Shown piece after piece: positions 1-64,000 of a stretch of 64,000 nucleotides of DNA (positions within the stretch are counted from its first letter, which is position 1; every line of letters starts with the position of its first letter). Both the position numbers and the translations under genes were made by a program. Where the stretch lies: assembly GCF_019303535.1 (NCBI RefSeq), contig NZ_JACCIU010000002.1, forward strand, positions 124,001 through 188,000, in the 5' to 3' direction. The notes under the pieces were generated by a model. It was not told where the DNA came from and did not search any database. It was given only the letters and a program-made list of their open reading frames with translations. The DNA is from Lactobacillus sp. Sy-1. GTDB lineage: Bacteria > Bacillota > Bacilli > Lactobacillales > Lactobacillaceae.

Positions 1-450
1 AGGATAATCACCGTGTCCACCGGTCATTGTCATTGCACGGCCAGCTGCCATTACTTCAGGAACCTTAGTTAGTTTCCCTTCGCGTTGCATTCGAGCTAGG
101 GTAGTATCAAGTCCATAGGTGCTTCCACATTCCCGAACGTACGTAACGCCTGACTTTAATAGTGCGCGGAGGTTCTCAACGGCCCGCACCGCAGTTTCAG
201 TTTGATCAGCCTGAGTGGCTCCATCAAAAGCATTGGAATCTAGTGTTACGTGGGTATGGCAGTTAACCATCCCTGGCATCACGTATTTCTGATTTAAATC
301 TACCTTTGAATCCGCTTGTGGATGTTCATTACCAGTTCCTAATTCGACTAGTTTACCAGTGGCATTATCAACAAGCATCCATGAATCTTTTGTAACCCGA
401 TTGTCCTTACCGTTAAATAAATGAAAGTTAACAAAGAGTGTTTTACTCAT
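1..450 (-). CDS. Amidohydrolase-family protein (N-terminal part)
   Basis: I translated this gene directly. It opens MSKTLFVNFHLFNGKDNRV and continues without a stop to the window edge, so only about the first 150 residues are present. The segment VNCHTHVT near residue 90 is the HxH metal-binding motif that begins the catalytic barrel of metal-dependent amidohydrolases (imidazolonepropionase/prolidase-like superfamily). A glycine-rich TGGHGDYP stretch follows near the edge. Family membership is fairly sure, but the substrate cannot be read from this fragment. A T-box leader precedes it, so expression probably rises when an aminoacyl-tRNA is short, which would suit a peptidase or amino-acid salvage enzyme. 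Confidence 0.8.
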   Translation of the reverse strand, partial: MSKTLFVNFHLFNGKDNRVTKDSWMLVDNATGKLVELGTGNEHPQADSKVDLNQKYVMPGMVNCHTHVTLDSNAFDGATQADQTETAVRAVENLRALLKSGVTYVRECGSTYGLDTTLARMQREGKLTKVPEVMAAGRAMTMTGGHGDYP

Positions 451-497
451 ATTAAACAAAACCTTTCTGAAAAAATATTTTGAATTGTTACAAACAA

Positions 498-745
498 AAA
501 AGACGTCCCCTATTTTTAGTAATAAAAATAAAGGACGCCTAATAAGCGCGGTACCACCTCTGTTGAGCCAATTATAAATTGACACCACTCTAACAAACCC
601 GTTGATTTGCAGATTCTGTAATGGGAATTCCCAGCGCGGGTTACATTGTGTTCACCCGGCAGCTCATAGATGATTTTCATATCCAAAATTAACGATTCCT
701 TTCACCAAACGAAATCTCTCTGCGGTCTCTTTTGAATACTACTGA
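498..745 (-). promoter_or_regulatory. T-box riboswitch upstream of the amidohydrolase
   Basis: Read on the minus strand, the leader carries the conserved GGTGGTACCGCG T-box (548-558 marks its core). A terminator hairpin follows, AGGCGTCC paired with GGACGTCT and then a T run (498-541). The Stem I distal helix is visible as GATTTC, a loop containing GGTGAAA, then GGAATC. Specifier assignment is tentative: ATC (Ile) follows a GAAA in the 3' side of Stem I. T-boxes bind uncharged tRNA and then favour the antiterminator. Confidence 0.9.
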
Positions 746-797
746 TTCTAATTAACGCTTTTTAATTTAATTTGTCTTGTTAAATTCAATAATTGAT

Positions 798-825
798 ATT
801 CTAATCTTTTTTTAATTAATGTCAA
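798..825 (-). promoter_or_regulatory. Promoter of the amidohydrolase T-box transcript
   Basis: On the minus strand there is TTGACA, a 16-bp spacer, and TAGAAT. It lies about 50 bp before the first Stem I elements of the T-box, so placement and sequence agree. Confidence 0.6.
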
Positions 826-997
826 CACATCATTTACGAAATTTTTAACCTGTAAATGATAAACGCTATCATATCAACGTTTTATAGCCGTTTGAATTTG
901 AAAAATAAAAACAATCTAAATTTAATGCAATCTTTTTATTATTATTTTATAATAAACGGTAAGTAGATTAAAAAATGATTAAAAGTGAGATGATTTT

Positions 998-2329
998 ATG
1001 GACACAACAAAAGTCTATGAGTACGTTCAAAAACATACCGCAGATTTTTTTGATTACATACGGTTTCAAAGTATTTCAGCACAAGATAAGGACATTCAAA
1101 AAACAGCCGACTGGCTGGTTGAACAATTTCAAAAGCTAGGGGCTAAGTTTGCAACGGAATGGAATAATCAAGGAGCCAATCCAGTTGTCTTTGCGTCGTT
1201 TGAAGGAGCTAGTGATAAAACCCTATTGTTTTATAACCATTATGATGTTCAACCCCCTGAACCTTTGGACGAATGGGTTACAAATCCGTTTGAACCCACG
1301 GTAAAGGATGGCAAGGTATTTGCACGCGGCATTTCCGACAATAAGGGTGAGCTGATGTCACGCCTGGTCGCAGTTAAGTATTTTCAAGACCATGGTGGCC
1401 TACCGGTCAACGTTAAATTCTTTGTTGAAGGGGCTGAAGAAGTCGGGAGTCCCCAGATTGAAGATTATGTATTTGCCCATCAGGATGAGTTAAAATCAGA
1501 TGCCTGCATTTGGGAAGGCGGCGGAAAGGATGAGAACGAAACCTTTTTAATTACGTGTGGGTTAAAGGGAATCGTTGACTTCGACCTCCGGGTAACAACG
1601 GCGACGAAGGATACCCATTCATCCCTGGCAGTTTATACGCCAAACGCTGCTTGGCGGTTAATCCAAGCGCTTAGTTCACTCCGCAGCCCTAGCGGTCAAG
1701 TCCTGGTGGATGGTTTTTATGATGATGTAAAACCACTTGATAAAACCACCCAATTCTTTGTTGATCAGATGCAATTTAATCCCAAGGAAGTTGCTAACAG
1801 CTTAGGCTTAAAAAGCAAGTTAATTACCGATGATCCCACTGGAGAATTAGTCAACGGCTCAACAATGACTGTAAATGGTTTTTCATCTGGTTATGAGGGT
1901 GAAGGGATTAAAACAATTATCCCCAAGGAAGCTAGTGCTAAGGTGGATTGTCGTTTGGTTCCAGACCAAGATCCGAAAAAAGTTTTTGAAGCTGTCCAAA
2001 AACAACTATCTAAGAACGGCTTTTCAGATGTTGAAGTCCACTATAATGTCGGCGAAAAGCCATTCCGGACGGATTTGAATGATCCGTTTGTAAAGGTGAA
2101 CCTATCAGCAGCTAAGTCGGTTTACGGAGACAAGGTGGCAGTGATTCCAAATACCCCGGGCGGTGGTCCGGCATTTCCATTCTACGATATCTTAGATGAT
2201 CCGATTTTAATGGTCGGGGTTCACTATTCAGGCAGTGGGGCGCATGCCCCCAATGAAAACATTCGCCTTGCTGATTTTGAGCAGGGAACCGTTTTTATGA
2301 TTGAATTATTGGCAACTTACGGCAAATAA
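998..2329 (+). CDS. M20-family metallodipeptidase
   Basis: The 443-residue protein matches the M20 (CNDP-like) peptidase family in length and motifs. HYDVQPP gives metal ligand H81 and D83. GISDNKG supplies the bridging aspartate D114. EGAEEVGS holds the catalytic and metal-binding glutamates E147/E148. A C-terminal HAPNENIR segment carries the last metal histidine. M20 enzymes of this type cleave dipeptides in the cytosol, using two zinc or manganese ions. No signal peptide is present. The start has a GTGAGATG ribosome site six bases upstream. The pcp gene follows after about 20 bp, so the two may form a peptide-degradation pair. Confidence 0.9.
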   Translation: MDTTKVYEYVQKHTADFFDYIRFQSISAQDKDIQKTADWLVEQFQKLGAKFATEWNNQGANPVVFASFEGASDKTLLFYNHYDVQPPEPLDEWVTNPFEPTVKDGKVFARGISDNKGELMSRLVAVKYFQDHGGLPVNVKFFVEGAEEVGSPQIEDYVFAHQDELKSDACIWEGGGKDENETFLITCGLKGIVDFDLRVTTATKDTHSSLAVYTPNAAWRLIQALSSLRSPSGQVLVDGFYDDVKPLDKTTQFFVDQMQFNPKEVANSLGLKSKLITDDPTGELVNGSTMTVNGFSSGYEGEGIKTIIPKEASAKVDCRLVPDQDPKKVFEAVQKQLSKNGFSDVEVHYNVGEKPFRTDLNDPFVKVNLSAAKSVYGDKVAVIPNTPGGGPAFPFYDILDDPILMVGVHYSGSGAHAPNENIRLADFEQGTVFMIELLATYGK

Positions 2330-2348
2330 ATGGGGACGGTGATGAGCA

Positions 2349-2984
2349 TTGAAAGTAATCATAACCGGATTTACTCCGTTTAATAACCAACTTAATAATC
2401 CATCTTTGGATATTTTACATGCGTTACCTGACGTTTTAGATTGTGCTGAAATAATTAAGCAGCCACTGCCAACTGAATTTGAAAAGAGTACCAATTTGAT
2501 TACTAATTTGATTGACCGGGTGCGGCCTAATTTGGTATTGAACTTGGGTCAGGCCAATGGTCGAAATGGAATCACACCGGAGCTAGCGGCTTTTAATATG
2601 GATGATGCACAAATTCCTGATAACGCTGGTTATCAACCTGAAAGACGACCGATTCGTTCTGATGGTGAGGAGAAATACTTTAGCAACCTGCCGATTAAGG
2701 CAATTGTGAGAAACATTCGTGATATTGGAGTAGAAAGTAGAATCTCTACTTCAGCTGGCAGTTATGTTTGTAACCATGTGATGTATGAAGTCCAGTACTT
2801 ATTGCATAAGAAATATCCAGATATGAAGGCTGGATTTATACACGTACCCTCTAATTATTCAGAAAACTATGAGATTCCAACAATGGCTTTGGATGATGAG
2901 GTAAATGCAATTGAAATTGCTTTAATGACGGCCATTTATCACTTAAGTGATGACATTGCAATTGAGCATCCATATGAATATTGA
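2349..2984 (+). CDS. pcp: Pyroglutamyl-peptidase I
   Basis: The 211-residue protein opens MKVIITGFTPFNNQLNNPS, the typical start of peptidase family C15. The catalytic triad is recognisable: E78 in GITPELAAF, C141 in AGSYVCNHVMY and H165 in FIHVPS. The enzyme removes N-terminal pyroglutamate from peptides in the cytosol. The start is TTG: the nearby ATG at 2342 is in another frame, and a GGTGATG ribosome site precedes the TTG. The gene sits 19 bp after the M20 dipeptidase and is probably co-transcribed with it. Length is normal for the family. Confidence 0.92.
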   Translation: MKVIITGFTPFNNQLNNPSLDILHALPDVLDCAEIIKQPLPTEFEKSTNLITNLIDRVRPNLVLNLGQANGRNGITPELAAFNMDDAQIPDNAGYQPERRPIRSDGEEKYFSNLPIKAIVRNIRDIGVESRISTSAGSYVCNHVMYEVQYLLHKKYPDMKAGFIHVPSNYSENYEIPTMALDDEVNAIEIALMTAIYHLSDDIAIEHPYEY

Positions 2985-3044
2985 TCAATGCTCATTATCT
3001 GCATGCTGAAATGTTAAAATTAATTTAGCGAAAGGGCTTTAAAT

Positions 3045-3072
3045 TTTACCTACTCCTAAAAGCTGATATAAT
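3045..3072 (+). promoter_or_regulatory. Candidate promoter of the small secreted protein gene
   Basis: TTTACC, a 16-bp spacer and a perfect TATAAT, ending about 35 bp before the chosen start. The -10 is strong and the -35 is weak. Confidence 0.5.
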
Positions 3073-3106
3073 AAATTTAATGATAGCAGCTTTAAGGGGT
3101 GATAAA

Positions 3107-3469
3107 ATGATTAAGAAAAAAATCTTAACACTTACAATGTTATTAGGATTATCGGTTAGTTTAGCAGTGGTTAGCACTAATCAGAGTGTTAATGCAGCTA
3201 CCGGTATCAGCGTTAATAAAACGAGTGTTGTTAGTGGTCGGAGCGGTGTTAGACACCATATTAACCGTGCACCACAAAACAATGGTTTTCATGGTGGTAA
3301 TAATGGAAATGAATTTGACCGTTTTAAATTTATTCGAGCCCAACGCGCTAAAAAAGCGTTTGATCGAGCTAAGTTACGATTAAAACATGCTAAATCAGCA
3401 ATTAACACTAGGAGGGCTACCCATAAGTTCAATCAAACTAAAGCTAACTTGAATAATACACAAAATTAG
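3107..3469 (+). CDS. Small secreted basic protein, unknown function
   Basis: The 120-residue protein begins MIKKKILTLTMLLGLSVSLA and has a Sec signal peptide likely cleaved after VNA, near residue 33. The mature part is short and basic. It holds a His/Asn/Gly-rich stretch and then repeated helical units of the form AKKAFDRAKLRLKHAKSA, suggesting a small coiled helical domain. I chose ATG 3107 because AAGGGGTGATAAA lies just upstream; the in-frame ATG at 3080 has no such site. I do not recognise the family. It could be a wall-associated protein held by positive charge, which is inference. Confidence 0.7.
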   Translation: MIKKKILTLTMLLGLSVSLAVVSTNQSVNAATGISVNKTSVVSGRSGVRHHINRAPQNNGFHGGNNGNEFDRFKFIRAQRAKKAFDRAKLRLKHAKSAINTRRATHKFNQTKANLNNTQN

Positions 3470-3490
3470 TTTTAAAGTGAGGTTAACTAC

Positions 3491-3991
3491 ATGCAGTCAT
3501 TATACCATTACCAAACGCCGCTGGGAGAAGTAACCATGATCAGCGATGAGCATTACTTATTTGGATTATGGTTTACAGATCAAAAATATTTGGGGGCGGG
3601 GTTTGATTTAGGTTCAATACCGATTAATCAATCCGGTCCCATTAAACTGGCCATCAATTGGTTAACTGATTATTTTAATGGTGATAATCCTGATGTTGCA
3701 ATGGTTCCATTGAGTCCCCAGGTGACTGATTTTAGAAATCGGGTTTTACGGGAGTTAATTAAGGTGCCATATGGCCAAACTGCAACTTACAAATCTATTT
3801 CAGATTCACTTCAAGCGAATCAGGCGAATAAACGAAACTTATCAAGAGCAGTGGGTGGTGCCGTTGGCCATAATCCAATTGCATTAATTATTCCATGCCA
3901 CCGAATTATCGGAAGTAACGGTAAGCTTACAGGCTATGCGGGTGGCATTGATCGGAAACGATTCTTGTTAGCATTAGAAAATACAAATTAA
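3491..3991 (+). CDS. ogt: Methylated-DNA--protein-cysteine methyltransferase
   Basis: The 166-residue protein carries the alkyltransferase active site IIPCHRIIG with acceptor cysteine C136. A winged-helix region precedes it (VPYGQTATYKSISDSL) and the GYAGG loop follows, as in Ogt/MGMT proteins. These proteins move the methyl group from O6-methylguanine to their own cysteine and are then spent. Length and domain order are normal. The gene stands alone: the previous gene is secreted and unrelated, and a bidirectional terminator follows at once. Confidence 0.93.
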   Translation: MQSLYHYQTPLGEVTMISDEHYLFGLWFTDQKYLGAGFDLGSIPINQSGPIKLAINWLTDYFNGDNPDVAMVPLSPQVTDFRNRVLRELIKVPYGQTATYKSISDSLQANQANKRNLSRAVGGAVGHNPIALIIPCHRIIGSNGKLTGYAGGIDRKRFLLALENTN

Positions 3992-4031
3992 AAAACGTTT
4001 GACTTCCTCAACTGGTAGTCAGACGTTTTTA
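3990..4031. terminator. Bidirectional terminator
   Basis: ACGTTTGACT pairs with AGTCAGACGT (one G-U pair) around a 12-base loop, with A and T runs on both sides. It serves both the methyltransferase gene and the convergent flippase gene, whose stop codon lies inside it. Confidence 0.85.
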
Positions 4032-5630
4032 TTTGCGACGATAGTTATTAATTCTTAATTTGGTTCCGAATACCATTTGAGCAGTACCAGTCCAATTGGC
4101 AATTAATACGTAAATGATTAAGATGATGATTCCGTAAATCCCCAGGTAAATAAAACTAGTTAATCGCGTCAACGGTTCGAAAATTTGTTGAACCGTAAAG
4201 TAGTATCCGCTCATGATGATAATTAGGATTGAGTTAGCGAATAAGATTGGGACTAGTGATCCTAACCTTACATCATATAATTGGTTTAACTTGATGTAAG
4301 CTAACAGTAAGATCATTAGGAATGCAAAGTCGGTTGCAAGAAGGGCCCCGCTTGCACCGAATAGTTTTAGGAGGGGGAACTGGAGAATTAGTTTAATAAT
4401 AATCCCCACTGTCATGTAGCTGACCGCTTTTTTACTGGCGTGGAGCGCCTGCATCAGAGTTAGGCCGTTAATTGCTAGCCCTAAGAAAATACTTTGAATA
4501 ATATTTTGGATTAAATAATAGGTTCCCACTGTATCATGGGTAAATAATACGGTGTAAATTGGACCAGCCGCAAATCCACCCACGATTATAATTGGAAGAA
4601 GAAAAAATAAAAGTAATCGATAGTTCTCGATTAGTAGCTGCCTAATTTTGCCCCACTCTTTTTTGGCATGGAGCTCTGAAAATAACGGTAAACTAGTTTC
4701 AGAAACTGACGTAACTAGTGAGATAATAATGGTGGTAATCTTACTAGGGTTAGCTGATGAAACGGTATACAGATAATTAACGTAGTCTGAGTTCAAGTGG
4801 TTGATATTGACTAAAACCTGCTTGAAAAACACCTGGTCAATCAACTGACTAATTGTAATACAAGATCCTACAATTACAAATGGAATTGAAGCATACCAAA
4901 GGCCCAGAATCGTGGAAGTAACGTTCGTTAATCGCCTAGGGCGACTAGTGACCATTTGTTTACGATACTCACCTCTTTTAAGGTTGCCGTAAAAGAATAG
5001 GTACGCATAGCTGATAATTGATCCAACGAACGCACCGAAAACGCTAAAGTAAACTGCAATTATATAATTATAATGGAGTACCTTAATAATAATAAATGTA
5101 GCAATGATGATAAACAGAACCCTTGAAAGTTGTTCCCAGAGTTGAGAAATTCCATACGGCTTCATATCATTATGACCCTGAAACCAGCCCCTAATCATGC
5201 TCATTGATGGCAACAAGATGATTGCTGGGACTAACATGCGAATCGAAGTGACCGCTTGGCTAACAGATTGAACCGGGCTGTTTTGAGCAATAATGGGTGC
5301 AATCAGGTATAAAATGGCCCCACAAGCGATCCCGGTGATTGTCATAATCAGAAACGCTAGCTTAGTGACGTAGACACTATCTAAATATTGATTTCTGGAG
5401 TCTAATGATGCAACTTTTCTGGCAATTACCGATGGTAATCCGGCCGTACCAACTGCAATTAGCAGTGCGTATGGCGTATATGAAGCGTTAAAAACGGCCT
5501 GTGCATTTAATTGATCATTATAACTGCCAATCATCATTAACCAGGGGACCAGGTAAGCAATTCCTAAGATCCTGGATACAATGCTTCCAAAGGACAGCCA
5601 AAATGATCCTGATAACATTTTTTGATTCAA
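4029..5630 (-). CDS. MurJ/SpoVB-type polysaccharide or lipid flippase
   Basis: The 533-residue protein is almost entirely hydrophobic, with about 14 predicted membrane segments. It opens LSGSFWLSFGSIVSRILGI, typical of the YtgP/SpoVB branch of the MOP flippase superfamily. Motifs such as MIRGWFQGHNDMKPYGISQ and SETSLPLFSELHAKK match that branch. Family members move lipid-linked wall precursors across the membrane. The start is TTG at 5630: AGAGG lies seven bases upstream of it, while the in-frame ATG at 5618 has no ribosome site. The gene is alone on its strand. Whether it handles lipid II or an exopolysaccharide unit cannot be told here. Confidence 0.85.
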   Translation of the reverse strand: MNQKMLSGSFWLSFGSIVSRILGIAYLVPWLMMIGSYNDQLNAQAVFNASYTPYALLIAVGTAGLPSVIARKVASLDSRNQYLDSVYVTKLAFLIMTITGIACGAILYLIAPIIAQNSPVQSVSQAVTSIRMLVPAIILLPSMSMIRGWFQGHNDMKPYGISQLWEQLSRVLFIIIATFIIIKVLHYNYIIAVYFSVFGAFVGSIISYAYLFFYGNLKRGEYRKQMVTSRPRRLTNVTSTILGLWYASIPFVIVGSCITISQLIDQVFFKQVLVNINHLNSDYVNYLYTVSSANPSKITTIIISLVTSVSETSLPLFSELHAKKEWGKIRQLLIENYRLLLFFLLPIIIVGGFAAGPIYTVLFTHDTVGTYYLIQNIIQSIFLGLAINGLTLMQALHASKKAVSYMTVGIIIKLILQFPLLKLFGASGALLATDFAFLMILLLAYIKLNQLYDVRLGSLVPILFANSILIIIMSGYYFTVQQIFEPLTRLTSFIYLGIYGIIILIIYVLIANWTGTAQMVFGTKLRINNYRRK

Positions 5631-5850
5631 AAGAATACCTCTAATTCTAAATCCTAATTTATTGTTAATTAATTTAAATCAAGCGTTAAGTTTTACAAAA
5701 TTTATTATAGCATACCGACTTTTGTAAAGTTGATTAACAAATTCATTCAATTGAAAATCATAATGACGCAAATTCGCATTTTTTGTTTTTGAAAAACTCA
5801 TTTGGGCTTCAACTTGATGTATAATTAACTAAGATTTTGGGGGTGAAATT

Positions 5851-6138
5851 TTGAATCGATGTTTCAAGTCCTGGTATCACTTTATGAAAAGTGGTCAGTA
5901 TAAAAAAGAGGAAGAAAAGGATAGTCAAACCGATGGTAACGATTATTACCAGGGCCATCCAACAAATGAATTTCAGCGTGGATACGATCAGGCATGGCAT
6001 GATGACATTACCGAACAGTACCTCTTAAAGCATAAATTAATGATGAAAATTTTTAATTATTATCGTAATAAACGTTATCAGCGGAGTGCTGAATATAATC
6101 GGGGATACGATGAGTTTTTAAATCGAAATAATGGTTAG
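5851..6138 (+). CDS. Hypothetical protein with duplicated Tyr/Asp motif
   Basis: This 95-residue protein has no signal peptide or membrane segment. It is rich in Tyr, Asp, Arg and Lys. A short motif appears twice: NEFQRGYDQAWHDD near residue 42 and AEYNRGYDEFLNRN at the C terminus, suggesting an internal duplication. It starts with TTG after a very strong GGGGGTGAAATT site. A secreted-protein gene begins 10 bp after its stop, so the two are probably one transcript. I do not recognise the family. Confidence 0.6.
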   Translation: MNRCFKSWYHFMKSGQYKKEEEKDSQTDGNDYYQGHPTNEFQRGYDQAWHDDITEQYLLKHKLMMKIFNYYRNKRYQRSAEYNRGYDEFLNRNNG

Positions 6139-6148
6139 GGGGTTTACA

Positions 6149-6439
6149 ATGTTTAAGAAAATAATTTTATTTGGCCTAATCGTTCCTATAATGGTGGTGC
6201 AATTTCCGGTGGCAGTGACCCATGCTAAGGCCACTAAGGGACAAATCGTTAAAACTCTCCACCGAATTAACGTTTATCGTGGGAAAGAATTTAGAAGCTC
6301 GCCTAAGGTCGGAACCTATCCAGTTGGCAAGAAAATTCCGGTTAAGCGGGTTGTGACTGCTGGGGGGATGACGCGGTTTCAGCTAGTCAATGGTCATTAC
6401 ATTACTGCTAATAAAAAATATGTTCAATTAATTCATTAA
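6149..6439 (+). CDS. Small secreted protein with SH3-like C-terminal repeat
   Basis: The 96-residue protein has a signal peptide (MFKKIILFGLIVPIMVVQF, likely cut after HAKA). One compact domain follows, containing INVYRGKEFRS, VKRVVTAGGMTRFQL and ITANKKYVQLI. This pattern resembles the short SH3-like surface repeats (DUF5776-type) common in secreted lactobacillus proteins; the resemblance comes from memory, not a search. ATG 6149 is chosen because AGGGGG precedes it at the right distance. It follows the 95-residue gene closely. Confidence 0.65.
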   Translation: MFKKIILFGLIVPIMVVQFPVAVTHAKATKGQIVKTLHRINVYRGKEFRSSPKVGTYPVGKKIPVKRVVTAGGMTRFQLVNGHYITANKKYVQLIH

Positions 6440-6534
6440 TTAATATATTGTTACCGACGTTTTTAATATACATTTTATTGATATTGTGTAATAATGAAGT
6501 TGTTTTTGAAAATAGGATTTTGGAGGTAATTGGA

Positions 6535-7473
6535 ATGGATAAAATGAAATTACATAACTTTAAAAATAATCGTAAATTGTTTGTTTTAGGGGCAGTTACA
6601 CTTGGTGTCTTAACGACTGGGTATGCTGAAAATAAAGCTCCTGTATATGCACATGCTGATACTACTAGTGCTGCTAGCGCTACTAGTACGACTAGCTCAT
6701 CAAGCGCCACTAGTGCTGCCAGTACTACTAGCGCCACTAGTTCCACTAGCAGTGTTGCAACTAGTCAAAGTGCCGCTCAAGCTAATTTAGCTAGTTACCG
6801 CAGTAGTACCTTAGCATCCATTCAAGCTAGCTTCTCAGTAGCTGGTTCAGTGGCTAGCGCTGCTAGTGCTACTTTATCAGATAATAATGATTCAATTAGT
6901 GATGACTTTGCTCAATTAAGTGACACCTACGCTGATGCAACTGCAGCTAACCAAAAGAAATATGGTAGTCTTGCTAACAGCGCTGCTGCATTTAAATCTT
7001 ATCGGGACTACGCTAAACAGGCCTTTAGTGGATTTAACAGCGCCACTAGTGACTTTAACAATGCGATTGTAAATGCTAGAAACTTAGTGAGCCAATTTGC
7101 ACAGGTTGATAGTCAAGCAGCAGCTGGTAATATTTCTGCTAGCTATGAAACATCCGTAACTAATTCACTAGTTGCCCAAGGATCTAGTCAAGCAAGCACT
7201 GCTAATAGTGCTGCTTACTACACTAGCAGTGTTGCTGATGCCGTTTCATCATTTGCTGATGATTATGAAAATACGGTTAATTCACTAACTACTAAGCTAA
7301 GTAGTAAAGCCACTACTTCAAAGAAGACCACCAAGGCTAAAGTTGCTAAGGCCAAGAGTGATGTTAAGAAGTACAAGGCCAATGTAAAGAAGGCTAAGAC
7401 CACTAAGGCAAAGGCTACTGCTCAAAAAGCGTTAAAGAAAGCTAAAGCACAACTCAAAAAGTTAACTAAGTAA
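6535..7473 (+). CDS. Secreted Ser/Thr/Ala-rich protein with Lys/Ala-rich tail
   Basis: The 312-residue protein has three parts. A long N-terminal signal (about residues 1-43, KLFVLGAVTLGVLTTGYA within it) is followed by a low-complexity Ser/Thr/Ala stretch (about 45-85). The middle (about 85-260) is Ala/Ser-rich and probably helical, with regularly placed Asp, Asn and Tyr. The last 50 residues are Lys/Ala repeats (KKAKAQLKKL type) with a strong positive charge. There is no LPXTG anchor, so the tail may bind wall polymers by charge (inference). The Ser/Thr region is built from repeated ACTAGT and GCTAGC hexamers. The start has GGAGG upstream. Function is unknown. Confidence 0.75.
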   Translation: MDKMKLHNFKNNRKLFVLGAVTLGVLTTGYAENKAPVYAHADTTSAASATSTTSSSSATSAASTTSATSSTSSVATSQSAAQANLASYRSSTLASIQASFSVAGSVASAASATLSDNNDSISDDFAQLSDTYADATAANQKKYGSLANSAAAFKSYRDYAKQAFSGFNSATSDFNNAIVNARNLVSQFAQVDSQAAAGNISASYETSVTNSLVAQGSSQASTANSAAYYTSSVADAVSSFADDYENTVNSLTTKLSSKATTSKKTTKAKVAKAKSDVKKYKANVKKAKTTKAKATAQKALKKAKAQLKKLTK

Positions 7474-7509
7474 TTATTGATAATTAAAAATTAAATATTA
7501 GTTATTAAT

Positions 7510-7546
7510 AAAGCCCATTCGGTAGTTTCACACCGAGTGGGCTTTT
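7510..7546. terminator. Bidirectional terminator
   Basis: AAAGCCCATTCGG pairs with CCGAGTGGGCTTTT around a 10-base loop, giving T runs in both directions. It ends the rightward secreted-protein gene and the leftward two-peptide transcript. Confidence 0.85.
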
Positions 7547-7553
7547 AATTTGG

Positions 7554-7634
7554 TCATTTGGTCATTATTTTAAGAAAATGTGTATAGCACTTATTATCAT
7601 CTTGATATAGCAGTGGATTAAAAATTAACCGCAT
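7554..7634 (-). CDS. 26-codon ORF, second gene of the T-box peptide transcript
   Basis: The ORF encodes a 26-residue peptide that begins MRLIFNPLLYQDDNK, holds one Cys and ends IMTK. The start has a perfect GGAGG six bases upstream, which is the main evidence that it is translated. It begins about 50 bp after the 47-codon ORF and stops eight bases before the shared terminator. There is no recognisable domain. It may be a real small protein, a remnant of a longer gene, or chance; the ribosome site argues against chance. Confidence 0.45.
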   Translation of the reverse strand: MRLIFNPLLYQDDNKCYTHFLKIMTK

Positions 7635-7684
7635 CTAAATCCTCCGAGATTGATTAAATGGCAAGCTTATTAGTGAAGCCGGTT

Positions 7685-7828
7685 TTAAAAATAAAGGAAA
7701 AAGAAAACCTCTTCAATATCACGTTTTATTATTTCCAACCCCCACTTTTCAATATGATTGAATAGTTTAAAGCCCTTTTTTGGTGTTTCGTTAATTTTTT
7801 TAATGTTAGTATCGTTTGCATTTGTCAT
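7685..7828 (-). CDS. 47-codon ORF directly behind a T-box
   Basis: The ORF encodes MTNANDTNIKKINETPKKG, then a segment with KLFNHIEKWGLEIIK, ending in a Phe-rich hydrophobic tail (EEVFFFLYF). An AGGAG site lies nine bases before ATG 7828; the ATG at 7834 is only three bases from the site and is less likely. It is the first ORF after a full T-box leader, so its synthesis should respond to one uncharged tRNA. I do not recognise the sequence. The C-terminal half could form an amphipathic helix with a hydrophobic end, as in small membrane-associated peptides. Confidence 0.55.
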   Translation of the reverse strand: MTNANDTNIKKINETPKKGFKLFNHIEKWGLEIIKRDIEEVFFFLYF

Positions 7829-7860
7829 AATCATCCACTCCTAATTGGTTTATAAAAATT

Positions 7861-8139
7861 AAAAACGTCCTCCATGAATTGACTAGCTCCAATAGCTATA
7901 TTCATGAAAGGACGTTTTTTCAACGTGGTACCACCTTTATTTACTGATCAGTATAGTTATCAGCCTCGCTAAACACATAAGTGTTAGATTGCTATAAAGG
8001 GAATCAACCTGAATTTCTCGAAAAAAATTCAACCGAATGTAATCTTTTGACTGATCAGACATTACATTCTTTCACCACATGAATGCTCGCTATCAAATGA
8101 CTGGTCGGTTACTAATATATACATCGTTTTATCTAATAT
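7861..8139 (-). promoter_or_regulatory. T-box riboswitch upstream of the two tiny ORFs
   Basis: On the minus strand the leader has the T-box GGTGGTACCAC (7925-7935; one base departs from the common CCGCG ending). It also has a Stem I distal hairpin (CATTC, loop with GGTGAAA, GAATG) and an AGTA element. A terminator/antiterminator pair follows, AAAACGTCC with GGACGTTTTT. The specifier lies within AAAAGATTACATTC, but I cannot fix the codon (GAT, ATT or a Lys codon are possible). The structure looks complete, not decayed. Confidence 0.88.
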
Positions 8140-8145
8140 GAGTGG

Positions 8146-8174
8146 ATAATATATGAATTATTTTAATCTGTCAA
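8146..8174 (-). promoter_or_regulatory. Promoter of the T-box peptide transcript
   Basis: Perfect TTGACA, a 17-bp spacer and TATTAT on the minus strand, placed directly before the T-box leader. Confidence 0.7.
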
Positions 8175-8657
8175 AATATTTTAAGCCCTAATTCCACATT
8201 TAATGGCTAAAAAAGCCTTAATATCAATAGTTAGCGTTAAATTTATCATTTTTTTGGGTTTTACAAGATGTATTTTTGATAATTTACCATGCTGATTTGA
8301 ATCGTTTTATTTGAGAATGAATTCATCTCATTTTTTAATGATCTCTCGACCTAATTTTAGTTTTTTCAAATTTTTTTGAAAAAATTTTTATTTTTTATTT
8401 TTTGGGTTGGTGATTTTAAATCGATTATTGTTATAACAAGGTTTTAAGGATTAGATTTACTAATCTATAAAATTGTATACGTTCTAATTATGAAACATAA
8501 AGCAATTTATTGTTTCGTAAAATGCGATATATTGGCAATTATTATATCTTGTACGACTTTTATTGAAAATTGATAGTGCTATACTTCGTGATATCGATAA
8601 GTCATCAACAGCTAATTAGTTGATTAGTAAGTGATTAAAATCAATTAATAAAAATGG
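8175..8657. other. AT-rich gene-free stretch between divergent T-box promoters
   Basis: About 480 bp of very AT-rich sequence with long A and T runs. I find no ORF with a ribosome site and no RNA gene. It may hold upstream promoter elements or DNA bends for the two divergent transcripts. Confidence 0.5.
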
Positions 8658-8686
8658 TTGACGAATTGATTTTATTAGTTTATTCT
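8658..8686 (+). promoter_or_regulatory. Promoter of the leu T-box transcript
   Basis: TTGACG, a 17-bp spacer and TATTCT. The same TATTCT -10 is used by the T-box promoter of glyA at 32484. The leader would start near 8693. Confidence 0.6.
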
Positions 8687-8692
8687 AATAAA

Positions 8693-9006
8693 CATTAAAT
8701 CAAAAGTTAATATTAAAAATCATTTTAAATACATGAAAAAGTAAAATTTAAGAATTTTTCAGAGAGCATTGATTAGTTGAAACAATGTACTTTCTTAAAG
8801 GTTGAAAAATCTGTATTAGTTTGAGCTTTTCTAGAGGAGCTTGGGTGTGACGACCTTTATCTGCGTCTGAGTATAAGCATTTAGTTGTCGTACTCAAAGA
8901 GGTTGATTACGTGAGTAGTCAGCGAATAAAGGTGGTACCGCGTTAAAACGTCCTTTCCTAAACTAAGTTATTCAATAACTTAGTTTAGGAAAGGACGTTT
9001 TTTTTG
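8693..9006 (+). promoter_or_regulatory. T-box riboswitch upstream of leuA, probably leucine-responsive
   Basis: GGTGGTACCGCG lies at 8931-8942. The terminator (8946-9006) is a perfect inverted repeat of about 27 bp around a three-base loop, followed by eight Ts, unusually long for a T-box terminator. The upstream part pairs AAAGGT (near 8796) with ACCTTT (near 8850), but I do not see the usual GGTGAAA distal loop, so Stem I looks atypical. Leucine specificity is inferred from the genes; CTT occurs at a plausible specifier place. Confidence 0.85.
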
Positions 9007-9035
9007 TAAATTTATATTGAAATGGAGTGTTGGTT

Positions 9036-10217
9036 ATGACAACTAGTAATGATAAGATGATTCAGATTTTTGATACTTCCCTTCGTGATGGTGAACAAAC
9101 CATTGGAGTTAACTTCTCAATCGAGCAAAAGATTCAAATTGCTAAGCAGCTAGAAAAATGGGGCGTTGATATCATTGAAGCAGGATTTCCAGTTGCTTCT
9201 CCTGACGACTTTAAAGCCGTTAAAGCGGTTGCGGAAAATGTTGATCATGCTTGTGTTACCGGATTAGCCAGAGCCAAAAAGGCAGACATCGATGCATGTG
9301 TTGAAGCAACTAAGAATGCTAAGAACAAACAAATCCATGTGTTCATCGGAACGAGCCCAATCCATCGTGAATATAAATTGCATATGACTAAGGCTGAAAA
9401 CTTAGCAGTAATTCGGAAGTGCGTTAGTTACGCTAATCAATTCTTCGATAAGGTGCAGTTTTCACCGGAAGATGCAACCAGAACTGAACCAGAATACTTA
9501 GTAGAAGCAATTAACGTAGCAATTGATGCTGGGGCAACGGTAATCAACATTGCTGACACCGTTGGTTATACCAATCCAATTGAATTCGGAAGGTTATTCG
9601 ATTACATGCGTGCTAACGTTCCACGCTTTGATGATGTGATTTTCTCAGTTCATTGCCATGATGACTTAGGAATGTCCGTTGCAAATGCAATTGCCGGCGT
9701 GGAACATGGCGCATCCAGAATTGAAGGAACTGTGAATGGAATTGGGGAACGGGCTGGTAACACCGCCCTTGAAGAAGTGGCTGCTGCGTTTATGGTCCGG
9801 AGTGATTACTACCCATATAAGACCAATATTAACTTAAAAGCAACGAAGGAAACTGCTGATATGATCAGTGAATTTACCAGGATGCCAATTCCACATAATA
9901 AAGCAATCATCGGTCAAAACGCATTTTCTCATGAATCAGGAATTCACCAAGATGGAATGCTAAAGAACCGGAACACATATGAAATCTTAACCCCAGAGTC
10001 AGTTGGAATGGATGCTACCCACATCATATTAGGAAAACTATCTGGTTCACATGCGGTAATGCAAGAATTACAAAAGATGGGATATGAAGTTGATCGAGAA
10101 GCAATGGCAACAATTTTCCCAGAATTTAAAAGGGTTGCCGATAAACAACCCATTGTAAACGATCACGACCTGGCTTCAATTATGAAAAAGATAGGGGTGG
10201 TTGCGAATGCCAAATAG
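9036..10217 (+). CDS. leuA: 2-isopropylmalate synthase, short form
   Basis: This enzyme joins acetyl-CoA and 2-ketoisovalerate, the first committed step to leucine. The catalytic barrel is clear: IFDTSLRDGEQTIGVNF at the start, the metal histidines in SVHCHDDLGM and the NGIGERAGN loop. ATG 9036 is chosen over GTG 9027 because TGGAG lies at good distance. The protein has only 393 residues, against about 500-520 for usual LeuA. It ends after the linker subdomain and lacks the C-terminal leucine-binding domain. leuB overlaps its end, so no domain is lost to a frameshift downstream. Feedback control is probably absent, leaving the T-box as the main control. Confidence 0.92.
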   Translation: MTTSNDKMIQIFDTSLRDGEQTIGVNFSIEQKIQIAKQLEKWGVDIIEAGFPVASPDDFKAVKAVAENVDHACVTGLARAKKADIDACVEATKNAKNKQIHVFIGTSPIHREYKLHMTKAENLAVIRKCVSYANQFFDKVQFSPEDATRTEPEYLVEAINVAIDAGATVINIADTVGYTNPIEFGRLFDYMRANVPRFDDVIFSVHCHDDLGMSVANAIAGVEHGASRIEGTVNGIGERAGNTALEEVAAAFMVRSDYYPYKTNINLKATKETADMISEFTRMPIPHNKAIIGQNAFSHESGIHQDGMLKNRNTYEILTPESVGMDATHIILGKLSGSHAVMQELQKMGYEVDREAMATIFPEFKRVADKQPIVNDHDLASIMKKIGVVANAK

Positions 10218-11271
10218 AATTACCGTTTTAGATGGTGACTACATCGGTCCAGAAATTATGAAGGCTGGATTACAAGTGCTGGCAGCAGTTACCAAAGATT
10301 CGGATTTTGAATATCAAATTACCCACGCCCCCTTTGGTGGCCAGGCAATTGATGAAGTGGGAGAGCCACTTCCACAAACAACAGTTGATGAATGTAAGAA
10401 CAGTGATGCGGTTTTACTTTCCGCAATCGGGGGACCGAAATGGGATCAATGTCCAAAGCGGCCGGAACAAGGATTGTTAGCAATTCGAAAGGCGTTAAAC
10501 CTATTTGCTAACATTCGACCCACTAAGATTTCTAAAGCAATGATGGAATATTCACCATTGAAGAAAATCTCACCAGTTGATTTTGTAATTGTAAGAGAAC
10601 TGACCAGTGGAATTTACTTCGGTGAACCGCGTGAAAAGAATGCTGACGATGCTTTTGATACCATGCGCTACACTAAAAACGAAATTAAACGGGTCACTAA
10701 GATTGCGTTTGAGATGGCTCAGGGTCGTAACCATAAGGTAACGTTAGTTGATAAATCAAACGTGTTAGCAACTAGTAAGTTCTGGCGAGAAATCGTTGGC
10801 GAGATGGCCAAGCAATATCCAGATGTAGAAGTAGATTATTGCTACGTTGATGCAGCAGCTATGAAGATCATTAGTAACCCTGCTCAGTTTGATGTTATTT
10901 TAACAGAAAATTTATTTGGGGACATTTTAAGTGATGAAGCCGCTCAGATTACCGGTTCATTAGGAACGATTCCTTCAATGAGTAAGGGAGATGGGCAGGT
11001 TGCCCTATACGAACCAATTCATGGTTCTGCTCCAGATATTGCTGGAAAGGGAATCGCTAATCCATTTTCAATGATTAATTCCGTAGCAATGATGCTTGAA
11101 AATTCATTTGGTAGAAAAGACTTGGCAATAAGAATCGAAGATGCCGTTAACCAAGCGGTAGCAGCAAAAGTTGTCACCCCTGACTTAGGTGGCAATTATC
11201 AAACTCAAGCGGTGACCAACGCCGTAATTCAAAATATAGAAAGGGTGGGAGTAGCATGTCAAAAACAATGA
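10207..11271 (+). CDS. leuB: 3-isopropylmalate dehydrogenase
   Basis: The 354-residue protein oxidises and decarboxylates 3-isopropylmalate with NAD+. Family motifs include [12 protein letters not shown] at the N terminus (usual form GDGIGPEI, so Tyr replaces Gly here) and [11 protein letters not shown]. The substrate region [14 protein letters not shown] and the NAD site [15 protein letters not shown] are also present. The start overlaps the leuA end by 11 bp and is preceded by GGGGTGG, which indicates translational coupling. Length is normal. Confidence 0.95.
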
Positions 11272-12629
11272 TTGATAAAATTTGGGATCAACATGTAATT
11301 GAAGGAACAGAAGGTGAACCGCAATTATTATACGTTGATCTTCACTTGTTGCATGAAGTAACCTCCCCCCAAGCATTTGAAGGCCTTCGTGAAAACAACC
11401 GTCCGGTACGCCGCACTGACCGCACGTTCGCTACGATGGATCACAACGTACCAACCGTTGATATCTTCAACGTTAAGGATATGATTTCTAAGCGTCAGAT
11501 TGAAACGCTCGCTAAAAACTGCGAAGACTTTAACGTTCGGCTAGCTGATATGGGGCATGCAGACCAAGGAATCATCCATGCAATCGGACCTCAACTAGGA
11601 CTAACCCAACCGGGAATGATCATTGTATGTGGTGATTCACACACAGCAACCCACGGATCATTTGGTTCAATTGCATTCGGGATTGGGACTAGTGAAGTAG
11701 AACACGTGCTAGCAACGCAAACGATTTGGCAAACCAAGCCCAAGAAGATGGGGATTCGTGTTCATGGCAAAATGCCTAACGGAGTGTTTGCTAAGGACGT
11801 CATCATGGGAATCATCGCCCGCGAAGGAGTTTCATTCGGGACTGGATATGGAGTTGAATTCTACGGAGATACGATTCGCAATATGGAAATGGAGGAACGG
11901 ATGACGCTTTGTAACATGGCCATCGAAGGTGGCGCCAAGATGGGGTGTGTCGAATCCGATCAAAAGACATTCGATTACGTGCGGGGCCGGAAATACGCAC
12001 CTAAGAATATGGATAAGGCAATTGAGTATTGGAAACAATTTAAGACCGATGATGAAAGCGCCTTTGATAAGATTATTGATCTAGACGCAACTCAGTTGGC
12101 ACCATTCGTTTCATGGGGGACCAACCCGGGAATGGCAATTCCAATTGATGATGTTACACCTGAAATTAAAAACAGCGATGACAAAAAGGCTTACGACTAT
12201 GTCGGGCTTCAACCAGGGACTTCCCTAAAGGATGTGGATATTAAATGGGCGTTCTTTGGATCATGTACTAACGGTCGGCTATCCGACTTGAAGATTGCCG
12301 CTAGCATTCTAAAGGGGCGCCACATTGCGAAGGGCTTAACCGCCTGGGTGGTACCAGCATCCAGAACCATTAAGGAAACCGCTGAAAAAATGGGCATTGA
12401 TAAAATCTTTAAGGACGCGGGTTGTGAATGGCGCGAACCAGGATGCTCAGCCTGTTTAGGAATGAATCCGGATCACGTTCCGGCAGGAGTACATTGTGCA
12501 TCAACGTCTAACCGGAATTTTGAAGGGCGGCAAGGAGCTGGTTCTAGAACCCACTTAGCTAGTCCAGCAATGGTTGCAGCAGCAGCGATTCATGGCCACT
12601 TCATTGACATTAGAGAGGAAGCGATTTAA
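11256..12629 (+). CDS. leuC: 3-isopropylmalate dehydratase large subunit
   Basis: The 457-residue aconitase-family subunit isomerises 2- to 3-isopropylmalate together with LeuD. The three [4Fe-4S] cysteines are C337 in FGSCTNGR and C397/C400 in GCSACLGMN. Substrate residues occur in [13 protein letters not shown]. It overlaps leuB by 16 bp with GGGTGGGAG before the start. This is the Fe-S enzyme of the leucine pathway, and the complete SUF assembly genes follow leuD, which makes functional sense. Confidence 0.96.
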
Positions 12630-13214
12630 TTGGAAAAAATTACGGTTTTCACCTCAACTTCAGTGCCACTAATGAACGATAACATCGATACGGATCAATT
12701 AATCCCCAAGCAATTTCTAAAAAACATCTTAAAAACCGGGTTTGGCAAAAACCTACTATATGATTGGCGATACATAAAACCAAATGTTCCCAATCCGGAC
12801 TTTATTTTAAATAAACCAGAACGGCAAGGCGCACAAATCTTAGTTACCGGCGATAACTTTGGCTGCGGATCCTCAAGAGAACATGCCGTTTGGGCACTAA
12901 AGGACTATGGCTTTAGAGTGATTATTGCTGGTGGATACAGTGATATCTTCTATATGAATAGTACTAAGAATGGGGTATTAGCAATTAGAATGCCCAAGGG
13001 ACAACGTGAATTCTTAGCTCAGCTACCCGCAGACCAAGAAATGACGATTGACTTAATCCATCAAAAGGTAATTGCCGATGGGAAAGAGTTTAGCTTTGAT
13101 ATTGATGAAAAAATCAAGCATAAGCTGGTTAATGGATTGGACGACATTGCAATTACGATGGATTACATGGATAAAATCAAGGCTTACGAAAGTAAAATGC
13201 CAAACTTTAACTAA
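12630..13214 (+). CDS. leuD: 3-isopropylmalate dehydratase small subunit
   Basis: The 194-residue swivelling-domain subunit shows [13 protein letters not shown] and [17 protein letters not shown], both diagnostic for LeuD. It starts with TTG immediately after the leuC stop codon, with GAGAGGAAG in the end of leuC as ribosome site, so the two subunits are probably made in a fixed ratio. sufC begins 18 bp after its stop without a visible terminator or promoter. Confidence 0.95.
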
Positions 13215-13232
13215 TATGGGAGTTGAACAATA

Positions 13233-14030
13233 ATGACAAAACTAGAAGTAAAAGACCTTCACGTTAGCTTTATTGATGAAGAAGAAGAAATTGAAAAGGA
13301 GATTTTAAAGGGGGTTAACTTGACCATCAATACGGGTGAAACCCATGCCATCATGGGGCCGAACGGGACTGGTAAATCAACGTTATCCGAAACGATCATG
13401 GGGAATCCAGCTTACACGGTTACAAGTGGCGACGTAATGATTGATGGGCAAAGCATCTTAGATAAGACGGTTGACGAGCGGGCCCGGGCCGGGTTATTTC
13501 TAGCAATGCAATATCCAGCGGAAATCAAGGGAATTACAAATGCTGAATTTATTCAAGCAGCGGTAAATGCAAGACGTCCTGAGGATGATCCAGTTCCGAT
13601 TCGCGAATTCTTATCTAGACTGGATAAGAGTGCCAAGATCTTAAACATGAGTGATTCAATGGTGGAACGGTATTTAAACGAAGGGTTCTCCGGTGGTGAA
13701 AAAAAGCGGAATGAAATTCTTCAAATGATGATGATCAAACCTAAGTTCTCAATCTTAGATGAAATTGATTCCGGACTAGATATTGACGCTCTGCAAGTTG
13801 TTTCACGGGGGGTAAACTCGATGGACAGCAGTCAGTTAGGAACGTTAATGATTACCCACTACCAACGAATCTTAAACTACATTAAACCAGACTTTGTGCA
13901 TGTAATGATGGGCGGCCGGGTCGTTAAGACTGGGGATGCTAGCTTAGCTGCCGAACTAGAAAATAATGGTTACGCTTCCTTACGTGATGAGTTAGGACTA
14001 GATATTGATTTGACTGACGAAAACGTCTAG
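13233..14030 (+). CDS. sufC: SUF system ATPase
   Basis: The 265-residue ABC-type ATPase has Walker A GPNGTGKST, signature FSGGEKKRNEILQ and Walker B FSILDEIDSGLDIDAL, the last in the form specific to SufC. It works in the cytosol in the SufBCD scaffold, where ATP use drives Fe-S cluster assembly. The gene order sufCDSUB is the usual Firmicutes order. The ribosome site is GGGAG. It follows leuD by 18 bp, so it probably belongs to the leu transcript. Confidence 0.96.
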   Translation: MTKLEVKDLHVSFIDEEEEIEKEILKGVNLTINTGETHAIMGPNGTGKSTLSETIMGNPAYTVTSGDVMIDGQSILDKTVDERARAGLFLAMQYPAEIKGITNAEFIQAAVNARRPEDDPVPIREFLSRLDKSAKILNMSDSMVERYLNEGFSGGEKKRNEILQMMMIKPKFSILDEIDSGLDIDALQVVSRGVNSMDSSQLGTLMITHYQRILNYIKPDFVHVMMGGRVVKTGDASLAAELENNGYASLRDELGLDIDLTDENV

Positions 14031-14042
14031 GAGGTGCCAGCA

Positions 14043-15326
14043 ATGATCAAGGATAAGTTTATGCGTCAAATGACCCCCACAATGATTAAGGACGCGGTGT
14101 TTGAAGATGAACCAGAATGGATGACTGAATTTCGGGTAAATGCTTTTGAACAAATGGCTTCATTAGATTTACCAAAGTTCGATAAGATGGACTATCATGC
14201 ATGGCGCTTTATTAGCCACCCGAGTCAACATCCCGCAACAAAAACCGAAATTACAGATGCAGTTCAAGCTGAGATTGATAAATACGAAATCGCCACCGTG
14301 GGAAGTCGCACCGTGCGGAGTCAACCTAACGATGAAATGGTCGATAACGACGTCATCTGTTGTGACTTCCAATCGGCATTTCAAAACTACCCCGAATTAA
14401 TTAAGCCCTATTTAATGCAAAACGAGCAAATGCAAAAGGATCGGTTAAACTGCTTAGAAAGTTCTTTAACCAACAACGGGATTTTTATTTACGTTCCGCA
14501 AAACGTGAAGTTAACGATGCCAATCAAGGTATTCATGGCTGAAAATAATTTTAAAGCCGCATCAACGTTCAGCCGGGTCATTGTCGTTGCTGATGAGGGG
14601 AGTAAGTTTGACGTTGTCCAAAAATTAAGTAGCGTTGGTGACCAAAAAAAGGTAACCCATGTGAACATTGAAGTCCATGCCAAAGCTAATAGTAACGTTC
14701 AATTTTTCTCACTAGATTCAATTGGAGCATCAAACACTGCCTTCGTTATGCGGCATGCCCGGGTCGACAAACGCGCGAAGATGAATTGGATGATTGGATC
14801 GTTTAATGATAGTAATACCATTTCTGATATTGCTACCGACTTAGTTGGCGAGGGTTCAAGCGGAAACACCAGAATCGTATCAATCGCTAATCATAGCCAA
14901 CAACAAGGAATTAACACCAGAATTACCAATTATGGTCGGCATTCTGATGGTGAAATTAGTCAACGAGGCGCTATCTTAGACCGCGCTAAAATTGTTTTTA
15001 ACGGGGTTGGTAAGGTTGCTCACGGTGCCCATGGCGCTAACAACCAACAGGAAAACAGCGTTTTGATGCTATCAGATGAGGCTAGTGGTGATGCGAACCC
15101 AATCCTCCTAATTGATGAAAATGATGTGATTGCCGGTCATAAGGCCAGCATCGGAAAAATTGACGAACGCCAATTATATTACCTAATGAGTCGGGGAATT
15201 AAACCAGAAATTGCTAAGAAGTTGGTAATTAGGGGCTTCTTAGGAATTATTCTTTCCCACATTCCTTCTCAATCAATTAAAGCGCAGATGATTAACATTA
15301 TTGAAGGGAAGCTTGCCAATGATTAA
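14043..15326 (+). CDS. sufD: SUF scaffold protein SufD
   Basis: The 427-residue protein belongs to the SufB/SufD family: PEWMTEFRVNAFEQM at the N terminus, beta-helix core, and the C-terminal [16 protein letters not shown] segment shared with SufB. SufD pairs with SufB on SufC in the cluster-building scaffold. ATG 14043 is preferred to GTG 14034 because AGGAGGTG sits at ideal distance. The start lies 12 bp after sufC and the end overlaps sufS. Confidence 0.95.
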   Translation: MIKDKFMRQMTPTMIKDAVFEDEPEWMTEFRVNAFEQMASLDLPKFDKMDYHAWRFISHPSQHPATKTEITDAVQAEIDKYEIATVGSRTVRSQPNDEMVDNDVICCDFQSAFQNYPELIKPYLMQNEQMQKDRLNCLESSLTNNGIFIYVPQNVKLTMPIKVFMAENNFKAASTFSRVIVVADEGSKFDVVQKLSSVGDQKKVTHVNIEVHAKANSNVQFFSLDSIGASNTAFVMRHARVDKRAKMNWMIGSFNDSNTISDIATDLVGEGSSGNTRIVSIANHSQQQGINTRITNYGRHSDGEISQRGAILDRAKIVFNGVGKVAHGAHGANNQQENSVLMLSDEASGDANPILLIDENDVIAGHKASIGKIDERQLYYLMSRGIKPEIAKKLVIRGFLGIILSHIPSQSIKAQMINIIEGKLAND

Positions 15327-16569
15327 AAGCGAAGTTAAAACTGATTTTCCGATTTTAAAACGGATGGTAAACGGTGAACCAATGGTTTACCTGGATAACG
15401 CAGCGACATCCCAAAAGCCCCAGTCAGTAATTGACAAGCTCACCGACTACTACGTGAGCACTAACGCAAACGTGCATCGCGGGGTTAGCACCATTTCAGT
15501 TCAAGCCACTGACGAATACGAAGCAGCGCGAAGTGCTACCGCCAGTTTTATTAACGCCCCGAGTAGCCGCAACATCGTGTTTACCCGGTCAACGACCGAA
15601 AGTTTGAACTGGATTGCTTCTGGGTATGCTGATAATGTTATTCAACCCGGTGATGAGATTGTCATTACCGTTGCTGAACACCACAGTAACATCGTTCCAT
15701 GGCAACAAGTTGCTAAAAGACACCATGCAACTTTAAAGTACGTTACCCTAGCTGCGAATGGTCAGATTGACATGGCGGATGCTAAACAAAAGATCACTGA
15801 TCGCACCAAAATCGTTTCAATCAACCAGGTGTCGAACGTAATGGGCGCCATTAATCCAGTTACACAGATTAGTGAAATTGCCCATCAGCACGGAGCGGTC
15901 ATGGTGGTAGACGCAGCCCAATCTGCTCCGCATATTCCAATTGATGTCCAAGCCATTGATGCAGACTTCCTGGCGTTTTCAGGTCACAAGATGTTAGGAC
16001 CGACTGGGATTGGGGTGTTATACGGCAAGGCGGAACGGTTAGCTGAAATGCAACCGGTGCAATTCGGTGGTGAAATGATTGATATGGTGACCCAGCAAAC
16101 GGCGACCTTTCAACCAGCACCATTAAAATTTGAAGCCGGAACGCCTAACATTGCTGGCGCAATTGGGCTCCATGCAGCCATTGACTACCTAAACCAAATT
16201 GGCATGGCTGAAATTCATCGGCATGACCAGGAATTAACCAAGCGTTGCATTGATAAAATGAAGCAGATTCCGGGAATCATCATCTACGGCGATGATGATC
16301 CGGTTAACCATAACGGAGTGGTAACCTTCAACGTTGCTGGAATTCATCCCCACGACGTTGCAACCGGATTAGATATGGAAGGAATCGAAGTTCGCGCTGG
16401 ACATCACTGTGCACAACCATTAATGAATTACATCGGGGTAGAATCCACCGTCCGGGTGAGTTTTTACTTCTATAATAGTAACGCTGATGTAGACCGGTTT
16501 ATTAAAGCATTAGAAACGGTAAAGGAGTTTTTTGCCAATGAGTTTGATGAAGCTGAACCAACTATATAG
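15319..16569 (+). CDS. sufS: Cysteine desulfurase SufS
   Basis: The 416-residue PLP enzyme takes sulfur from cysteine and forms a persulfide for SufU. The PLP lysine is K224 in SGHKMLGPTG and the sulfur-carrying cysteine is C364 in RAGHHCAQP. The N-terminal DNAATSQKP motif is typical of group II desulfurases. It overlaps sufD by 8 bp with AGGGAAG as ribosome site, and overlaps sufU at its end, so coupling is likely. Confidence 0.96.
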   Translation: MIKSEVKTDFPILKRMVNGEPMVYLDNAATSQKPQSVIDKLTDYYVSTNANVHRGVSTISVQATDEYEAARSATASFINAPSSRNIVFTRSTTESLNWIASGYADNVIQPGDEIVITVAEHHSNIVPWQQVAKRHHATLKYVTLAANGQIDMADAKQKITDRTKIVSINQVSNVMGAINPVTQISEIAHQHGAVMVVDAAQSAPHIPIDVQAIDADFLAFSGHKMLGPTGIGVLYGKAERLAEMQPVQFGGEMIDMVTQQTATFQPAPLKFEAGTPNIAGAIGLHAAIDYLNQIGMAEIHRHDQELTKRCIDKMKQIPGIIIYGDDDPVNHNGVVTFNVAGIHPHDVATGLDMEGIEVRAGHHCAQPLMNYIGVESTVRVSFYFYNSNADVDRFIKALETVKEFFANEFDEAEPTI

Positions 16570-16996
16570 AAGCGTCATCTTGGATCATGCTAATCACCCC
16601 AGAAACTTTGGGGAACTAGCAACTCGCACTTCAGACTTAGTTTTAAGAAACCCCAGTTGTGGGGATATTATTAACGTTCAGATTCAAGTTGAGGCTAACC
16701 AGATTAGGGCAATTAAGTTTCGGGGCAGCGGATGCACAATTTCAAACGCCTCCGCAAGTATTATGACCACCATGGTCAAGGGAAAGTCCCTCGCAGCAGC
16801 TCGACGGATAATCAATTTATTCTTGGATAACATTGTGAATAAGGAGATTAAAGAAGATGAGCAGGATCAATTAGGGGATGCACTATTACTTAGTAACGTT
16901 GCTAAGTTCCCCACTCGCATTCGTTGCGCCACACTTAGTTGGCACGCCCTAGCAGATTTAATTGATGAGCAAGAAGGAGTGAAAATTAATGACTGA
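16538..16996 (+). CDS. sufU: Sulfur-transfer protein SufU
   Basis: This 152-residue zinc protein accepts sulfur from SufS in Gram-positive bacteria. Its zinc ligands are present: C41 and D43 in NPSCGD, C66 in [10 protein letters not shown] and the last cysteine in RIRCATLSW. It overlaps the end of sufS by 32 bp and the start of sufB by 8 bp. ATG 16538 has AAAGGAG ten bases upstream; the TTG six bases earlier is an alternative. Confidence 0.95.
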
Positions 16997-18392
16997 TATT
17001 GCAGAAGTATTGCCAGATAAAGATTACGAATTTGGGTTCCATGATGATGTTAAACCAGTATTTTCAACCGGGGAAGGATTAAACGAAGATATCATTCGTC
17101 AAATTTCCAAGGAAAAGAACGAACCCGAATGGATGCTTGAATACCGGTTAAATTCATACCATACCTACCTTAAGATTGAGGATCCGCCATTCGGGCCTGA
17201 CCTAAGTGGAATGGATTTAGACCACATGAAGTACTACCAGAAATCAACCGATAAAAAGTACCGGGATTGGAATGACGTTCCTGAAAAAATTAAGGAAACG
17301 TTCGATCGGATTGGGGTTCCAGAAGCAGAACGGAAGTACCTAGCTGGCTCATCCGCCCAATACGAATCTGAATCTGTTTATCACCACATGAAAGATGAAT
17401 TAGATAAGCAGGGAATTATCTTTACCGATACTGATACCGCATTGCAAAAGTACCCAGAACTATTTAAAAAGTGGTTCGGGAAGTTAATTAAACCAACCAA
17501 CAATAAGTTTGCAGCTCTTAACGGAGCGGTTTGGTCCGGTGGAACCTTCATTTACGTTCCGAAGGGGGTCGTCGTTTCCGCACCAATTCAAACCTACTTC
17601 AGAATCAACGCTGCCAATTCCGGACAATTTGAAAGAACGCTAATTATTGTTGATGAACATGCCCATTTGGAATACGTAGAAGGTTGTACAGCACCTACAT
17701 ATAATTCTGATAGCCTACACGCTGCAGTTGTTGAGGTCAATGTACTGCCACATGCCTACTGTCGATACACCACGATTCAAAACTGGTCCAACAATGTTTA
17801 TAGCCTGGAAACTAAACGGGCGCAAGCACTGGAAGACGCAGTCATGGAATGGGTGGACGGAAACCTAGGATCCAAGGTCACCATGAAGTACCCTTCAGTT
17901 TACTTGAACGGACGGGGCGCTAAGGGGACGATGTTATCGATTGCCGTTGCCGGAAATAATATTAAGTCCGATACCGGAGCCCAGATGATTCATAACGCAC
18001 CGGATACTTCCTCTTCAATCATCTCGAAGTCCATCGCTAAGGATGGTGGTTCAGTTGATTACCGTGGAAAGGTCCGGTTTGCAAAGAACAGTCCTGGCTC
18101 GCACTGTCACGTTGAATGTGACACGATCATTATGGATGATCAATCAACCAGTGACACGATTCCATACAACGAAATTTATAATAGTGACGTTTCAATGGAA
18201 CACGAAGCAAAGGTTTCAAAGATCTCAGAAGAACAATTGTACTACTTGATGTCACGCGGCATCACGGAACAAAAAGCAACTGAGATGATTATTATGAGCT
18301 TCATCGAACCATTTACTAAGGAGCTTCCAATGGAATACGCAGTTGAATTAAACCGGTTGATTAGCTTTGAAATGGAAGGTTCAATTGGATAA
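16989..18392 (+). CDS. sufB: SUF scaffold protein SufB
   Basis: The 467-residue protein is the main scaffold on which the cluster forms. Recognisable are the N-terminal [17 protein letters not shown], the core [20 protein letters not shown] containing the conserved cysteine, and the C-terminal [12 protein letters not shown]. Length is normal for SufB and longer than SufD, which settles the assignment. It overlaps sufU by 8 bp and has AAGGAG just upstream. The SufT-like gene begins 14 bp after its stop. Confidence 0.96.
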
Positions 18393-18406
18393 AGGTGGGA
18401 ATTAAA

Positions 18407-18712
18407 ATGGAAATTGAAAAGAATAAGTATACTGATGCGCTAGAAAACGTGATTGACCCAGAACTATACATTGATATTGTGAACTTAGGGTTGATTTATC
18501 GAATCGATGTTGATGAAGAACATCACTGTACGGTTACGATGACGTTAACGATTATGGGGTGTCCATTAAGTGACTATCTTTTTGATCAAATTAAGGAACA
18601 ACTAATTGGTTTCCCGGAAATTAACGACGTAAAGGTAAACTTAATTTGGAATCCGGCATGGTCAATCGATAATATGTCACGTGAAGCACGAATGCAACTA
18701 GGAATTCATTAG
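18407..18712 (+). CDS. SufT/MIP18-family Fe-S maturation protein
   Basis: The 101-residue protein is a DUF59 (MIP18/PaaD-like) domain alone: NVIDPELYIDIVNLGLIY at the start, MTLTIMGCPLSDYL with the conserved cysteine, and VNLIWNPAWSIDNMS. Such proteins help deliver Fe-S clusters and often sit beside suf genes. ATG 18407 has AAAGGTGG at good distance; an in-frame GTG lies 12 bp earlier. The NRAMP-like gene follows after 37 bp. Confidence 0.9.
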   Translation: MEIEKNKYTDALENVIDPELYIDIVNLGLIYRIDVDEEHHCTVTMTLTIMGCPLSDYLFDQIKEQLIGFPEINDVKVNLIWNPAWSIDNMSREARMQLGIH

Positions 18713-18749
18713 CAACAATAATGATTTAATTTGAGAGGAAGTGGTAGCA

Positions 18750-20045
18750 ATGAAGGTGAATATGGTTTCAGATGAAGCGATTGAAGATCAAGTCGTGATG
18801 AATAGTAAATTTAAGAGTTGGGGTTCCAAGGCCAAGAAATGGATGATGGTGGTGGGCCCAGGATTAATTGTGATGCTGGCTGACACCGATGCGGGTTGTT
18901 TGATTACAGCGGCCCAATCCGGAGCAAGTTTTGGGTATTCGATGGTTTTACCGCAAATCCTCCTAATCCCAATTCTATTCATGGTTCAAGAAATTACAGT
19001 TCGACTTGGAATTGTTACCAAGAAGGGGCACGGCGAATTGATCCGTGAGTACTTCGGTAAAAAATGGGCATACATATCTTCAATTACATTGATGATATCG
19101 ACAATTGGGGCTTTGATAACTGAGTTCATTGGAATTGCCGGAGTTGGTGAATTATTTGGAATTTCTAAGTGGCTCACCGTCCCATTTAGTACCATTATGC
19201 TAATTATGATTGCATTTATGGGAAGTTACCGGCGGGTTGAAAAAATTGGAATTTTATTTGGGATTTTCGAACTCACCTTCATCATCGGAATCTTTATGGT
19301 GCACCCAAACATGAATTCAATTATTGAAGGAATTCAATCGGTACCACTTCATGATTCATCTTATGTTTATCTAATTGCTGCTAACGTTGGTTCAGTAATT
19401 ATGCCATGGATGATTTTCTACCAACAAAGTGCCGTCGTTGATAAGGATCTAAAGCCTAGCATGATTAAGAAGGAACAGACTGATACCCTAGTGGGCACCT
19501 TCATTACCCAGGGAATTATGATTGGGTTCGTGGCCCTTTTTGCTGCCACTGTATTTCGAGACCACGCTAAAGCAACTGAAGAAACGGTTGGGGACCTAGT
19601 GAACTCACTTTCCGCATACATTGGCTCAGGTGCTGCTAAGGCAATCCTTGGCTCCAGTATCCTAGGGGGCGCCCTAGTTGCAGCGATTGTTGTAGTGCTA
19701 GCTGGAACTTGGGGAATGACGGAAGTCCTTAACTGGAAGCACAGTTTGAACGAACGGCTTAACCGTTCTAACGTTGGTTTTTATAGTATGTACGCAATTG
19801 TATTGATTTTTAGTGCCGTCCTAGTATTGCTTAACAGAAACCTTGTTTCAATTGCAATTACCGTCGAAGTTGTAAACGCATTGATGATTCCAATCGTGCT
19901 AGGGTTCCTATTGTTGCTAGAAGCAAAGGCCCTGCCAAAGCAGTTTCGGATGAAGGGCCTTTACAAGTACACGGTAATTAGCTTCTCACTAGTGGTAATG
20001 GCATTTGGCGTCTACATGATCGGTCCCGCACTTGGGGTGTTCTAA
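18750..20045 (+). CDS. NRAMP-family divalent metal transporter, non-standard site
   Basis: The 431-residue membrane protein has about 11 hydrophobic segments and NRAMP features: VGPGLIVML before segment 1 and QEITVRLGIVT in segment 2. The usual segment-1 motif DPGN reads D47-A-G-C50 here, and the usual segment-6 MPH reads MPW (in VIMPWMIFYQQSA). The metal-binding aspartate and methionine are kept, while the asparagine is a cysteine. The substrate is therefore uncertain; Mn2+, Fe2+ or another divalent ion are options. Position behind suf suggests iron supply (inference). GAGAGGAAG precedes the start. Confidence 0.88.
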   Translation: MKVNMVSDEAIEDQVVMNSKFKSWGSKAKKWMMVVGPGLIVMLADTDAGCLITAAQSGASFGYSMVLPQILLIPILFMVQEITVRLGIVTKKGHGELIREYFGKKWAYISSITLMISTIGALITEFIGIAGVGELFGISKWLTVPFSTIMLIMIAFMGSYRRVEKIGILFGIFELTFIIGIFMVHPNMNSIIEGIQSVPLHDSSYVYLIAANVGSVIMPWMIFYQQSAVVDKDLKPSMIKKEQTDTLVGTFITQGIMIGFVALFAATVFRDHAKATEETVGDLVNSLSAYIGSGAAKAILGSSILGGALVAAIVVVLAGTWGMTEVLNWKHSLNERLNRSNVGFYSMYAIVLIFSAVLVLLNRNLVSIAITVEVVNALMIPIVLGFLLLLEAKALPKQFRMKGLYKYTVISFSLVVMAFGVYMIGPALGVF

Positions 20046-20075
20046 AAATAAACTAAAAGTAAGGGAAGATTTAAT

Positions 20076-20750
20076 ATGAAAATTACAGAAAATGTATTCA
20101 TTAATCCGTTAGAAAACGTTAGAAGTTACGGAATTAGTGAATTAAAGCAAGCCGGCTTTAAGAATCGATTATTTCAGGTAGCCCATTTAGCTGCCATCCG
20201 GGCAGTTGACTTAAGCGAATATTATTCACCGTCAGAATTAGAAGAAATGGCGCCGAAGGACAAGGCCGCTAAACAAACTGAAATTGCGAATCACTTTTTC
20301 GATAATGATAGTGTGACTTTAAATGAAGTAGAGCGGAACTCCACGTTAACCCATTATTTAAGGGATTGGTACGGCCATGATCTTGGGATGAACGAACAGG
20401 AAAGTGCGGTTAACATGGCAAAGCACGTCCACGGATTCTTTGATAACGGTGATTACTGGTACTACTTATCACGGGTTAAGTTAAGTTCCGAGCAATTTGA
20501 TACTGATTTATTAGATGGAACTGGCGATGGATCAGCAGTTGATTATTTCACGACTTACTTCACAAAGGGAGACAAGTACATGAATGAAGCAACTGAGGAC
20601 GGGCGTGATGAAAAGTGGGTTCGCAATGTGTTTACCCAAAGAATTAAAAACGCAACTAGTAGTTTAGGAAACGAACGGTTAACCACCCTTGCATATCAAT
20701 TTAAGGATGACGACGACGTTTATAACGCCATTAGGAGCAATCAAGATTAA
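20076..20750 (+). CDS. Unknown soluble protein in the suf/metal gene run
   Basis: I do not recognise this 224-residue protein. It has no signal peptide or membrane segment, is acidic, and is rich in Asp, Glu, Tyr and Phe. The middle holds several His and Tyr residues (LTHYLRDWYGHDLGM, AKHVHGFFDNGDYWYYL), which might form a metal site (inference only). It is probably helical. It lies 30 bp after the NRAMP-like gene and 38 bp before nitronate monooxygenase, without terminators, so it should be co-transcribed with both. Confidence 0.75.
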   Translation: MKITENVFINPLENVRSYGISELKQAGFKNRLFQVAHLAAIRAVDLSEYYSPSELEEMAPKDKAAKQTEIANHFFDNDSVTLNEVERNSTLTHYLRDWYGHDLGMNEQESAVNMAKHVHGFFDNGDYWYYLSRVKLSSEQFDTDLLDGTGDGSAVDYFTTYFTKGDKYMNEATEDGRDEKWVRNVFTQRIKNATSSLGNERLTTLAYQFKDDDDVYNAIRSNQD

Positions 20751-20788
20751 CCCTCGTTAGCAATCATGGGAATGGGAGATGAATTGTT

Positions 20789-21778
20789 ATGAACGGACAA
20801 AGCAAAGCAACTAAGATTTTGAACATCAAGTATCCAATTATCCAGGGACCAATGTCTTGGATTACCAACGCCGATTTTGTTAGTCGGGTTTCCAACGCTG
20901 GTGGCTTAGGCGTGTTAGGGGCCAACGCCGGTCAAAATCAAAAAGCTAGCGATCCGATAGATGCAGCGAATAAAATGCGGATTGAAATAGAGAAAGTAAA
21001 GCAGATGACAAAGCATTCTTTCGCCATTAACATTGTGATGCATGATAACACGGATGAGATTAGCGATTACATTGAACGAATGTTATCAGTGGCCTTCGAT
21101 GAAGGGGTCCATTATTTCGTAACCGTTGGGGCGCCGAACCAAAACGTTTTCCAAAGGATTAAAGACCATGGCGGCGTCATTATTCACCGACCATTAACCC
21201 CTACGGTTGATAACATGGTTGAAGCTGAACGAAACGGAGCTGATATTTTAGTCGCTACTGGTTCGGAAGCGGGCGGGGTTTTTCCTGAACATCGGTTAAC
21301 GACCGCAGATGTGGTTGCCAAGATAATCGAACAGGTCCACGTCCCACTATTTGCTGCCGGTGGAATTAACACCGTTGAAGATATTCGGGCGCTGGAATCG
21401 TACCATGTTGCTGGTTTATTTGTTGGAACGATGTTCATTGTTACCAAGGAATCTCCTTTAGCTAGTAGCGCTAAGCAACTAATTATTCGTTCTAAGGCTG
21501 GGGATATGGTCAACGTTTCAGCTAAGATTCGGTCAATTAATACTGCAAAGGCAATTGCATTACATGAGATTTACGCTGATGTTAATAGTCCAATTGATGT
21601 TAACGCCGAAATTAAGAAGATTAATGGAATGAAGACCGGGATGCTTGACGGTGATATCGACGGAGGAATCGTTTCGGTTAACACCCATATCGATAGTATT
21701 GACCATGAAATGACGATTAGTGAAGTTGTCGAAACGTTTGGTGAATATTGTAATATGGTTATGTTGGCAAATGCTTAG
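20789..21778 (+). CDS. Nitronate monooxygenase family flavoprotein
   Basis: The 329-residue TIM-barrel FMN protein has the family start IKYPIIQGPMSWITNADFVSRVSNAGGLGVLG. It also carries the phosphate-binding segments GSEAGG and PLFAAGGINT, followed by GLFVGTMF. The family includes nitronate monooxygenases, which oxidise alkyl nitronates, and enoyl-ACP reductase FabK; FabK is less likely because no fab genes are near. It is the last gene of the long run and is followed by a strong terminator. Confidence 0.85.
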   Translation: MNGQSKATKILNIKYPIIQGPMSWITNADFVSRVSNAGGLGVLGANAGQNQKASDPIDAANKMRIEIEKVKQMTKHSFAINIVMHDNTDEISDYIERMLSVAFDEGVHYFVTVGAPNQNVFQRIKDHGGVIIHRPLTPTVDNMVEAERNGADILVATGSEAGGVFPEHRLTTADVVAKIIEQVHVPLFAAGGINTVEDIRALESYHVAGLFVGTMFIVTKESPLASSAKQLIIRSKAGDMVNVSAKIRSINTAKAIALHEIYADVNSPIDVNAEIKKINGMKTGMLDGDIDGGIVSVNTHIDSIDHEMTISEVVETFGEYCNMVMLANA

Positions 21779-21796
21779 TCTAACTAACCGCAAATG

Positions 21797-21831
21797 AAAA
21801 GGATCACTCTCAATTCGGAGTGATCCTTTTC
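21797..21831. terminator. Terminator at the end of the leu-suf gene run
   Basis: AAAAGGATCACTC pairs with GAGTGATCCTTTT. It is the first strong terminator seen after the one inside the leu T-box, and it also serves the convergent aminotransferase gene. Confidence 0.88.
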
Positions 21832-21839
21832 TGGTTTTA

Positions 21840-23018
21840 TTAGGGTTCCTTAACCGTTAAAAAACTTTTGATGCGTTTCATCGATTCGCTTAGATTTTCA
21901 GTGCTGGCGGCATAACTGATTCTAAAGAAGCCTTCGCCACCGGGGCCAAATGCAGAGCCGGGAACGACGCCAACGTGGGCTTGCTTAGCAAGTGCCAAAC
22001 AGAAGTCGACGCTATTACCAGGGTAGTTTTCCGGAACCTTAGCGAAAATGTAGAATGCACCGCCAGGGTTAACGACATGAATGCCAGCTTCAGCTAACCC
22101 ATTGATTACAATATCGCGGCGCTTTTGATAAATATCACGCATTTCGACGGCATCATTAATTCCGTTTGTAAATGCCTCGATAGCAGCAGCTTGGATGAAT
22201 GATGATACATTGTACGTGTTGAATACGTGGACTTTTTTCAGTTCCTTCATGATTGGAGCCGGAGCAAAGATAACCCCGAAACGCCAGCCTGTCATTGCGT
22301 GGGACTTAGATAGACCATTGAAAACAATGGTCTGATTCCGAAGGTAGTTTGCAAATGAATGGTGTTGGCCACCATACGTGATTTCACTATAAATTTCATC
22401 ACTGATTACGATGGTGTCGTATTTTTTAATCACCTCCGCAATTGCCTTTAGTTCAGATTCGGAGTAGACGGTTCCAGTCGGATTATTGGGACAGGTTAGA
22501 ATTAACCCCTTTGCATGGGGATGTTCTTTTAAGGTATCGGCTAGGCGATTAGCGGTTAGTTTAAACCCATCATTAGAGGTATCGATAAAAACGACCTTAC
22601 CGCCAGCAACTTGAACTGCTCCTGCATAAACCGGGAATGCTGGAGCGGGAATGAGGATTTCATCTCTGGGATTAAGCAAAGCTAAGTAGACGTCCAAAAT
22701 CGCCTCACTAACCCCAATCGTATTGACTACTTCAGTTTTGGGGTCATAGTTCAATCCATACTTTTTGTTAACAAAGTTAGCGGCAGCATTACGAACTTCA
22801 ATTGATCCGACCGGATCGGTGTAGTGGGTCTGGTCACCATTGATGGCATTAATGGCAGCATCTTTAATGTGTTGTGGGGTTTTTAAATCTGGTTCCCCAA
22901 CTGTCAGTTTAATTAAATCGGGGATGTTAGCAATTTCACTACTAAAAGTGGAAATGCCTTCAGGTTCGATATTCATAATTTTGGAGCTGATAATTTTTGA
23001 TAAATCCATGTTATTCAC
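21840..23018 (-). CDS. Class I PLP aminotransferase (copy A)
   Basis: The 392-residue fold-type I aminotransferase carries KLTVGEPDLKTPQHI, the CPNNPTG loop and the PLP lysine in FNGLSKSHAMTGWRFG. The substrate arginine is in FRISYAAS. It resembles PatA/AraT-type enzymes that act on aspartate, aromatic or branched-chain amino acids, but specificity cannot be read. A paralogue lies at 36436-37605. Given the leu genes, transamination of 2-ketoisocaproate is one possible role. It is convergent to the leu-suf run. An in-frame ATG also occurs nine bases after the chosen start. Confidence 0.9.
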   Translation of the reverse strand: MNNMDLSKIISSKIMNIEPEGISTFSSEIANIPDLIKLTVGEPDLKTPQHIKDAAINAINGDQTHYTDPVGSIEVRNAAANFVNKKYGLNYDPKTEVVNTIGVSEAILDVYLALLNPRDEILIPAPAFPVYAGAVQVAGGKVVFIDTSNDGFKLTANRLADTLKEHPHAKGLILTCPNNPTGTVYSESELKAIAEVIKKYDTIVISDEIYSEITYGGQHHSFANYLRNQTIVFNGLSKSHAMTGWRFGVIFAPAPIMKELKKVHVFNTYNVSSFIQAAAIEAFTNGINDAVEMRDIYQKRRDIVINGLAEAGIHVVNPGGAFYIFAKVPENYPGNSVDFCLALAKQAHVGVVPGSAFGPGGEGFFRISYAASTENLSESMKRIKSFLTVKEP

Positions 23019-23363
23019 CTCGTTGATTCAATGTCCATGTTATATTTAATTACAAATGATAAAGAATTTTTTACTAATTTAATTAATTTTTCCATAAAGC
23101 AAATTAATATATATGCAACATATTACACTTAAAAAATTATTATGCAATAGCTTTATAGAAATAAATTAAAAATTAATTAGAAAAAGCAAAGAATATTTAT
23201 CTGTATGAAAGGATTTAATCGTGTGTTAAGTGTTTTTTGATTATAAAATAATGATAAAAAGTGGACTGAACTTAATCTTATGTGTATAATTATTCCTACG
23301 TTGTTAGTGTTATGAAATATCACATTGAATCTGTAAAGTAGTTCGAGGAAACAGGGGGTTACA
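23019..23363. other. AT-rich spacer with divergent promoters
   Basis: About 345 bp before the 52-codon ORF, very AT-rich. A perfect TATAAT occurs near 23284. I see no RNA gene or riboswitch. Confidence 0.4.
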
Positions 23364-23522
23364 ATGATGAAATTTTTTAAATTTATAAGGCACATTATTA
23401 GTCAAAAAGATCAAATGGAAGACGATTTATGGTTATTGTTAGATCTGGCAACTGGTAAAATGACGGAATTCAAAACCGGTTCTTTTTCTGACTGGAATGA
23501 TTATCCCCTAGATTTAAATTAA
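23364..23522 (+). CDS. 52-residue hypothetical protein
   Basis: The ORF reads MMKFFKFIRHIISQKDQMED, continues DLWLLLDLATGKMTE and ends YPLDLN. AGGGGG lies four bases before the start (a second ATG follows directly, seven bases from the site). The N terminus is basic and amphipathic, the rest acidic with three Trp/Tyr positions. It stands alone between a candidate promoter and its own terminator, which supports a real transcript. Function is unknown. Confidence 0.6.
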   Translation: MMKFFKFIRHIISQKDQMEDDLWLLLDLATGKMTEFKTGSFSDWNDYPLDLN

Positions 23523-23573
23523 ATCTCTTAACCAGCCCATTAACATCAAAATTGAAAATATTAATGATAAGTT

Positions 23574-23607
23574 AAGCGAACCTTTTTGAATAATTGGTTC
23601 GCTTTTT
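23574..23607 (+). terminator. Terminator of the 52-residue gene
   Basis: AAGCGAACC pairs with GGTTCGCTT around a 13-base loop, followed by a T run. Confidence 0.85.
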
Positions 23608-23698
23608 ACGTAAAAGTTATACCTTTTTTTATTAATAGTTAAAAAAGATTGGTTATAATCTCCAATATTAAGTAATTATTAATGGGGAGTTGTCTATA

Positions 23699-24184
23699 TT
23701 GATTAAAAAAATAAGCGTTTTATTAATATCAATCGCAGTTTTATTGGCGATTATGATTGAGGGATACACGGTGTTTTTTGATAAAAAGGATGAAACGGCG
23801 CCTACCAATGGCCAGTCTCAAGTGGTAAACCAAAGTAGTGCCAGTGGCAAAAATAATGGTGGGAGTAGTAGCTCCAGCAGTAGCAGTTCAAATAGCACTA
23901 GCCGATTGAAAAATGGGACGTATACCGGGGCAGCCACCGGGACTGAATATGGGGATGTTCAAGTTAAGATGGAAGTTACTAATAATAAAATTAGTAAGGT
24001 CACCGTATTAAAGCATCCCGAGGGTGGAAAGTCAGACTACATTAATGAACAAGCCCTTCCAGTTTACACGAAGGAAGCATTGGCAAAGCAAAGCGCTAAA
24101 ATAAATCAGGTTTCAGGAGCTACTGAAACTTACAAGGGCTTCACTGGTTCATTACAGGATGCAATTACTCAAGCGGAGAAATAA
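23699..24184 (+). CDS. Membrane-anchored FMN-binding-domain protein
   Basis: The 161-residue protein has an N-terminal membrane anchor (ISVLLISIAVLLAIMIEGY), a flexible Ser-rich linker with a run of nine serines (about residues 55-70), and an outer FMN_bind domain. The motif S139-G-A-T142 near the C terminus matches the site where ApbE attaches FMN to threonine. It probably carries electrons outside the membrane. The start is TTG 23699, nine bases after GGGGAG; the TTG at 23690 overlaps the site. It is the first gene of a three-gene set with ApbE and a ferric-reductase-like protein. Confidence 0.85.
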   Translation: MIKKISVLLISIAVLLAIMIEGYTVFFDKKDETAPTNGQSQVVNQSSASGKNNGGSSSSSSSSSNSTSRLKNGTYTGAATGTEYGDVQVKMEVTNNKISKVTVLKHPEGGKSDYINEQALPVYTKEALAKQSAKINQVSGATETYKGFTGSLQDAITQAEK

Positions 24185-24187
24185 TTA

Positions 24188-24961
24188 ATGAAAACCAATA
24201 TTAAATCAGTTGTAATTGAGTCGATGACGATTCCATTTACGATTAGCATTGCTGGTCATGATGATCAGTTAGTCAAACAATTGCTTCAACAATTAATTCA
24301 ACCGGTGCAAGCGGGACTGGAAGTTGTTAATAAACGGTATTCGACCTATTTAGAAGGTTCGTTAGTGAATGATTTTCGAAATGGTGATGATGACCTATTG
24401 AAGCGGGATGCTGAATTTAAACAGGTCTATGACGCCTGCTTAAAAGCCAAAGCGATTACAAACGGGTACTTTGACCCATTTGATGATAACGACCTTTACG
24501 ATCCGTTAGGGTATGTGAAGGGATGGGCAATTAAGCGCTTATTCCAAACCGAGCTACTACCGTTAATGAAGCATCCTGAAATCGACGGGGTGTGTTTTAA
24601 CGGCGGCGGGGACCTTCAATTTGCCGGTACTGGCGACTTCAAGTGGACGATTGGAATTGAAGATCCTAAAGCCACGAACCAACTGGTGGCTAGTTACCAA
24701 CTTCAAAATGGGGGGATGGCAACTTCTGGGTACAGTAAGCGCGGCGAACACATTCGAGTTAACGGCGCGCCTGATTTATTGCAGGTCACTACCTATTCTA
24801 GTTCACTAACTAAATCAGATATTTGGGCAACCGCTGGACTGGCGGCAGGTGAAGCTGAATTTCGGCGCTTGATTCAGGCCAATAAGTTAACCGGTTGCTT
24901 TGTGAATCAAAATCATCAGTTGAGTTACTTTAGTGGGGGAATGATAACTAATGTTGAATAA
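24188..24961 (+). CDS. apbE: FAD:protein FMN transferase (ApbE family)
   Basis: ApbE enzymes split FAD and attach FMN to a threonine of a target protein; the obvious target is the neighbour upstream, 3 bp away. Motifs seen in this 257-residue protein are NKRYSTYLEGSLVNDF, FDPFDDND then DPLGYVKGWAIKRL, CFNGGGDLQF and GMATSGYSKRGEH. The family's metal-binding end is represented by SDIWATAGLAAG. Unlike many ApbE proteins it has no lipoprotein signal, so it should act inside the cell or its export is unclear. It overlaps the next gene by 11 bp. Confidence 0.88.
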   Translation: MKTNIKSVVIESMTIPFTISIAGHDDQLVKQLLQQLIQPVQAGLEVVNKRYSTYLEGSLVNDFRNGDDDLLKRDAEFKQVYDACLKAKAITNGYFDPFDDNDLYDPLGYVKGWAIKRLFQTELLPLMKHPEIDGVCFNGGGDLQFAGTGDFKWTIGIEDPKATNQLVASYQLQNGGMATSGYSKRGEHIRVNGAPDLLQVTTYSSSLTKSDIWATAGLAAGEAEFRRLIQANKLTGCFVNQNHQLSYFSGGMITNVE

Positions 24962-26222
24962 TAATCGGTATCTTTTAGGCTTGGCTTGGCTGGTGGCAAT
25001 TTTTTTAGTGCCATTTCCGTTTGTCCAGACGTTAAGCGCTGGGCTACCAGCCCTGTATAATCCAGATAAAACCATGATTTTATTTGGAACCATTGCATAT
25101 TCGTGGATGTTACTTGCAATGTATATTTCGACCCGTCCAAAGTGGATTGATCGTCTGATTGGATTGCCAAACGCCTATATGATTCATGGGATTGTTAGTC
25201 TGGCAGCAATTGTTTTAGCCTACCTGCATAAAAGCAACCTCCAATCAGGGGGATTGATTAAGCTAACTGGAGACTGGGCCCTTTACCTCTTTATTGGGTT
25301 AGCAATCTACTCGATGGTATTTATGGCGGGCTGGTTAACTAGCCGCGTTCCAGTTTTACTGTGGATTAAAAGGTCGTTAGAACATGTTTTTAAACATGAG
25401 GTATCGATTCTATTGCACCGCTTGAACGTGGTGGCAACGGGACTGGTATTTATCCATGTAATGTTAATCCCATACATTCGCTCGATTCTACCATTTACAG
25501 TCCTATTCGTTGGGGCATCAATGTTCGTCTTCGGGGCGTATGGATTTACGTTTATCCATAAAAAATGGATATCGGCTTCTTTAATTGATAACCAAGAAAT
25601 TAAGCCTAACGTTAGACAGTTAACGATTAAAATGAAGAAACCAGTTAATATCTATCCAGGTGATTTTATATTCGTTTCATTCCCAGAAATCCGGTTTATG
25701 AAGGAACCGCATCCATTTTCAATCGTTAACGCTCCCGATGATAAGCGAGAATTGGTGATTGCAGTCCGTGGTGATGGTGATTTTACGCAGGACCTAGCTA
25801 AAATTCCGGTTAACTCTAAGGTAGCGGTCAATGGTGGTTTTGGAATGTATCAATCGGTGATTAATGAAAATAATCCTGATGACCTGATCGTTATTGCTGG
25901 TGGGATTGGGATCGTTCCACTCCTTTCGATCGTAGATGGGAATCCCAATTTAAAGACGACCGTTTTTTATAACGCTAGTAAACAGGATAACTTACTATAT
26001 CCAGAAAAATTTGAAAAATGGCAACAACGGAGAAATTTCCATGCGTTCCAACAAGTTGGCCGGTTTAATAATGAACAGGTTGCAAAATCCTTACCGAAGG
26101 ATACTAAAAAGACAGTTGTATTGATTAGTGGCCCAGATAAAATGGGAACCCAGTGGATTAAAAACCTAAAACAAATGGGAATTAAACGCTCCCAAATTTA
26201 CTATGAACGGTTTTCATGGTAG
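24951..26222 (+). CDS. Ferric-reductase-like membrane flavocytochrome
   Basis: The 423-residue protein joins a membrane domain (about residues 1-195, six hydrophobic segments) to a cytosolic FAD/NAD(P)H reductase domain (about 210-423). Two histidine pairs lie in membrane segments: H79/H93 and H156/H169, spaced 13 and 12 residues, as for two stacked hemes in the ferric reductase/NOX fold. The FAD site is HPFSIVNAP and the pyridine nucleotide site is VIAGGIGIVPLL. It should pass electrons from NAD(P)H through FAD and heme to the outside, where the FMN protein could accept them. Confidence 0.85.
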   Translation: MLNNNRYLLGLAWLVAIFLVPFPFVQTLSAGLPALYNPDKTMILFGTIAYSWMLLAMYISTRPKWIDRLIGLPNAYMIHGIVSLAAIVLAYLHKSNLQSGGLIKLTGDWALYLFIGLAIYSMVFMAGWLTSRVPVLLWIKRSLEHVFKHEVSILLHRLNVVATGLVFIHVMLIPYIRSILPFTVLFVGASMFVFGAYGFTFIHKKWISASLIDNQEIKPNVRQLTIKMKKPVNIYPGDFIFVSFPEIRFMKEPHPFSIVNAPDDKRELVIAVRGDGDFTQDLAKIPVNSKVAVNGGFGMYQSVINENNPDDLIVIAGGIGIVPLLSIVDGNPNLKTTVFYNASKQDNLLYPEKFEKWQQRRNFHAFQQVGRFNNEQVAKSLPKDTKKTVVLISGPDKMGTQWIKNLKQMGIKRSQIYYERFSW

Positions 26223-26274
26223 TCAAAAAGGACCATGTTGCCGATTAATTCGGCGGCGGGTCCCTCTTCATTAA

Positions 26275-26808
26275 TTATTGTTCAGCTTTGATGTATTGAA
26301 CGTATTGTGCGGCTCGTTTGGCTAGTTGGGTATCGTCTAATCCGTTCGTAACCCCCGTTGTAATAAATGGTTTGGCGAATTCAGCACCGACAAAGCGACT
26401 AGTGGCCATGAATGGGGCAATAATTGCATCCATTGTTTGACCAAAGGCCCCATACGGGTGGTAGCTTTCATCCGGAGAACCTGCTGAAATAGCGAGGGAT
26501 AGTTGCTTGTTGGCTAGCACGTCTCCGTCGGTACCATACGCCCAACCGTACAAAAGCACTCGGTCTTCCCACTTCTTTAGTAGGCTTGGTGAACTATACC
26601 AGTAAAGTGGAAATTGAAAAATAATGCGGTCGTTTTCTTCAACTAGCTTTTGTTCGTAACCAACGTCAATTTTTCCATCTGGGTATACGGAATATTCATC
26701 CCGAACGGTTACATTGGGGACGTCTTGTTTTTTAAGTTCATCAATTAAACGTTTGTTAACACGTGATTCTGTTATGTTCGGGTGAAATAGTAAAATTAGT
26801 GTTTTCAT
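26275..26808 (-). CDS. NAD(P)H quinone oxidoreductase, flavodoxin fold
   Basis: The 177-residue protein belongs to the MdaB/KefF-type flavodoxin-like reductases: LILLFHPNITESRVNKRL at the start, and IIFQFPLYWYSSPSLLKKWEDRVLLYGWAYG, the strongest family motif. It uses FMN or FAD and reduces quinones or similar acceptors with two electrons in the cytosol. It stands alone on its strand, convergent to the flavin module. Length is normal. Confidence 0.9.
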   Translation of the reverse strand: MKTLILLFHPNITESRVNKRLIDELKKQDVPNVTVRDEYSVYPDGKIDVGYEQKLVEENDRIIFQFPLYWYSSPSLLKKWEDRVLLYGWAYGTDGDVLANKQLSLAISAGSPDESYHPYGAFGQTMDAIIAPFMATSRFVGAEFAKPFITTGVTNGLDDTQLAKRAAQYVQYIKAEQ

Positions 26809-26962
26809 TTTGATCCAGCTCCTTATTTAATTTAATCCTTCCACTCTATTAAAACATGGTTAGCTGGGGGGAGTGCAACTCAAAAGCACTGTAATTATTT
26901 TATTATGCGATAAATCCTGCTATGCTAGTAATTAATTAACTAGATAAGGGATGAAGGTCAAG

Positions 26963-27439
26963 ATGAAGATTTTTATTGCGTGGTTAGGATTCTTTGGTGA
27001 CTGGCTATTATTTGTATTTCCACTCTATCAAGGGTTATTAGATGTCACTGAAGGAAGTGATATGTTAAAGAACGCCCACTCCTCCGGCAAAAAACGCAAC
27101 CGAATGATTAGTAGTTTGCTATGGTTATTGCCGCCACTGAAGGTGTTAATTGAACGCAGACGGGTTCGGCAGATTTCAAAGTACGCTTTAAACCAATCCG
27201 TTGATTTTAATAAAGTTTACCGCAAGCTCAACGTTGCCACCGCCTGGGTGTACGTATCACTAGCGGGGGTATTAAACGGAATTGTGGCTACCGAAGAGTT
27301 ACTTGAAATTTATAACTATGGCGATAACTGGTGGATTTTACTGATTACCAGCTTGTTGATCGTGTTTATTGGCATTAAAATCATTCAATATTTTGTAAGC
27401 GATAAACGTAAGAAGCATGTTTTTGACGAACTTTCTTAG
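26963..27439 (+). CDS. Membrane protein, unknown function
   Basis: The roughly 158-residue protein has hydrophobic segments at the N terminus (IFIAWLGFFGDWLLFVFPLY), in the middle (ISSLLWLLPPLKVLI and AWVYVSLAGVLNGIVA) and at the end (WWILLITSLLIVFIGIKIIQYF). Basic loops (KKRNR, ERRRVRQ) should face the cytosol. ATG 26963 has AAGG five bases upstream; ATG 26951 directly follows GGG and is less likely. The next small ORF begins 21 bp later. No family recognised. Confidence 0.7.
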   Translation: MKIFIAWLGFFGDWLLFVFPLYQGLLDVTEGSDMLKNAHSSGKKRNRMISSLLWLLPPLKVLIERRRVRQISKYALNQSVDFNKVYRKLNVATAWVYVSLAGVLNGIVATEELLEIYNYGDNWWILLITSLLIVFIGIKIIQYFVSDKRKKHVFDELS

Positions 27440-27460
27440 TCATAAATTAGGGGAGATATA

Positions 27461-27727
27461 ATGATCGAATTTTCAATTGCAGAGGCGCACGTCTTAAGTG
27501 CGGCGTGCCGTGCATTTAAATCAACCATGGCTACTGATAATCAACGGGGACGGAGTGAATTAGAGCAACTAAGTACGCGCTTGTTGCAAACGGGACGGCT
27601 GAATTCTTTTGGGACTGATTTTACATTGCTAAAACTAGCGTTAAAAAACTATCGCAAAACGGTTCAATCGCCCGCGGATTTAACGATTATCGACAACCTT
27701 ATAGTGCGCTTCAAAGACCGTTGTTAA
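27461..27727 (+). CDS. Small soluble hypothetical protein
   Basis: This 88-residue protein is probably all-helical, without signal or membrane segment. It begins MIEFSIAEAHVLSAACRAFK and is basic in the middle (QRGRSELEQLSTRLLQTGR). GGGGAG precedes the start. It follows the membrane protein by 21 bp and is likely co-transcribed with it. I do not recognise it. Confidence 0.65.
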   Translation: MIEFSIAEAHVLSAACRAFKSTMATDNQRGRSELEQLSTRLLQTGRLNSFGTDFTLLKLALKNYRKTVQSPADLTIIDNLIVRFKDRC

Positions 27728-27824
27728 GCTGTTTGGATGGTTCAACATGGTTGACACTTAACGAAATAACTTATATTCTGTAAGCATATTATTTACTAAC
27801 TCTAATTAAGGATGTGCTAAAGTT

Positions 27825-28862
27825 ATGAGACAAACTCGTTTTGTAAAGGCTGGTAAAGTAGAAGTTAAGGACGTTGCTAAACCAGAAATTGAAAAGGACG
27901 ACGACGTCATCTTACACGTTGTGCAAGCGTGTGTTTGTGGTTCTGATCTCTGGGCATACCGGGGACTAGATAATAAGGAACCCAATTCAATTAACGGTGG
28001 TCACGAAGCTATCGGAGTGGTTGAATCAGTAGGGAAGGCCATTACCACTGTAAAACCAGGTGATTTTGTAATTGCGCCATTCACCCACGGTTGTGGTCAT
28101 TGTGCTGCCTGTCGGGCTGGCTTTGACGGCAATTGTCAAAACCATTCTGATAACATTAGTAAGGGATACCAATCTGAATACGTGCGGTTCCAACACGCTA
28201 ACTGGGCTCTTGTAAAGGTTCCTGGTAAGCCAGAAGATTACAGTCAAGGAATGCTTAATTCATTCTTGGCGCTATCTGATGTTATGGCAACTGGTTTCCA
28301 TGCTGCTAAGACGGCGAACGTTCAAAAGGGTGATACCGTCGTAGTTGTTGGTGACGGTGCGGTTGGCCTCTGTGGAGTTATCTCCGCTCAACTACTCGGT
28401 GCTAAGCGGATTATTGCGATGAGTCGCCATGCGGATCGGCAAGCACTTGCCAAGGAATTTGGTGCTACCGATGTCATTGCTGAACGTGGTGACGAAGCAG
28501 TGGCTAAGGTAATGGAACTTACTAATAACGCTGGTGCGGATGCCGTTCTCGAATGTGTGGGAAGTGAGCTATCAACTAACACTGCATTAAAGGTTGCACG
28601 GCCAGGAGCCCATGTTGGACGGGTCGGCTTGCCACATGGAAACGTTGAATTCCCATTAGCGTTTGGTAAGAACATCGCCCTATCAGGTGGGATTGCTTCA
28701 GTTACTACCTACGATAAGGGCATCTTGTTAAAGGCGGTTTTAGATGGTGAAATTAATCCTGGAAAGGTCTTTACCGATAGCTTTAACATTGATGATGTTG
28801 ATGCTGCTTATAAGGCAATGGCCGACCGGAAGGCAATTAAGTCGGTTGTTACTACCGATTAA
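27825..28862 (+). CDS. Zinc-dependent alcohol dehydrogenase
   Basis: The 345-residue MDR-family dehydrogenase has the catalytic zinc residues in CVCGSDLWAYRG and GGHEAIGVV. The structural zinc loop, with four cysteines, is GCGHCAACRAGFDGNC. The NAD(P) motif is VVVGDGAVGLCGV. It should interconvert alcohols and aldehydes or ketones; the substrate is open. It is a single gene with its own terminator. High use of GGT, GCT and AAG codons suggests strong expression (inference). Confidence 0.92.
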   Translation: MRQTRFVKAGKVEVKDVAKPEIEKDDDVILHVVQACVCGSDLWAYRGLDNKEPNSINGGHEAIGVVESVGKAITTVKPGDFVIAPFTHGCGHCAACRAGFDGNCQNHSDNISKGYQSEYVRFQHANWALVKVPGKPEDYSQGMLNSFLALSDVMATGFHAAKTANVQKGDTVVVVGDGAVGLCGVISAQLLGAKRIIAMSRHADRQALAKEFGATDVIAERGDEAVAKVMELTNNAGADAVLECVGSELSTNTALKVARPGAHVGRVGLPHGNVEFPLAFGKNIALSGGIASVTTYDKGILLKAVLDGEINPGKVFTDSFNIDDVDAAYKAMADRKAIKSVVTTD

Positions 28863-28879
28863 TTTATAACTCCAATATT

Positions 28880-28910
28880 AAAAGCGAATGCCATTGGCAT
28901 TCGCTTTTTT
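28880..28910. terminator. Bidirectional terminator
   Basis: AAAAGCGAATGCC pairs with GGCATTCGCTTTTTT around three bases. It lies between the convergent alcohol dehydrogenase and lepA genes. Confidence 0.9.
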
Positions 28911-28913
28911 GGT

Positions 28914-30707
28914 TTAATTATTTAAATCTAAGATGCTATTAAAAACTGACTGGGGAAGCTCGATATCACTCTGTGCAGCCTGACGTTTGTTAATACTTTG
29001 CCGTCTTAATAGAGCTTGTTTTTTAGAAACACTATACTTATTACCATTGACAGCGGCGTTTTTACGGAGTGGCGGGATATCAACCCGCGCAATTACACGG
29101 CCCTCGACCACCGCTTGGGCGGGCATTGGGTACAGCCGGCGTGGAATTGTATATTTTAACTTATGCACTAATTGCTTAGTTTGTTCCGGGGCATCGACCC
29201 GGTGGGTTAGAAACGTAAGGGCGTCAACGCGGGCGTAGTTAATTTGAACGTCAACGCGAACCACGTCCGCAATTTCATATCCAGATAGGGTGGTGCTTAG
29301 TGATGCATATCCGTGAGAAACCGACTTTAGTTTATTAAAGAAGTCGTATGCGATTTCAGATAGTGGCATCCGATAGGTCAGTTCCACTAGCGAGCCTTGA
29401 TTTCCCATGTCGATAAAAACGCCCTTGTGTTGATCGGCTAATTTCATTACCGCATTCAATTCACCCTCATTAGTAGTGATGAGAGCATCGACCATTGGTT
29501 CTTCCACCATTTCGATGTCTTCAAAATCTGGAAATTGAATCGGATTATCCACCAGGATGGGTTGTTCTACATCCTTTAGGTGAACACGATAGGTAACATT
29601 GGGTGCAGTGGTTAACACCTCAACCCCAAATTCATCCCGAAGCCGTTCGCGAATAATTTGTAGGTGAAAAATACCCAGGAACCCTCCTCTAAAACCAGGT
29701 CCCAATGCATCTGAAACTTCTGGGACTAACTGTAATGAGGAGTCGTTTAATGCCAATTTATTTAAAGCATCCTTCATTTCGGTGTAATCGCCCTGTGGAT
29801 AAATTCCAGCGTACACCATTGGTTTGGCGGGTTCATAGCCAGGGAGGGGCTCCTTAGTAGGATTTGCTTGGCTGGTGATGGTATCGCCAATCCGCACTAA
29901 ATGCGGATCTTTAATTCCGGTTACGATGTAACCAACATCGCCAGCCCCCAGTTGCTTAGTTGATAATTGGGCGGGGGTAAAGATCCCGACTTCCTTGGCA
30001 TTAAAGGCGGCTGAGTCAGCCATTAAGGTTAAATTATCGCCCGCATTGACCACACCGTCAACGATTCTAACGGATGCAATGACTCCTTTAAAGCTATCGT
30101 ATTCTGAATCGAACACTAATGCCTTTAGGGGATTTTTAACATCACCCTGTGGAGCAGGCAGGAAGTTCACAATGGCTTCTAGGACTTCATGGACGCCCTG
30201 GCCAGTTTTAGCTGATATTTTAAGAATCATTTCAGGATTAAAATTAGCGTCTAAATCCAGTAATTGGTTAGTGGTAAGCTCAATTTGTGCGTTTGGACTG
30301 TCGACCTTATTGATAACGGGTAAAATGGTTAACCCTGCTTCCACTGCTAAGCGATAGTTAGCAACCGTTTGAGCTTGAATTCCCTGGGTGGCATCTACTA
30401 ATAAGATAACGCCATCACTAGCAGCAAGGCTTTTTGCCACCTCATAGTTAAAATCAACGTGCCCGGGGGTATCAATGAAATTAAATTCATAGTCTTGACC
30501 ATTATCGGCCCGGTAGTGATTACGAACGGTCCTAGACTTAACAGTTACGCCGTGGGCTTGTTCGACTTGCATATCATCCAGTAACTGGGCCTTGCTATTT
30601 CGAGCATCAACTGTTTTAGTGAGTTCCATGATTCGATCAGCGAGGGTCGATTTCCCGTGGTCGATATGCGCAATGATTGAAAAGTTTCTAATGTTTGATT
30701 GTTTCAT
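28914..30707 (-). CDS. lepA: Elongation factor 4 (ribosome back-translocase)
   Basis: The 597-residue translational GTPase has all G motifs: AHIDHGKST, DTPGHVDF and NKVD. The LepA-specific C-terminal domain follows (YTIPRRLYPMPAQAVVEGRVIARVDIPPLRKNAA). It acts on ribosomes under ionic or other stress, moving tRNAs back by one step. Length is normal. It stands alone, with an 11-codon leader ORF and a hairpin in front of it. Confidence 0.97.
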   Translation of the reverse strand: MKQSNIRNFSIIAHIDHGKSTLADRIMELTKTVDARNSKAQLLDDMQVEQAHGVTVKSRTVRNHYRADNGQDYEFNFIDTPGHVDFNYEVAKSLAASDGVILLVDATQGIQAQTVANYRLAVEAGLTILPVINKVDSPNAQIELTTNQLLDLDANFNPEMILKISAKTGQGVHEVLEAIVNFLPAPQGDVKNPLKALVFDSEYDSFKGVIASVRIVDGVVNAGDNLTLMADSAAFNAKEVGIFTPAQLSTKQLGAGDVGYIVTGIKDPHLVRIGDTITSQANPTKEPLPGYEPAKPMVYAGIYPQGDYTEMKDALNKLALNDSSLQLVPEVSDALGPGFRGGFLGIFHLQIIRERLRDEFGVEVLTTAPNVTYRVHLKDVEQPILVDNPIQFPDFEDIEMVEEPMVDALITTNEGELNAVMKLADQHKGVFIDMGNQGSLVELTYRMPLSEIAYDFFNKLKSVSHGYASLSTTLSGYEIADVVRVDVQINYARVDALTFLTHRVDAPEQTKQLVHKLKYTIPRRLYPMPAQAVVEGRVIARVDIPPLRKNAAVNGNKYSVSKKQALLRRQSINKRQAAQSDIELPQSVFNSILDLNN

Positions 30708-30746
30708 AGTTTAACTCCATTCTATTCGATTAGTAACCAGGATTTA

Positions 30747-30774
30747 GAATGGCAGCTGATTTAGTTTGCCATTC
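30747..30774 (-). other. Hairpin in the lepA leader
   Basis: GAATGGCA pairs with TGCCATTC around a 12-base loop. No T run follows on the minus strand, so it is not a simple terminator. It lies between the 11-codon leader ORF and lepA. Confidence 0.55.
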
Positions 30775-30776
30775 GA

Positions 30777-30812
30777 TTAGAATGACAAACCAACTAACAT
30801 AATTACGTTCAT
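30777..30812 (-). CDS. Possible 11-residue leader peptide of lepA
   Basis: MNVIMLVGLSF, preceded by GAGGTGAAATC at ideal ribosome-site distance. It ends three bases before the hairpin. Only the ribosome site and the position support it, so it may be a control peptide or chance. Confidence 0.35.
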   Translation of the reverse strand: MNVIMLVGLSF

Positions 30813-30973
30813 GATTTCACCTCATTAATATAGTAACTTTTGTTATTAAATATTATCATATTGAAGGATGCTTTACTACTATAATTAGCTTAAATGATGC
30901 GCTTAAAAAAAGCTGTTATTTACTAAAAGTTAGTGGTAAACTTAAATTGCGAAGAAAATAGATATAATGAAAA

Positions 30974-30995
30974 GGCATCCATATATATGGATGCC
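30974..30995 (-). terminator. Probable glyA terminator
   Basis: GGCATCC pairs with GGATGCC around ATATATAT. On the glyA strand four Ts follow, then mixed sequence; the plus strand has the longer T run. It sits just behind the glyA stop. Confidence 0.6.
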
Positions 30996-31000
30996 TTTTT

Positions 31001-32233
31001 TTACCGGTCTACTGGATGGCTTTGAACTAATTCTTGAACTTGTTGTTTAGCTTGTTGTAAGGTTTGTTCGTCATTTGGATTTTCTAATACGCTAACGATA
31101 ATTTTAGCAACCTGTGCAGACTCGGCTTCATTGAAGTGCCGACTAGTAATTGTAGGGGTTCCAATTCTGATTCCTTCCATTGTATTACCATTTTCTAATG
31201 GGAGCAATTCCTTATTAGTAGCAATGCCGACCGAGTATAGTAGATCGGCTGCCTGTTCACCAGTCATGTGGCTAGCGTTTAAATCCAAGGTCATTTCGTG
31301 ATTTTCTGTCCCATTGGAAACCAGTCGAATTAGTTTACTATCATTAAAGACGGCTGCCATTGCTTGGGCATTTTTAATAATCTGTTTGGCATATTCTCTG
31401 AATTCTGGTTGAAGGGCTTCTTGAAATGCAATTGCCTTAGCTGCAATTACGTGTTCTAGTGATCCGCTTTGTGAAATAGGAAAAACGGCGTTGTCTAGTT
31501 CGTCTGCATACTTAGCCTTGGCCAGAATCAATCCTCCCCTGGGACCACGCAGGGTCTTATGGGTAGTTGATGTCACTACGTCGGCAACTTCAACTGGGTT
31601 GGGATGAACTCCCGCAGCAACTAGTCCAGCGATGTGGGCCATATCAACCATTAGGTAGGCATCAACTTCATCTGCAATTCTTCTGAACTGCTGCCAGTCG
31701 ATAATATGACTGTATGCTGATGCTCCAGCAATGATTAACTTAGGGTGGACTTCCTTAGCAATCCGTTCAATTTCAGCGTAGTTAAGTAATTCCGTTTTTG
31801 GATCAACACCGTAGAAGTGTGATTCATATAGTTGTCCTGAAAAATTATGTTTTTGTCCATGGGTGAAGTGACCACCAGCATGTTCGCTCATTGCTAAGAT
31901 CTTGTCACCTGGTTTTAAAAGGGCAGCATATACCGCTTGATTAGCCTGGGTGCCTGAATGGGGATTGACGTTAGCGTATTCCGCATGGAATAGCTTTTGA
32001 GCCCGCTGCTTAGCTACTTTGTCAACAATATCAATGGCTTCGTTTCCAGTATAGACCCGCTTACCTGGGTATCCAACGGCATACTTATTGGTCAAAATCG
32101 AACCTTGTGCGGCACGGACTGCTTTTGAGGCAATGTTTTCTGAAGCGATTAGTTCAATCACATTGTCTTGGCGGTTATTTTCTTTTTGAATGGCGTTCCA
32201 AATTTCTGGATCTTGAGCTGAAAAATCAAACAT
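31001..32233 (-). CDS. glyA: Serine hydroxymethyltransferase
   Basis: The 410-residue PLP enzyme converts serine and tetrahydrofolate to glycine and methylene-THF. Motifs: ELIASENIAS, GYPGKRVYTGNEAID, HSGTQANQAVY, and the PLP lysine in VVTSTTHKTLRGPRGG. I place the start at ATG 32233, MFDFSAQDPEIW, because AGGAGG lies just upstream; a longer reading would run into the T-box terminator. The T-box leader appears to read a glycine codon, matching the product of the enzyme. Confidence 0.96.
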   Translation of the reverse strand: MFDFSAQDPEIWNAIQKENNRQDNVIELIASENIASKAVRAAQGSILTNKYAVGYPGKRVYTGNEAIDIVDKVAKQRAQKLFHAEYANVNPHSGTQANQAVYAALLKPGDKILAMSEHAGGHFTHGQKHNFSGQLYESHFYGVDPKTELLNYAEIERIAKEVHPKLIIAGASAYSHIIDWQQFRRIADEVDAYLMVDMAHIAGLVAAGVHPNPVEVADVVTSTTHKTLRGPRGGLILAKAKYADELDNAVFPISQSGSLEHVIAAKAIAFQEALQPEFREYAKQIIKNAQAMAAVFNDSKLIRLVSNGTENHEMTLDLNASHMTGEQAADLLYSVGIATNKELLPLENGNTMEGIRIGTPTITSRHFNEAESAQVAKIIVSVLENPNDEQTLQQAKQQVQELVQSHPVDR

Positions 32234-32253
32234 AACTATTCCTCCTAAATTAG

Positions 32254-32477
32254 ACAAAAAAGACGTCCTTGTACTTTTGTACAAGGGCGTCTTTAACACT
32301 GTTCCACCTTATTTTTATACCAAGTTCACACTTGATACCTCTGAGTCTTAATGCGCATTAAGATATCGATTACTATTCAAGTTTATACTTGACTGCCTTC
32401 ACCCATCGCTATGACATTCCATTTCACCTGATTGAATGTTCGCTGAACTAAGCGGATTGGATTACTACTTTCAAGTT
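32254..32477 (-). promoter_or_regulatory. T-box riboswitch upstream of glyA, probably glycine
   Basis: Minus strand: Stem I distal hairpin (CATTC, loop with GGTGAAA, GGAATG), then GAAGGCA, where GGC is a likely glycine specifier followed by the usual purine. The T-box itself is degenerate, AAGGTGGAACAG instead of GGTGG-ACCGCG. The terminator is AAGACGCCCTTGTAC paired with GTACAAGGACGTCTT and a T run. Confidence 0.85.
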
Positions 32478-32483
32478 GCATTT

Positions 32484-32512
32484 AGAATAATCTAAAAAAA
32501 TCCGGATGTCAA
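32484..32512 (-). promoter_or_regulatory. Promoter of the glyA T-box transcript
   Basis: TTGACA, a 17-bp spacer and TATTCT on the minus strand, directly before the leader. Confidence 0.7.
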
Positions 32513-32602
32513 ACATAAATTTAATAAAAATAGTGATTATTAGCCATCAAAATCCGAACGTTATATTTTATAACATCAGCCTAATTGCCGAAATTAAAGC
32601 GT

Positions 32603-33256
32603 TTACGGCTTGTAAAATCTAACGATAATTAAAATTAAAATTAATGGTAAAATCGTAACCAGAATTGCAAATTGATCCACAATTTGGGTAATGAATCCCA
32701 TTATAATCGCACCACAAACGAAACTAAAGATTACCATACAGGTGTCTAAAAACAATCGTTTGGCTTTTTGATCATGGTCTAGCAGCGTCATATAGAGGTT
32801 ATTAGAAGCCTTACTAAGGTTTCCAGTCATCATTAGTGGGTTAAAGGCATTGCCACGAAGAAATTTAAACTCCTGAAGATGGGCGGCAGCGGCCATATCT
32901 AAAAAGCCAATTGTAATTAGGTTGGGGACCCATGAAGCAGTGAGGCCAGTGATGATTAACAATGCCAGTTCATATTTAATAATTAATTTTTTTCGATCAA
33001 CTTCCACTCGAAAGCGACGTTGGATGATTTTTACAATAATCACGCCGAATGCAAATAGGAAGATGGAAAAGCATAAGCGTAAAATGGGGAAGAAGTTAAA
33101 CTCACTTAGGTTAATACTTAGGAGGATTAGGTTACCAGTCTGAAGGCCTGCGAATACCCCGCCGTGTTCGATGTAGGCGTATGCATCAATGCTACCACTG
33201 ATGGCAGCCAATAGGGCGGCAATTAACGGTGTTTCAAAGCTATTTTTTAGTTTCAT
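32603..33256 (-). CDS. YoaK-family (DUF1275) membrane protein
   Basis: The 217-residue protein has about six membrane segments and the family signature SGSIDAYAYIEHGGVFAGLQTGNL near the N terminus (in two parts: SGSIDAYAYIE and GVFAGLQTGNLI). A second typical segment is NPLMMTGNLSKASNNL. The function of DUF1275 proteins is not established. It stands on the minus strand between the glyA leader and the MMPL gene; a strong hairpin terminator upstream separates it from the latter. Confidence 0.88.
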   Translation of the reverse strand: MKLKNSFETPLIAALLAAISGSIDAYAYIEHGGVFAGLQTGNLILLSINLSEFNFFPILRLCFSIFLFAFGVIIVKIIQRRFRVEVDRKKLIIKYELALLIITGLTASWVPNLITIGFLDMAAAAHLQEFKFLRGNAFNPLMMTGNLSKASNNLYMTLLDHDQKAKRLFLDTCMVIFSFVCGAIIMGFITQIVDQFAILVTILPLILILIIVRFYKP

Positions 33257-33329
33257 TTGACTCTACTTTCTTTAGTTTTGTTACTAATATTTTATCATAT
33301 TAATTGTTGCAAATTGATTAAACTTCATC

Positions 33330-33365
33330 AAAAAAGATGTTTACATAGCTGTAAACATCTTTTTC
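33330..33365. terminator. Bidirectional-type terminator after the MMPL-side spacer
   Basis: AAAAAAGATGTTTACA pairs with TGTAAACATCTTTTT around TAGC. It lies between the end of the MMPL exporter gene and the start of the DUF1275 gene on the minus strand. Confidence 0.88.
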
Positions 33366-33375
33366 ACATTATTAA

Positions 33376-35703
33376 TTATTTTTTACCTTGGCCGGGGAAA
33401 ATCCAGTTGGCTTTACCAAATAGTTTGATCATTGATGGAACGATAATTAGGCGAACCAAGAATGCATCAAAAAAGATTCCGAATGCTAAAGATAGACCGA
33501 GTGACTTAATCGTTACGTTATCAGAAAGGGCAAAACTACCAAACACAGCAATCATAATTAATGCTGCGGTGACGATTACGGGTCCACTACTCTTGAGGCC
33601 GACCGTAATGGCATGGTTATTATCACCAGTCTTAAGGTATTCCTCGCGGGTTCTAGAAACCATAAAGACTTCGTAATCCATTGCTAAACCGAATAGGATT
33701 CCAATGAAGATCACTGGCAGAAATGATAGAATTGGCGCCCCCTTACTAATTCCTAGAAGGGATTTGAACATTCCTTCTTGAATTGTCAACGTGGTGAGCC
33801 CAAATGAAGCCAGAAGCGAAAGGCCGAAACCAAGCATTGCCACGAGTGGAATTAGGAATGACTTAAACATGAACATGAGTAGCACAAACGCAAGCACGAT
33901 GACAATTCCGGCAAATATGGGGGTAGCACCGTTCAACTTGTTAGTCGTATCAATGTTAATTGCATTATTACCGGTTAAGATAATTTTAGTCCCCTTCGTT
34001 TTTTGAATCGATTTAGAATAACTATTGATTCGATGGGTTAACCGTTCAGTTTGAACCGCCTCCGCCCCTCTTTTAGGAATCAAAATGAACATTGCATATT
34101 TGTGGTTACTGCTAATCTGAGCTGGAATTGATGAAATCGCTTTTTTAGCAGCATTTGCTTGGGCTTGCTTTTTAAGCGCGTTACCGTACTGCTTAGCTAG
34201 TAATTGCTGTTTTTGTTGGTTGATGGCAATGGTAGGGTCTTTTTTTGCGGCAGCTTGCACCTTCGCCTGCACTTCTTGTGTAATTTGCGCCTTTAATTTA
34301 GCTTGGTATCCTGGTTGCTTCATCTCAGCAACTGCCTTTCGATTAATCACCGGAACAATTTCTTTGGCCCCGTTCATTTGCTTAACCTGGTTAGTGATTT
34401 GCTTAATGGTGCGTTGTTGTTCAGTTTTTGATTGATTTTGGTTTAATTTAATGACCCCAATTAGCGGAGCGTTAATTCCCTCACCAAATTGATCAGAAAG
34501 GATGTCATATGCTTGCCTTTGAGTATTGTCTGCAGGCAGGGACCCGTTATATGGCATTCCTAACCGCATGTTCTTAACTGGCAGGGCCATTCCAACTAGG
34601 ACGATAATGCTGATTAAGGAAGCCATTATTGGATGGTTAACGATTGACTGAATTAAAACGCCAGGATTATTTACGGTAGTTTTCACATTATTTTGGGCGG
34701 GTTTAATAAATTTACTTAGTAGTGCAATTACTGCGGGGAGAAAGGTTAGCGCGGATAAGATGGCAAAAGCAACTGCAATTGCGGCTGCCAACCCCATTTG
34801 AGTAAGGAAATCCATCCCAATGATACTTAATCCGGAAACGGCAATGATTACGGTTACTCCCGCAAAAAGGACCGAGCTACCAGCGGTTGCTAGCGCAATG
34901 CCTAATGCAGACTCAGGTGAGTGAGTTTGTAATTCATCTCGATACCGATGCACAATAAACAACGCATAGTCGATTCCGACCGCAAGGCTTAGCATTGTGG
35001 CTAGTGTCTGGGCAACGTTAACAATTGTGAAAAAGGAAGTTCCAATCGAAACTAGTAGGACCCCAGAAAGAAGGCCAACGATAGCGCTAATAATTGGTAA
35101 TCCGGCGGTAATGAACGATCTGAATAGAATTAATAACAGAATAAATGCAATCACAATTCCAATGATTTCAGAGGTTCCACCAATTTCAAAGGGGGTGATC
35201 TGGACGGTTCCATCATAGGCAACCTTAGTTTGGGCGTGATCACGAACCGCTTTGAATTCTTTTTCCACGGCCTTAATTTGAGATTGGCTAACTAGTTTTG
35301 CGCTTTTTTCGAACGTAACGGATACGTAAGTGGTGGACTGGTCCTTGCTTACCAGTTGATTACTGTACGGATCTTGAACACTTTTGATTCCCGATTGAGT
35401 CCTTAACTTTTGAATTGCAGCATTGATCTGGCTTTTTAGCTGTTTTTGATTAACCCCGTTTTGTTGGTTGTTCTTAATGACCACCTTCATTGTTCCAGCG
35501 TCGGAATCCTGATGGAATTCTTTTTTTAGGGTGGATTGAACATCAGTTGACGGGAGCCCCTTAATTGTAAAATTTTGGTTATAGTGAGTCCCTAGTTGAC
35601 TGATGCTGATAATAAAAGTAATTAAAATTAACACCCATATCAAGAGCGATTTAAATTTATTGCGGTAAGACCATTGGCCTAGCCTTCTAAGTGGATTATT
35701 CAT
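33376..35703 (-). CDS. MMPL/RND-superfamily exporter
   Basis: The 775-residue protein has two repeats, each with one membrane helix, a large outer domain and five more helices. The MMPL signature is seen in LAVGIDYALFIVHRYRDEL and again in GLAMDYEVFMVSRTREEY, each with the Asp-Tyr pair needed for proton coupling. The outer domain near residues 430-560 is Gln/Lys/Ala-rich. Such exporters move lipids or toxic amphiphiles across the membrane. A TetR-type gene is divergent, so it probably represses this one. Confidence 0.92.
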   Translation of the reverse strand: MNNPLRRLGQWSYRNKFKSLLIWVLILITFIISISQLGTHYNQNFTIKGLPSTDVQSTLKKEFHQDSDAGTMKVVIKNNQQNGVNQKQLKSQINAAIQKLRTQSGIKSVQDPYSNQLVSKDQSTTYVSVTFEKSAKLVSQSQIKAVEKEFKAVRDHAQTKVAYDGTVQITPFEIGGTSEIIGIVIAFILLLILFRSFITAGLPIISAIVGLLSGVLLVSIGTSFFTIVNVAQTLATMLSLAVGIDYALFIVHRYRDELQTHSPESALGIALATAGSSVLFAGVTVIIAVSGLSIIGMDFLTQMGLAAAIAVAFAILSALTFLPAVIALLSKFIKPAQNNVKTTVNNPGVLIQSIVNHPIMASLISIIVLVGMALPVKNMRLGMPYNGSLPADNTQRQAYDILSDQFGEGINAPLIGVIKLNQNQSKTEQQRTIKQITNQVKQMNGAKEIVPVINRKAVAEMKQPGYQAKLKAQITQEVQAKVQAAAKKDPTIAINQQKQQLLAKQYGNALKKQAQANAAKKAISSIPAQISSNHKYAMFILIPKRGAEAVQTERLTHRINSYSKSIQKTKGTKIILTGNNAINIDTTNKLNGATPIFAGIVIVLAFVLLMFMFKSFLIPLVAMLGFGLSLLASFGLTTLTIQEGMFKSLLGISKGAPILSFLPVIFIGILFGLAMDYEVFMVSRTREEYLKTGDNNHAITVGLKSSGPVIVTAALIMIAVFGSFALSDNVTIKSLGLSLAFGIFFDAFLVRLIIVPSMIKLFGKANWIFPGQGKK

Positions 35704-35830
35704 TTGAATGATTTCCCTCTTCCTTATTTTTTAATTAAAATTAGTATAAATTATGTTAAAATTGCTGTGAATAGACAATTTAGTGATAGTGCACAAAAAA
35801 TCAACAGAAGGGAAAAATTGTACAAATAAA

Positions 35831-36349
35831 ATGGCTGATTTTAGAAAAAAACGGACCGATTTAATTATTTTTCAGGCCCTTAATAACATGTTAGAGCAAG
35901 ATTTATTTTCAGAAATTACGGTTAATCAAATTGCTCAGAATGCATTGGTCCATAGAAATACTTTCTATCATCACTTTGAGGATAAATATGATTTATTGCA
36001 TCGTTTCATTTTGTTCACCCTGAATAATTCAATTACCGGAGTTGATCGGATTAGGTTTAGCAAACAACCGTTTCATATTTTCCATGAACAATATGGATAC
36101 AATGAGTCCCATAAACAAATATTTAAATTACAAAGTGGCGATAAAAAATTCATGCAAATCTTTTCATCCAGTTTTGAGGAAATCTTTGTTCAAGGAAACA
36201 ACGATGCTGATAATATCTGGGCAATGGGTAAAATCTCAGCAATCATGACTTGGAATCGGTTGAATGGGAGCCGCTACAACATGTTCTCTGATTATGAATT
36301 CCTTGATCATATTTTTGAAACCCACCAATTTCCAATTATTGATAATTAG
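35831..36349 (+). CDS. TetR-family transcriptional regulator
   Basis: The 172-residue protein has an N-terminal helix-turn-helix with the TetR pattern: MADFRKKRTDLIIFQALNNM, ITVNQIAQNALVHRNTFYHHFEDKYDLL in two helices. The C-terminal ligand domain is short. I choose ATG 35831 by family length, although the best ribosome site (AGAAGGG) is 18 bases away; an upstream GTG at 35783 would add 16 residues. It is divergent from the MMPL exporter, its likely target. Confidence 0.85.
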   Translation: MADFRKKRTDLIIFQALNNMLEQDLFSEITVNQIAQNALVHRNTFYHHFEDKYDLLHRFILFTLNNSITGVDRIRFSKQPFHIFHEQYGYNESHKQIFKLQSGDKKFMQIFSSSFEEIFVQGNNDADNIWAMGKISAIMTWNRLNGSRYNMFSDYEFLDHIFETHQFPIIDN

Positions 36350-36435
36350 TGTACGACGATTTGTTTGTCTTTATTAAAACTCAATGTTAGAATAATTAGA
36401 AAATGTTTATTGATTAGATTGAGAGGCTATCCATA

Positions 36436-37605
36436 ATGGACTTAAAACAGTTGATTAGTAAGAATGCTAATAAGATTCAACCAGATGTAATTTCGAGTTT
36501 TAATTCACAAGTTGCAGGGATTAAGGATTTGATCCCACTAACGCTGGGGGAGCCAGATTTTAATACCCCTGAACATATTAAAGAAGCCGCGGTTCAGGCA
36601 ATCAGACGCAATGAAAGTCATTATACTGATCCCCAAGGAATTCCGGAATTACGTGAAGCAGCTACTAGTTACGTTCATGATAAATACGGGTTGGATTATG
36701 ACCCTAAAACTGAGGTTCTAGCGACTGCAGGAGTAAGTGAAGCATTGCTTTGTACCTTCCTAGCAATTATCGATCCAGGGGATGAGGTAATTATCCCTAC
36801 TCCTGGTTTTCCGGTTTATGAGGGGTCAGTAACTGTTCCAGGTGGGAAACCCGTGTTTATTGATACATCAGATAATGGCTTTAAATTAGATCCAAATAAA
36901 TTAAAGCAAGTTTTAGATGAACATGGCGATAGCGTTAAGGCACTGGTGCTAAACTATCCTAGTAACCCAACTGGGGTTACCTATAATGAAGCCGAGTTAA
37001 GGGCGCTAGCTGATGTAATCAAAGACTATGATGTATTAGTAATTAGTGATGAAATTTATAGCGAATTAACTTACGACCATAATCACTTCTCGTTTGCTAG
37101 ACTTCTTCCAGACCAAACGATTACTTATAATGGTCTATCTAAATCACATGCCATGACTGGATGGAGAGTGGGATTGGTATTTGCTAAACCCGCAATTTTA
37201 TCTGAAATCTTTAAAATGCACATGTTTGCTAGCTTTTCTATTACTACCAATGCTCAATATGCAGCAGTTGAGGCACTGAATAATGGTCGAAATGATGCTC
37301 AACCAATGAAAAAAGTATACGAAGAACGTCGAGACCTAGTTGCAAGTGGGTTGAAAGCAGTTGGTTTAGATAGCCCTAAACCTGAAGGAGCGTTTTACAT
37401 TTTTGCTTCTCTACCAGAATCATACAAAAACGATAGTATGAAGTTCTGTATTGACCTAGCTAATGAAGCTCACGTAGGGGTAGTCCCTGGAGTCGGGTTT
37501 GGTCCTGGGGGCGAAAATAGCTTTAGAATTAGTTATGCAGCAAGTACAGAGAGTCTTAAGGAAGCCGTTAAACGGATTCAAGAATTTGTTAAAAATCATG
37601 AGTGA
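36436..37605 (+). CDS. Class I PLP aminotransferase (copy B)
   Basis: The 389-residue protein shares the build of the enzyme at 21840-23018: LTLGEPDFNTPEHIKEAA, the YPSNPTG loop, the PLP lysine in YNGLSKSHAMTGWRVG, and FRISYAAS. The two are clear paralogues along the full length. Differences lie in the active-site approach (CPNNPTG versus YPSNPTG, and HVFNTYNVSS versus HMFASFSITT), which may mean different substrates. The gene is single, with GAGAGG before the start and a terminator after it. Confidence 0.9.
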   Translation: MDLKQLISKNANKIQPDVISSFNSQVAGIKDLIPLTLGEPDFNTPEHIKEAAVQAIRRNESHYTDPQGIPELREAATSYVHDKYGLDYDPKTEVLATAGVSEALLCTFLAIIDPGDEVIIPTPGFPVYEGSVTVPGGKPVFIDTSDNGFKLDPNKLKQVLDEHGDSVKALVLNYPSNPTGVTYNEAELRALADVIKDYDVLVISDEIYSELTYDHNHFSFARLLPDQTITYNGLSKSHAMTGWRVGLVFAKPAILSEIFKMHMFASFSITTNAQYAAVEALNNGRNDAQPMKKVYEERRDLVASGLKAVGLDSPKPEGAFYIFASLPESYKNDSMKFCIDLANEAHVGVVPGVGFGPGGENSFRISYAASTESLKEAVKRIQEFVKNHE

Positions 37606-37612
37606 TATCACG

Positions 37613-37653
37613 AGTAACCATTTTAGTTAACAATACAAAATGGTTACTTTTTT
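37613..37653 (+). terminator. Terminator of aminotransferase copy B
   Basis: AGTAACCATTTT pairs with AAAATGGTTACT, followed by a T run. Confidence 0.88.
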
Positions 37654-37846
37654 AAATTAATTACAAAAAATTAGTTAATTGTTAAAATGCTATTAAATAA
37701 GGAATGAAAGCGATTAAAAAACGCTAATTCTGGGTTTTAGTGTGAGGTCATCTTACATCAAACGTATACAAATCTTAAAAAAGCTGATAAAATATAAGTC
37801 ATAAATTAAAAATGTGTAGCTTCGGTTACGCGAAGGAGATATCGTC

Positions 37847-39286
37847 ATGAAAAAATTAAAGGTGTTCTTTAATGCAATGGTAATAGCGCTGTTTGCGTTG
37901 TTAATCGGGGCCGGGTTTTCCACCCAAACCGCCCATGCTGAAAAGACCTATCAAATTGGGACAGATGTTACTTTCCCTCCATTTGAATTTGCGAATAATC
38001 AAAATAAATATGTCGGAATCGACATTGATTTGATGAAAGCAATTGCTAAGGATCAGGGCTTTAAGGTTAACATTAAGCCGATTGGATTTAATGCTGCGGT
38101 TCAAGCAACTCAGTCTGGACAAATTGATGGTGTGATTGCCGGGATGAATATTACTCCCGAACGGGCTCAAACCTTTGATTTCTCTAAGCCATACTATAAA
38201 TCTGGGGTTGTAATGGCCGTTAAGCAAGGCGGCAGCGTTAAGGACCTCAACCAACTGCGGGGCAAGAAAGTTGCCGTTAAGACCGGGACCTCAGGTGCGG
38301 CGTATGCCAACAGCATCAAGAATAAGTACGGATTCAAAGTAGTTACTTTTGATGACTCCAGCAATATGTATCAAGACGTGTTAACTGGGAACTCCGCTGC
38401 CTGTTTCGAAGACGAACCAGTTATGAAGTACAGTATCAAGCAGGGAACCAAGCTTGCAATCGTTACAAAGCCTGCTGATAGTGGTTCCTACGGATTTGCC
38501 GTTGACAAGGGGAAAAATAAAGTATTGCTTGCTAAGTTCAACAAGGGACTTGCTAACCTCCAAAAGAATGGTGAATACAAGAAGATTGTTGACCACTACC
38601 TTGAAAGTAAGGGAACTAACGCTGGTTCTAGCGATCACACATTCTGGGGGATTCTAAAGCAAAACAAGGGCTTCTTATGGAATGGATTCCTTCAAACCCT
38701 TTGGTTAAGTATCGTTTCCATCTTCTTTGCAACCCTATTCGGGGTTATTGTTGGATTACTTGGGGTCCTTCCTTACAAGTTTTTCCAAGGATTATCTAGT
38801 ACCATTATCTACATCTTCCGTGGATTGCCATTGCTAGTGTTGGCGCTGTTCATCTACACGGGAATTCCAACGTTAACCGGAACTAAGATTCCAGCGTTCA
38901 TCGCCGGGGTCGTCACCCTAATGTTCAATGAAGGGGCTTATATTGCGGCCTTCGTTCGTGGGGGGATTAATTCCGTTGACAGTGGTCAGATGGAAGCTGC
39001 CCGGAGTTTAGGATTGCCATTCTCCAAGTCAATGTTTAAGGTGATTCTGCCACAAGGAATTAAGTTGATTATTCCATCATTCATTAACCAATTTATTATT
39101 ACTTTGAAGGATACTTCGATTCTCTCAATCATTGGAATTCTAGAATTAACCCAAACTGGGAAAATTATTATCGCAAGAAACCTTGAAGGATTTAAGGTCT
39201 GGACAATTGTTGCTTTGATTTACTTAATCGTGATCACGCTGTTGACCTGGTTATCTAAATGGGGTGAAAGGAGAACTAGATTATGA
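37847..39286 (+). CDS. glnP: Amino-acid ABC transporter, substrate-binding/permease fusion
   Basis: The 479-residue protein fuses a signal peptide (cut near AHA), a family-3 substrate-binding domain (about residues 30-255; [31 protein letters not shown]), and an inner-membrane permease domain (about 270-475; [22 protein letters not shown], the contact to the ATPase). GlnP proteins of lactic acid bacteria have this design and take up glutamine, glutamate or asparagine; the exact substrate here is not proven. AAGGAGAT precedes the start. Its end overlaps the ATPase gene by 4 bp. Confidence 0.93.
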
Positions 39287-40011
39287 TTAAAGTAGACGTT
39301 AAAAACCTAGTTAAGAACTACGGGAGCAACCACGTTTTAAAGAACGTTGACTTCCAAGTTCAAAAAAATGAAGTGGTCGTAATTATCGGGCCATCAGGAT
39401 CTGGGAAGAGTACGCTATTAAGAACCTTGAATAAGTTGGAAGAACCAACTTCTGGTTCAGTGGTAATTGATGGTAAAGATATCGCCGATCCAAAGACCGA
39501 TATTAACAAGGTTCGTGAAAACATCGGGATGGTGTTCCAACACTTTAACCTCTTTAATAACCTTTCAGTTGGTGACAACATCATGTTAGCACCGGTTGAA
39601 TTAAAGAAGGAAAATAAAGCGGAAGCCGTTAAGCAGGCACAGGAACTATTGAAGATCGTTAACCTGTCCCAAAAATTCGACGCCAAGGTGCAATCGCTTT
39701 CCGGTGGGCAAAAACAACGGATTGCCATTGCGCGCGCATTGGCAATGAATCCTGACATCATGCTGTTTGATGAACCAACCAGTGCGCTGGATCCAGAAAT
39801 GGTCGGCGATGTGCTTCAGGTAATGAAGCGTTTGGCTAAGGACGGAATGACGATGGTGGTTGTAACTCACGAAATGGGTTTTGCTCGTGAAGTTGCTGAC
39901 CGAGTGGTCTTCGTTGATGAAGGGAAGATTTTGGAATCAGGAACTCCTGAAGACATCTTTGAACATCCAAAGAATCCACGGCTACAATCATTCCTAGAAA
40001 AAGTTTTATAG
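39283..40011 (+). CDS. glnQ: Amino-acid ABC transporter ATPase
   Basis: The 242-residue ATPase has Walker [16 protein letters not shown], the Q-loop [13 protein letters not shown], signature [17 protein letters not shown] and Walker [18 protein letters not shown]. These are typical of polar amino-acid importers. It energises the fusion protein encoded upstream, to which it is coupled by an ATGA overlap. A strong terminator follows. Confidence 0.95.
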
Positions 40012-40018
40012 GATATTA

Positions 40019-40053
40019 AATAACCATTCCCAATTGGGGAATGGTTATTTTTT
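40019..40053 (+). terminator. Terminator of the amino-acid transporter operon
   Basis: AATAACCATTCCC pairs with GGGGAATGGTTATT around AATT, then a T run. Confidence 0.9.
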
Positions 40054-40250
40054 CACCTTTTTTGCTACTTACCCCACTCTAATGATTTTGATGGGTTATA
40101 TGATTGCAGGACTAAAACTGATGGAGGAATCTAATGGAAAGAAAGTAATTTGACTTGGATAAAACTAAGCACTTTAAATTCCTATTTAAAAAATCGTTAG
40201 TTAATAATTATGATATATTATAATTATCAACTAACTTAGGAGTGTTAGAC

Positions 40251-40871
40251 ATGAAAAAAATAAATCAATCACTAATCCATCAAATGATCTTACCACTAGC
40301 AATTGTTAGCATTACAACTGGCTCCATAGTCAATGTCGTCCAACCAATTCAAGTAAGTGCTGCTAAAACAAAGGCACAAAAAAATAACTCACTATCTGGG
40401 ATGAGTAAGGTGAATCGCTACATTAATAGCTATAACCAAATGATTAAGTTGTACTATGACCGGGTTACTATTCAAGGGATAAAGTCAAAACCAACTAAGA
40501 GCCTCTATGTTAAAGGTCCCAGCGCTGGGAGTTCAGTTAGCTATCCAAATTCATATAAGGGAATCGCACAATCCGTCCTGGCGATTGCTAACTTTATGAC
40601 CACTAAGGATGAGTTTAGTGACGCGGATCCTGAAAATAATTTAAATGTTTTTACTACTTATGATGAAATTAACTATAATCTACTTAATGATTTTAAAAAA
40701 ATGTTCAAAAGTCAATTAAGTGCTAGTGAATATAAAATGGTGGTAAGTAAGTCTGAGGCTGCTACCAAGGCGCAGCCGAACGGAGTGGATAAAACACCAT
40801 TCGAAAATTCATTAAATGCGCAAAAAGATGCGTTTTTTGCACTTGCTAAGGCAATTGCAAAGGTTAAATAA
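40251..40871 (+). CDS. Secreted protein, unknown function
   Basis: The 206-residue protein has a Sec signal (MKKINQSLIHQMILPLAIVS, cut near VSA) and a mature region without anchor motifs. It contains SKVNRYINSYNQMIKLYYDR, a small Gly/Ser turn and helical segments ending in KDAFFALAKAIAKVK. ATG 40251 has AGGAG eight bases upstream. It is a single gene with promoter space and its own terminator. I do not recognise the family. Confidence 0.75.
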   Translation: MKKINQSLIHQMILPLAIVSITTGSIVNVVQPIQVSAAKTKAQKNNSLSGMSKVNRYINSYNQMIKLYYDRVTIQGIKSKPTKSLYVKGPSAGSSVSYPNSYKGIAQSVLAIANFMTTKDEFSDADPENNLNVFTTYDEINYNLLNDFKKMFKSQLSASEYKMVVSKSEAATKAQPNGVDKTPFENSLNAQKDAFFALAKAIAKVK

Positions 40872-40872
40872 T

Positions 40873-40913
40873 AAAAATGAGGGTTCTGATTAAGATCAGG
40901 ATCCTCATTTTTA
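40873..40913. terminator. Bidirectional terminator
   Basis: AAAAATGAGG and inner CTGAT pair with ATCAG and CCTCATTTTT. It lies between the convergent secreted-protein and aldo/keto reductase genes. Confidence 0.85.
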
Positions 40914-40914
40914 A

Positions 40915-41766
40915 TTAACGCTTAAAACTTGCAATTCTGCGGATTTGTTCTGGATTAGCGTGGTCAAAGAATTGGCTAACATTGGTGTCCAATTTGCTAA
41001 TTTGATTCATTTCATCTGAATTTAATTCAAAGTCTAAAACATCAATATTTTCCGCCATTCTGCTAGGGCGGACCGACTTAGCAAGTGGAATAATGTTTCT
41101 TTGCACGAGCCATCTTAATACAACCTGGCCAATTGATTTATTGTGGGCATCACCAATTGCCTTTAAAACTGGATTTTCAAAGAGATGATTACGCCCTTCA
41201 GCAAATGGGGCCCAGGCTTCAACTTGAATTCCTTCAGCTTGCAAGAATGCAACTTGTTGATTATTTTGGAAGAATGGATTAACTTCAATTTGATTTACGG
41301 CTGGTTTTACCTCGTTAAATTCCATTAAGTTAGTGATTTGGGCATTGTCAAAGTTAGAAACTCCAATGTGTTTGACCTTCCCATCCTTTTGAGCGGCTTC
41401 CATTGCCCGCCATGCAGCAAAGATATCGTTATATGGTTGATGGATTAATAATAAATCTAGGTAATCTAATTTAAGTTTGCTTAGTGATTTATCAATTGCA
41501 TCAGCTGCACGATCAGCAGTAACGTCTGAAACCCATAACTTAGTGGTAATGAATAATTCATCACGGGTAACCAATCCGGCATCAATTACCGATTGGATTC
41601 CTTCCCCAACACCAATTTCATTTTGGTAAGAAGCTGCGGTATCAATTAAGCGATAACCGGTCTTTACGGCGTTAATTACTGCTTGCTTAGCATCTGCTTG
41701 ATTGGGTACTTGAAAGACCCCAAAACCTAACTTAGGCATTTCACTTTGAATTTGATTTTCAGTCAT
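40915..41766 (-). CDS. Aldo/keto reductase
   Basis: The 283-residue TIM-barrel NADPH enzyme shows LIDTAASYQNEIGVGEGI (catalytic Asp and Tyr), FITTKLWVSD (Lys) and LLIHQPYND (His). The cofactor motif is IPLAKSVRPSRMAEN. It reduces aldehydes or ketones such as methylglyoxal; the substrate is open. It follows the flavodoxin-fold reductase gene by 13 bp, and both should be driven by the MerR-type promoter at 42233-42263. Confidence 0.92.
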   Translation of the reverse strand: MTENQIQSEMPKLGFGVFQVPNQADAKQAVINAVKTGYRLIDTAASYQNEIGVGEGIQSVIDAGLVTRDELFITTKLWVSDVTADRAADAIDKSLSKLKLDYLDLLLIHQPYNDIFAAWRAMEAAQKDGKVKHIGVSNFDNAQITNLMEFNEVKPAVNQIEVNPFFQNNQQVAFLQAEGIQVEAWAPFAEGRNHLFENPVLKAIGDAHNKSIGQVVLRWLVQRNIIPLAKSVRPSRMAENIDVLDFELNSDEMNQISKLDTNVSQFFDHANPEQIRRIASFKR

Positions 41767-41779
41767 TTGTTTTTCCTCC

Positions 41780-42199
41780 CTAATTATGAACCACTTTAAC
41801 TAATTGCATATCGAATCTACCGGCAACGTGCTCCCAGACGTGGGTAACATGTTGAATTGTATCTGATGGTTCCATACCATCGATGATTAGGTAAAGGTCT
41901 TTTCCAGCGAACGGATTATTAGGCCCCATTACCTGGGTCATTCGATCAATTAAAATTTTCATGTATGCGGACATAGAAGACCAATACACCGGGGTACCAA
42001 CAATAATGGTGTGAGCCTGTTTAACTTGATCACAAACAGTTTTGAACTGATCGCCAGGCCGCATTTCTTGACCAAGTGGGTAAATCATGTATTCCACGAG
42101 GTTAATGGTTTCATATTGATCAATGTTTAATCTTTGTTTAACTAACTCTTCGGTTAATCCATTTGGATCCTTACTGGCGTTAATAAATAAATTTTCCAA
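41780..42199 (-). CDS. NAD(P)H-dependent flavodoxin-fold oxidoreductase
   Basis: The 139-residue protein belongs to the NADPH-dependent FMN reductase family: LFINASKDPNGLT for the FMN phosphate and VGTPVYWSSMSAYMKILIDRM for the isoalloxazine. It is shorter than many members (about 170-180), so the C-terminal part may be reduced. It starts with TTG after GGGAG at nine bases. It heads a two-gene operon with the aldo/keto reductase under a MerR-type promoter. Confidence 0.85.
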   Translation of the reverse strand: MENLFINASKDPNGLTEELVKQRLNIDQYETINLVEYMIYPLGQEMRPGDQFKTVCDQVKQAHTIIVGTPVYWSSMSAYMKILIDRMTQVMGPNNPFAGKDLYLIIDGMEPSDTIQHVTHVWEHVAGRFDMQLVKVVHN

Positions 42200-42232
42200 T
42201 TGTTAAAGCTCCCTTCGTTTAAGAATGATGCT

Positions 42233-42263
42233 ATTCTAAACCTTAAAGCCGACTTGAATGCAA
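42233..42263 (-). promoter_or_regulatory. MerR-type promoter of the reductase operon
   Basis: Minus strand: TTGCAT, a 19-bp spacer, TAGAAT. The spacer begins TCAAGTCGGCTTTAAGG, an imperfect dyad. The 19-bp spacer is typical of MerR-regulated promoters. Confidence 0.8.
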
Positions 42264-42268
42264 ATGAT

Positions 42269-42667
42269 TTAACCCTGTTTTTGGTTCAGATGGTTTAAAT
42301 TCTTCTTTTCATATTGGAGGAGGTGGGTGCCATACCGCTTAATTTTATTGTGCAAGTAGTCCCTGGTTTGAATTAAGTCGTTAATTTCTTGATTAATTTT
42401 ATCCTCTTGGGCTTGTAGAATTGCCTTGCGTTTTGGAATCGAACTGTCACCCTCAATAATTAAACTGGTGTATTGTTTAAGGGAGGGAATTGAAATTCCA
42501 GCCTTTCTTAATGCAATAATAAAGTGAATCCACTCTTCATTAAATTTTGTAAAGTTTCGATACCCATTTTGATCGCGGGGGACCGGTGGCATTACCGCTT
42601 CTTTTTCCCAAAAGCGAATCGTCGCTTTATCAACATGGTATTTTTTACTAACTTCATTTATATTCAT
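42269..42667 (-). CDS. MerR-family regulator (MerR1)
   Basis: The 132-residue protein has the MerR winged helix (MNINEVSKKYHVDKATIRFW, then EAVMPPVPRDQNGYRNF) and a dimerising coiled coil near residues 80-120. It is short, without an extra ligand domain and without clustered cysteines, like aldehyde- or quinone-responsive members. ATG 42667 has GAGGTG at good distance; GTG 42676 is an alternative. It lies between the reductase operon and the MFS gene, and matching operators stand before all three transcripts. Confidence 0.9.
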   Translation of the reverse strand: MNINEVSKKYHVDKATIRFWEKEAVMPPVPRDQNGYRNFTKFNEEWIHFIIALRKAGISIPSLKQYTSLIIEGDSSIPKRKAILQAQEDKINQEINDLIQTRDYLHNKIKRYGTHLLQYEKKNLNHLNQKQG

Positions 42668-42692
42668 TTCGAACACCTCAATTCATATTTAC

Positions 42693-42723
42693 ATTTTAAT
42701 CCTTAAAGTGAACTTGAATGCAA
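42693..42723 (-). promoter_or_regulatory. MerR-type promoter of merR1
   Basis: Minus strand: TTGCAT, a 19-bp spacer starting TCAAGTTCACTTTAAGG, TAAAAT. It matches the other two class-1 sites and points to self-control. Confidence 0.78.
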
Positions 42724-42746
42724 GTGGTTTAATTTAAAATTTATAC

Positions 42747-42777
42747 TTGCATTCAAGTCGACTTGAAGGTCTACAAT
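42747..42777 (+). promoter_or_regulatory. MerR-type promoter of the MFS exporter
   Basis: TTGCAT, a 19-bp spacer, TACAAT. TTCAAGTCGACTTGAA (42752-42767) is a perfect 16-bp palindrome within it, the best copy of the class-1 operator. Confidence 0.85.
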
Positions 42778-42811
42778 AAATCCATTCTGAAATTGATTGG
42801 AGAATGATAAA

Positions 42812-44146
42812 ATGACAACCAAGAGTAGATTCGGCATGGTATTGCCAATTATTCTAGTTAGTTACTTCTTAATTTTATTAGATAACTCAGTTGTATTCAC
42901 TAGTACGGTGAAAATCGCTGCTGACTTAGGGATGTCTAAGGCAGATGTTAGCTGGGTCACTAATATCTATGCATTGATGTTTGGGAGTTTATTACTACTA
43001 GGTGGACGGCTAGGTGATTTATATGGACGCAAGGTAATCCTGATTATTGGAATTATTATTTTTACATTAGGATCGTTTTTAGTCGGGAGTTCGACTTCGG
43101 GAACCATGATTATTTTAATGCGAGCGCTGCAAGGAATTGGCTCCGCGATCTTAGCGCCGACGACCCTAGCATTGTTACTGGATAGCTATGAAGGTGAAAC
43201 CCGGCAAAAAGCGATTTCATACTACGGGGTGACCGCAGGAATTGGTGCCAGCATTGGAATTATTGTAGGGGGCTTAATTACCACCTACGTTTCCTGGCGA
43301 TGGGGATTTTACATTAACGTTCCAATTGGAATTGGATTAATTATTTTAGCTATGATTTTTATTCAAAAGGGAAGAACCAGGGATGCCCACTTAGATTACG
43401 TAGGGACCTTATTGTCTGTAGTGGGATTGTTCCTATTAGTTTATAGTATTAACGGTTCTAGTTATCGATTACCATCATTTTTAATTTCAATCGGATTGTT
43501 AGCATTATTTGTAATAATTGAAAAACGAAAGTCCAATCCACTGATGCCGTTCAAACTATTTGCTGATCCTGAACGTAGGTGGGCGTACGTAGCTAGATTT
43601 TTATTTGCTGGAATTGCGATTGCTTACTTCTTCTTGGTTCCTCAAACGTTGCAACAGGTTTATGGATACACACCACTAATGTCAGCATTAGCATTTATGC
43701 CTGAGACGATTCCACAGTTTATCTTTGGTTTGATCCAGTCTAAACTATCTAATCGTGTATCAAATAATACGCTACTGCTAATTGGAGTATCGATTACTGT
43801 CATTGGTGTAATCCTACAATTCATAATTGGATTAGAACACGGATATTTAATTGGGGTTGCTATTCCAATGGTGATTTTTGGGATTGGCCAGGGACTAGCA
43901 TTTGGTCCATTAACCTCAGCTGGGGTGGCGCATGCCGACGATCAAATTGCTGGAGCAGCTTCTAGTGCGGTGAATGTATTCCATCAACTCGGTGCATCAG
44001 TTATTCTTTCAATGGTGGTGGCACTTTCTTCGATTCTTGCCACGCCAGTTGCTCAGTACCAACATGAATTTATGATTTTAGTTGTGGTGGGGATTTTGAC
44101 CATCATTGCAGCTGGATTAATTAAACGGGCGGCAAATAAAGATTGA
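42812..44146 (+). CDS. MFS drug exporter (EmrB/QacA-like)
   Basis: The 444-residue membrane protein has about 12-14 helices and MFS motifs: LDNSVVFTSTVKIAADL in helix 1 (motif D1), LGGRLGDLYGRKVILI (motif A) and a GxxxG-rich helix 5 (GVTAGIGASIGIIVGGLI region, motif C) typical of proton-driven exporters. The likely job is efflux of a toxic compound linked to the reductases nearby. ATG 42812 has GGAG nine bases before it. Its stop codon overlaps the next promoter. Confidence 0.92.
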   Translation: MTTKSRFGMVLPIILVSYFLILLDNSVVFTSTVKIAADLGMSKADVSWVTNIYALMFGSLLLLGGRLGDLYGRKVILIIGIIIFTLGSFLVGSSTSGTMIILMRALQGIGSAILAPTTLALLLDSYEGETRQKAISYYGVTAGIGASIGIIVGGLITTYVSWRWGFYINVPIGIGLIILAMIFIQKGRTRDAHLDYVGTLLSVVGLFLLVYSINGSSYRLPSFLISIGLLALFVIIEKRKSNPLMPFKLFADPERRWAYVARFLFAGIAIAYFFLVPQTLQQVYGYTPLMSALAFMPETIPQFIFGLIQSKLSNRVSNNTLLLIGVSITVIGVILQFIIGLEHGYLIGVAIPMVIFGIGQGLAFGPLTSAGVAHADDQIAGAASSAVNVFHQLGASVILSMVVALSSILATPVAQYQHEFMILVVVGILTIIAAGLIKRAANKD

Positions 44147-44173
44147 CTTAAAGTTAGCTTTAATCGTTATAAT
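44143..44173 (+). promoter_or_regulatory. MerR-type promoter of the NAD(P)-binding reductase gene
   Basis: TTGACT, a 19-bp spacer starting TAAAGTTAGCTTTAATC, perfect TATAAT. It belongs to the second operator class, shared with the promoter of merR2. Confidence 0.78.
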
Positions 44174-44194
44174 GAAAATCAATGAGGTGATAAA

Positions 44195-44794
44195 ATGAAA
44201 AAAGTTTTAATTATTGGGGCCACGGGTTCATTGGGCCGGACCTTAACAAACCAATTGATTAGTAATGATAACTATGAATTAACCCTGTTTGCTCGTTCAG
44301 CAACTAGCTTAAATTGGGATCCGAATAACGTTAAATTAATTGATGGCGATGTTTTAAATCAAGAAGATTTAGCATCTGGGTTAAAAAATCAAGATGCAGT
44401 TTTTGTAGCGCTAAGTGGACCATTATCCCAAATGGCAACTTCAATTGTAAATGCTTTACAAGCCTATCCAAGCGAAAGGTTAATCTTTATCAGCTCAATG
44501 GGAATTTATAATGAAATTCCAGCATCTGTCGGTGCAGGTGGGAACCTAGCTAACAATCCGATTTTACAACCGTATCGGGATGCAGCTGATATTGTTGCTG
44601 ATAGTGGCCTTAATTATACCGTTATTCGCCCCGGTTGGTTTGACAACGGAAACGATGAATATGAAGTTACTAGCAAGACCGAACCATTTGGCGGTCATGA
44701 TGTTTCACGAGCAGCAATTGCTGATTTAGTGACCAAAATTATTGATAATCCGGACCTATACAATCAGACCAGTATTGGGATTAACCGACCATAA
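44195..44794 (+). CDS. NAD(P)-binding SDR/NmrA-like reductase
   Basis: The 199-residue atypical short-chain reductase has IIGATGSLGRTLTNQL as nucleotide motif, VKLIDGDVLN, and LIFISSMGIYNEIP near the active site, with IRPGWFDNG later. Proteins of this kind reduce quinones or carbonyls, or sense NADP(H). It is a single gene between a 19-bp-spacer promoter and a terminator, so it probably responds to the same stress as the neighbours. Confidence 0.88.
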   Translation: MKKVLIIGATGSLGRTLTNQLISNDNYELTLFARSATSLNWDPNNVKLIDGDVLNQEDLASGLKNQDAVFVALSGPLSQMATSIVNALQAYPSERLIFISSMGIYNEIPASVGAGGNLANNPILQPYRDAADIVADSGLNYTVIRPGWFDNGNDEYEVTSKTEPFGGHDVSRAAIADLVTKIIDNPDLYNQTSIGINRP

Positions 44795-44798
44795 TTTA

Positions 44799-44842
44799 AG
44801 TGCTGTAGTAAAATTAAATTTTTATTACAGCACTTTCTTTTT
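44799..44842 (+). terminator. Terminator of the reductase gene
   Basis: AGTGCTGTA pairs with TACAGCACT, extended by A/T pairs, and a T-rich tract follows. Confidence 0.85.
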
Positions 44843-44908
44843 GTAATTACGGATGTTATGTTATTGAGCGGATATTTATTAAATATTATAAAAAAGGCGG
44901 CTATATTT

Positions 44909-46327
44909 ATGCAAAAATTTACAAATCGGGTTTCGCTCCTCTGTTCAGCAATGGTTTTAGGGACGTTAGCGATTCAGCCGTTAGCAGTTAATGCTAGTTC
45001 ATCCCATCATCACGATGAGAAAGTTAGCAAGCAGGCTAAAAAGAGTCATCATGAAAAGAAGAGTCATCAATCTAAGTCTCACTCCAATATGGATAACAAG
45101 GATAGTAAGATCAACAAGAATACTAAGAACAATAAGACGCACCAATCCAAAAACAGTAGCTCAAATAATTCAACGCCAACCAGTCAAACGACCCCAACTG
45201 TTACTACTTCAGGTGCGGTAGGGTATGGTTCCAAAGCTACTGGTGGAACTGGGGCAACGACCGCAAATACTTTCCACGTTAGTACGCTACAAGACCTTAG
45301 GAGCGCTTTAAGTTCTAAGATTAGCGGCCCTAGAATTGTTTACATTGAAGGAAATATTGATGGGAACAATGGAAATACAGCAGCTAGTTATGCTCGGGAA
45401 ACTGGCTACGACTTAAATTCATACTTAAATGCTTACAATCCATCCACTTATGGTAAAAACAAGCCTTCCGGAACCCAAGAACAAGCCCGTCAAAAAGCTG
45501 AAGATAACCAGGGAAAGAATGTTAAAGTTGATGTCCCAAGTAATACAACAATCATTGGGGCAAAGGGCGTAACCCTTTCAAATGTTAACTTCATGGTGGA
45601 AAGTAATAATGTCATCCTGCAAAATCTACATATGATTGCACCAGTTGACTACTTCCCGCAATGGGATCCTACAGATGGCAGCACTGGGAATTGGAATTCC
45701 CAGTACGATGCGGTATCACTAAAGGGTGCAACAAACGTTTGGTTAAATCACAACCACTTTGAAGATGGAACAACTTCCGATGCGAATGCAGCAACTTACT
45801 ATGGTCGTCAATATCAACAACACGATGGACTAGTTGATATTACCGATGGTTCGGACTATGTCACTGCCAACTACAATATCTTTGCTGATCATGATAAGAC
45901 GATGTTAATTGGTAGCTCCGACAGTGACACCAGTGATAGCGGGAAATTACACGTAACAATTGCAGATAACTACTTTTTAAACGACATCCAAAGAATGCCA
46001 CGGGTTAGATACGGAGTTGTTGACGTGGTTAATAATTACTACCAAAACAACGGCGATACAGCCTATAAATTTAGTTACGCAATTGGTTCCGGACACCAAT
46101 CAACGATCTTAGCTCGGAATAACGTTGTGGATTCAAGTGGGGTTTCAAATAGCCACCTCGTTGAAAATGATGGTGGAAATAACATCACTAGCGTTGGCAA
46201 CGTCTTTAATGGCACTACGCTCAGCACAACGAATGGAAATGATAGTGCGGTTAACGATAATGTTACCGCCATTAGTGCTGATCAAGTTAAGGCAAACGTC
46301 TTAAACAACAGTGGAAATGATAAATAA
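44909..46327 (+). CDS. Secreted pectate lyase, polysaccharide lyase family 1
   Basis: The 472-residue protein has a signal peptide (cut near VNA), a linker of about 75 residues rich in His, Lys, Ser and Asn, then a PL1 beta-helix. Family motifs are YDAVSLKGATNVWLNHNHF, GLVDITDGSDYVTANYN, FADHDKTMLIGSSDSD (calcium-site aspartates) and RMPRVRYG, with the catalytic arginine. It should cleave polygalacturonate by beta-elimination outside the cell. There is no wall anchor unless the basic linker serves as one. ATG 44909 follows AAGGCGG. Such an enzyme is uncommon in lactic acid bacteria. Confidence 0.92.
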   Translation: MQKFTNRVSLLCSAMVLGTLAIQPLAVNASSSHHHDEKVSKQAKKSHHEKKSHQSKSHSNMDNKDSKINKNTKNNKTHQSKNSSSNNSTPTSQTTPTVTTSGAVGYGSKATGGTGATTANTFHVSTLQDLRSALSSKISGPRIVYIEGNIDGNNGNTAASYARETGYDLNSYLNAYNPSTYGKNKPSGTQEQARQKAEDNQGKNVKVDVPSNTTIIGAKGVTLSNVNFMVESNNVILQNLHMIAPVDYFPQWDPTDGSTGNWNSQYDAVSLKGATNVWLNHNHFEDGTTSDANAATYYGRQYQQHDGLVDITDGSDYVTANYNIFADHDKTMLIGSSDSDTSDSGKLHVTIADNYFLNDIQRMPRVRYGVVDVVNNYYQNNGDTAYKFSYAIGSGHQSTILARNNVVDSSGVSNSHLVENDGGNNITSVGNVFNGTTLSTTNGNDSAVNDNVTAISADQVKANVLNNSGNDK

Positions 46328-46351
46328 TTAACTCAATTAAATTGCAACACC

Positions 46352-46393
46352 AAAATCCCCGCTAGGTTGATTTGAACTTAGCAGGGATTTTAT
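46352..46393. terminator. Terminator behind pectate lyase
   Basis: AAAATCCC-GCTAGGTT pairs with AACTTAGC-GGGATTTT. It stands between the convergent pectate lyase and merR2 genes. Confidence 0.85.
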
Positions 46394-46419
46394 TGTTATT
46401 CTATTTATCATGCATTAAT

Positions 46420-46818
46420 CTATTTGAGATGCTTCTTTTCCAGTGCCCTTAATTCCCTTTCAGTTGCAAGCATGTGATTATCAAAGTGACTGATTTTGTA
46501 GTCCAAATGGTCAATTGCAGCTTGAATATCATCCCGTTTTTCTTCCATAATTTCGCGTTGTTGCTTTAACAGAGCAAGTTGTTCATTTTCACTATTTTGG
46601 ACCTGATCGAAAAGGTAAATATACTTTTTCAATTCATCAATTTCCATTCCAGCAGCCCGCATGGTCTTGGCAAAGTTGATCCGCCGAATTAAGTGTTCAT
46701 CGAAGTCACGAATTCCAGAATTACTTCTTTCAACGTATGGAATAATATGTTCTTTTTCATAGTACCTAATGGTGGATGCAGGCACATTAGTAATTTCACT
46801 AACTTGTTTAATATTCAT
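46420..46818 (-). CDS. MerR-family regulator (MerR2)
   Basis: The 132-residue protein has a MerR winged helix (MNIKQVSEITNVPASTIRYY, then RSNSGIRDFDEHLIRRI) and a long coiled coil (about residues 75-130, KQQREIMEEKRDDIQAAIDH). It has no cysteine cluster, so metals are an unlikely signal. AGGAGG precedes the start. A class-2 operator lies in its own promoter and in that of the reductase gene at 44195, which defines its probable targets. Confidence 0.9.
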   Translation of the reverse strand: MNIKQVSEITNVPASTIRYYEKEHIIPYVERSNSGIRDFDEHLIRRINFAKTMRAAGMEIDELKKYIYLFDQVQNSENEQLALLKQQREIMEEKRDDIQAAIDHLDYKISHFDNHMLATERELRALEKKHLK

Positions 46819-46846
46819 AAACTTAGCTCCTCCTTCTTAAACATAA

Positions 46847-46877
46847 ACAATACGCCTTAAACTTCACTTTAAGTCAA
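46847..46877 (-). promoter_or_regulatory. MerR-type promoter of merR2
   Basis: Minus strand: TTGACT, a 19-bp spacer starting TAAAGTGAAGTTTAAGG, TATTGT. The dyad CTTAAA/TTTAAG spans the spacer. Confidence 0.78.
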
Positions 46878-46929
46878 TCGATAATAATGGTTATTCTAAC
46901 TTTAACTTTAAGCTATTTGGCAGCATTAA

Positions 46930-46973
46930 TAAATAAAAAGCTTAGCGAAGGAGATTGATTATCTTCGCTAAGC
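46930..46973 (-). terminator. Terminator of the decarboxylase gene
   Basis: GCTTAGCGAAG pairs perfectly with CTTCGCTAAGC. A T-rich tract follows on the minus strand. Confidence 0.88.
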
Positions 46974-46980
46974 CTTTAAA

Positions 46981-48648
46981 TTAGTTATTCCGTTTGGAAA
47001 TCAGTTCACCCATTTCTGATAATGATGCTGGTGAATCGTTAAATTGCATATGGGCTTGGATTAAAATTAGTTTTTCAGGATGGTTCTTTGCCTCTTGAAG
47101 GGCGGTTGTGAACTCATTTTCAGTATTAACGTCAAACGCTAAGTATTGATCATCACTAGCGCCAAACGCCTTGGGCATGAGGGTGTAGTTTAAGCTGGGC
47201 ACGTCGTTATATACTGCATTCATGCCGTGAATCAATCTTTCAACAGTGTATCCATGATTATCAATGATGATAATAATTGGGTGTAAGTTATTTTTGATAA
47301 GCATTCCTAACTCTTGAATTGTTAACTGAAGAGAACCCTCTCCCGTTGACAAGATGTGGCGACTTTTGGGATCAGCTAGTTGGCTACCAATCATTGCGGG
47401 AAATGCATACCCAATTGATGCCCATAGTGGTTGGGCAACAAAATCCATCTTGGGCTTGAGGGTTAGTGGTGATAACCCAGAGAAAGAGGTTCCTGACTCT
47501 GCAACTAACGTTTCGCCAGAGGTAGTGGCAGCCATCAAAGCTTGGTCATAAAAATCTTGAGAAAGTGGGGCATCAGTTGTTTTTAGGGATTCAACTGGGT
47601 CAGCTTGGAATTCAAAGTCGCGGGGGCTAGAGAGGCTTTGTTCGGCAAGCTTAGTGACCACTGATTTAAAATTATAGTTATTCATGTAATGGTTACTTAC
47701 CCCCAGAATATCAACGGACTCATTGTTAATCGAAATCATTTTCCGGTCATCAAAACTCTGGGTAAACATTGCGGTTACGAAATCAGTTAGCTTGGCGCCA
47801 ATGCTTAAAACGAGGTCAGCTGAATCCACGATTGACTTCATCTTAGGGGTTGATAACGCTCCGTTATAGGTGCCGATGAACTGTGGTAATCCTTCGTCTA
47901 CGGCGGCTTTACCGAGTGCCAAATCGGTAAACGGCAGTTGGTTGTTCTGGATAAACTTAGCAATTGAAGCTCCCAAATGGAGGTGCTTTAGTTCGTGTCC
48001 CACTAATACTAGCGGATGCTTAGACTGATTCATAAATTCCATAATCGTGTCAACCAGTTGATTTGTTTCTGGAGTCTGGGTAGCTCCTAGGTTAAATTGA
48101 CTAGGAATCAAGTCACGTAACTTTTCGCTAACTGGCATCTTGGCAACGTCAATTGGAAGCGTTAGGTAAGCTGGTTTGCCAGTGTTGATCATTGATTGGA
48201 CCAGTTCATTAATGTCGTCAACTGGATGGTCAAACGTTAAATCACGGGTGTTTAATCCTAAGACCCGGTGCATTTCGGTAAATCGATCGAAATCACCATC
48301 CCCAAAGCTATGGTGAACTAACAGGTGCTTTTCCATATTGGTGGTTTTGGGAGCGCCAACAATCGATAATACCGGAACATTTTCTGCGAGGCTGCCTGCT
48401 AGTCCATTGTCAGAACTTAAGTCCCCAACTCCAAAAGTAGTCACCAGGGCAGCAAAGCCCCGTTTTCTAGCGTATCCATCTGCCATATAAGCTGCGTTTA
48501 ATTCATTTGCATTCCCAGCCCAGTGCATGTCATCACGCTCAACGATGTGATCTAAAAAGTCCAGGTTGTAGTCACCAGGGACCCCAAAAACCTCGTCACA
48601 ATTCATAAATTTAATTACATCTACTAAGTAATCCGCAAGTGTATACAT
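46981..48648 (-). CDS. Thiamine-diphosphate 2-oxoacid decarboxylase
   Basis: The 555-residue protein matches pyruvate/indolepyruvate/ketoisovalerate decarboxylases such as KivD. It has the cofactor glutamate in GNANELNAAYMADGYAR, the catalytic His pair in LLVHHSFGDGDF, and the TPP segment GEGSLQLTIQELG ending DNHGYTVERLIHG. The usual GDGS is GEGS here, an Asp-to-Glu change at a Mg2+ ligand. It should turn 2-oxo acids into aldehydes, perhaps from leucine-pathway keto acids. A LysR gene is divergent and probably controls it. Confidence 0.9.
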   Translation of the reverse strand: MYTLADYLVDVIKFMNCDEVFGVPGDYNLDFLDHIVERDDMHWAGNANELNAAYMADGYARKRGFAALVTTFGVGDLSSDNGLAGSLAENVPVLSIVGAPKTTNMEKHLLVHHSFGDGDFDRFTEMHRVLGLNTRDLTFDHPVDDINELVQSMINTGKPAYLTLPIDVAKMPVSEKLRDLIPSQFNLGATQTPETNQLVDTIMEFMNQSKHPLVLVGHELKHLHLGASIAKFIQNNQLPFTDLALGKAAVDEGLPQFIGTYNGALSTPKMKSIVDSADLVLSIGAKLTDFVTAMFTQSFDDRKMISINNESVDILGVSNHYMNNYNFKSVVTKLAEQSLSSPRDFEFQADPVESLKTTDAPLSQDFYDQALMAATTSGETLVAESGTSFSGLSPLTLKPKMDFVAQPLWASIGYAFPAMIGSQLADPKSRHILSTGEGSLQLTIQELGMLIKNNLHPIIIIIDNHGYTVERLIHGMNAVYNDVPSLNYTLMPKAFGASDDQYLAFDVNTENEFTTALQEAKNHPEKLILIQAHMQFNDSPASLSEMGELISKRNN

Positions 48649-48768
48649 TTTAATCCGCTCCTTTAATTATTTGAATGATTCTAGTTTATTTAAAAACGAA
48701 CTTCCCAACAATATTCATTGTGTTAAGATGTTATTAACTTTTGGTTATCATTGGAGTGCGATTAAAGA

Positions 48769-49641
48769 ATGTTTACGCTAAATCAATTACGATATTTTTA
48801 TACCCTTGCCCAAAAATTAAACTACCGCATGGCAGCGGATGAATTATACATTAGCGAGCCCGCTTTGAGTAAGCAAATCCATCAGCTAGAGGCTAATTTA
48901 AATCTAAAGCTATTTCAAAAACAGGGCCGCAACATTGTCCTATCTAAAGATGGTCATCAGATTATGATTCACGTTGTGAAGGTCCTTCGTCAAATAGATG
49001 AATTATCAGCATCAGTGGAACAAATTCAAAATCCCAATAATGCCAGTTTAAGGATTGGGATTTCGGGTAATCAAATGGTTTATAAACATTTGAGGGCCTT
49101 GAAAGTAGCATTTCCCAACTTAAGTGTGCACTTAAAGGAGTTGCAGTCGGCAAAAATTGTCCAACAACTTAAGGCTGGTGAACTAGACCTGGGGGTTACT
49201 TACCTGCCCGTTAATGATAACGAACTTACTAACCGCTTCATTTTAAACGATGATTTACTAGTCGTTGGAAGTAAGAACAATCCGTTGCTCAGCCAGCGAA
49301 CCTCAATTGATTTAACTACGTTATCTCAAATGGAGCTAGCGGTTTTATCCGATGATTATTATGTCCGGAGGATGTTAGACCGTTTCTTTGCCGAGGAGTT
49401 GATTATTCCTAGTTACCAATTCGAACTTAATAACTACCAAAGTTGTATTAACATGGTGCTTAATACCAACGCCCTAACTGTGATTCCCCGTTCTTTTTTG
49501 AGCACTAATGATTTTAAAATGGTAACGGTAATCCCAATTAACAATGCCCCATTAAAATTACGAATGGGCCTAATTACTTTAAAGACGACGCCGTTGTCTA
49601 AGCCAATGCAAGTATTGAGAGCGCTTTTGATTAATGGCTGA
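48769..49641 (+). CDS. LysR-family transcriptional regulator
   Basis: The 290-residue protein has the LysR helix-turn-helix at the N terminus (FTLNQLRYFYTLAQKLNYRM, ISEPALSKQIHQLEANL) and a two-lobed effector domain (about 90-290). It is divergent from the 2-oxoacid decarboxylase with 120 bp between, the classic arrangement for a LysR activator and its target. The effector may be a 2-oxo acid (inference). Confidence 0.92.
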   Translation: MFTLNQLRYFYTLAQKLNYRMAADELYISEPALSKQIHQLEANLNLKLFQKQGRNIVLSKDGHQIMIHVVKVLRQIDELSASVEQIQNPNNASLRIGISGNQMVYKHLRALKVAFPNLSVHLKELQSAKIVQQLKAGELDLGVTYLPVNDNELTNRFILNDDLLVVGSKNNPLLSQRTSIDLTTLSQMELAVLSDDYYVRRMLDRFFAEELIIPSYQFELNNYQSCINMVLNTNALTVIPRSFLSTNDFKMVTVIPINNAPLKLRMGLITLKTTPLSKPMQVLRALLING

Positions 49642-49689
49642 TTTGATTATGCTACAATTAAGTGAATACCAATTTAGGAGGAATTTAGA

Positions 49690-49977
49690 ATGATTGTTGT
49701 AAACGTTAGAATTACGATTGATCCTAATAAACGGGATGAATATCTGAGCTTTATCGATGATTTAGTTACTAAGTCATTGCATGATAAGGGCAACTTAGCT
49801 TACGGTCACTACCAAGATGTCAACAACGAAAATCAGTACTTAATATTGGAACATTGGGATGGCCAAGCTAGTTTGGATGCTCACCTAGCCACACCACATT
49901 TGAATAATTTTAAGGATCACATTGGTGATTACGTTACTGAAAAGCCGGAGTTATTATTTATGCATCCTGAGCAATAG
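49690..49977 (+). CDS. ABM-family monooxygenase (YgiN-like)
   Basis: The 95-residue ferredoxin-like dimeric protein has VVNVRITIDPNKRDEYLSFI, SLHDKGNLAYGHYQD, LILEHWDGQASLDAHLATPHL, the usual pattern of antibiotic-biosynthesis-monooxygenase domain proteins. Members oxidise quinols or act in heme or stress metabolism; the substrate is not readable. AGGAGG precedes the start. It follows the LysR gene by 48 bp and ends at a terminator. Confidence 0.88.
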   Translation: MIVVNVRITIDPNKRDEYLSFIDDLVTKSLHDKGNLAYGHYQDVNNENQYLILEHWDGQASLDAHLATPHLNNFKDHIGDYVTEKPELLFMHPEQ

Positions 49978-49984
49978 TCTGATT

Positions 49985-50016
49985 AAGTCGTCATTTTTAA
50001 AATGGCGGCTTTTTTG
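49985..50016 (+). terminator. Terminator behind the ABM gene
   Basis: AGTCGTCATTT pairs with AAATGGCGGCT using G-U pairs, followed by six Ts. Confidence 0.75.
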
Positions 50017-50026
50017 TTTAGATGAA

Positions 50027-50055
50027 TTGCGTTTAAGAACATTTGTTCGTATAAT
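50027..50055 (+). promoter_or_regulatory. SOS promoter with LexA box
   Basis: TTGCGT, a 17-bp spacer, perfect TATAAT. The spacer carries AGAACATTTGTTCG (50036-50049), a near-perfect copy of the Gram-positive LexA box CGAACRNRYGTTYG. Confidence 0.85.
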
Positions 50056-50083
50056 AGTACTATAAATGAAGGAGGGATAAATA

Positions 50084-51382
50084 TTGGACTATCTGAAAGA
50101 GCCGCACGGGGTATTTATGGTAATTGATAATAAGTCATTCTATGCAAGCGTCGAAAGCATTAAGTTAGGATTAAATCCAATGAAATCGGTTTTAGTAGTC
50201 CTATCCGAAAATGATAATACTAACGGCGGATTGATTCTGGCGACTTCTCCGCAAGCTAAAAAGCTTTATCACTTGAAAAACGTTGACCGGAAACGCGACT
50301 TGCCTAATGACGGCCGGATGATTATTGTGCCACCTAGAATGAACTTATACATCGAAAAAAATCTAGCGGTTAATAATGTTTTTAGACGCTTTGCCGCTGA
50401 GGCCGATGTTTATCCCTATTCGATTGATGAATCAATTATTGACATGACTAAGTCATGGCGATTATTTGGAGATACCCATAAATCGGTAGCCCGCGCCATT
50501 CAATTAGCGGTAAAAAAGGAACTAGGTTTGTATACGACCGTTGGAATTGGTGAAAATCCGATGCAAGCAAAGCTGGCTTTAGATATCTTAGCTAAGCATG
50601 ATTACGACATGATTGGTGAACTAAATTATGAGACGTTTGCTCAAACAATTTGGCCGATTACGAATTTAAGTTCGATTTGGAGTATCGGAAAGCGGACAGC
50701 TCTGCACTTAAATGAGATTGGAATTGAATCAATGGGTGACTTAGCGAATACCGATCCCTACTACCTACAGCAAGAATTTGGGGTAATAGGCGGGCAACTA
50801 TTTGCCTTAGCAAATGGGATTGATAGAGCCCAACTAGATCAGCCCGTTAAGGCCAAGTCCAAAAGTGTCGGTAATTCACAAGTGCTATCCCATGATTATC
50901 ACCATGCTGAGGAAATTAAGGTTGTAATTAGAGAGATTGGCGAACAGGTTGCTGCACGGCTGAGGCATCAGCATAAACAGGCGACTAAGGTGCATCTACG
51001 GGTTGGTTTTAGCTTTGCTGCCCAGTCGGATGGGCTTGGAAAGGGATTTGCACATTCCCAAAAAATCGATGTCACTGATAGTACGGCGGAACTAATTAAA
51101 GTGCTGTTATCAATGTTTGATAAGTATTGGAATGGGGAAAGTGTACGTAATATTGCGGTGAACTATGGTGGACTAGTTGATGAGCATGGCGAACAAATTA
51201 ACCTCTTTGATTCATTATCATCCCAAGTCAAAAGACATGACTTGGATAAGATAGTTGATCAAATTCGTGATAAATTTGGCACCAATTCAATTATGCATCC
51301 ATATAATCTTAAACGGGGAGCTACCAGAATTACACGGAGTAACTTGGTGGGTGGCCATAATGGTGGAAATTCATTTAAATAG
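50084..51382 (+). CDS. Y-family DNA polymerase (UmuC/DinB type)
   Basis: The 432-residue translesion polymerase has VFMVIDNKSFYASVESIKLG (first metal aspartate), YSIDESIIDMTKSW (metal Asp-Glu) and a helix-hairpin-helix region (ITNLSSIWSIGKRTALHLNEIGI). It lacks the C-terminal beta-clamp motif only if shortened; this end was not resolved by eye. The type resembles UvrX/YqjW of Bacillus, which are SOS-controlled. It starts with TTG after GGAGGG. A LexA box overlaps its promoter and a YolD-like gene follows after 12 bp. Confidence 0.92.
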   Translation: MDYLKEPHGVFMVIDNKSFYASVESIKLGLNPMKSVLVVLSENDNTNGGLILATSPQAKKLYHLKNVDRKRDLPNDGRMIIVPPRMNLYIEKNLAVNNVFRRFAAEADVYPYSIDESIIDMTKSWRLFGDTHKSVARAIQLAVKKELGLYTTVGIGENPMQAKLALDILAKHDYDMIGELNYETFAQTIWPITNLSSIWSIGKRTALHLNEIGIESMGDLANTDPYYLQQEFGVIGGQLFALANGIDRAQLDQPVKAKSKSVGNSQVLSHDYHHAEEIKVVIREIGEQVAARLRHQHKQATKVHLRVGFSFAAQSDGLGKGFAHSQKIDVTDSTAELIKVLLSMFDKYWNGESVRNIAVNYGGLVDEHGEQINLFDSLSSQVKRHDLDKIVDQIRDKFGTNSIMHPYNLKRGATRITRSNLVGGHNGGNSFK

Positions 51383-51394
51383 GAGGGGCACATT

Positions 51395-51772
51395 ATGATT
51401 AAGCATCCAGTTAGCGACGAAACTGCACAGCGGTTTATTGATAATGATTTTCACGACCGGGGAATGATGAAATGGCAGGGGTTTATGCTAAGCGACCATA
51501 CTGCATACATTGAACGAGAAAAACACCTAGCAGCAACGGTTACCCGTCCTCAACAGTCAATTAATGTTATTAGGGACTTAGTTCGGCAATCCTTAGATGA
51601 ACACCTACCAACCGCAATTCAAATTAACTTTTGGGATCACGATCAGCCCATTGAAGTCAAGGGGATGGTAAAGGGTGTGCAATCAAATCAATTATTTATC
51701 CGGACTTCAAATGGGATTGAATCGTTTGCTACTGATTCAATTCGGAATGTTCATTTTATTCCAAATCAGTGA
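51395..51772 (+). CDS. YolD-like protein
   Basis: The 125-residue protein has the YolD-like signature RGMMKWQGFMLSDHTAYI near residue 22. YolD-like proteins are commonly encoded next to SOS-type Y-family polymerases in Firmicutes and are thought to be their UmuD-like partners. AGGAGG lies in the gap. It is co-transcribed with the polymerase and so is under the same LexA box. Confidence 0.88.
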   Translation: MIKHPVSDETAQRFIDNDFHDRGMMKWQGFMLSDHTAYIEREKHLAATVTRPQQSINVIRDLVRQSLDEHLPTAIQINFWDHDQPIEVKGMVKGVQSNQLFIRTSNGIESFATDSIRNVHFIPNQ

Positions 51773-51833
51773 TACTTTTTGAATTTTGGTTTACAATTAA
51801 TTTGTGAACTAATTGGAAAAGAAGGAATTGCTT

Positions 51834-52091
51834 ATGAAAAAATACGGATTATTGGCACTTGCGGTTTTTTCGCCCATCATATCAATTATTTTATTTTTTA
51901 ATGCTAGGGTATGTTATAAAAATTATTATTATTTAAGTCACCTTTATCGTGGTGATTTAAAGTCAGACATTATTGGAACACCTTCTGGTGAAATAATCAG
52001 AATGTGGTTATCGTTATTATTTGGGTGTGCATTATTAATTATTTTTTTAATATCTCTTTATAAATATTTACGGTTGGATAATAAAGAATAG
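51834..52091 (+). CDS. Small membrane protein, unknown function
   Basis: The 85-residue protein has two membrane segments: YGLLALAVFSPIISIILFF and MWLSLLFGCALLIIFLISLY, with a loop of about 25 residues rich in Tyr, Arg and Lys. ATG 51834 follows GAAGGA at seven bases. It lies 61 bp after the YolD-like gene, and no terminator is evident, so SOS read-through is possible. No family recognised. Confidence 0.65.
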   Translation: MKKYGLLALAVFSPIISIILFFNARVCYKNYYYLSHLYRGDLKSDIIGTPSGEIIRMWLSLLFGCALLIIFLISLYKYLRLDNKE

Positions 52092-52331
52092 CCCGCTATG
52101 ATAGCATTCTTGCTAATAATATCTTATTTGTTTCAAAAACATTATTTTTTGTGAGCTTTATATTTGTGTTATATGAAATAAGTGATATAGTAATATATGT
52201 AAATTAAATTATGAACAAAAATTAATAAACAATTTTGATTTAATTTATATGATATTAATTAATAAATTCTGGTTTACACTTGTGTTATGTACAAAATGTG
52301 TTATTGTATAGTCGAACCGAGGCGGATTATT

Positions 52332-52556
52332 ATGAAAATAAATATAAAAGCGTACTTAGACGACAATAACCTATCTATTTATCGAGTTGCAAAAGCATCT
52401 GGATTTGGATACACCACACTTCATAAATCTTTTAATAAACAGCAATCTAGTTCGACTTCAATAAATTTACGTGATTTACGAGCGATTGCTATTGCTCAAC
52501 ATTTAAAAATGTGGGAAGTTCTCAAGAGACTTGAGGAGAGTTACTTAGGATTGTAA
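52332..52556 (+). CDS. Small XRE-type HTH protein upstream of clpL
   Basis: The 74-residue protein is essentially one Cro/CI-type helix-turn-helix: KAYLDDNNLSIYRVAKASGF, GYTTLHKSFNKQ, INLRDLRAIAIAQHL. ATG 52332 has GAGGCGG before it. It lies 66 bp before clpL without a terminator, so it may be co-transcribed and may control the pair. The region before it holds the short palindrome ACACTTGTGT (52276-52285) and repeated TGTGTTAT, candidate binding sites. Confidence 0.75.
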   Translation: MKINIKAYLDDNNLSIYRVAKASGFGYTTLHKSFNKQQSSSTSINLRDLRAIAIAQHLKMWEVLKRLEESYLGL

Positions 52557-52622
52557 CCAGTAATTTAAAACATTGTAAATAAAAAATTTTAATTTAATAA
52601 ATAAGAAATGAGGAATGTTTTT

Positions 52623-54755
52623 ATGGCTAGATTTTCTAATGACCCATTTGGTAATGATGGATTCGATGATATTTTCAATCAATTTTTTAACAATCATAAT
52701 ACTGGTGACGTTCAACGTCGCTACTCAGTGAATGGCCAGGAACTAACCCCTGAACAATTTGCTGAACTACAAAAAAATGGCCAGTTAAGTGGCCAACCAC
52801 AACAAGGTGAAAAGAATGCTAAGGGTGGCATTCTTGAAAAGTTAGGGCGTAACTTAACCCAAGAAGCCCGTGACAAGAAATTAGATCCAGTTATTGGACG
52901 TGAAAAAGAAATTCAAGAAACTGCTGAAGTCCTTTCTCGGCGGATTAAGAATAATCCAGTACTAGTTGGTGATGCTGGAGTTGGTAAGACTGCTGTTGTT
53001 GAAGGACTAGCCCAGGCAATCGTTAAGGGTGATGTTCCAGCAGCAATTAAGAACAAGGAAATTATTAGTATTGATATTTCTGGACTTGAAGCTGGAACTC
53101 AATACCGTGGTAGTTTTGAACAAAACATCCAAAATTTGATTAAGGAAGTTAAGGCCAAGGGTAATGTAATCCTATTCTTTGACGAAATTCATCAAATTCT
53201 AGGTGCTGGTAATACGGGTGACGAAAGTGGCTCTAAGGGGTTAGCTGACATTATCAAGCCTGCATTATCCCGTGGTGAAATTTCAATTATTGGAGCAACC
53301 ACTCAAGATGAATATAGAAATACAATTATGAAGGATGCTGCATTGGCTCGTCGTTTCAACGAAGTACAGGTAAAGGCTCCTTCAGATGAAATTACTTTCA
53401 GAATTTTGGAAGGAATTCGTCCATTATATGAAAAGCATCACAACGTCGAATTACCAGATAAGGTTTTAAAGGCTGCAATTGATTTTTCTGATCAATACAT
53501 CCCTCAAAGACACTTACCTGATAAGGCAATCGATTTAATTGATATGACTGCTGCTCACTTAGCTGCTCAACATCCAGTTGTTGATCAAAAGCAAATCGAA
53601 GCAGACATCAAGAAGGAAACCGATGCTAAGCAAGCTGCCGCAGATAAAGAAAACTACGAAGAAGCTTTAAAGCACCAAAACAAGATTGAATCCTTAAAGG
53701 CACAGTTAGACGACAGTAGTGATCAAAAGAAGGCTACTGCAACTGTTGATGACGTTGCTAAATCCGTTGAAAGATTAACTGGAATTCCGGTTGCTAAGAT
53801 GGGTTCTAGTGATATTGAACGGCTAAAGGGAATGGATTCTAGACTTCGTGGTAAGGTAATTGGTCAAGACGAAGCGGTTGAAGACGTTGCTCGGGCTATT
53901 CGTCGGAACCGGGCTGGATTTGATGAAGGAAATCGGCCAATTGGAAGTTTCTTATTCGTTGGGCCTACCGGTGTTGGTAAGACTGAGTTAGCAAAACAAT
54001 TAGCCCTCGATATGTTCGGTAACAAGAGTGCAATTGTCAGACTAGATATGTCTGAATATTCTGATGCTACTGCGGTTTCTAAGTTAATCGGAGCCAGTGC
54101 TGGATACGTTGGTTACAATGACACTAATAACACTTTAACTGAAAAAGTACGGAGAAATCCTTACTCAATCGTCTTACTAGATGAAATTGAAAAGGCTAAT
54201 CCACAAGTGCTAACCCTTTTACTTCAAGTGCTAGATGATGGTCGGTTAACTGATGCTCAAGGAAACACCGTTAACTTCAAGAATACCGTTATCATCGCAA
54301 CTTCAAATGCTGGGTTTGGAAATGAACAACTTACTGGTGACAAGAAGACTGATGACGACATTCTAAAGAAGTTAGCTCCATACTTCAGACCTGAGTTCTT
54401 GAATAGATTTAACGCCATTGTTGAATTTTCACACTTAACTAAGGAAGACTTAAAGCAAATTGTTAACTTAATGTTATCAGACGTTAATAAGACCTTAGCT
54501 AAGAAGGGAATGGACGTTCACGTAACCGAAGAAGCCAAGGATTTATTGATTGAACAAGGTTATGATGAAGCAATGGGTGCTCGTCCACTTCGGCGAGTGG
54601 TTGAACAACAAATCAGAGATAATATCACTGATTTCTACCTTGACCACACTGATGTTAAACACCTTCTTGCATCCGTTAAAGATGGTAAGTTAGTGATTAC
54701 TGAACGGACTGACGATGATAAAGCTACTGAATCATCAGAATCAGATCAAAAATAA
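52623..54755 (+). CDS. clpL: ClpL-type AAA+ unfoldase
   Basis: The 710-residue Hsp100 protein has two AAA+ modules, with Walker A GDAGVGKT near residue 120 and GPTGVGKT near 455. Between them lies a short coiled middle domain. The N terminus is Asn/Phe/Gly-rich ([11 protein letters not shown]) in place of the Clp-N repeat domain, which marks ClpL. ClpL protects lactic acid bacteria from heat and other stress, without needing ClpP. GAGG precedes ATG 52623. I see no CtsR or CIRCE element in front; the HTH gene upstream may be the regulator. Confidence 0.93.
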
Positions 54756-54773
54756 TTAGTTTAATAATTATCT

Positions 54774-54804
54774 AAGCATTGGTTGAATAACCAGTGCTTT
54801 TTTA
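54774..54804 (+). terminator. Terminator of clpL
   Basis: AAGCATTGGTT pairs with AACCAGTGCTT around GAAT, then six Ts. Confidence 0.88.
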
Positions 54805-54855
54805 TTACATAAAGATTATAATTATAACTACATTTTAATAAAAGAGGTTAGTAAT

Positions 54856-55398
54856 TTGAAAATTCATACCCTTGGTCCCGAGACAACGGATAGTTATAGC
54901 GCCTACCAATATGCGAAAATTCATTTTCCAATTATTAAGGACTATCAACTTGTCCTCCACCCATCGTTTCAGGATATCTATTCCAAAATTGCCCGGTATC
55001 ATGGTGATTTATTTTTAGTCCCGGTTGCCTATCGAAATTCAGATGGAACGAATTGGACGGACTACAATTTAATTTACGGTCAGCAACTATCAATTATTAA
55101 TTGTTTTAACCATCCCTTAAAGCAGATGGCTTTGGTTGAAAACCAATCTGTAAATAACGGGCGGGCAATTATTCATCCATCGACGATTGGAATCTTGAAT
55201 CGGGAGTTACCTAGTGTTAATAAGGATCAGATTAACTTTGTTACTAGTAAGCCGTTAGCACTAAGTACGTTTTTGCAGGCTGATTACCAGTACGCAATTT
55301 TCAGTTATCCGGACTTTAAACCATATGACAATGATAACTATCGGACGTTAAAACTGATTGTCCCTCAAATGATTTGGTGTCTATACCAGATTAAATAG
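54856..55398 (+). CDS. Stand-alone prephenate-dehydratase-like domain
   Basis: The 180-residue protein opens KIHTLGPETTDSYSAYQYA, like the LGPxGTxS start of prephenate dehydratases, and keeps the length of a two-lobed PDT domain. It has no ACT regulatory domain, and the catalytic T-R-F region is not recognisable (NFVTSKPLAL is at that place). It is therefore doubtful as a true dehydratase and may be a divergent relative, as BacA is. It starts with TTG after AGAGG. It is a single gene. Confidence 0.6.
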   Translation: MKIHTLGPETTDSYSAYQYAKIHFPIIKDYQLVLHPSFQDIYSKIARYHGDLFLVPVAYRNSDGTNWTDYNLIYGQQLSIINCFNHPLKQMALVENQSVNNGRAIIHPSTIGILNRELPSVNKDQINFVTSKPLALSTFLQADYQYAIFSYPDFKPYDNDNYRTLKLIVPQMIWCLYQIK

Positions 55399-55474
55399 TT
55401 CCTTTTTTTGAATTAATACTTTTTATATAATAAAATATAGATAAATTGATTTACTATTAAGGAGATTAAATTAG

Positions 55475-55990
55475 ATGATTAAATTAAAACGATTATTGTT
55501 ACCAGCGCTAGCGGTTACTTTACTCGGCGGGGTTATTACGCCATCCGCAAACGCTAAAACGACTGTTCATCAGGGAGCCCCAAAGGCCCTTAGGGGAACT
55601 TGGATCACTAAAATGAAGGAATTAAAGAAGACGTTACGGGTCAAAGATTCACTTTATCAAAGATCAATTTGGTATGTTGGGTCTAAATCAACTGATGAAT
55701 CAGGATTGTTTTATAAGACTAAGACTAAGCCAGCTAGCATGTTTAACGCTGAGGGTGGTAGCGGCGTTAACAGCGGGCTGAATTATACTAAGCAGGGGAA
55801 TACTTACTACTTAAATTCAAAGGGTGGTAAAAATTACTTCCATTATAAAGCTAAGCTAGTTAATAACCATAAAATTAAGTTATACTTTAGCTCTGAAAAG
55901 AAGGCTACTAAGTGGCAATACATGGATGAATATTACAAGCAGTCTGATAAACTTGTTCACTTCACGACCAAGACTAAAATTAAATACTAA
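55475..55990 (+). CDS. Secreted protein, unknown function
   Basis: The 171-residue protein has a Sec signal (MIKLKRLLLPALAVTLLGGV, cut near ANA) and a mature, basic, beta-rich domain: ALRGTWITKM, then alternating Lys, Tyr and Ser strands ending FTTKTKIKY. The GTW opening and strand pattern suggest a small lipocalin-like barrel, but this is a guess. AAGGAG precedes the start. It ends at a terminator. Confidence 0.7.
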   Translation: MIKLKRLLLPALAVTLLGGVITPSANAKTTVHQGAPKALRGTWITKMKELKKTLRVKDSLYQRSIWYVGSKSTDESGLFYKTKTKPASMFNAEGGSGVNSGLNYTKQGNTYYLNSKGGKNYFHYKAKLVNNHKIKLYFSSEKKATKWQYMDEYYKQSDKLVHFTTKTKIKY

Positions 55991-55992
55991 CC

Positions 55993-56030
55993 AAAAAAAT
56001 TCTGGCTCGAACGTTGAACCAGAATTTTTT
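55993..56030 (+). terminator. Terminator of the secreted-protein gene
   Basis: AAAAAAATTCTGG pairs with CCAGAATTTTTT; inner TCGA and TTGA add to the stem. Confidence 0.88.
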
Positions 56031-56105
56031 AATGCAATTGTAAAAACAAAATCCATTAACCAATGTATAATAGATTTTATATGTTTTTTATTTGGAGATG
56101 GAATC

Positions 56106-57155
56106 ATGATTTACATAAGACGCTTTTCAATCATGTTAGCACTGATGGGACTATTTATAATGGCCACCGGAAGTCACGTGAATGCAATGAAAACAGTTAA
56201 CCAAAAACAACCTGCCATTACGAAGTGGGGGGCTGTTAAGATGGTTTACAACAAAAATATTATGCGTAAAAACCCTAAAAACTATTCCGTTGGGAATTAC
56301 CCTGGCTCAGGCCGAATTAATCGAATGCGAGTTACATCCGGGGCGAAGCACGTTAAGTTTCAGACGGCGTACTTTTTATCACATAACACGTCAGCTAACT
56401 GGGCAGCTCCCCAGAGTGCTGCAAGGGTGGGCCGCTACGTTTACGTGATGTATAACTATAATGCTAAGTTCAAGGATAACCGTGATTTTATCGTGCGCTA
56501 CGATACCCATAAAATTAAAAACTACGGCATTCCGCTTCACCATAAGGACACGAAGGTCGATGGTGTAAAAGTGGGTCCGGTTTTTAATGGTGGGCATGGC
56601 CAATCCCTTGCTTATAATCCAAAGAACAAACAACTCTGGTTTTTGAATATGGGTCGTGGATCTTACTACCATGTCAAGGCGGAGCGGGTATCGATAAAAA
56701 CATTGCGCCCTAATTACCAGGTTCGTTTTAAGTTATCATTTAATAGTAGCTTGATGGATAACGTTTTGGCATTTGATAAACACGGGCGGGCATACACCTA
56801 CGTAAGAAGTGGTGGTGGAAGTGTTAAACAGGGAGCCTATAAAATTTACTATGGATCCATTTCAACTAAGGGGGTTCATTTTAATCTAGCGCGGCGGGCC
56901 ATTCGACATGCTGCCGGCCCAATTCCACAGGGCATGGGCTACAACCCTAAAAACAATCGACTCTACTTCGTTTCAGACGGCAGTATCTTATCAATCCCTG
57001 CGAATAAGGTAAACACCTTAAAACGACGTGATATTAAGTATGTGCACGTCAAGACTAATCGTGAATTTGAAGGAATTACATTTGATAAGCATGGACACGG
57101 TTTATTGTTAGTATTGCGCCCTGCTGAGTTAATGCGAATAACAGGTAATTTCTAA
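56106..57155 (+). CDS. Secreted protein with beta-propeller-like repeats
   Basis: The 349-residue protein has a Sec signal (MIYIRRFSIMLALMGLFIMA, cut near VNA). After it come recurring units in which a Tyr/Asn stretch is followed by a hydrophobic strand: SLAYNPKNKQLWFLNMGRG, GMGYNPKNNRLYFVSDGS, LAFDKHGRAYTYV, ITFDKHGHGLLLVL. Such NPKNxxLYF/FDKHG units look like propeller blades. Pairs such as YNPKN occur twice and DKHG twice. ATG 56106 has TGGAG before it; the longer frame would start inside the previous terminator. The ligand is unknown. Confidence 0.72.
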   Translation: MIYIRRFSIMLALMGLFIMATGSHVNAMKTVNQKQPAITKWGAVKMVYNKNIMRKNPKNYSVGNYPGSGRINRMRVTSGAKHVKFQTAYFLSHNTSANWAAPQSAARVGRYVYVMYNYNAKFKDNRDFIVRYDTHKIKNYGIPLHHKDTKVDGVKVGPVFNGGHGQSLAYNPKNKQLWFLNMGRGSYYHVKAERVSIKTLRPNYQVRFKLSFNSSLMDNVLAFDKHGRAYTYVRSGGGSVKQGAYKIYYGSISTKGVHFNLARRAIRHAAGPIPQGMGYNPKNNRLYFVSDGSILSIPANKVNTLKRRDIKYVHVKTNREFEGITFDKHGHGLLLVLRPAELMRITGNF

Positions 57156-57607
57156 TCAGTTTGATTTTTAAAGAGATTTGAAATCGTTAAAATTAAATTA
57201 ACGGCGTCAACAAATGAAGTTAGTTTAATAAAATCAACCCCTGGGAGGCCATCTGCAGACTGAACTAGGTACAGATTCTCTGGAATTAATGCGGTTGGAT
57301 CCATTGCTTCAGCTAGTTGATGGCTTCGTTTTACGTACTCACTTCGTTGTTGATGGTATAAGTTGGTAAAAAAAGGATCGTTATTAAAGAGGGTGAAGTG
57401 AATATTATTGACATTGTTTTCCTGCCGTTCCGCAATCAAGGTCATCTGAACCGAAAAGCGGTCTAACTTATGAACCAGGTTAATTTTAATTTGAGGGTTA
57501 TCTGACTTAGGATCAATTTCAATTGATTCGGTTTTTAGGAGGCTGAACCGGGTTGTCATTTCTCTTTCCACGGTTTTAGCCATTTCATATCCAGTGATTT
57601 GATTCAT
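57152..57607 (-). CDS. Hypothetical soluble protein
   Basis: The 151-residue protein has no signal or membrane segment. It appears as alternating strands and helices: MAKTVEREMTTRFSLLKTE, then IKINLVHKLDRFSVQMTLI. It overlaps the end of the propeller-like gene by 4 bp on the opposite strand. AGGAGG precedes the start. I do not recognise it. Confidence 0.65.
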   Translation of the reverse strand: MNQITGYEMAKTVEREMTTRFSLLKTESIEIDPKSDNPQIKINLVHKLDRFSVQMTLIAERQENNVNNIHFTLFNNDPFFTNLYHQQRSEYVKRSHQLAEAMDPTALIPENLYLVQSADGLPGVDFIKLTSFVDAVNLILTISNLFKNQTD

Positions 57608-57789
57608 TATAAATTCCTCCTGATGGTTTAGGTTAAATAATATTGATATTATCCTGATTAAAGCATTATAATTACTAATGTAACGCTAATGGGGGATAAT
57701 TACATATGATTATTAATTGAAACTGCTTAATTATTGAAACCTCCTTCATTTTTAGTTACAGTAATTTTGCGGATGAAGGGTGATACTAA

Positions 57790-58386
57790 ATGAAGAGTAA
57801 AAAGTGTCCAGAGTGTGGAACGCCAGTTACAGCTAACGACACGGTTTGCCCTAACTGTGGTTTTAGTTTCAGGGCGGTAAATGCAATTGGAGCAGGCGGC
57901 ATTCCAACTGGTAATAACGGATATAATTTAAACGTCAAGCTACCAGAAATTATTTCAAGTAGTTTGAACGAAGATATTCAAGTCAATCAAATTACCACCT
58001 ATAAAAAATCGATGGGTTTTTCTGATCGAACTGATAACATTGTGTTTGCACAAAACTATAATAAAAAGCAGCCCCTAGCCTTAATTTGGGATTTACTGGT
58101 TGCTAAATCTTATATTTTATCCTTCGAGAAGGATGGAATCCTGTTTATCGGGATTGGTGCTTCTGGCCAACTAACTGGTAAAAATGCGTACCTTGCTGAT
58201 CTAGAGATTAAAGAATTTGATTTTCGGTATGGATTTGGTAAACGGGTCCTCACGATTCGTTCCACCAGGGGCTTGATTAAGCTGACCTGTCCACTAACTA
58301 TCAAACAAAATACATTTCAAAAGCGCAACCTTACTAATATTGGTGAGTTGACTGATCAATATAATGTTTGGATCGACCAAAAATAA
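57790..58386 (+). CDS. Zinc-ribbon protein with PH-like C-terminal domain
   Basis: The 198-residue protein begins with a zinc ribbon: CPECGTPVTANDTVCPNCGF supplies four cysteines (C6, C9, C21, C24). After a Gly/Asn linker comes a beta-rich domain (about 95-190) containing SYILSFEKDGILFIGIG and KRVLTIRSTRGLIKLTCPL, which could be a PH-like fold. There is no membrane segment. It is a single gene. Function unknown; such proteins often act as adaptors. Confidence 0.7.
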   Translation: MKSKKCPECGTPVTANDTVCPNCGFSFRAVNAIGAGGIPTGNNGYNLNVKLPEIISSSLNEDIQVNQITTYKKSMGFSDRTDNIVFAQNYNKKQPLALIWDLLVAKSYILSFEKDGILFIGIGASGQLTGKNAYLADLEIKEFDFRYGFGKRVLTIRSTRGLIKLTCPLTIKQNTFQKRNLTNIGELTDQYNVWIDQK

Positions 58387-58420
58387 TAGGATGCTAATTA
58401 GTTAGCACCCTATTATTTTT
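58381..58420. terminator. Bidirectional terminator
   Basis: AAATAATAGG-TGCTAA pairs with TTAGCA--CTATTATTTTT. It serves the zinc-ribbon gene and the convergent oxidase gene. Confidence 0.85.
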
Positions 58421-59819
58421 AGTTAATTTTCCGTTTAGGATTTAGAATGTGCATTGGGTCTAGCAATGATTTAATTTGTTGTTGAAGATAATCAACTTCA
58501 CCGCCAAGTTGACGATTGGACCATTCATTTTTTAGTAAACCAACTGAGTATTCACCAGTAATAGTTCCGTTTAGTTCAATTGTCTTACGGTAAAGTTGCT
58601 CAACGGCTTCAATGACGTTAGCTGGAATATCCTTAGCATCCTTTGGCCAACCAATGACCGGATGGACAGTTCCATCTCCAGCGTATGCTGCCGTAAAGAG
58701 ATCGACTGAAAGGCGCTGCTTTAGTTGGTCGGCAAATTGCATGAGGGTGGTAAATTTGCTCAACGGTACTGTTAAATCAGACATAAAGAATTGGCTCTGC
58801 TTATCGGAGTAAATTGCTGGAAACATTGCAAGTGCTAGTCCAGCAATCGCTTTTACTTCGTCCGGGTCGGAACTAAGTTTAACTTTGGCCCCGTTTAATT
58901 GCTTGAAGATGTCTGAAATGGCGTCAAATGCCTGGTCATTACTCCCAGTTACTTTAACGATTAGCATTGCCTGGCCAGCTTCATGGTAGTCAGTGTGGTT
59001 AAGGTTATCCATTGCAGTTAGGATGTTAACATCGTAAGCCTGCATTAGGGATGGATAAATTCCGGAATTGCGAATTCTAGTTGCGGCTTGGTTCAAGGTA
59101 TCTAAATCCTTAAATACGGCAGCTCCAGCAATTGTTTTTCCTAGTGGAATTGGGAATAGCTTTACTGTGATTTCAGTAACGATTCCAAGGGTTCCTTCTG
59201 AACCGACGAACAAATGGGTTAAGTCATACCCAAATGAGTTTTTATAGGTATCAGATCCGACGTGAATCTCCCTGCCGTCAGCAAGGATAACGGTAAGAGC
59301 AAGGACAGAATCCTTAGTAGTACCAAAGCGCAGGGCGCTCGCACCGCCAGCATTGGTGTTGGTGTTGCCACCAATGGATGAAAAAGTTCTCGAACCTGGA
59401 TCGGGGGCGTATAGCATGCCAACCTTATCGGCCGCCTGATTTAATTGATTATTAATGACCCCCGGTTGAACTACCGCTAGTTGATCGTCAGGATCGACCT
59501 TGATGATTTGATTCATTTTTTCAGTTGAAATCATGATGCCCCGGTCGATGGCGTTAGAACCTGAAACCAGGCTTGATCCAGTCGTTTTAGGAATAACGGG
59601 CAGGTGGTATTTTCTAGCCACCGCTAAAACTGCCTTAACATCCGCTGCATTAGTGACACTTACTAATGCAGTGAGCTGTGCATTACTTTGGACCAATCCG
59701 TCTGAGTCACTAACCAGTTTAGCCAACGCTGCTTGGTCCGTTGTAATATCGGCGTTAGGAGCCCCTGATTTTAAATCGGTAATTACATCTTGGTTTGAAA
59801 AAGCATTAAAAATAGTCAT
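58419..59819 (-). CDS. FAD-binding oxidase, GlcD/D-lactate dehydrogenase type
   Basis: The 466-residue protein has a PCMH-type FAD domain (VIPKTTGSSLVSGSNAIDRG, YAPDPGSRTFSSIGGNTNTNAGG, VGSEGTLGIVTEITVKLFP) and a C-terminal substrate domain (AGDGTVHPVIGW, with metal-site histidine; DPMHILNPKRK). It should oxidise a D-2-hydroxy acid such as D-lactate or glycolate. The Fe-S partners GlcE/GlcF are not nearby, so the electron acceptor is unclear. It is a single gene. Confidence 0.9.
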   Translation of the reverse strand: MTIFNAFSNQDVITDLKSGAPNADITTDQAALAKLVSDSDGLVQSNAQLTALVSVTNAADVKAVLAVARKYHLPVIPKTTGSSLVSGSNAIDRGIMISTEKMNQIIKVDPDDQLAVVQPGVINNQLNQAADKVGMLYAPDPGSRTFSSIGGNTNTNAGGASALRFGTTKDSVLALTVILADGREIHVGSDTYKNSFGYDLTHLFVGSEGTLGIVTEITVKLFPIPLGKTIAGAAVFKDLDTLNQAATRIRNSGIYPSLMQAYDVNILTAMDNLNHTDYHEAGQAMLIVKVTGSNDQAFDAISDIFKQLNGAKVKLSSDPDEVKAIAGLALAMFPAIYSDKQSQFFMSDLTVPLSKFTTLMQFADQLKQRLSVDLFTAAYAGDGTVHPVIGWPKDAKDIPANVIEAVEQLYRKTIELNGTITGEYSVGLLKNEWSNRQLGGEVDYLQQQIKSLLDPMHILNPKRKIN

Positions 59820-59977
59820 TGTTTACCTCCTGGTTAAGTCTAATTGTACTTTAATTTTAACTGTTTTTTGATTTTGTACAATCAATATGCTCAGAAGAGA
59901 AGTTATTAATTGTAAGGATTGGCTATCTGTTATAAAATTTAGCTAATTGTTTTATACATAAAAGGTTGGTGAAATGA

Positions 59978-61339
59978 ATGTTTAATGAAATTGGGAATGC
60001 AATTATTAAAAATCGGTTAGTCGGCAAGGCTGCTAAAATTGGCACTGGAATCGAGGTTGAACGGGACCGAATTGATGAGTCAGGACACCTTAGTACGCAA
60101 CCATATCCACACGATATTGGGAATGAGGCCACTAATCCCTGGATTACCAATGACTTTTTGGAGACAATGTCGGAAGTGGTCACGCCTCCCGCAAAAAATG
60201 ACTTAGATACGCTGCACTATTCATATGCAATTACGTTGACGCTGAGAAAGGCATTGGCTAAAAATGAAATGCTATGGCCGCTATCAATGCCACCAGTACT
60301 GCCGAAGGTGAAAGATGAGTCCTTATTAGCAAAGGCGAGCCCTAAAAAGCGGAAGTATATTGAGGGGCTCTACCATCGTTATGGGGTCTCCAGACAAACG
60401 CCTAGTGGGGTTCACATTAACGTTAGCATTGATGATGAAATCATTGCCTTTTTATTGGAGCACTTTGGGACCCGATTTAAACGTAGCGTGGATGTTCAAA
60501 ATTACGTTTATCCGATTGTTGCGCAGGGCTTCATTAAGTACCGTTGGTTACTGACCTACTTATTCGGGGCTAGTCCTGTGGCTCAAGCTAACTACTTTAA
60601 ACCCGGGGAAGGACCAACCCATCCGGTGCGGAGCATTCGACAGAGTAGCTACGGCTATCCCACTTCATTTGCGGTGGATTATTCCAGCGTGGAAAAGTAT
60701 GCCGAAAAAATTATGAATGCCGTTAAAGATGGTAAAATCATGTCGATTGCTGAATTTTACGGTGCGGTACGGTTCAAGGGCAGTAAGGATTTAAACGAAC
60801 TTAAAGAAAAGGGAATTAAGTACATTGAACTCAGAATGTTTGATCTGGATCCGACTGCTGATGTTGCGTTGAAGACTACCACCTTAAGATTTGTGCGACT
60901 ATTGATGCTCTACTTTGTCATGGTAGGATCCACTAGCACTGATGACGTTACAGCGGAGCTTGCTACGGCTCAGCAGATGAACGAAGAGGTCGCGGTTGAA
61001 AATCCAACTGACAAGTGTAAATATGAATCAGAAGCCCGCGAATTTACAGCCAGATTGCGTGAATTTGTTAATTACTTGGAGCTGGGACCAGAATACCTTG
61101 AGGTGTTAAATGATGTTGAAGATAAGGTTAATAACCCCAATTTAACGCTTAGTGGATACCTAGTATCCCAGATTAAAGATGGTTCATTATTAGACTTTGG
61201 GATTGCAAAGGCTAAGCAATATCAATCCGATGGCCTAGAATCTAAGTACCAATTTAATGGTTTTAAGGGAACTGATGGCAATATCAGTGCGGAACAATTA
61301 AAACAGGGATTATTTGATGGAAATTGGCAACCTAAATAA
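59978..61339 (+). CDS. gshA: Glutamate-cysteine ligase
   Basis: The 453-residue protein matches the GshA part of bacterial gamma-glutamylcysteine synthetases: TGIEVERDRIDESGHLS at the N terminus, PSGVHINVSIDDEI, IKYIELRMFDLDPTADV. It makes gamma-glutamylcysteine from glutamate and cysteine with ATP. No ATP-grasp GshB domain is fused and none lies within 2.5 kb, so this gene alone would not give glutathione. AAAGG precedes the start. A convergent terminator follows. Confidence 0.9.
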   Translation: MFNEIGNAIIKNRLVGKAAKIGTGIEVERDRIDESGHLSTQPYPHDIGNEATNPWITNDFLETMSEVVTPPAKNDLDTLHYSYAITLTLRKALAKNEMLWPLSMPPVLPKVKDESLLAKASPKKRKYIEGLYHRYGVSRQTPSGVHINVSIDDEIIAFLLEHFGTRFKRSVDVQNYVYPIVAQGFIKYRWLLTYLFGASPVAQANYFKPGEGPTHPVRSIRQSSYGYPTSFAVDYSSVEKYAEKIMNAVKDGKIMSIAEFYGAVRFKGSKDLNELKEKGIKYIELRMFDLDPTADVALKTTTLRFVRLLMLYFVMVGSTSTDDVTAELATAQQMNEEVAVENPTDKCKYESEAREFTARLREFVNYLELGPEYLEVLNDVEDKVNNPNLTLSGYLVSQIKDGSLLDFGIAKAKQYQSDGLESKYQFNGFKGTDGNISAEQLKQGLFDGNWQPK

Positions 61340-61390
61340 AAAAGAATTCCATTATTTACTTAATTAAGTAAGTAACGGAATTCTTTTTTA
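61338..61390. terminator. Bidirectional terminator
   Basis: AAAAAAGAATTCC pairs with GGAATTCTTTTTT, and an inner TTACTTAATTAAGTAA palindrome lengthens the stem. It separates convergent gshA and the AEC transporter gene. Confidence 0.88.
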
Positions 61391-62311
61391 GATTCCTCTA
61401 ATTAACATAATTGCTGCTAATGTAAAGATTGAAATAACGGTTGAAAAGAAGAGGGTTGAAACCATTTCCTTTTCAGCAACATGGTATTGATTAGCAAAAG
61501 TGGTAATGATTGCGGCACTAGGAATTCCAGTAGTAACTAAGATTTGGGTCATTACTGGTTGACTAGTGTGTGTCAAAGTCATTATTATGAACATAATAAC
61601 TGGCACAATAATCAACTTTAGAAATACGTTAATACCAACATTGAACGAAATACTTGGCTTGAGCCGTTCTAGGATAATTCCAGATGAGAATAACGCTAAA
61701 CCACTGGTTGCTCCACCAATAACGGTAAAGTTTCTAACCCAAATAAGGTCAAGGTTGAAGCCCATAAATACCAGGATGGAAGCAATGATTGGGGCAAACA
61801 CCACCGGCTTTTTAAAAGCGGCGACAAAGTGTTTTAAATATGAAGAGTTACCATTTTGATCCATTGAAATTAAGATGATCGTAAGGGGCATTTGGAAAAG
61901 GTTTAAAATGATGCCCCCAAATGAAATAATGAGGGCACTTTCCTTTGGAAAAACTGTCCCTAGGATAATTGGACCCACGTAAACAATTGAAGGTCCATTA
62001 ATTGCCAGTGCTCGAATTCCTGCGATACTAATTGGTCTTCTAAGGATGAAGTGTGAGATGAAGAAGGTAATTAGATAACCACCAATCATGGCAACCATTA
62101 CCCAAAATCCGACTGATAAATTATCAATAATCGTAGCGCTCTTGATTGACATGATACTTCCGAATAAACTAAAGGGTAATGCAAAATTTAACACAAATGC
62201 ATTAAATCGGGATGCATCGTTTAAATCAAAGCGTTTCCGATACGAAGAATAATAACCAACTAGTAACGTGACAATAATGGGGCATAGTGCACCAACTACT
62301 TTTATGAACAT
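61388..62311 (-). CDS. AEC-family transporter
   Basis: The 307-residue membrane protein has about ten helices and AEC (auxin efflux carrier/malate permease) features: FNAFVLNFALPFSLFGSIM in the first half and the TGIPSAAIITTFANQY segment in the last. In lactic acid bacteria, members carry malate or other organic acids. The ketopantoate-reductase-family gene lies 46 bp upstream on the same strand, so the two may be one operon, with transport of a related keto or hydroxy acid (inference). Confidence 0.88.
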   Translation of the reverse strand: MFIKVVGALCPIIVTLLVGYYSSYRKRFDLNDASRFNAFVLNFALPFSLFGSIMSIKSATIIDNLSVGFWVMVAMIGGYLITFFISHFILRRPISIAGIRALAINGPSIVYVGPIILGTVFPKESALIISFGGIILNLFQMPLTIILISMDQNGNSSYLKHFVAAFKKPVVFAPIIASILVFMGFNLDLIWVRNFTVIGGATSGLALFSSGIILERLKPSISFNVGINVFLKLIIVPVIMFIIMTLTHTSQPVMTQILVTTGIPSAAIITTFANQYHVAEKEMVSTLFFSTVISIFTLAAIMLIRGI

Positions 62312-62357
62312 AATAATTTCCTCCCGTGTCGAACATTAGATTTTTCAGAATCAATAA

Positions 62358-63338
62358 TTAGCTATTCTGGACCTGTTCGACATAGGATGCGAGATCAAAG
62401 TTACCAGCAAATTCTGCAAGGTGAACTAAATTCCGTAAGAAATCATGGGTAGCAGCTTCATAATGATATTTAACTCCTAAATCATAAATATAGCCGTTGA
62501 TGTAATCAACTTCAGTTGGACGGCCTTTTGAAAAGTCTTGGTACATTGATGGGTAGTGAAGGGGATTGCCCACTTCACTAACGTATTTAACGGTTTCCCA
62601 TTCATCTTCACGGGTCCCTAATAATTTAATATTAGCCCGTTCACAAACGTCATATGCTTCGTTAATTAATTGACGAGATAGCTTTTCAGCAGTAGGGGAT
62701 TGGATAAATTCACCCATTGGAATCTTCATCATGGTACAAAGAGTGTTAACCACAGAGTTAAAGATAATTTTAGATAACAAGGTTCCCATGAAGTTAGTCG
62801 TTAACGTTGGATTTAAGTTTGCTTTTTTAAAATCATCCATAATCTGATGGGTGGTGTCATCAGGCTTTTCAGTTTGGTTAGCGAAGTGCATTGAACCAGC
62901 ACCGGGCTTTCCAATAAAGTCAACATCACCAGGCTTATTAAGGACGGTTCCAATTAAAGCAGTCCCTCCAATTACCTTATCTTCAGCAAAGTATTTATCA
63001 AATTTTTCAATATGCCCCATTCCATTCATTCCACTAACCACATATTGCTTATCAGTAAAGAAATGGGCACAACGTTCTAACATTTCTGACAAGCCCATTT
63101 GCTTAGTGAATACTATGTACGCATCCGGATTGCCTTTATATTCTTCAGGGAAATAGATATTAACTGGAACTAAGTGACGACCTTGACCGTCTCTTGATAC
63201 AAACACACCACCTTGTTCCTTAATCGTATTTACTTCTGGTTCCCAGGTATCAACAAAATCGACTTCGAATCCAGCCTCCTGAAGTAATACCCCTAATCTT
63301 AATCCCATGGCACCAGCGCCTAAAACTGTGTATTTCAT
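62358..63338 (-). CDS. Ketopantoate-reductase-family NADPH dehydrogenase
   Basis: The 326-residue protein has the PanE-family motif YTVLGAGAMGLRLGVLLQEAG, KQMGLSEML, NGMGHIEKFDKYF (the usual NG-x-G segment) and the catalytic lysine in TLLSKIIFNSVVNTL. Members reduce 2-dehydropantoate, or other 2-oxo acids such as 2-ketoisocaproate in lactic acid bacteria. No pan genes are near, so a 2-hydroxyacid dehydrogenase role is possible. ATG 63338 has GGAGTG six bases upstream. Confidence 0.88.
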   Translation of the reverse strand: MKYTVLGAGAMGLRLGVLLQEAGFEVDFVDTWEPEVNTIKEQGGVFVSRDGQGRHLVPVNIYFPEEYKGNPDAYIVFTKQMGLSEMLERCAHFFTDKQYVVSGMNGMGHIEKFDKYFAEDKVIGGTALIGTVLNKPGDVDFIGKPGAGSMHFANQTEKPDDTTHQIMDDFKKANLNPTLTTNFMGTLLSKIIFNSVVNTLCTMMKIPMGEFIQSPTAEKLSRQLINEAYDVCERANIKLLGTREDEWETVKYVSEVGNPLHYPSMYQDFSKGRPTEVDYINGYIYDLGVKYHYEAATHDFLRNLVHLAEFAGNFDLASYVEQVQNS

Positions 63339-63455
63339 ACTTGTCACTCCAATCTAATTAATTTTTAATAATTCTAGCACTTTCAAATTAAAATGCAACC
63401 TTTTTATTAAAATCAGACTAATTGTATACTATTTATTGATGGAGGATTTATTAAC

Positions 63456-64000
63456 ATGACAGATAATTCAATTAAAGCGGTAAAAGCATTTTTTGATGAC
63501 CGGCCAACAGAAGTGATTGCTGCGGACTGTTTAGGGCGCAAGCTCATTTACGATGGTCCCAAGGGGACCGTTGCAGCATACATTGTTGAAGCAGAAGCCT
63601 ACCTAGGCGAACAAGACTCAACAGCCCATGCTTATCAAGGACGGCGAACATCTTCGGTTGAGCCCCTTTACGGCCAACCGGGGACGGTTTACATTTATTC
63701 AATTCATGGCCGTTATCTTTTTGATGTGGTAACGCAAAGAAAAGATGTTCCCCAAGGAATTTTAATTCGGGCGGGAGAACCATGTGCTGGAATTGAGATT
63801 ATGGAGCAAAACCGCAGTAAGCACGGGGTTAATTTAACTAACGGACCCGGAAAGTTGATGGAGGCATTTGGAATTCACGATATGAAAATGAACCAGTTAT
63901 TTGTTAATGCTTGCCCAATTCGAATGGATTTAGACCATCGTTTAATTCCAAGTCAAGTTGCTACTGGTGCTAGAATTGGGGTGAATCAAAGTGGACCTTC
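63456..64000 (+). CDS. DNA-3-methyladenine glycosylase (AAG family), partial
   Basis: I translated this gene directly: MTDNSIKAVKAFFDDRPTEV, then CLGRKLIY, IVEAEAYLGEQDSTAHAYQG with the catalytic glutamate, GTVYIYSIHGRYLFDVV and ILIRAGEP. This is the pattern of the AAG/MPG alkyladenine DNA glycosylase. About 181 residues are present; the end lies beyond the window. GGAGG precedes ATG 63456. With the methyltransferase at 3491 it gives a second repair route for alkylated DNA. Confidence 0.93.
   Translation, partial: MTDNSIKAVKAFFDDRPTEVIAADCLGRKLIYDGPKGTVAAYIVEAEAYLGEQDSTAHAYQGRRTSSVEPLYGQPGTVYIYSIHGRYLFDVVTQRKDVPQGILIRAGEPCAGIEIMEQNRSKHGVNLTNGPGKLMEAFGIHDMKMNQLFVNACPIRMDLDHRLIPSQVATGARIGVNQSGP

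Follow-up and report, generated by a model that had tools for sequence, protein, structure and literature searches.

A T-box leader ahead of a candidate small-protein gene divergent from leuA in Lactobacillus sp. Sy-1

Organization of the T-box transcript

The window analyzed here, a 64,000-nucleotide stretch of the genome of Lactobacillus sp. Sy-1, carries on its minus strand a promoter, a T-box leader with a competing terminator, and two small open reading frames, ORF1 and ORF2, on the far side of which lies a further hairpin (Table 1). On the opposite strand is leuA, with a T-box leader of its own. A sequence-only reading of this region had described the promoter as strong and the T-box leader as complete, and both descriptions were borne out. 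The promoter was the top scorer of the 10 promoter-like sites that a consensus scan found between positions 7450 and 9050, a number without excess over shuffled sequence (mean of 10.5); the corresponding region of a sister species (genome G001) likewise showed no excess. The leader matches the RF00230 covariance model from end to end (model positions 1-219), with a score below the Rfam gathering score of 93, as is also the case for 20 of the 38 T-boxes in the same genome. Like other T-box riboswitches, it has the apical AGCGAG and GGUGAAA motifs and the T-box GGUGGUACC, and a T-box sequence with UGGN and a competing terminator were both found. Folded alone, the Stem I stretch was not more stable than its shuffles (z 0.4); the minimum-energy Stem I folds (z 0.4 and -0.95) gave pairings that are not those of a T-box and were left out of the specifier reading described below.

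Table 1. Features of the T-box transcript, the neighboring leuA unit and the counterpart locus in the sister species (G001)
Feature	Position	Strand	Details
Sigma-70-type promoter, TTGACA-17-TATTAT	8146..8174	-	11/12 consensus letters
T-box leader RNA with Stem I, specifier loop, and T-box AAAGGUGGUACCACG (RF00230)	7905..8133	-	71.5 bits, E 4.7e-15
Competing leader terminator hairpin (folded stretch)	7855..7926	-	-25.9 kcal/mol, z -5.2, 0/200 shuffles as stable
ORF1, candidate small protein, 47 aa, conserved C terminus	7685..7828	-	AGGAG upstream; 57-aa counterpart in G001
ORF2, 26 aa	7554..7634	-	GGAGG upstream; no G001 counterpart; no Pfam/NCBIfam family
End-of-transcript hairpin (folded stretch)	7500..7548	-	-20.8 kcal/mol, z -6.6; poor T tract
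leuA T-box leader	8716..8958	+	80.5 bits; divergent neighbor, probable parent of ORF1 leader
leuA (2-isopropylmalate synthase-like)	9036..10217	+	Pfam HMGL-like and HCS_D2; 84% identical protein in G001
G001 promoter, TTGACA-17-TATCAT	L070 6360-6332	-	11/12 consensus letters; just upstream of T-box
G001 small ORF, 57 aa	L070 5878-6051	-	counterpart of window ORF1

ORF1 has 47 codons when read from the ATG at position 7828 and 49 from an alternative ATG two codons upstream. Neither ORF1 nor its counterpart in the sister species matched any family in Pfam, PHROGs, or NCBIfam, and neither peptide contains cysteine. An AlphaFold2 prediction (mean pLDDT of 72.9, pTM of 0.37) places a helix at residues 16 to 46 of ORF1, which we take with moderate confidence. 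The transcript had been proposed to yield two tiny products and to end in a terminator, and each proposal stood in part. ORF1 is conserved, but a search of all three forward frames in the sister region turned up no counterpart of ORF2; ORF2 is probably not a gene, and because it is not conserved, the product of the transcript is best counted as one protein. The final hairpin is stable and begins eight bases past ORF2, but its T tract is poor and it is absent from the terminators named by the consensus scan.

A T-box in front of so short a reading frame is unusual for this genome. The 2.04-Mb source genome contains 38 T-boxes, for each of which we sought an ORF starting within 600 bases downstream. 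Within that distance, 37 of them are followed by a reading frame of 217 amino acids or more; the sole exception is the leader of ORF1.

Conservation and distribution of ORF1

The sister species, which is the sole other genome of the genus compared, encodes a LeuA protein that is 84% identical to that of the window, and its leuA is also preceded by a T-box. On the strand opposite to leuA, and at nearly equal distance from it, lie a promoter, a T-box, and a 57-codon ORF that are divergent from leuA. This T-box scored 66.8 bits against the covariance model, its leader terminator folds at -22.7 kcal/mol (z -7.6), the ribosome site before the small ORF is kept, and the leader is 61% identical to that of ORF1 over 380 nucleotides. 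The outcome named in advance as counting against the locus, that neither ORF is conserved together with the leader, was looked for here, and ORF1 was found with its leader. After the sister ORF the consensus scan named no terminator, and the stretch there folds at chance level overall (z -1.1). The left flanks of the two loci differ, with a convergent 341-amino-acid ORF in the window versus a 334-amino-acid ORF in the sister species, neither of which has a Pfam family above the cutoff.

The two small proteins end in a common pattern, I..WG......D.E..FF[FY]LYF-stop. Their local alignment score of 57 was reached by 1 of 5,000 shuffles (mean of 22.5, standard deviation of 4.4). Over the last 22 codons, which align free of gaps, the two share 10 residues as well as the stop codon and differ at 12 residues; 5 of the 10 shared residues carry silent changes, one of them CTT/TTG for leucine. 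The N-terminal halves hardly align at all, and overall identity is 36%, versus 84% for LeuA. At the DNA level, the likeness of the two ORFs was reached by 5.6% of codon shuffles, and the differences in the last 22 codons fall at codon positions 1, 2, and 3 in the numbers 11, 6, and 10, so that the third-position excess is not strong. Strong likeness in protein combined with weak likeness in DNA is the pattern expected of coding constraint, and we take the tail of ORF1 to be under such constraint, a reading drawn from two sequences, which are too few for a rate test. A search with ORF1 alone placed the sister locus at an E value of 0.2, with unrelated places elsewhere ranked better; what makes the counterpart convincing is its position, strand, and leader rather than this search score.

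We then searched more widely with a profile of two rows, ORF1 and the sister peptide. At an E value of 0.5 or below, 73 of 397 genomes drawn from the family matched, the source genome and the sister species included; at 0.01 or below, 4 of 395 genomes drawn from the order matched, with the source genome included and the sister species absent. The two samples overlap. Eight of the weak matches and 10 further stretches were inspected by sequence, and the remaining matches were judged on frame length or stops. No inspected stretch closes with the FF.LYF tail, even in a looser version; one of them (L250) contains a string resembling the T-box core, but without a tail of this type. No further homologue of ORF1 was accepted from the 397 family and 395 order genomes. 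A looser tail pattern, run over loci L072 to L179, gave four listed matches (L096, L097, L106, and L177), of which none has FF.LYF and one (L106) is antisense to a T-box. The leuA neighborhoods compared comprised at least 80 named loci, with near relatives of the window left out. In plasmids and viral contigs, 268 stretches fitted one pattern, none was confirmed, and no relative of ORF1 was found. A literature search conducted mostly at the level of abstracts showed no published account of the gene among the papers listed.

Because the sister species keeps the same arrangement, we read ORF1 as a real small gene and not as debris, and because it is conserved there while no other homologue was accepted, as a gene restricted to the genus and not as a decayed transporter. 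We therefore hold with moderate confidence, since the case rests on two sequences, that ORF1 is probably a genuine small-protein gene under T-box control, genus restricted as far as is visible. The switch is of a known kind, and its predicted output is new to the libraries searched.

Relationship to leuA and alternative explanations

The T-box of leuA lies 582 bases from that of ORF1 on the opposite strand. When the 38 leaders of the source genome and two of the sister species were compared, the ORF1 leader was closest to the leuA leader of the sister species (62% over 363 nucleotides, E value of 1e-22), followed by the neighboring leuA leader (64% over 308 nucleotides, 3e-22). Within its own genome the neighboring leader is the closest, the other 36 being less similar. 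Its own counterpart in the sister species came third, behind both leuA leaders (8e-13). The leader of the sister small ORF, in turn, is closest to that of ORF1 (8e-13) and then to the leuA leaders (4e-11 and 2e-9). The start regions are also alike, and the small ORF of the sister species shares its first eleven bases, ATGATTAATGC, with the leuA of that species. This closeness to the adjacent leader, together with the similar start regions, points to an inverted duplication, in which the leader and start region of ORF1 were probably copied from leuA. The resemblance has limits: leuA encodes an enzyme, and the catalytic LRDGEQ stretch is missing from both ORF1 and the sister peptide.

If the leader and the 5' end of leuA were duplicated in inverted orientation, the copy might simply be drifting, with ORF1 as the functionless remainder of the first 50 leuA codons. 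The leuA-like leader and start region fit such a decaying duplicate, and so does the protein itself, as ORF1 resembles LeuA residues 25 to 48 (IEKWGLEII versus LEKWGVDII). Aligned with the N-terminal 80 residues of LeuA, it scored 46, which none of 2,000 shuffles reached (mean of 21.5). Against an N-terminal LeuA profile of 31 sequences (29 of 80 named loci, those with the cutting motif, plus the source genome and the sister species), ORF1 scored above all 500 of its own shuffles, yet below one shuffle of the sister peptide. As a possible fragment of the LeuA/HMGL family, it gave no Pfam match at an E value of 1 or below. The sister copy, however, has no clear likeness to LeuA: its scores were reached by 2 to 11% of shuffles, and it matched the profile with an E value of 0.07. 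LRDGEQ is found in neither copy, and the FF.LYF-stop tail, with its silent changes, is not present in the corresponding part of LeuA. In both species, moreover, the promoter, the T-box, and the leader terminator have stayed intact, as is not expected of a dead copy. We thus consider a decaying duplicate unlikely.

The locus might instead act through its leader RNA, for instance as a decoy for tRNA or as a small RNA, with ORF1 incidental. This reading would agree with conservation of the leader between the species and with the terminated leader RNA that rich medium would yield. It leaves the conserved C terminus with its silent changes and the kept ribosome site unexplained, and we regard it as very improbable. 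Less probable still is that ORF1 is a piece of some longer gene already known. Most T-boxes control genes for transport, biosynthesis, or synthetases, and in Liquorilactobacillus satsumensis (L103) a gene upstream of leuA that by eye is aminotransferase-like has a T-box in front of it. ORF1, for its part, has the same stop codon in both species. The decayed transport gene that the sequence-only reading had offered as its plain alternative found no backing, given that ORF1 matches no Pfam, NCBIfam, or PHROGs family and that the one transporter considered, AbgT, is unmatched in the genome. The latter had been suggested by eye from the pattern KKGF.LFN.IEKWG...FFFLYF and was dropped when PF03806 gave no match in the source genome or the sister species; across 60 genomes, the same model matched five at an E value of 0.001 or below, three above the cutoff. 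An ilvE remnant, prompted by the T-box in L103, was also dropped: the N terminus of that aminotransferase is unlike the ORF1 peptides, with alignment scores that 1,143 and 528 of 2,000 shuffles reached.

The LeuA proteins themselves differ in length. From DTTLRDGEQ onward, 378 to 381 residues were counted among the listed matches in the sister species, Lactobacillaceae UBA5807, two Companilactobacillus, and L. satsumensis, and the LeuA of the window is likewise short; 15 of the 16 other listed loci (L104 to L119) have 492 to 514 residues, and the remaining one (L107) has 364. From these low residue counts, the short group lacks a C-terminal part, which we take to be the leucine-sensing domain. 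In L100 (at about 960-1200) and in L103 (3710-3856), a short ORF ending in SQLQALLL stands before leuA and resembles a leucine leader-peptide attenuator. No T-box was found directly before leuA at either locus, with 1.2 kb of upstream sequence available for L100. The type of leucine control seems to differ between genera.

Specifier codon and proposed role

The specifier columns of the Rfam model fall on AGA (Arg) in both the window and the sister leaders, in register. The alignment is confident in the sister species, but in the window it is poor and of low posterior, and AUU (Ile), shifted two bases downstream from AGA, is a rival triplet there. For calibration, we used nine T-boxes of the source genome whose genes were named by eye from their translations, with an Ile codon counted as expected for a BrnQ-like gene. 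The columns gave the expected codon in seven of the nine; a tyrS-like gene was one base off, and a hisS-like gene read GAC. The discriminator base of tRNA-Arg(UCU) is A, whereas those of the Asn and Asp tRNAs are G, and since an A suits UGGU, arginine is possible as the amino acid sensed. ORF1 and the sister peptide contain one and no Arg and six and four Ile residues, respectively, counts that are too small to decide the specifier. On this sequence evidence, AGA is somewhat probable as the specifier of the window leader and is slightly favored over AUU, which is possible and would fit a leucine/isoleucine setting. The AAAGAUU stretch recurs in the T-box before a panE-like gene, in the source genome and the sister species alike, and brings with it the same ambiguity between AUU and its adjacent triplets.

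Among known systems, the closest in logic is anti-TRAP, a small cysteine-rich zinc protein. In Bacillus subtilis, its gene has a Trp T-box; it is listed as T-box controlled (PMC2494555, Table 2), and T-box control of this small regulator has been described (PMC7430163). The likeness is that a T-box governs one very small protein, which makes anti-TRAP a precedent in logic with an unrelated protein. In contrast, the specifier of the ORF1 leader is other than Trp and, because ORF1 lacks cysteine, it has no zinc site like that of anti-TRAP; ORF1 is not a member of anti-TRAP. A second, possible parallel is LBA1071 of Lactobacillus acidophilus, entered as "Ile related hypothetical" behind an Ile T-box (PMC2494555, Table 2). 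It too is a hypothetical protein behind a T-box in a lactobacillus, and among the papers searched it is named in that one only.

Antitermination of T-box leaders by uncharged tRNA is established. At the ORF1 locus, an uncharged cognate tRNA, for Arg if the specifier is AGA or Ile if it is AUU, would stabilize the antiterminator and let transcription continue into ORF1. Its translation, a step that we infer, would then make a helical protein of 47 to 57 amino acids that might act as a starvation-response effector, with the conserved D.E..FF.LYF tail as the putative working part, binding a partner or the membrane. Taken as a whole, the proposal would be that ORF1 is a young gene, born of an inverted copy of the leuA leader, whose starvation-induced helical product regulates a partner, perhaps in the leucine pathway with its short LeuA. 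We offer it tentatively, as possible but doubtful.

If the starvation-effector reading is true, the leader and ORF1 would form a circuit from T-box to small regulator that arose independently of anti-TRAP. Annotation that relies on T-boxes presumes that the controlled gene serves to make, import, or charge an amino acid. A T-box followed by only a conserved tiny protein may instead mark a starvation regulator or effector that gene finders miss. The ORF1 case would also suggest that duplication of a neighboring leader can give rise to a new regulated gene.

Several other T-boxes and tRNA genes were noted in passing. In one other T-box transcript (L022, G000:C2:270185-270429, minus strand; G000 is the source genome), a 32-codon ORF separates the leader from an ORF of 277 amino acids. 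The T-boxes at 528-764 on the minus strand of the window (L001) and at L187 precede proteins that, by eye, are amidohydrolase-like (beginning MSKTLFVNFHLFNG and MSKTGFINANIFDG), an unusual class of target. Another, at L186, stands before a ketopantoate-reductase-like gene, also named by eye, and both gene and leader are kept in the sister species. Finally, L223 (G000:C1:345650-346450) holds six tandem tRNA-Asn(GTT) genes, and the sister species has five tandem tRNA genes of equal score.
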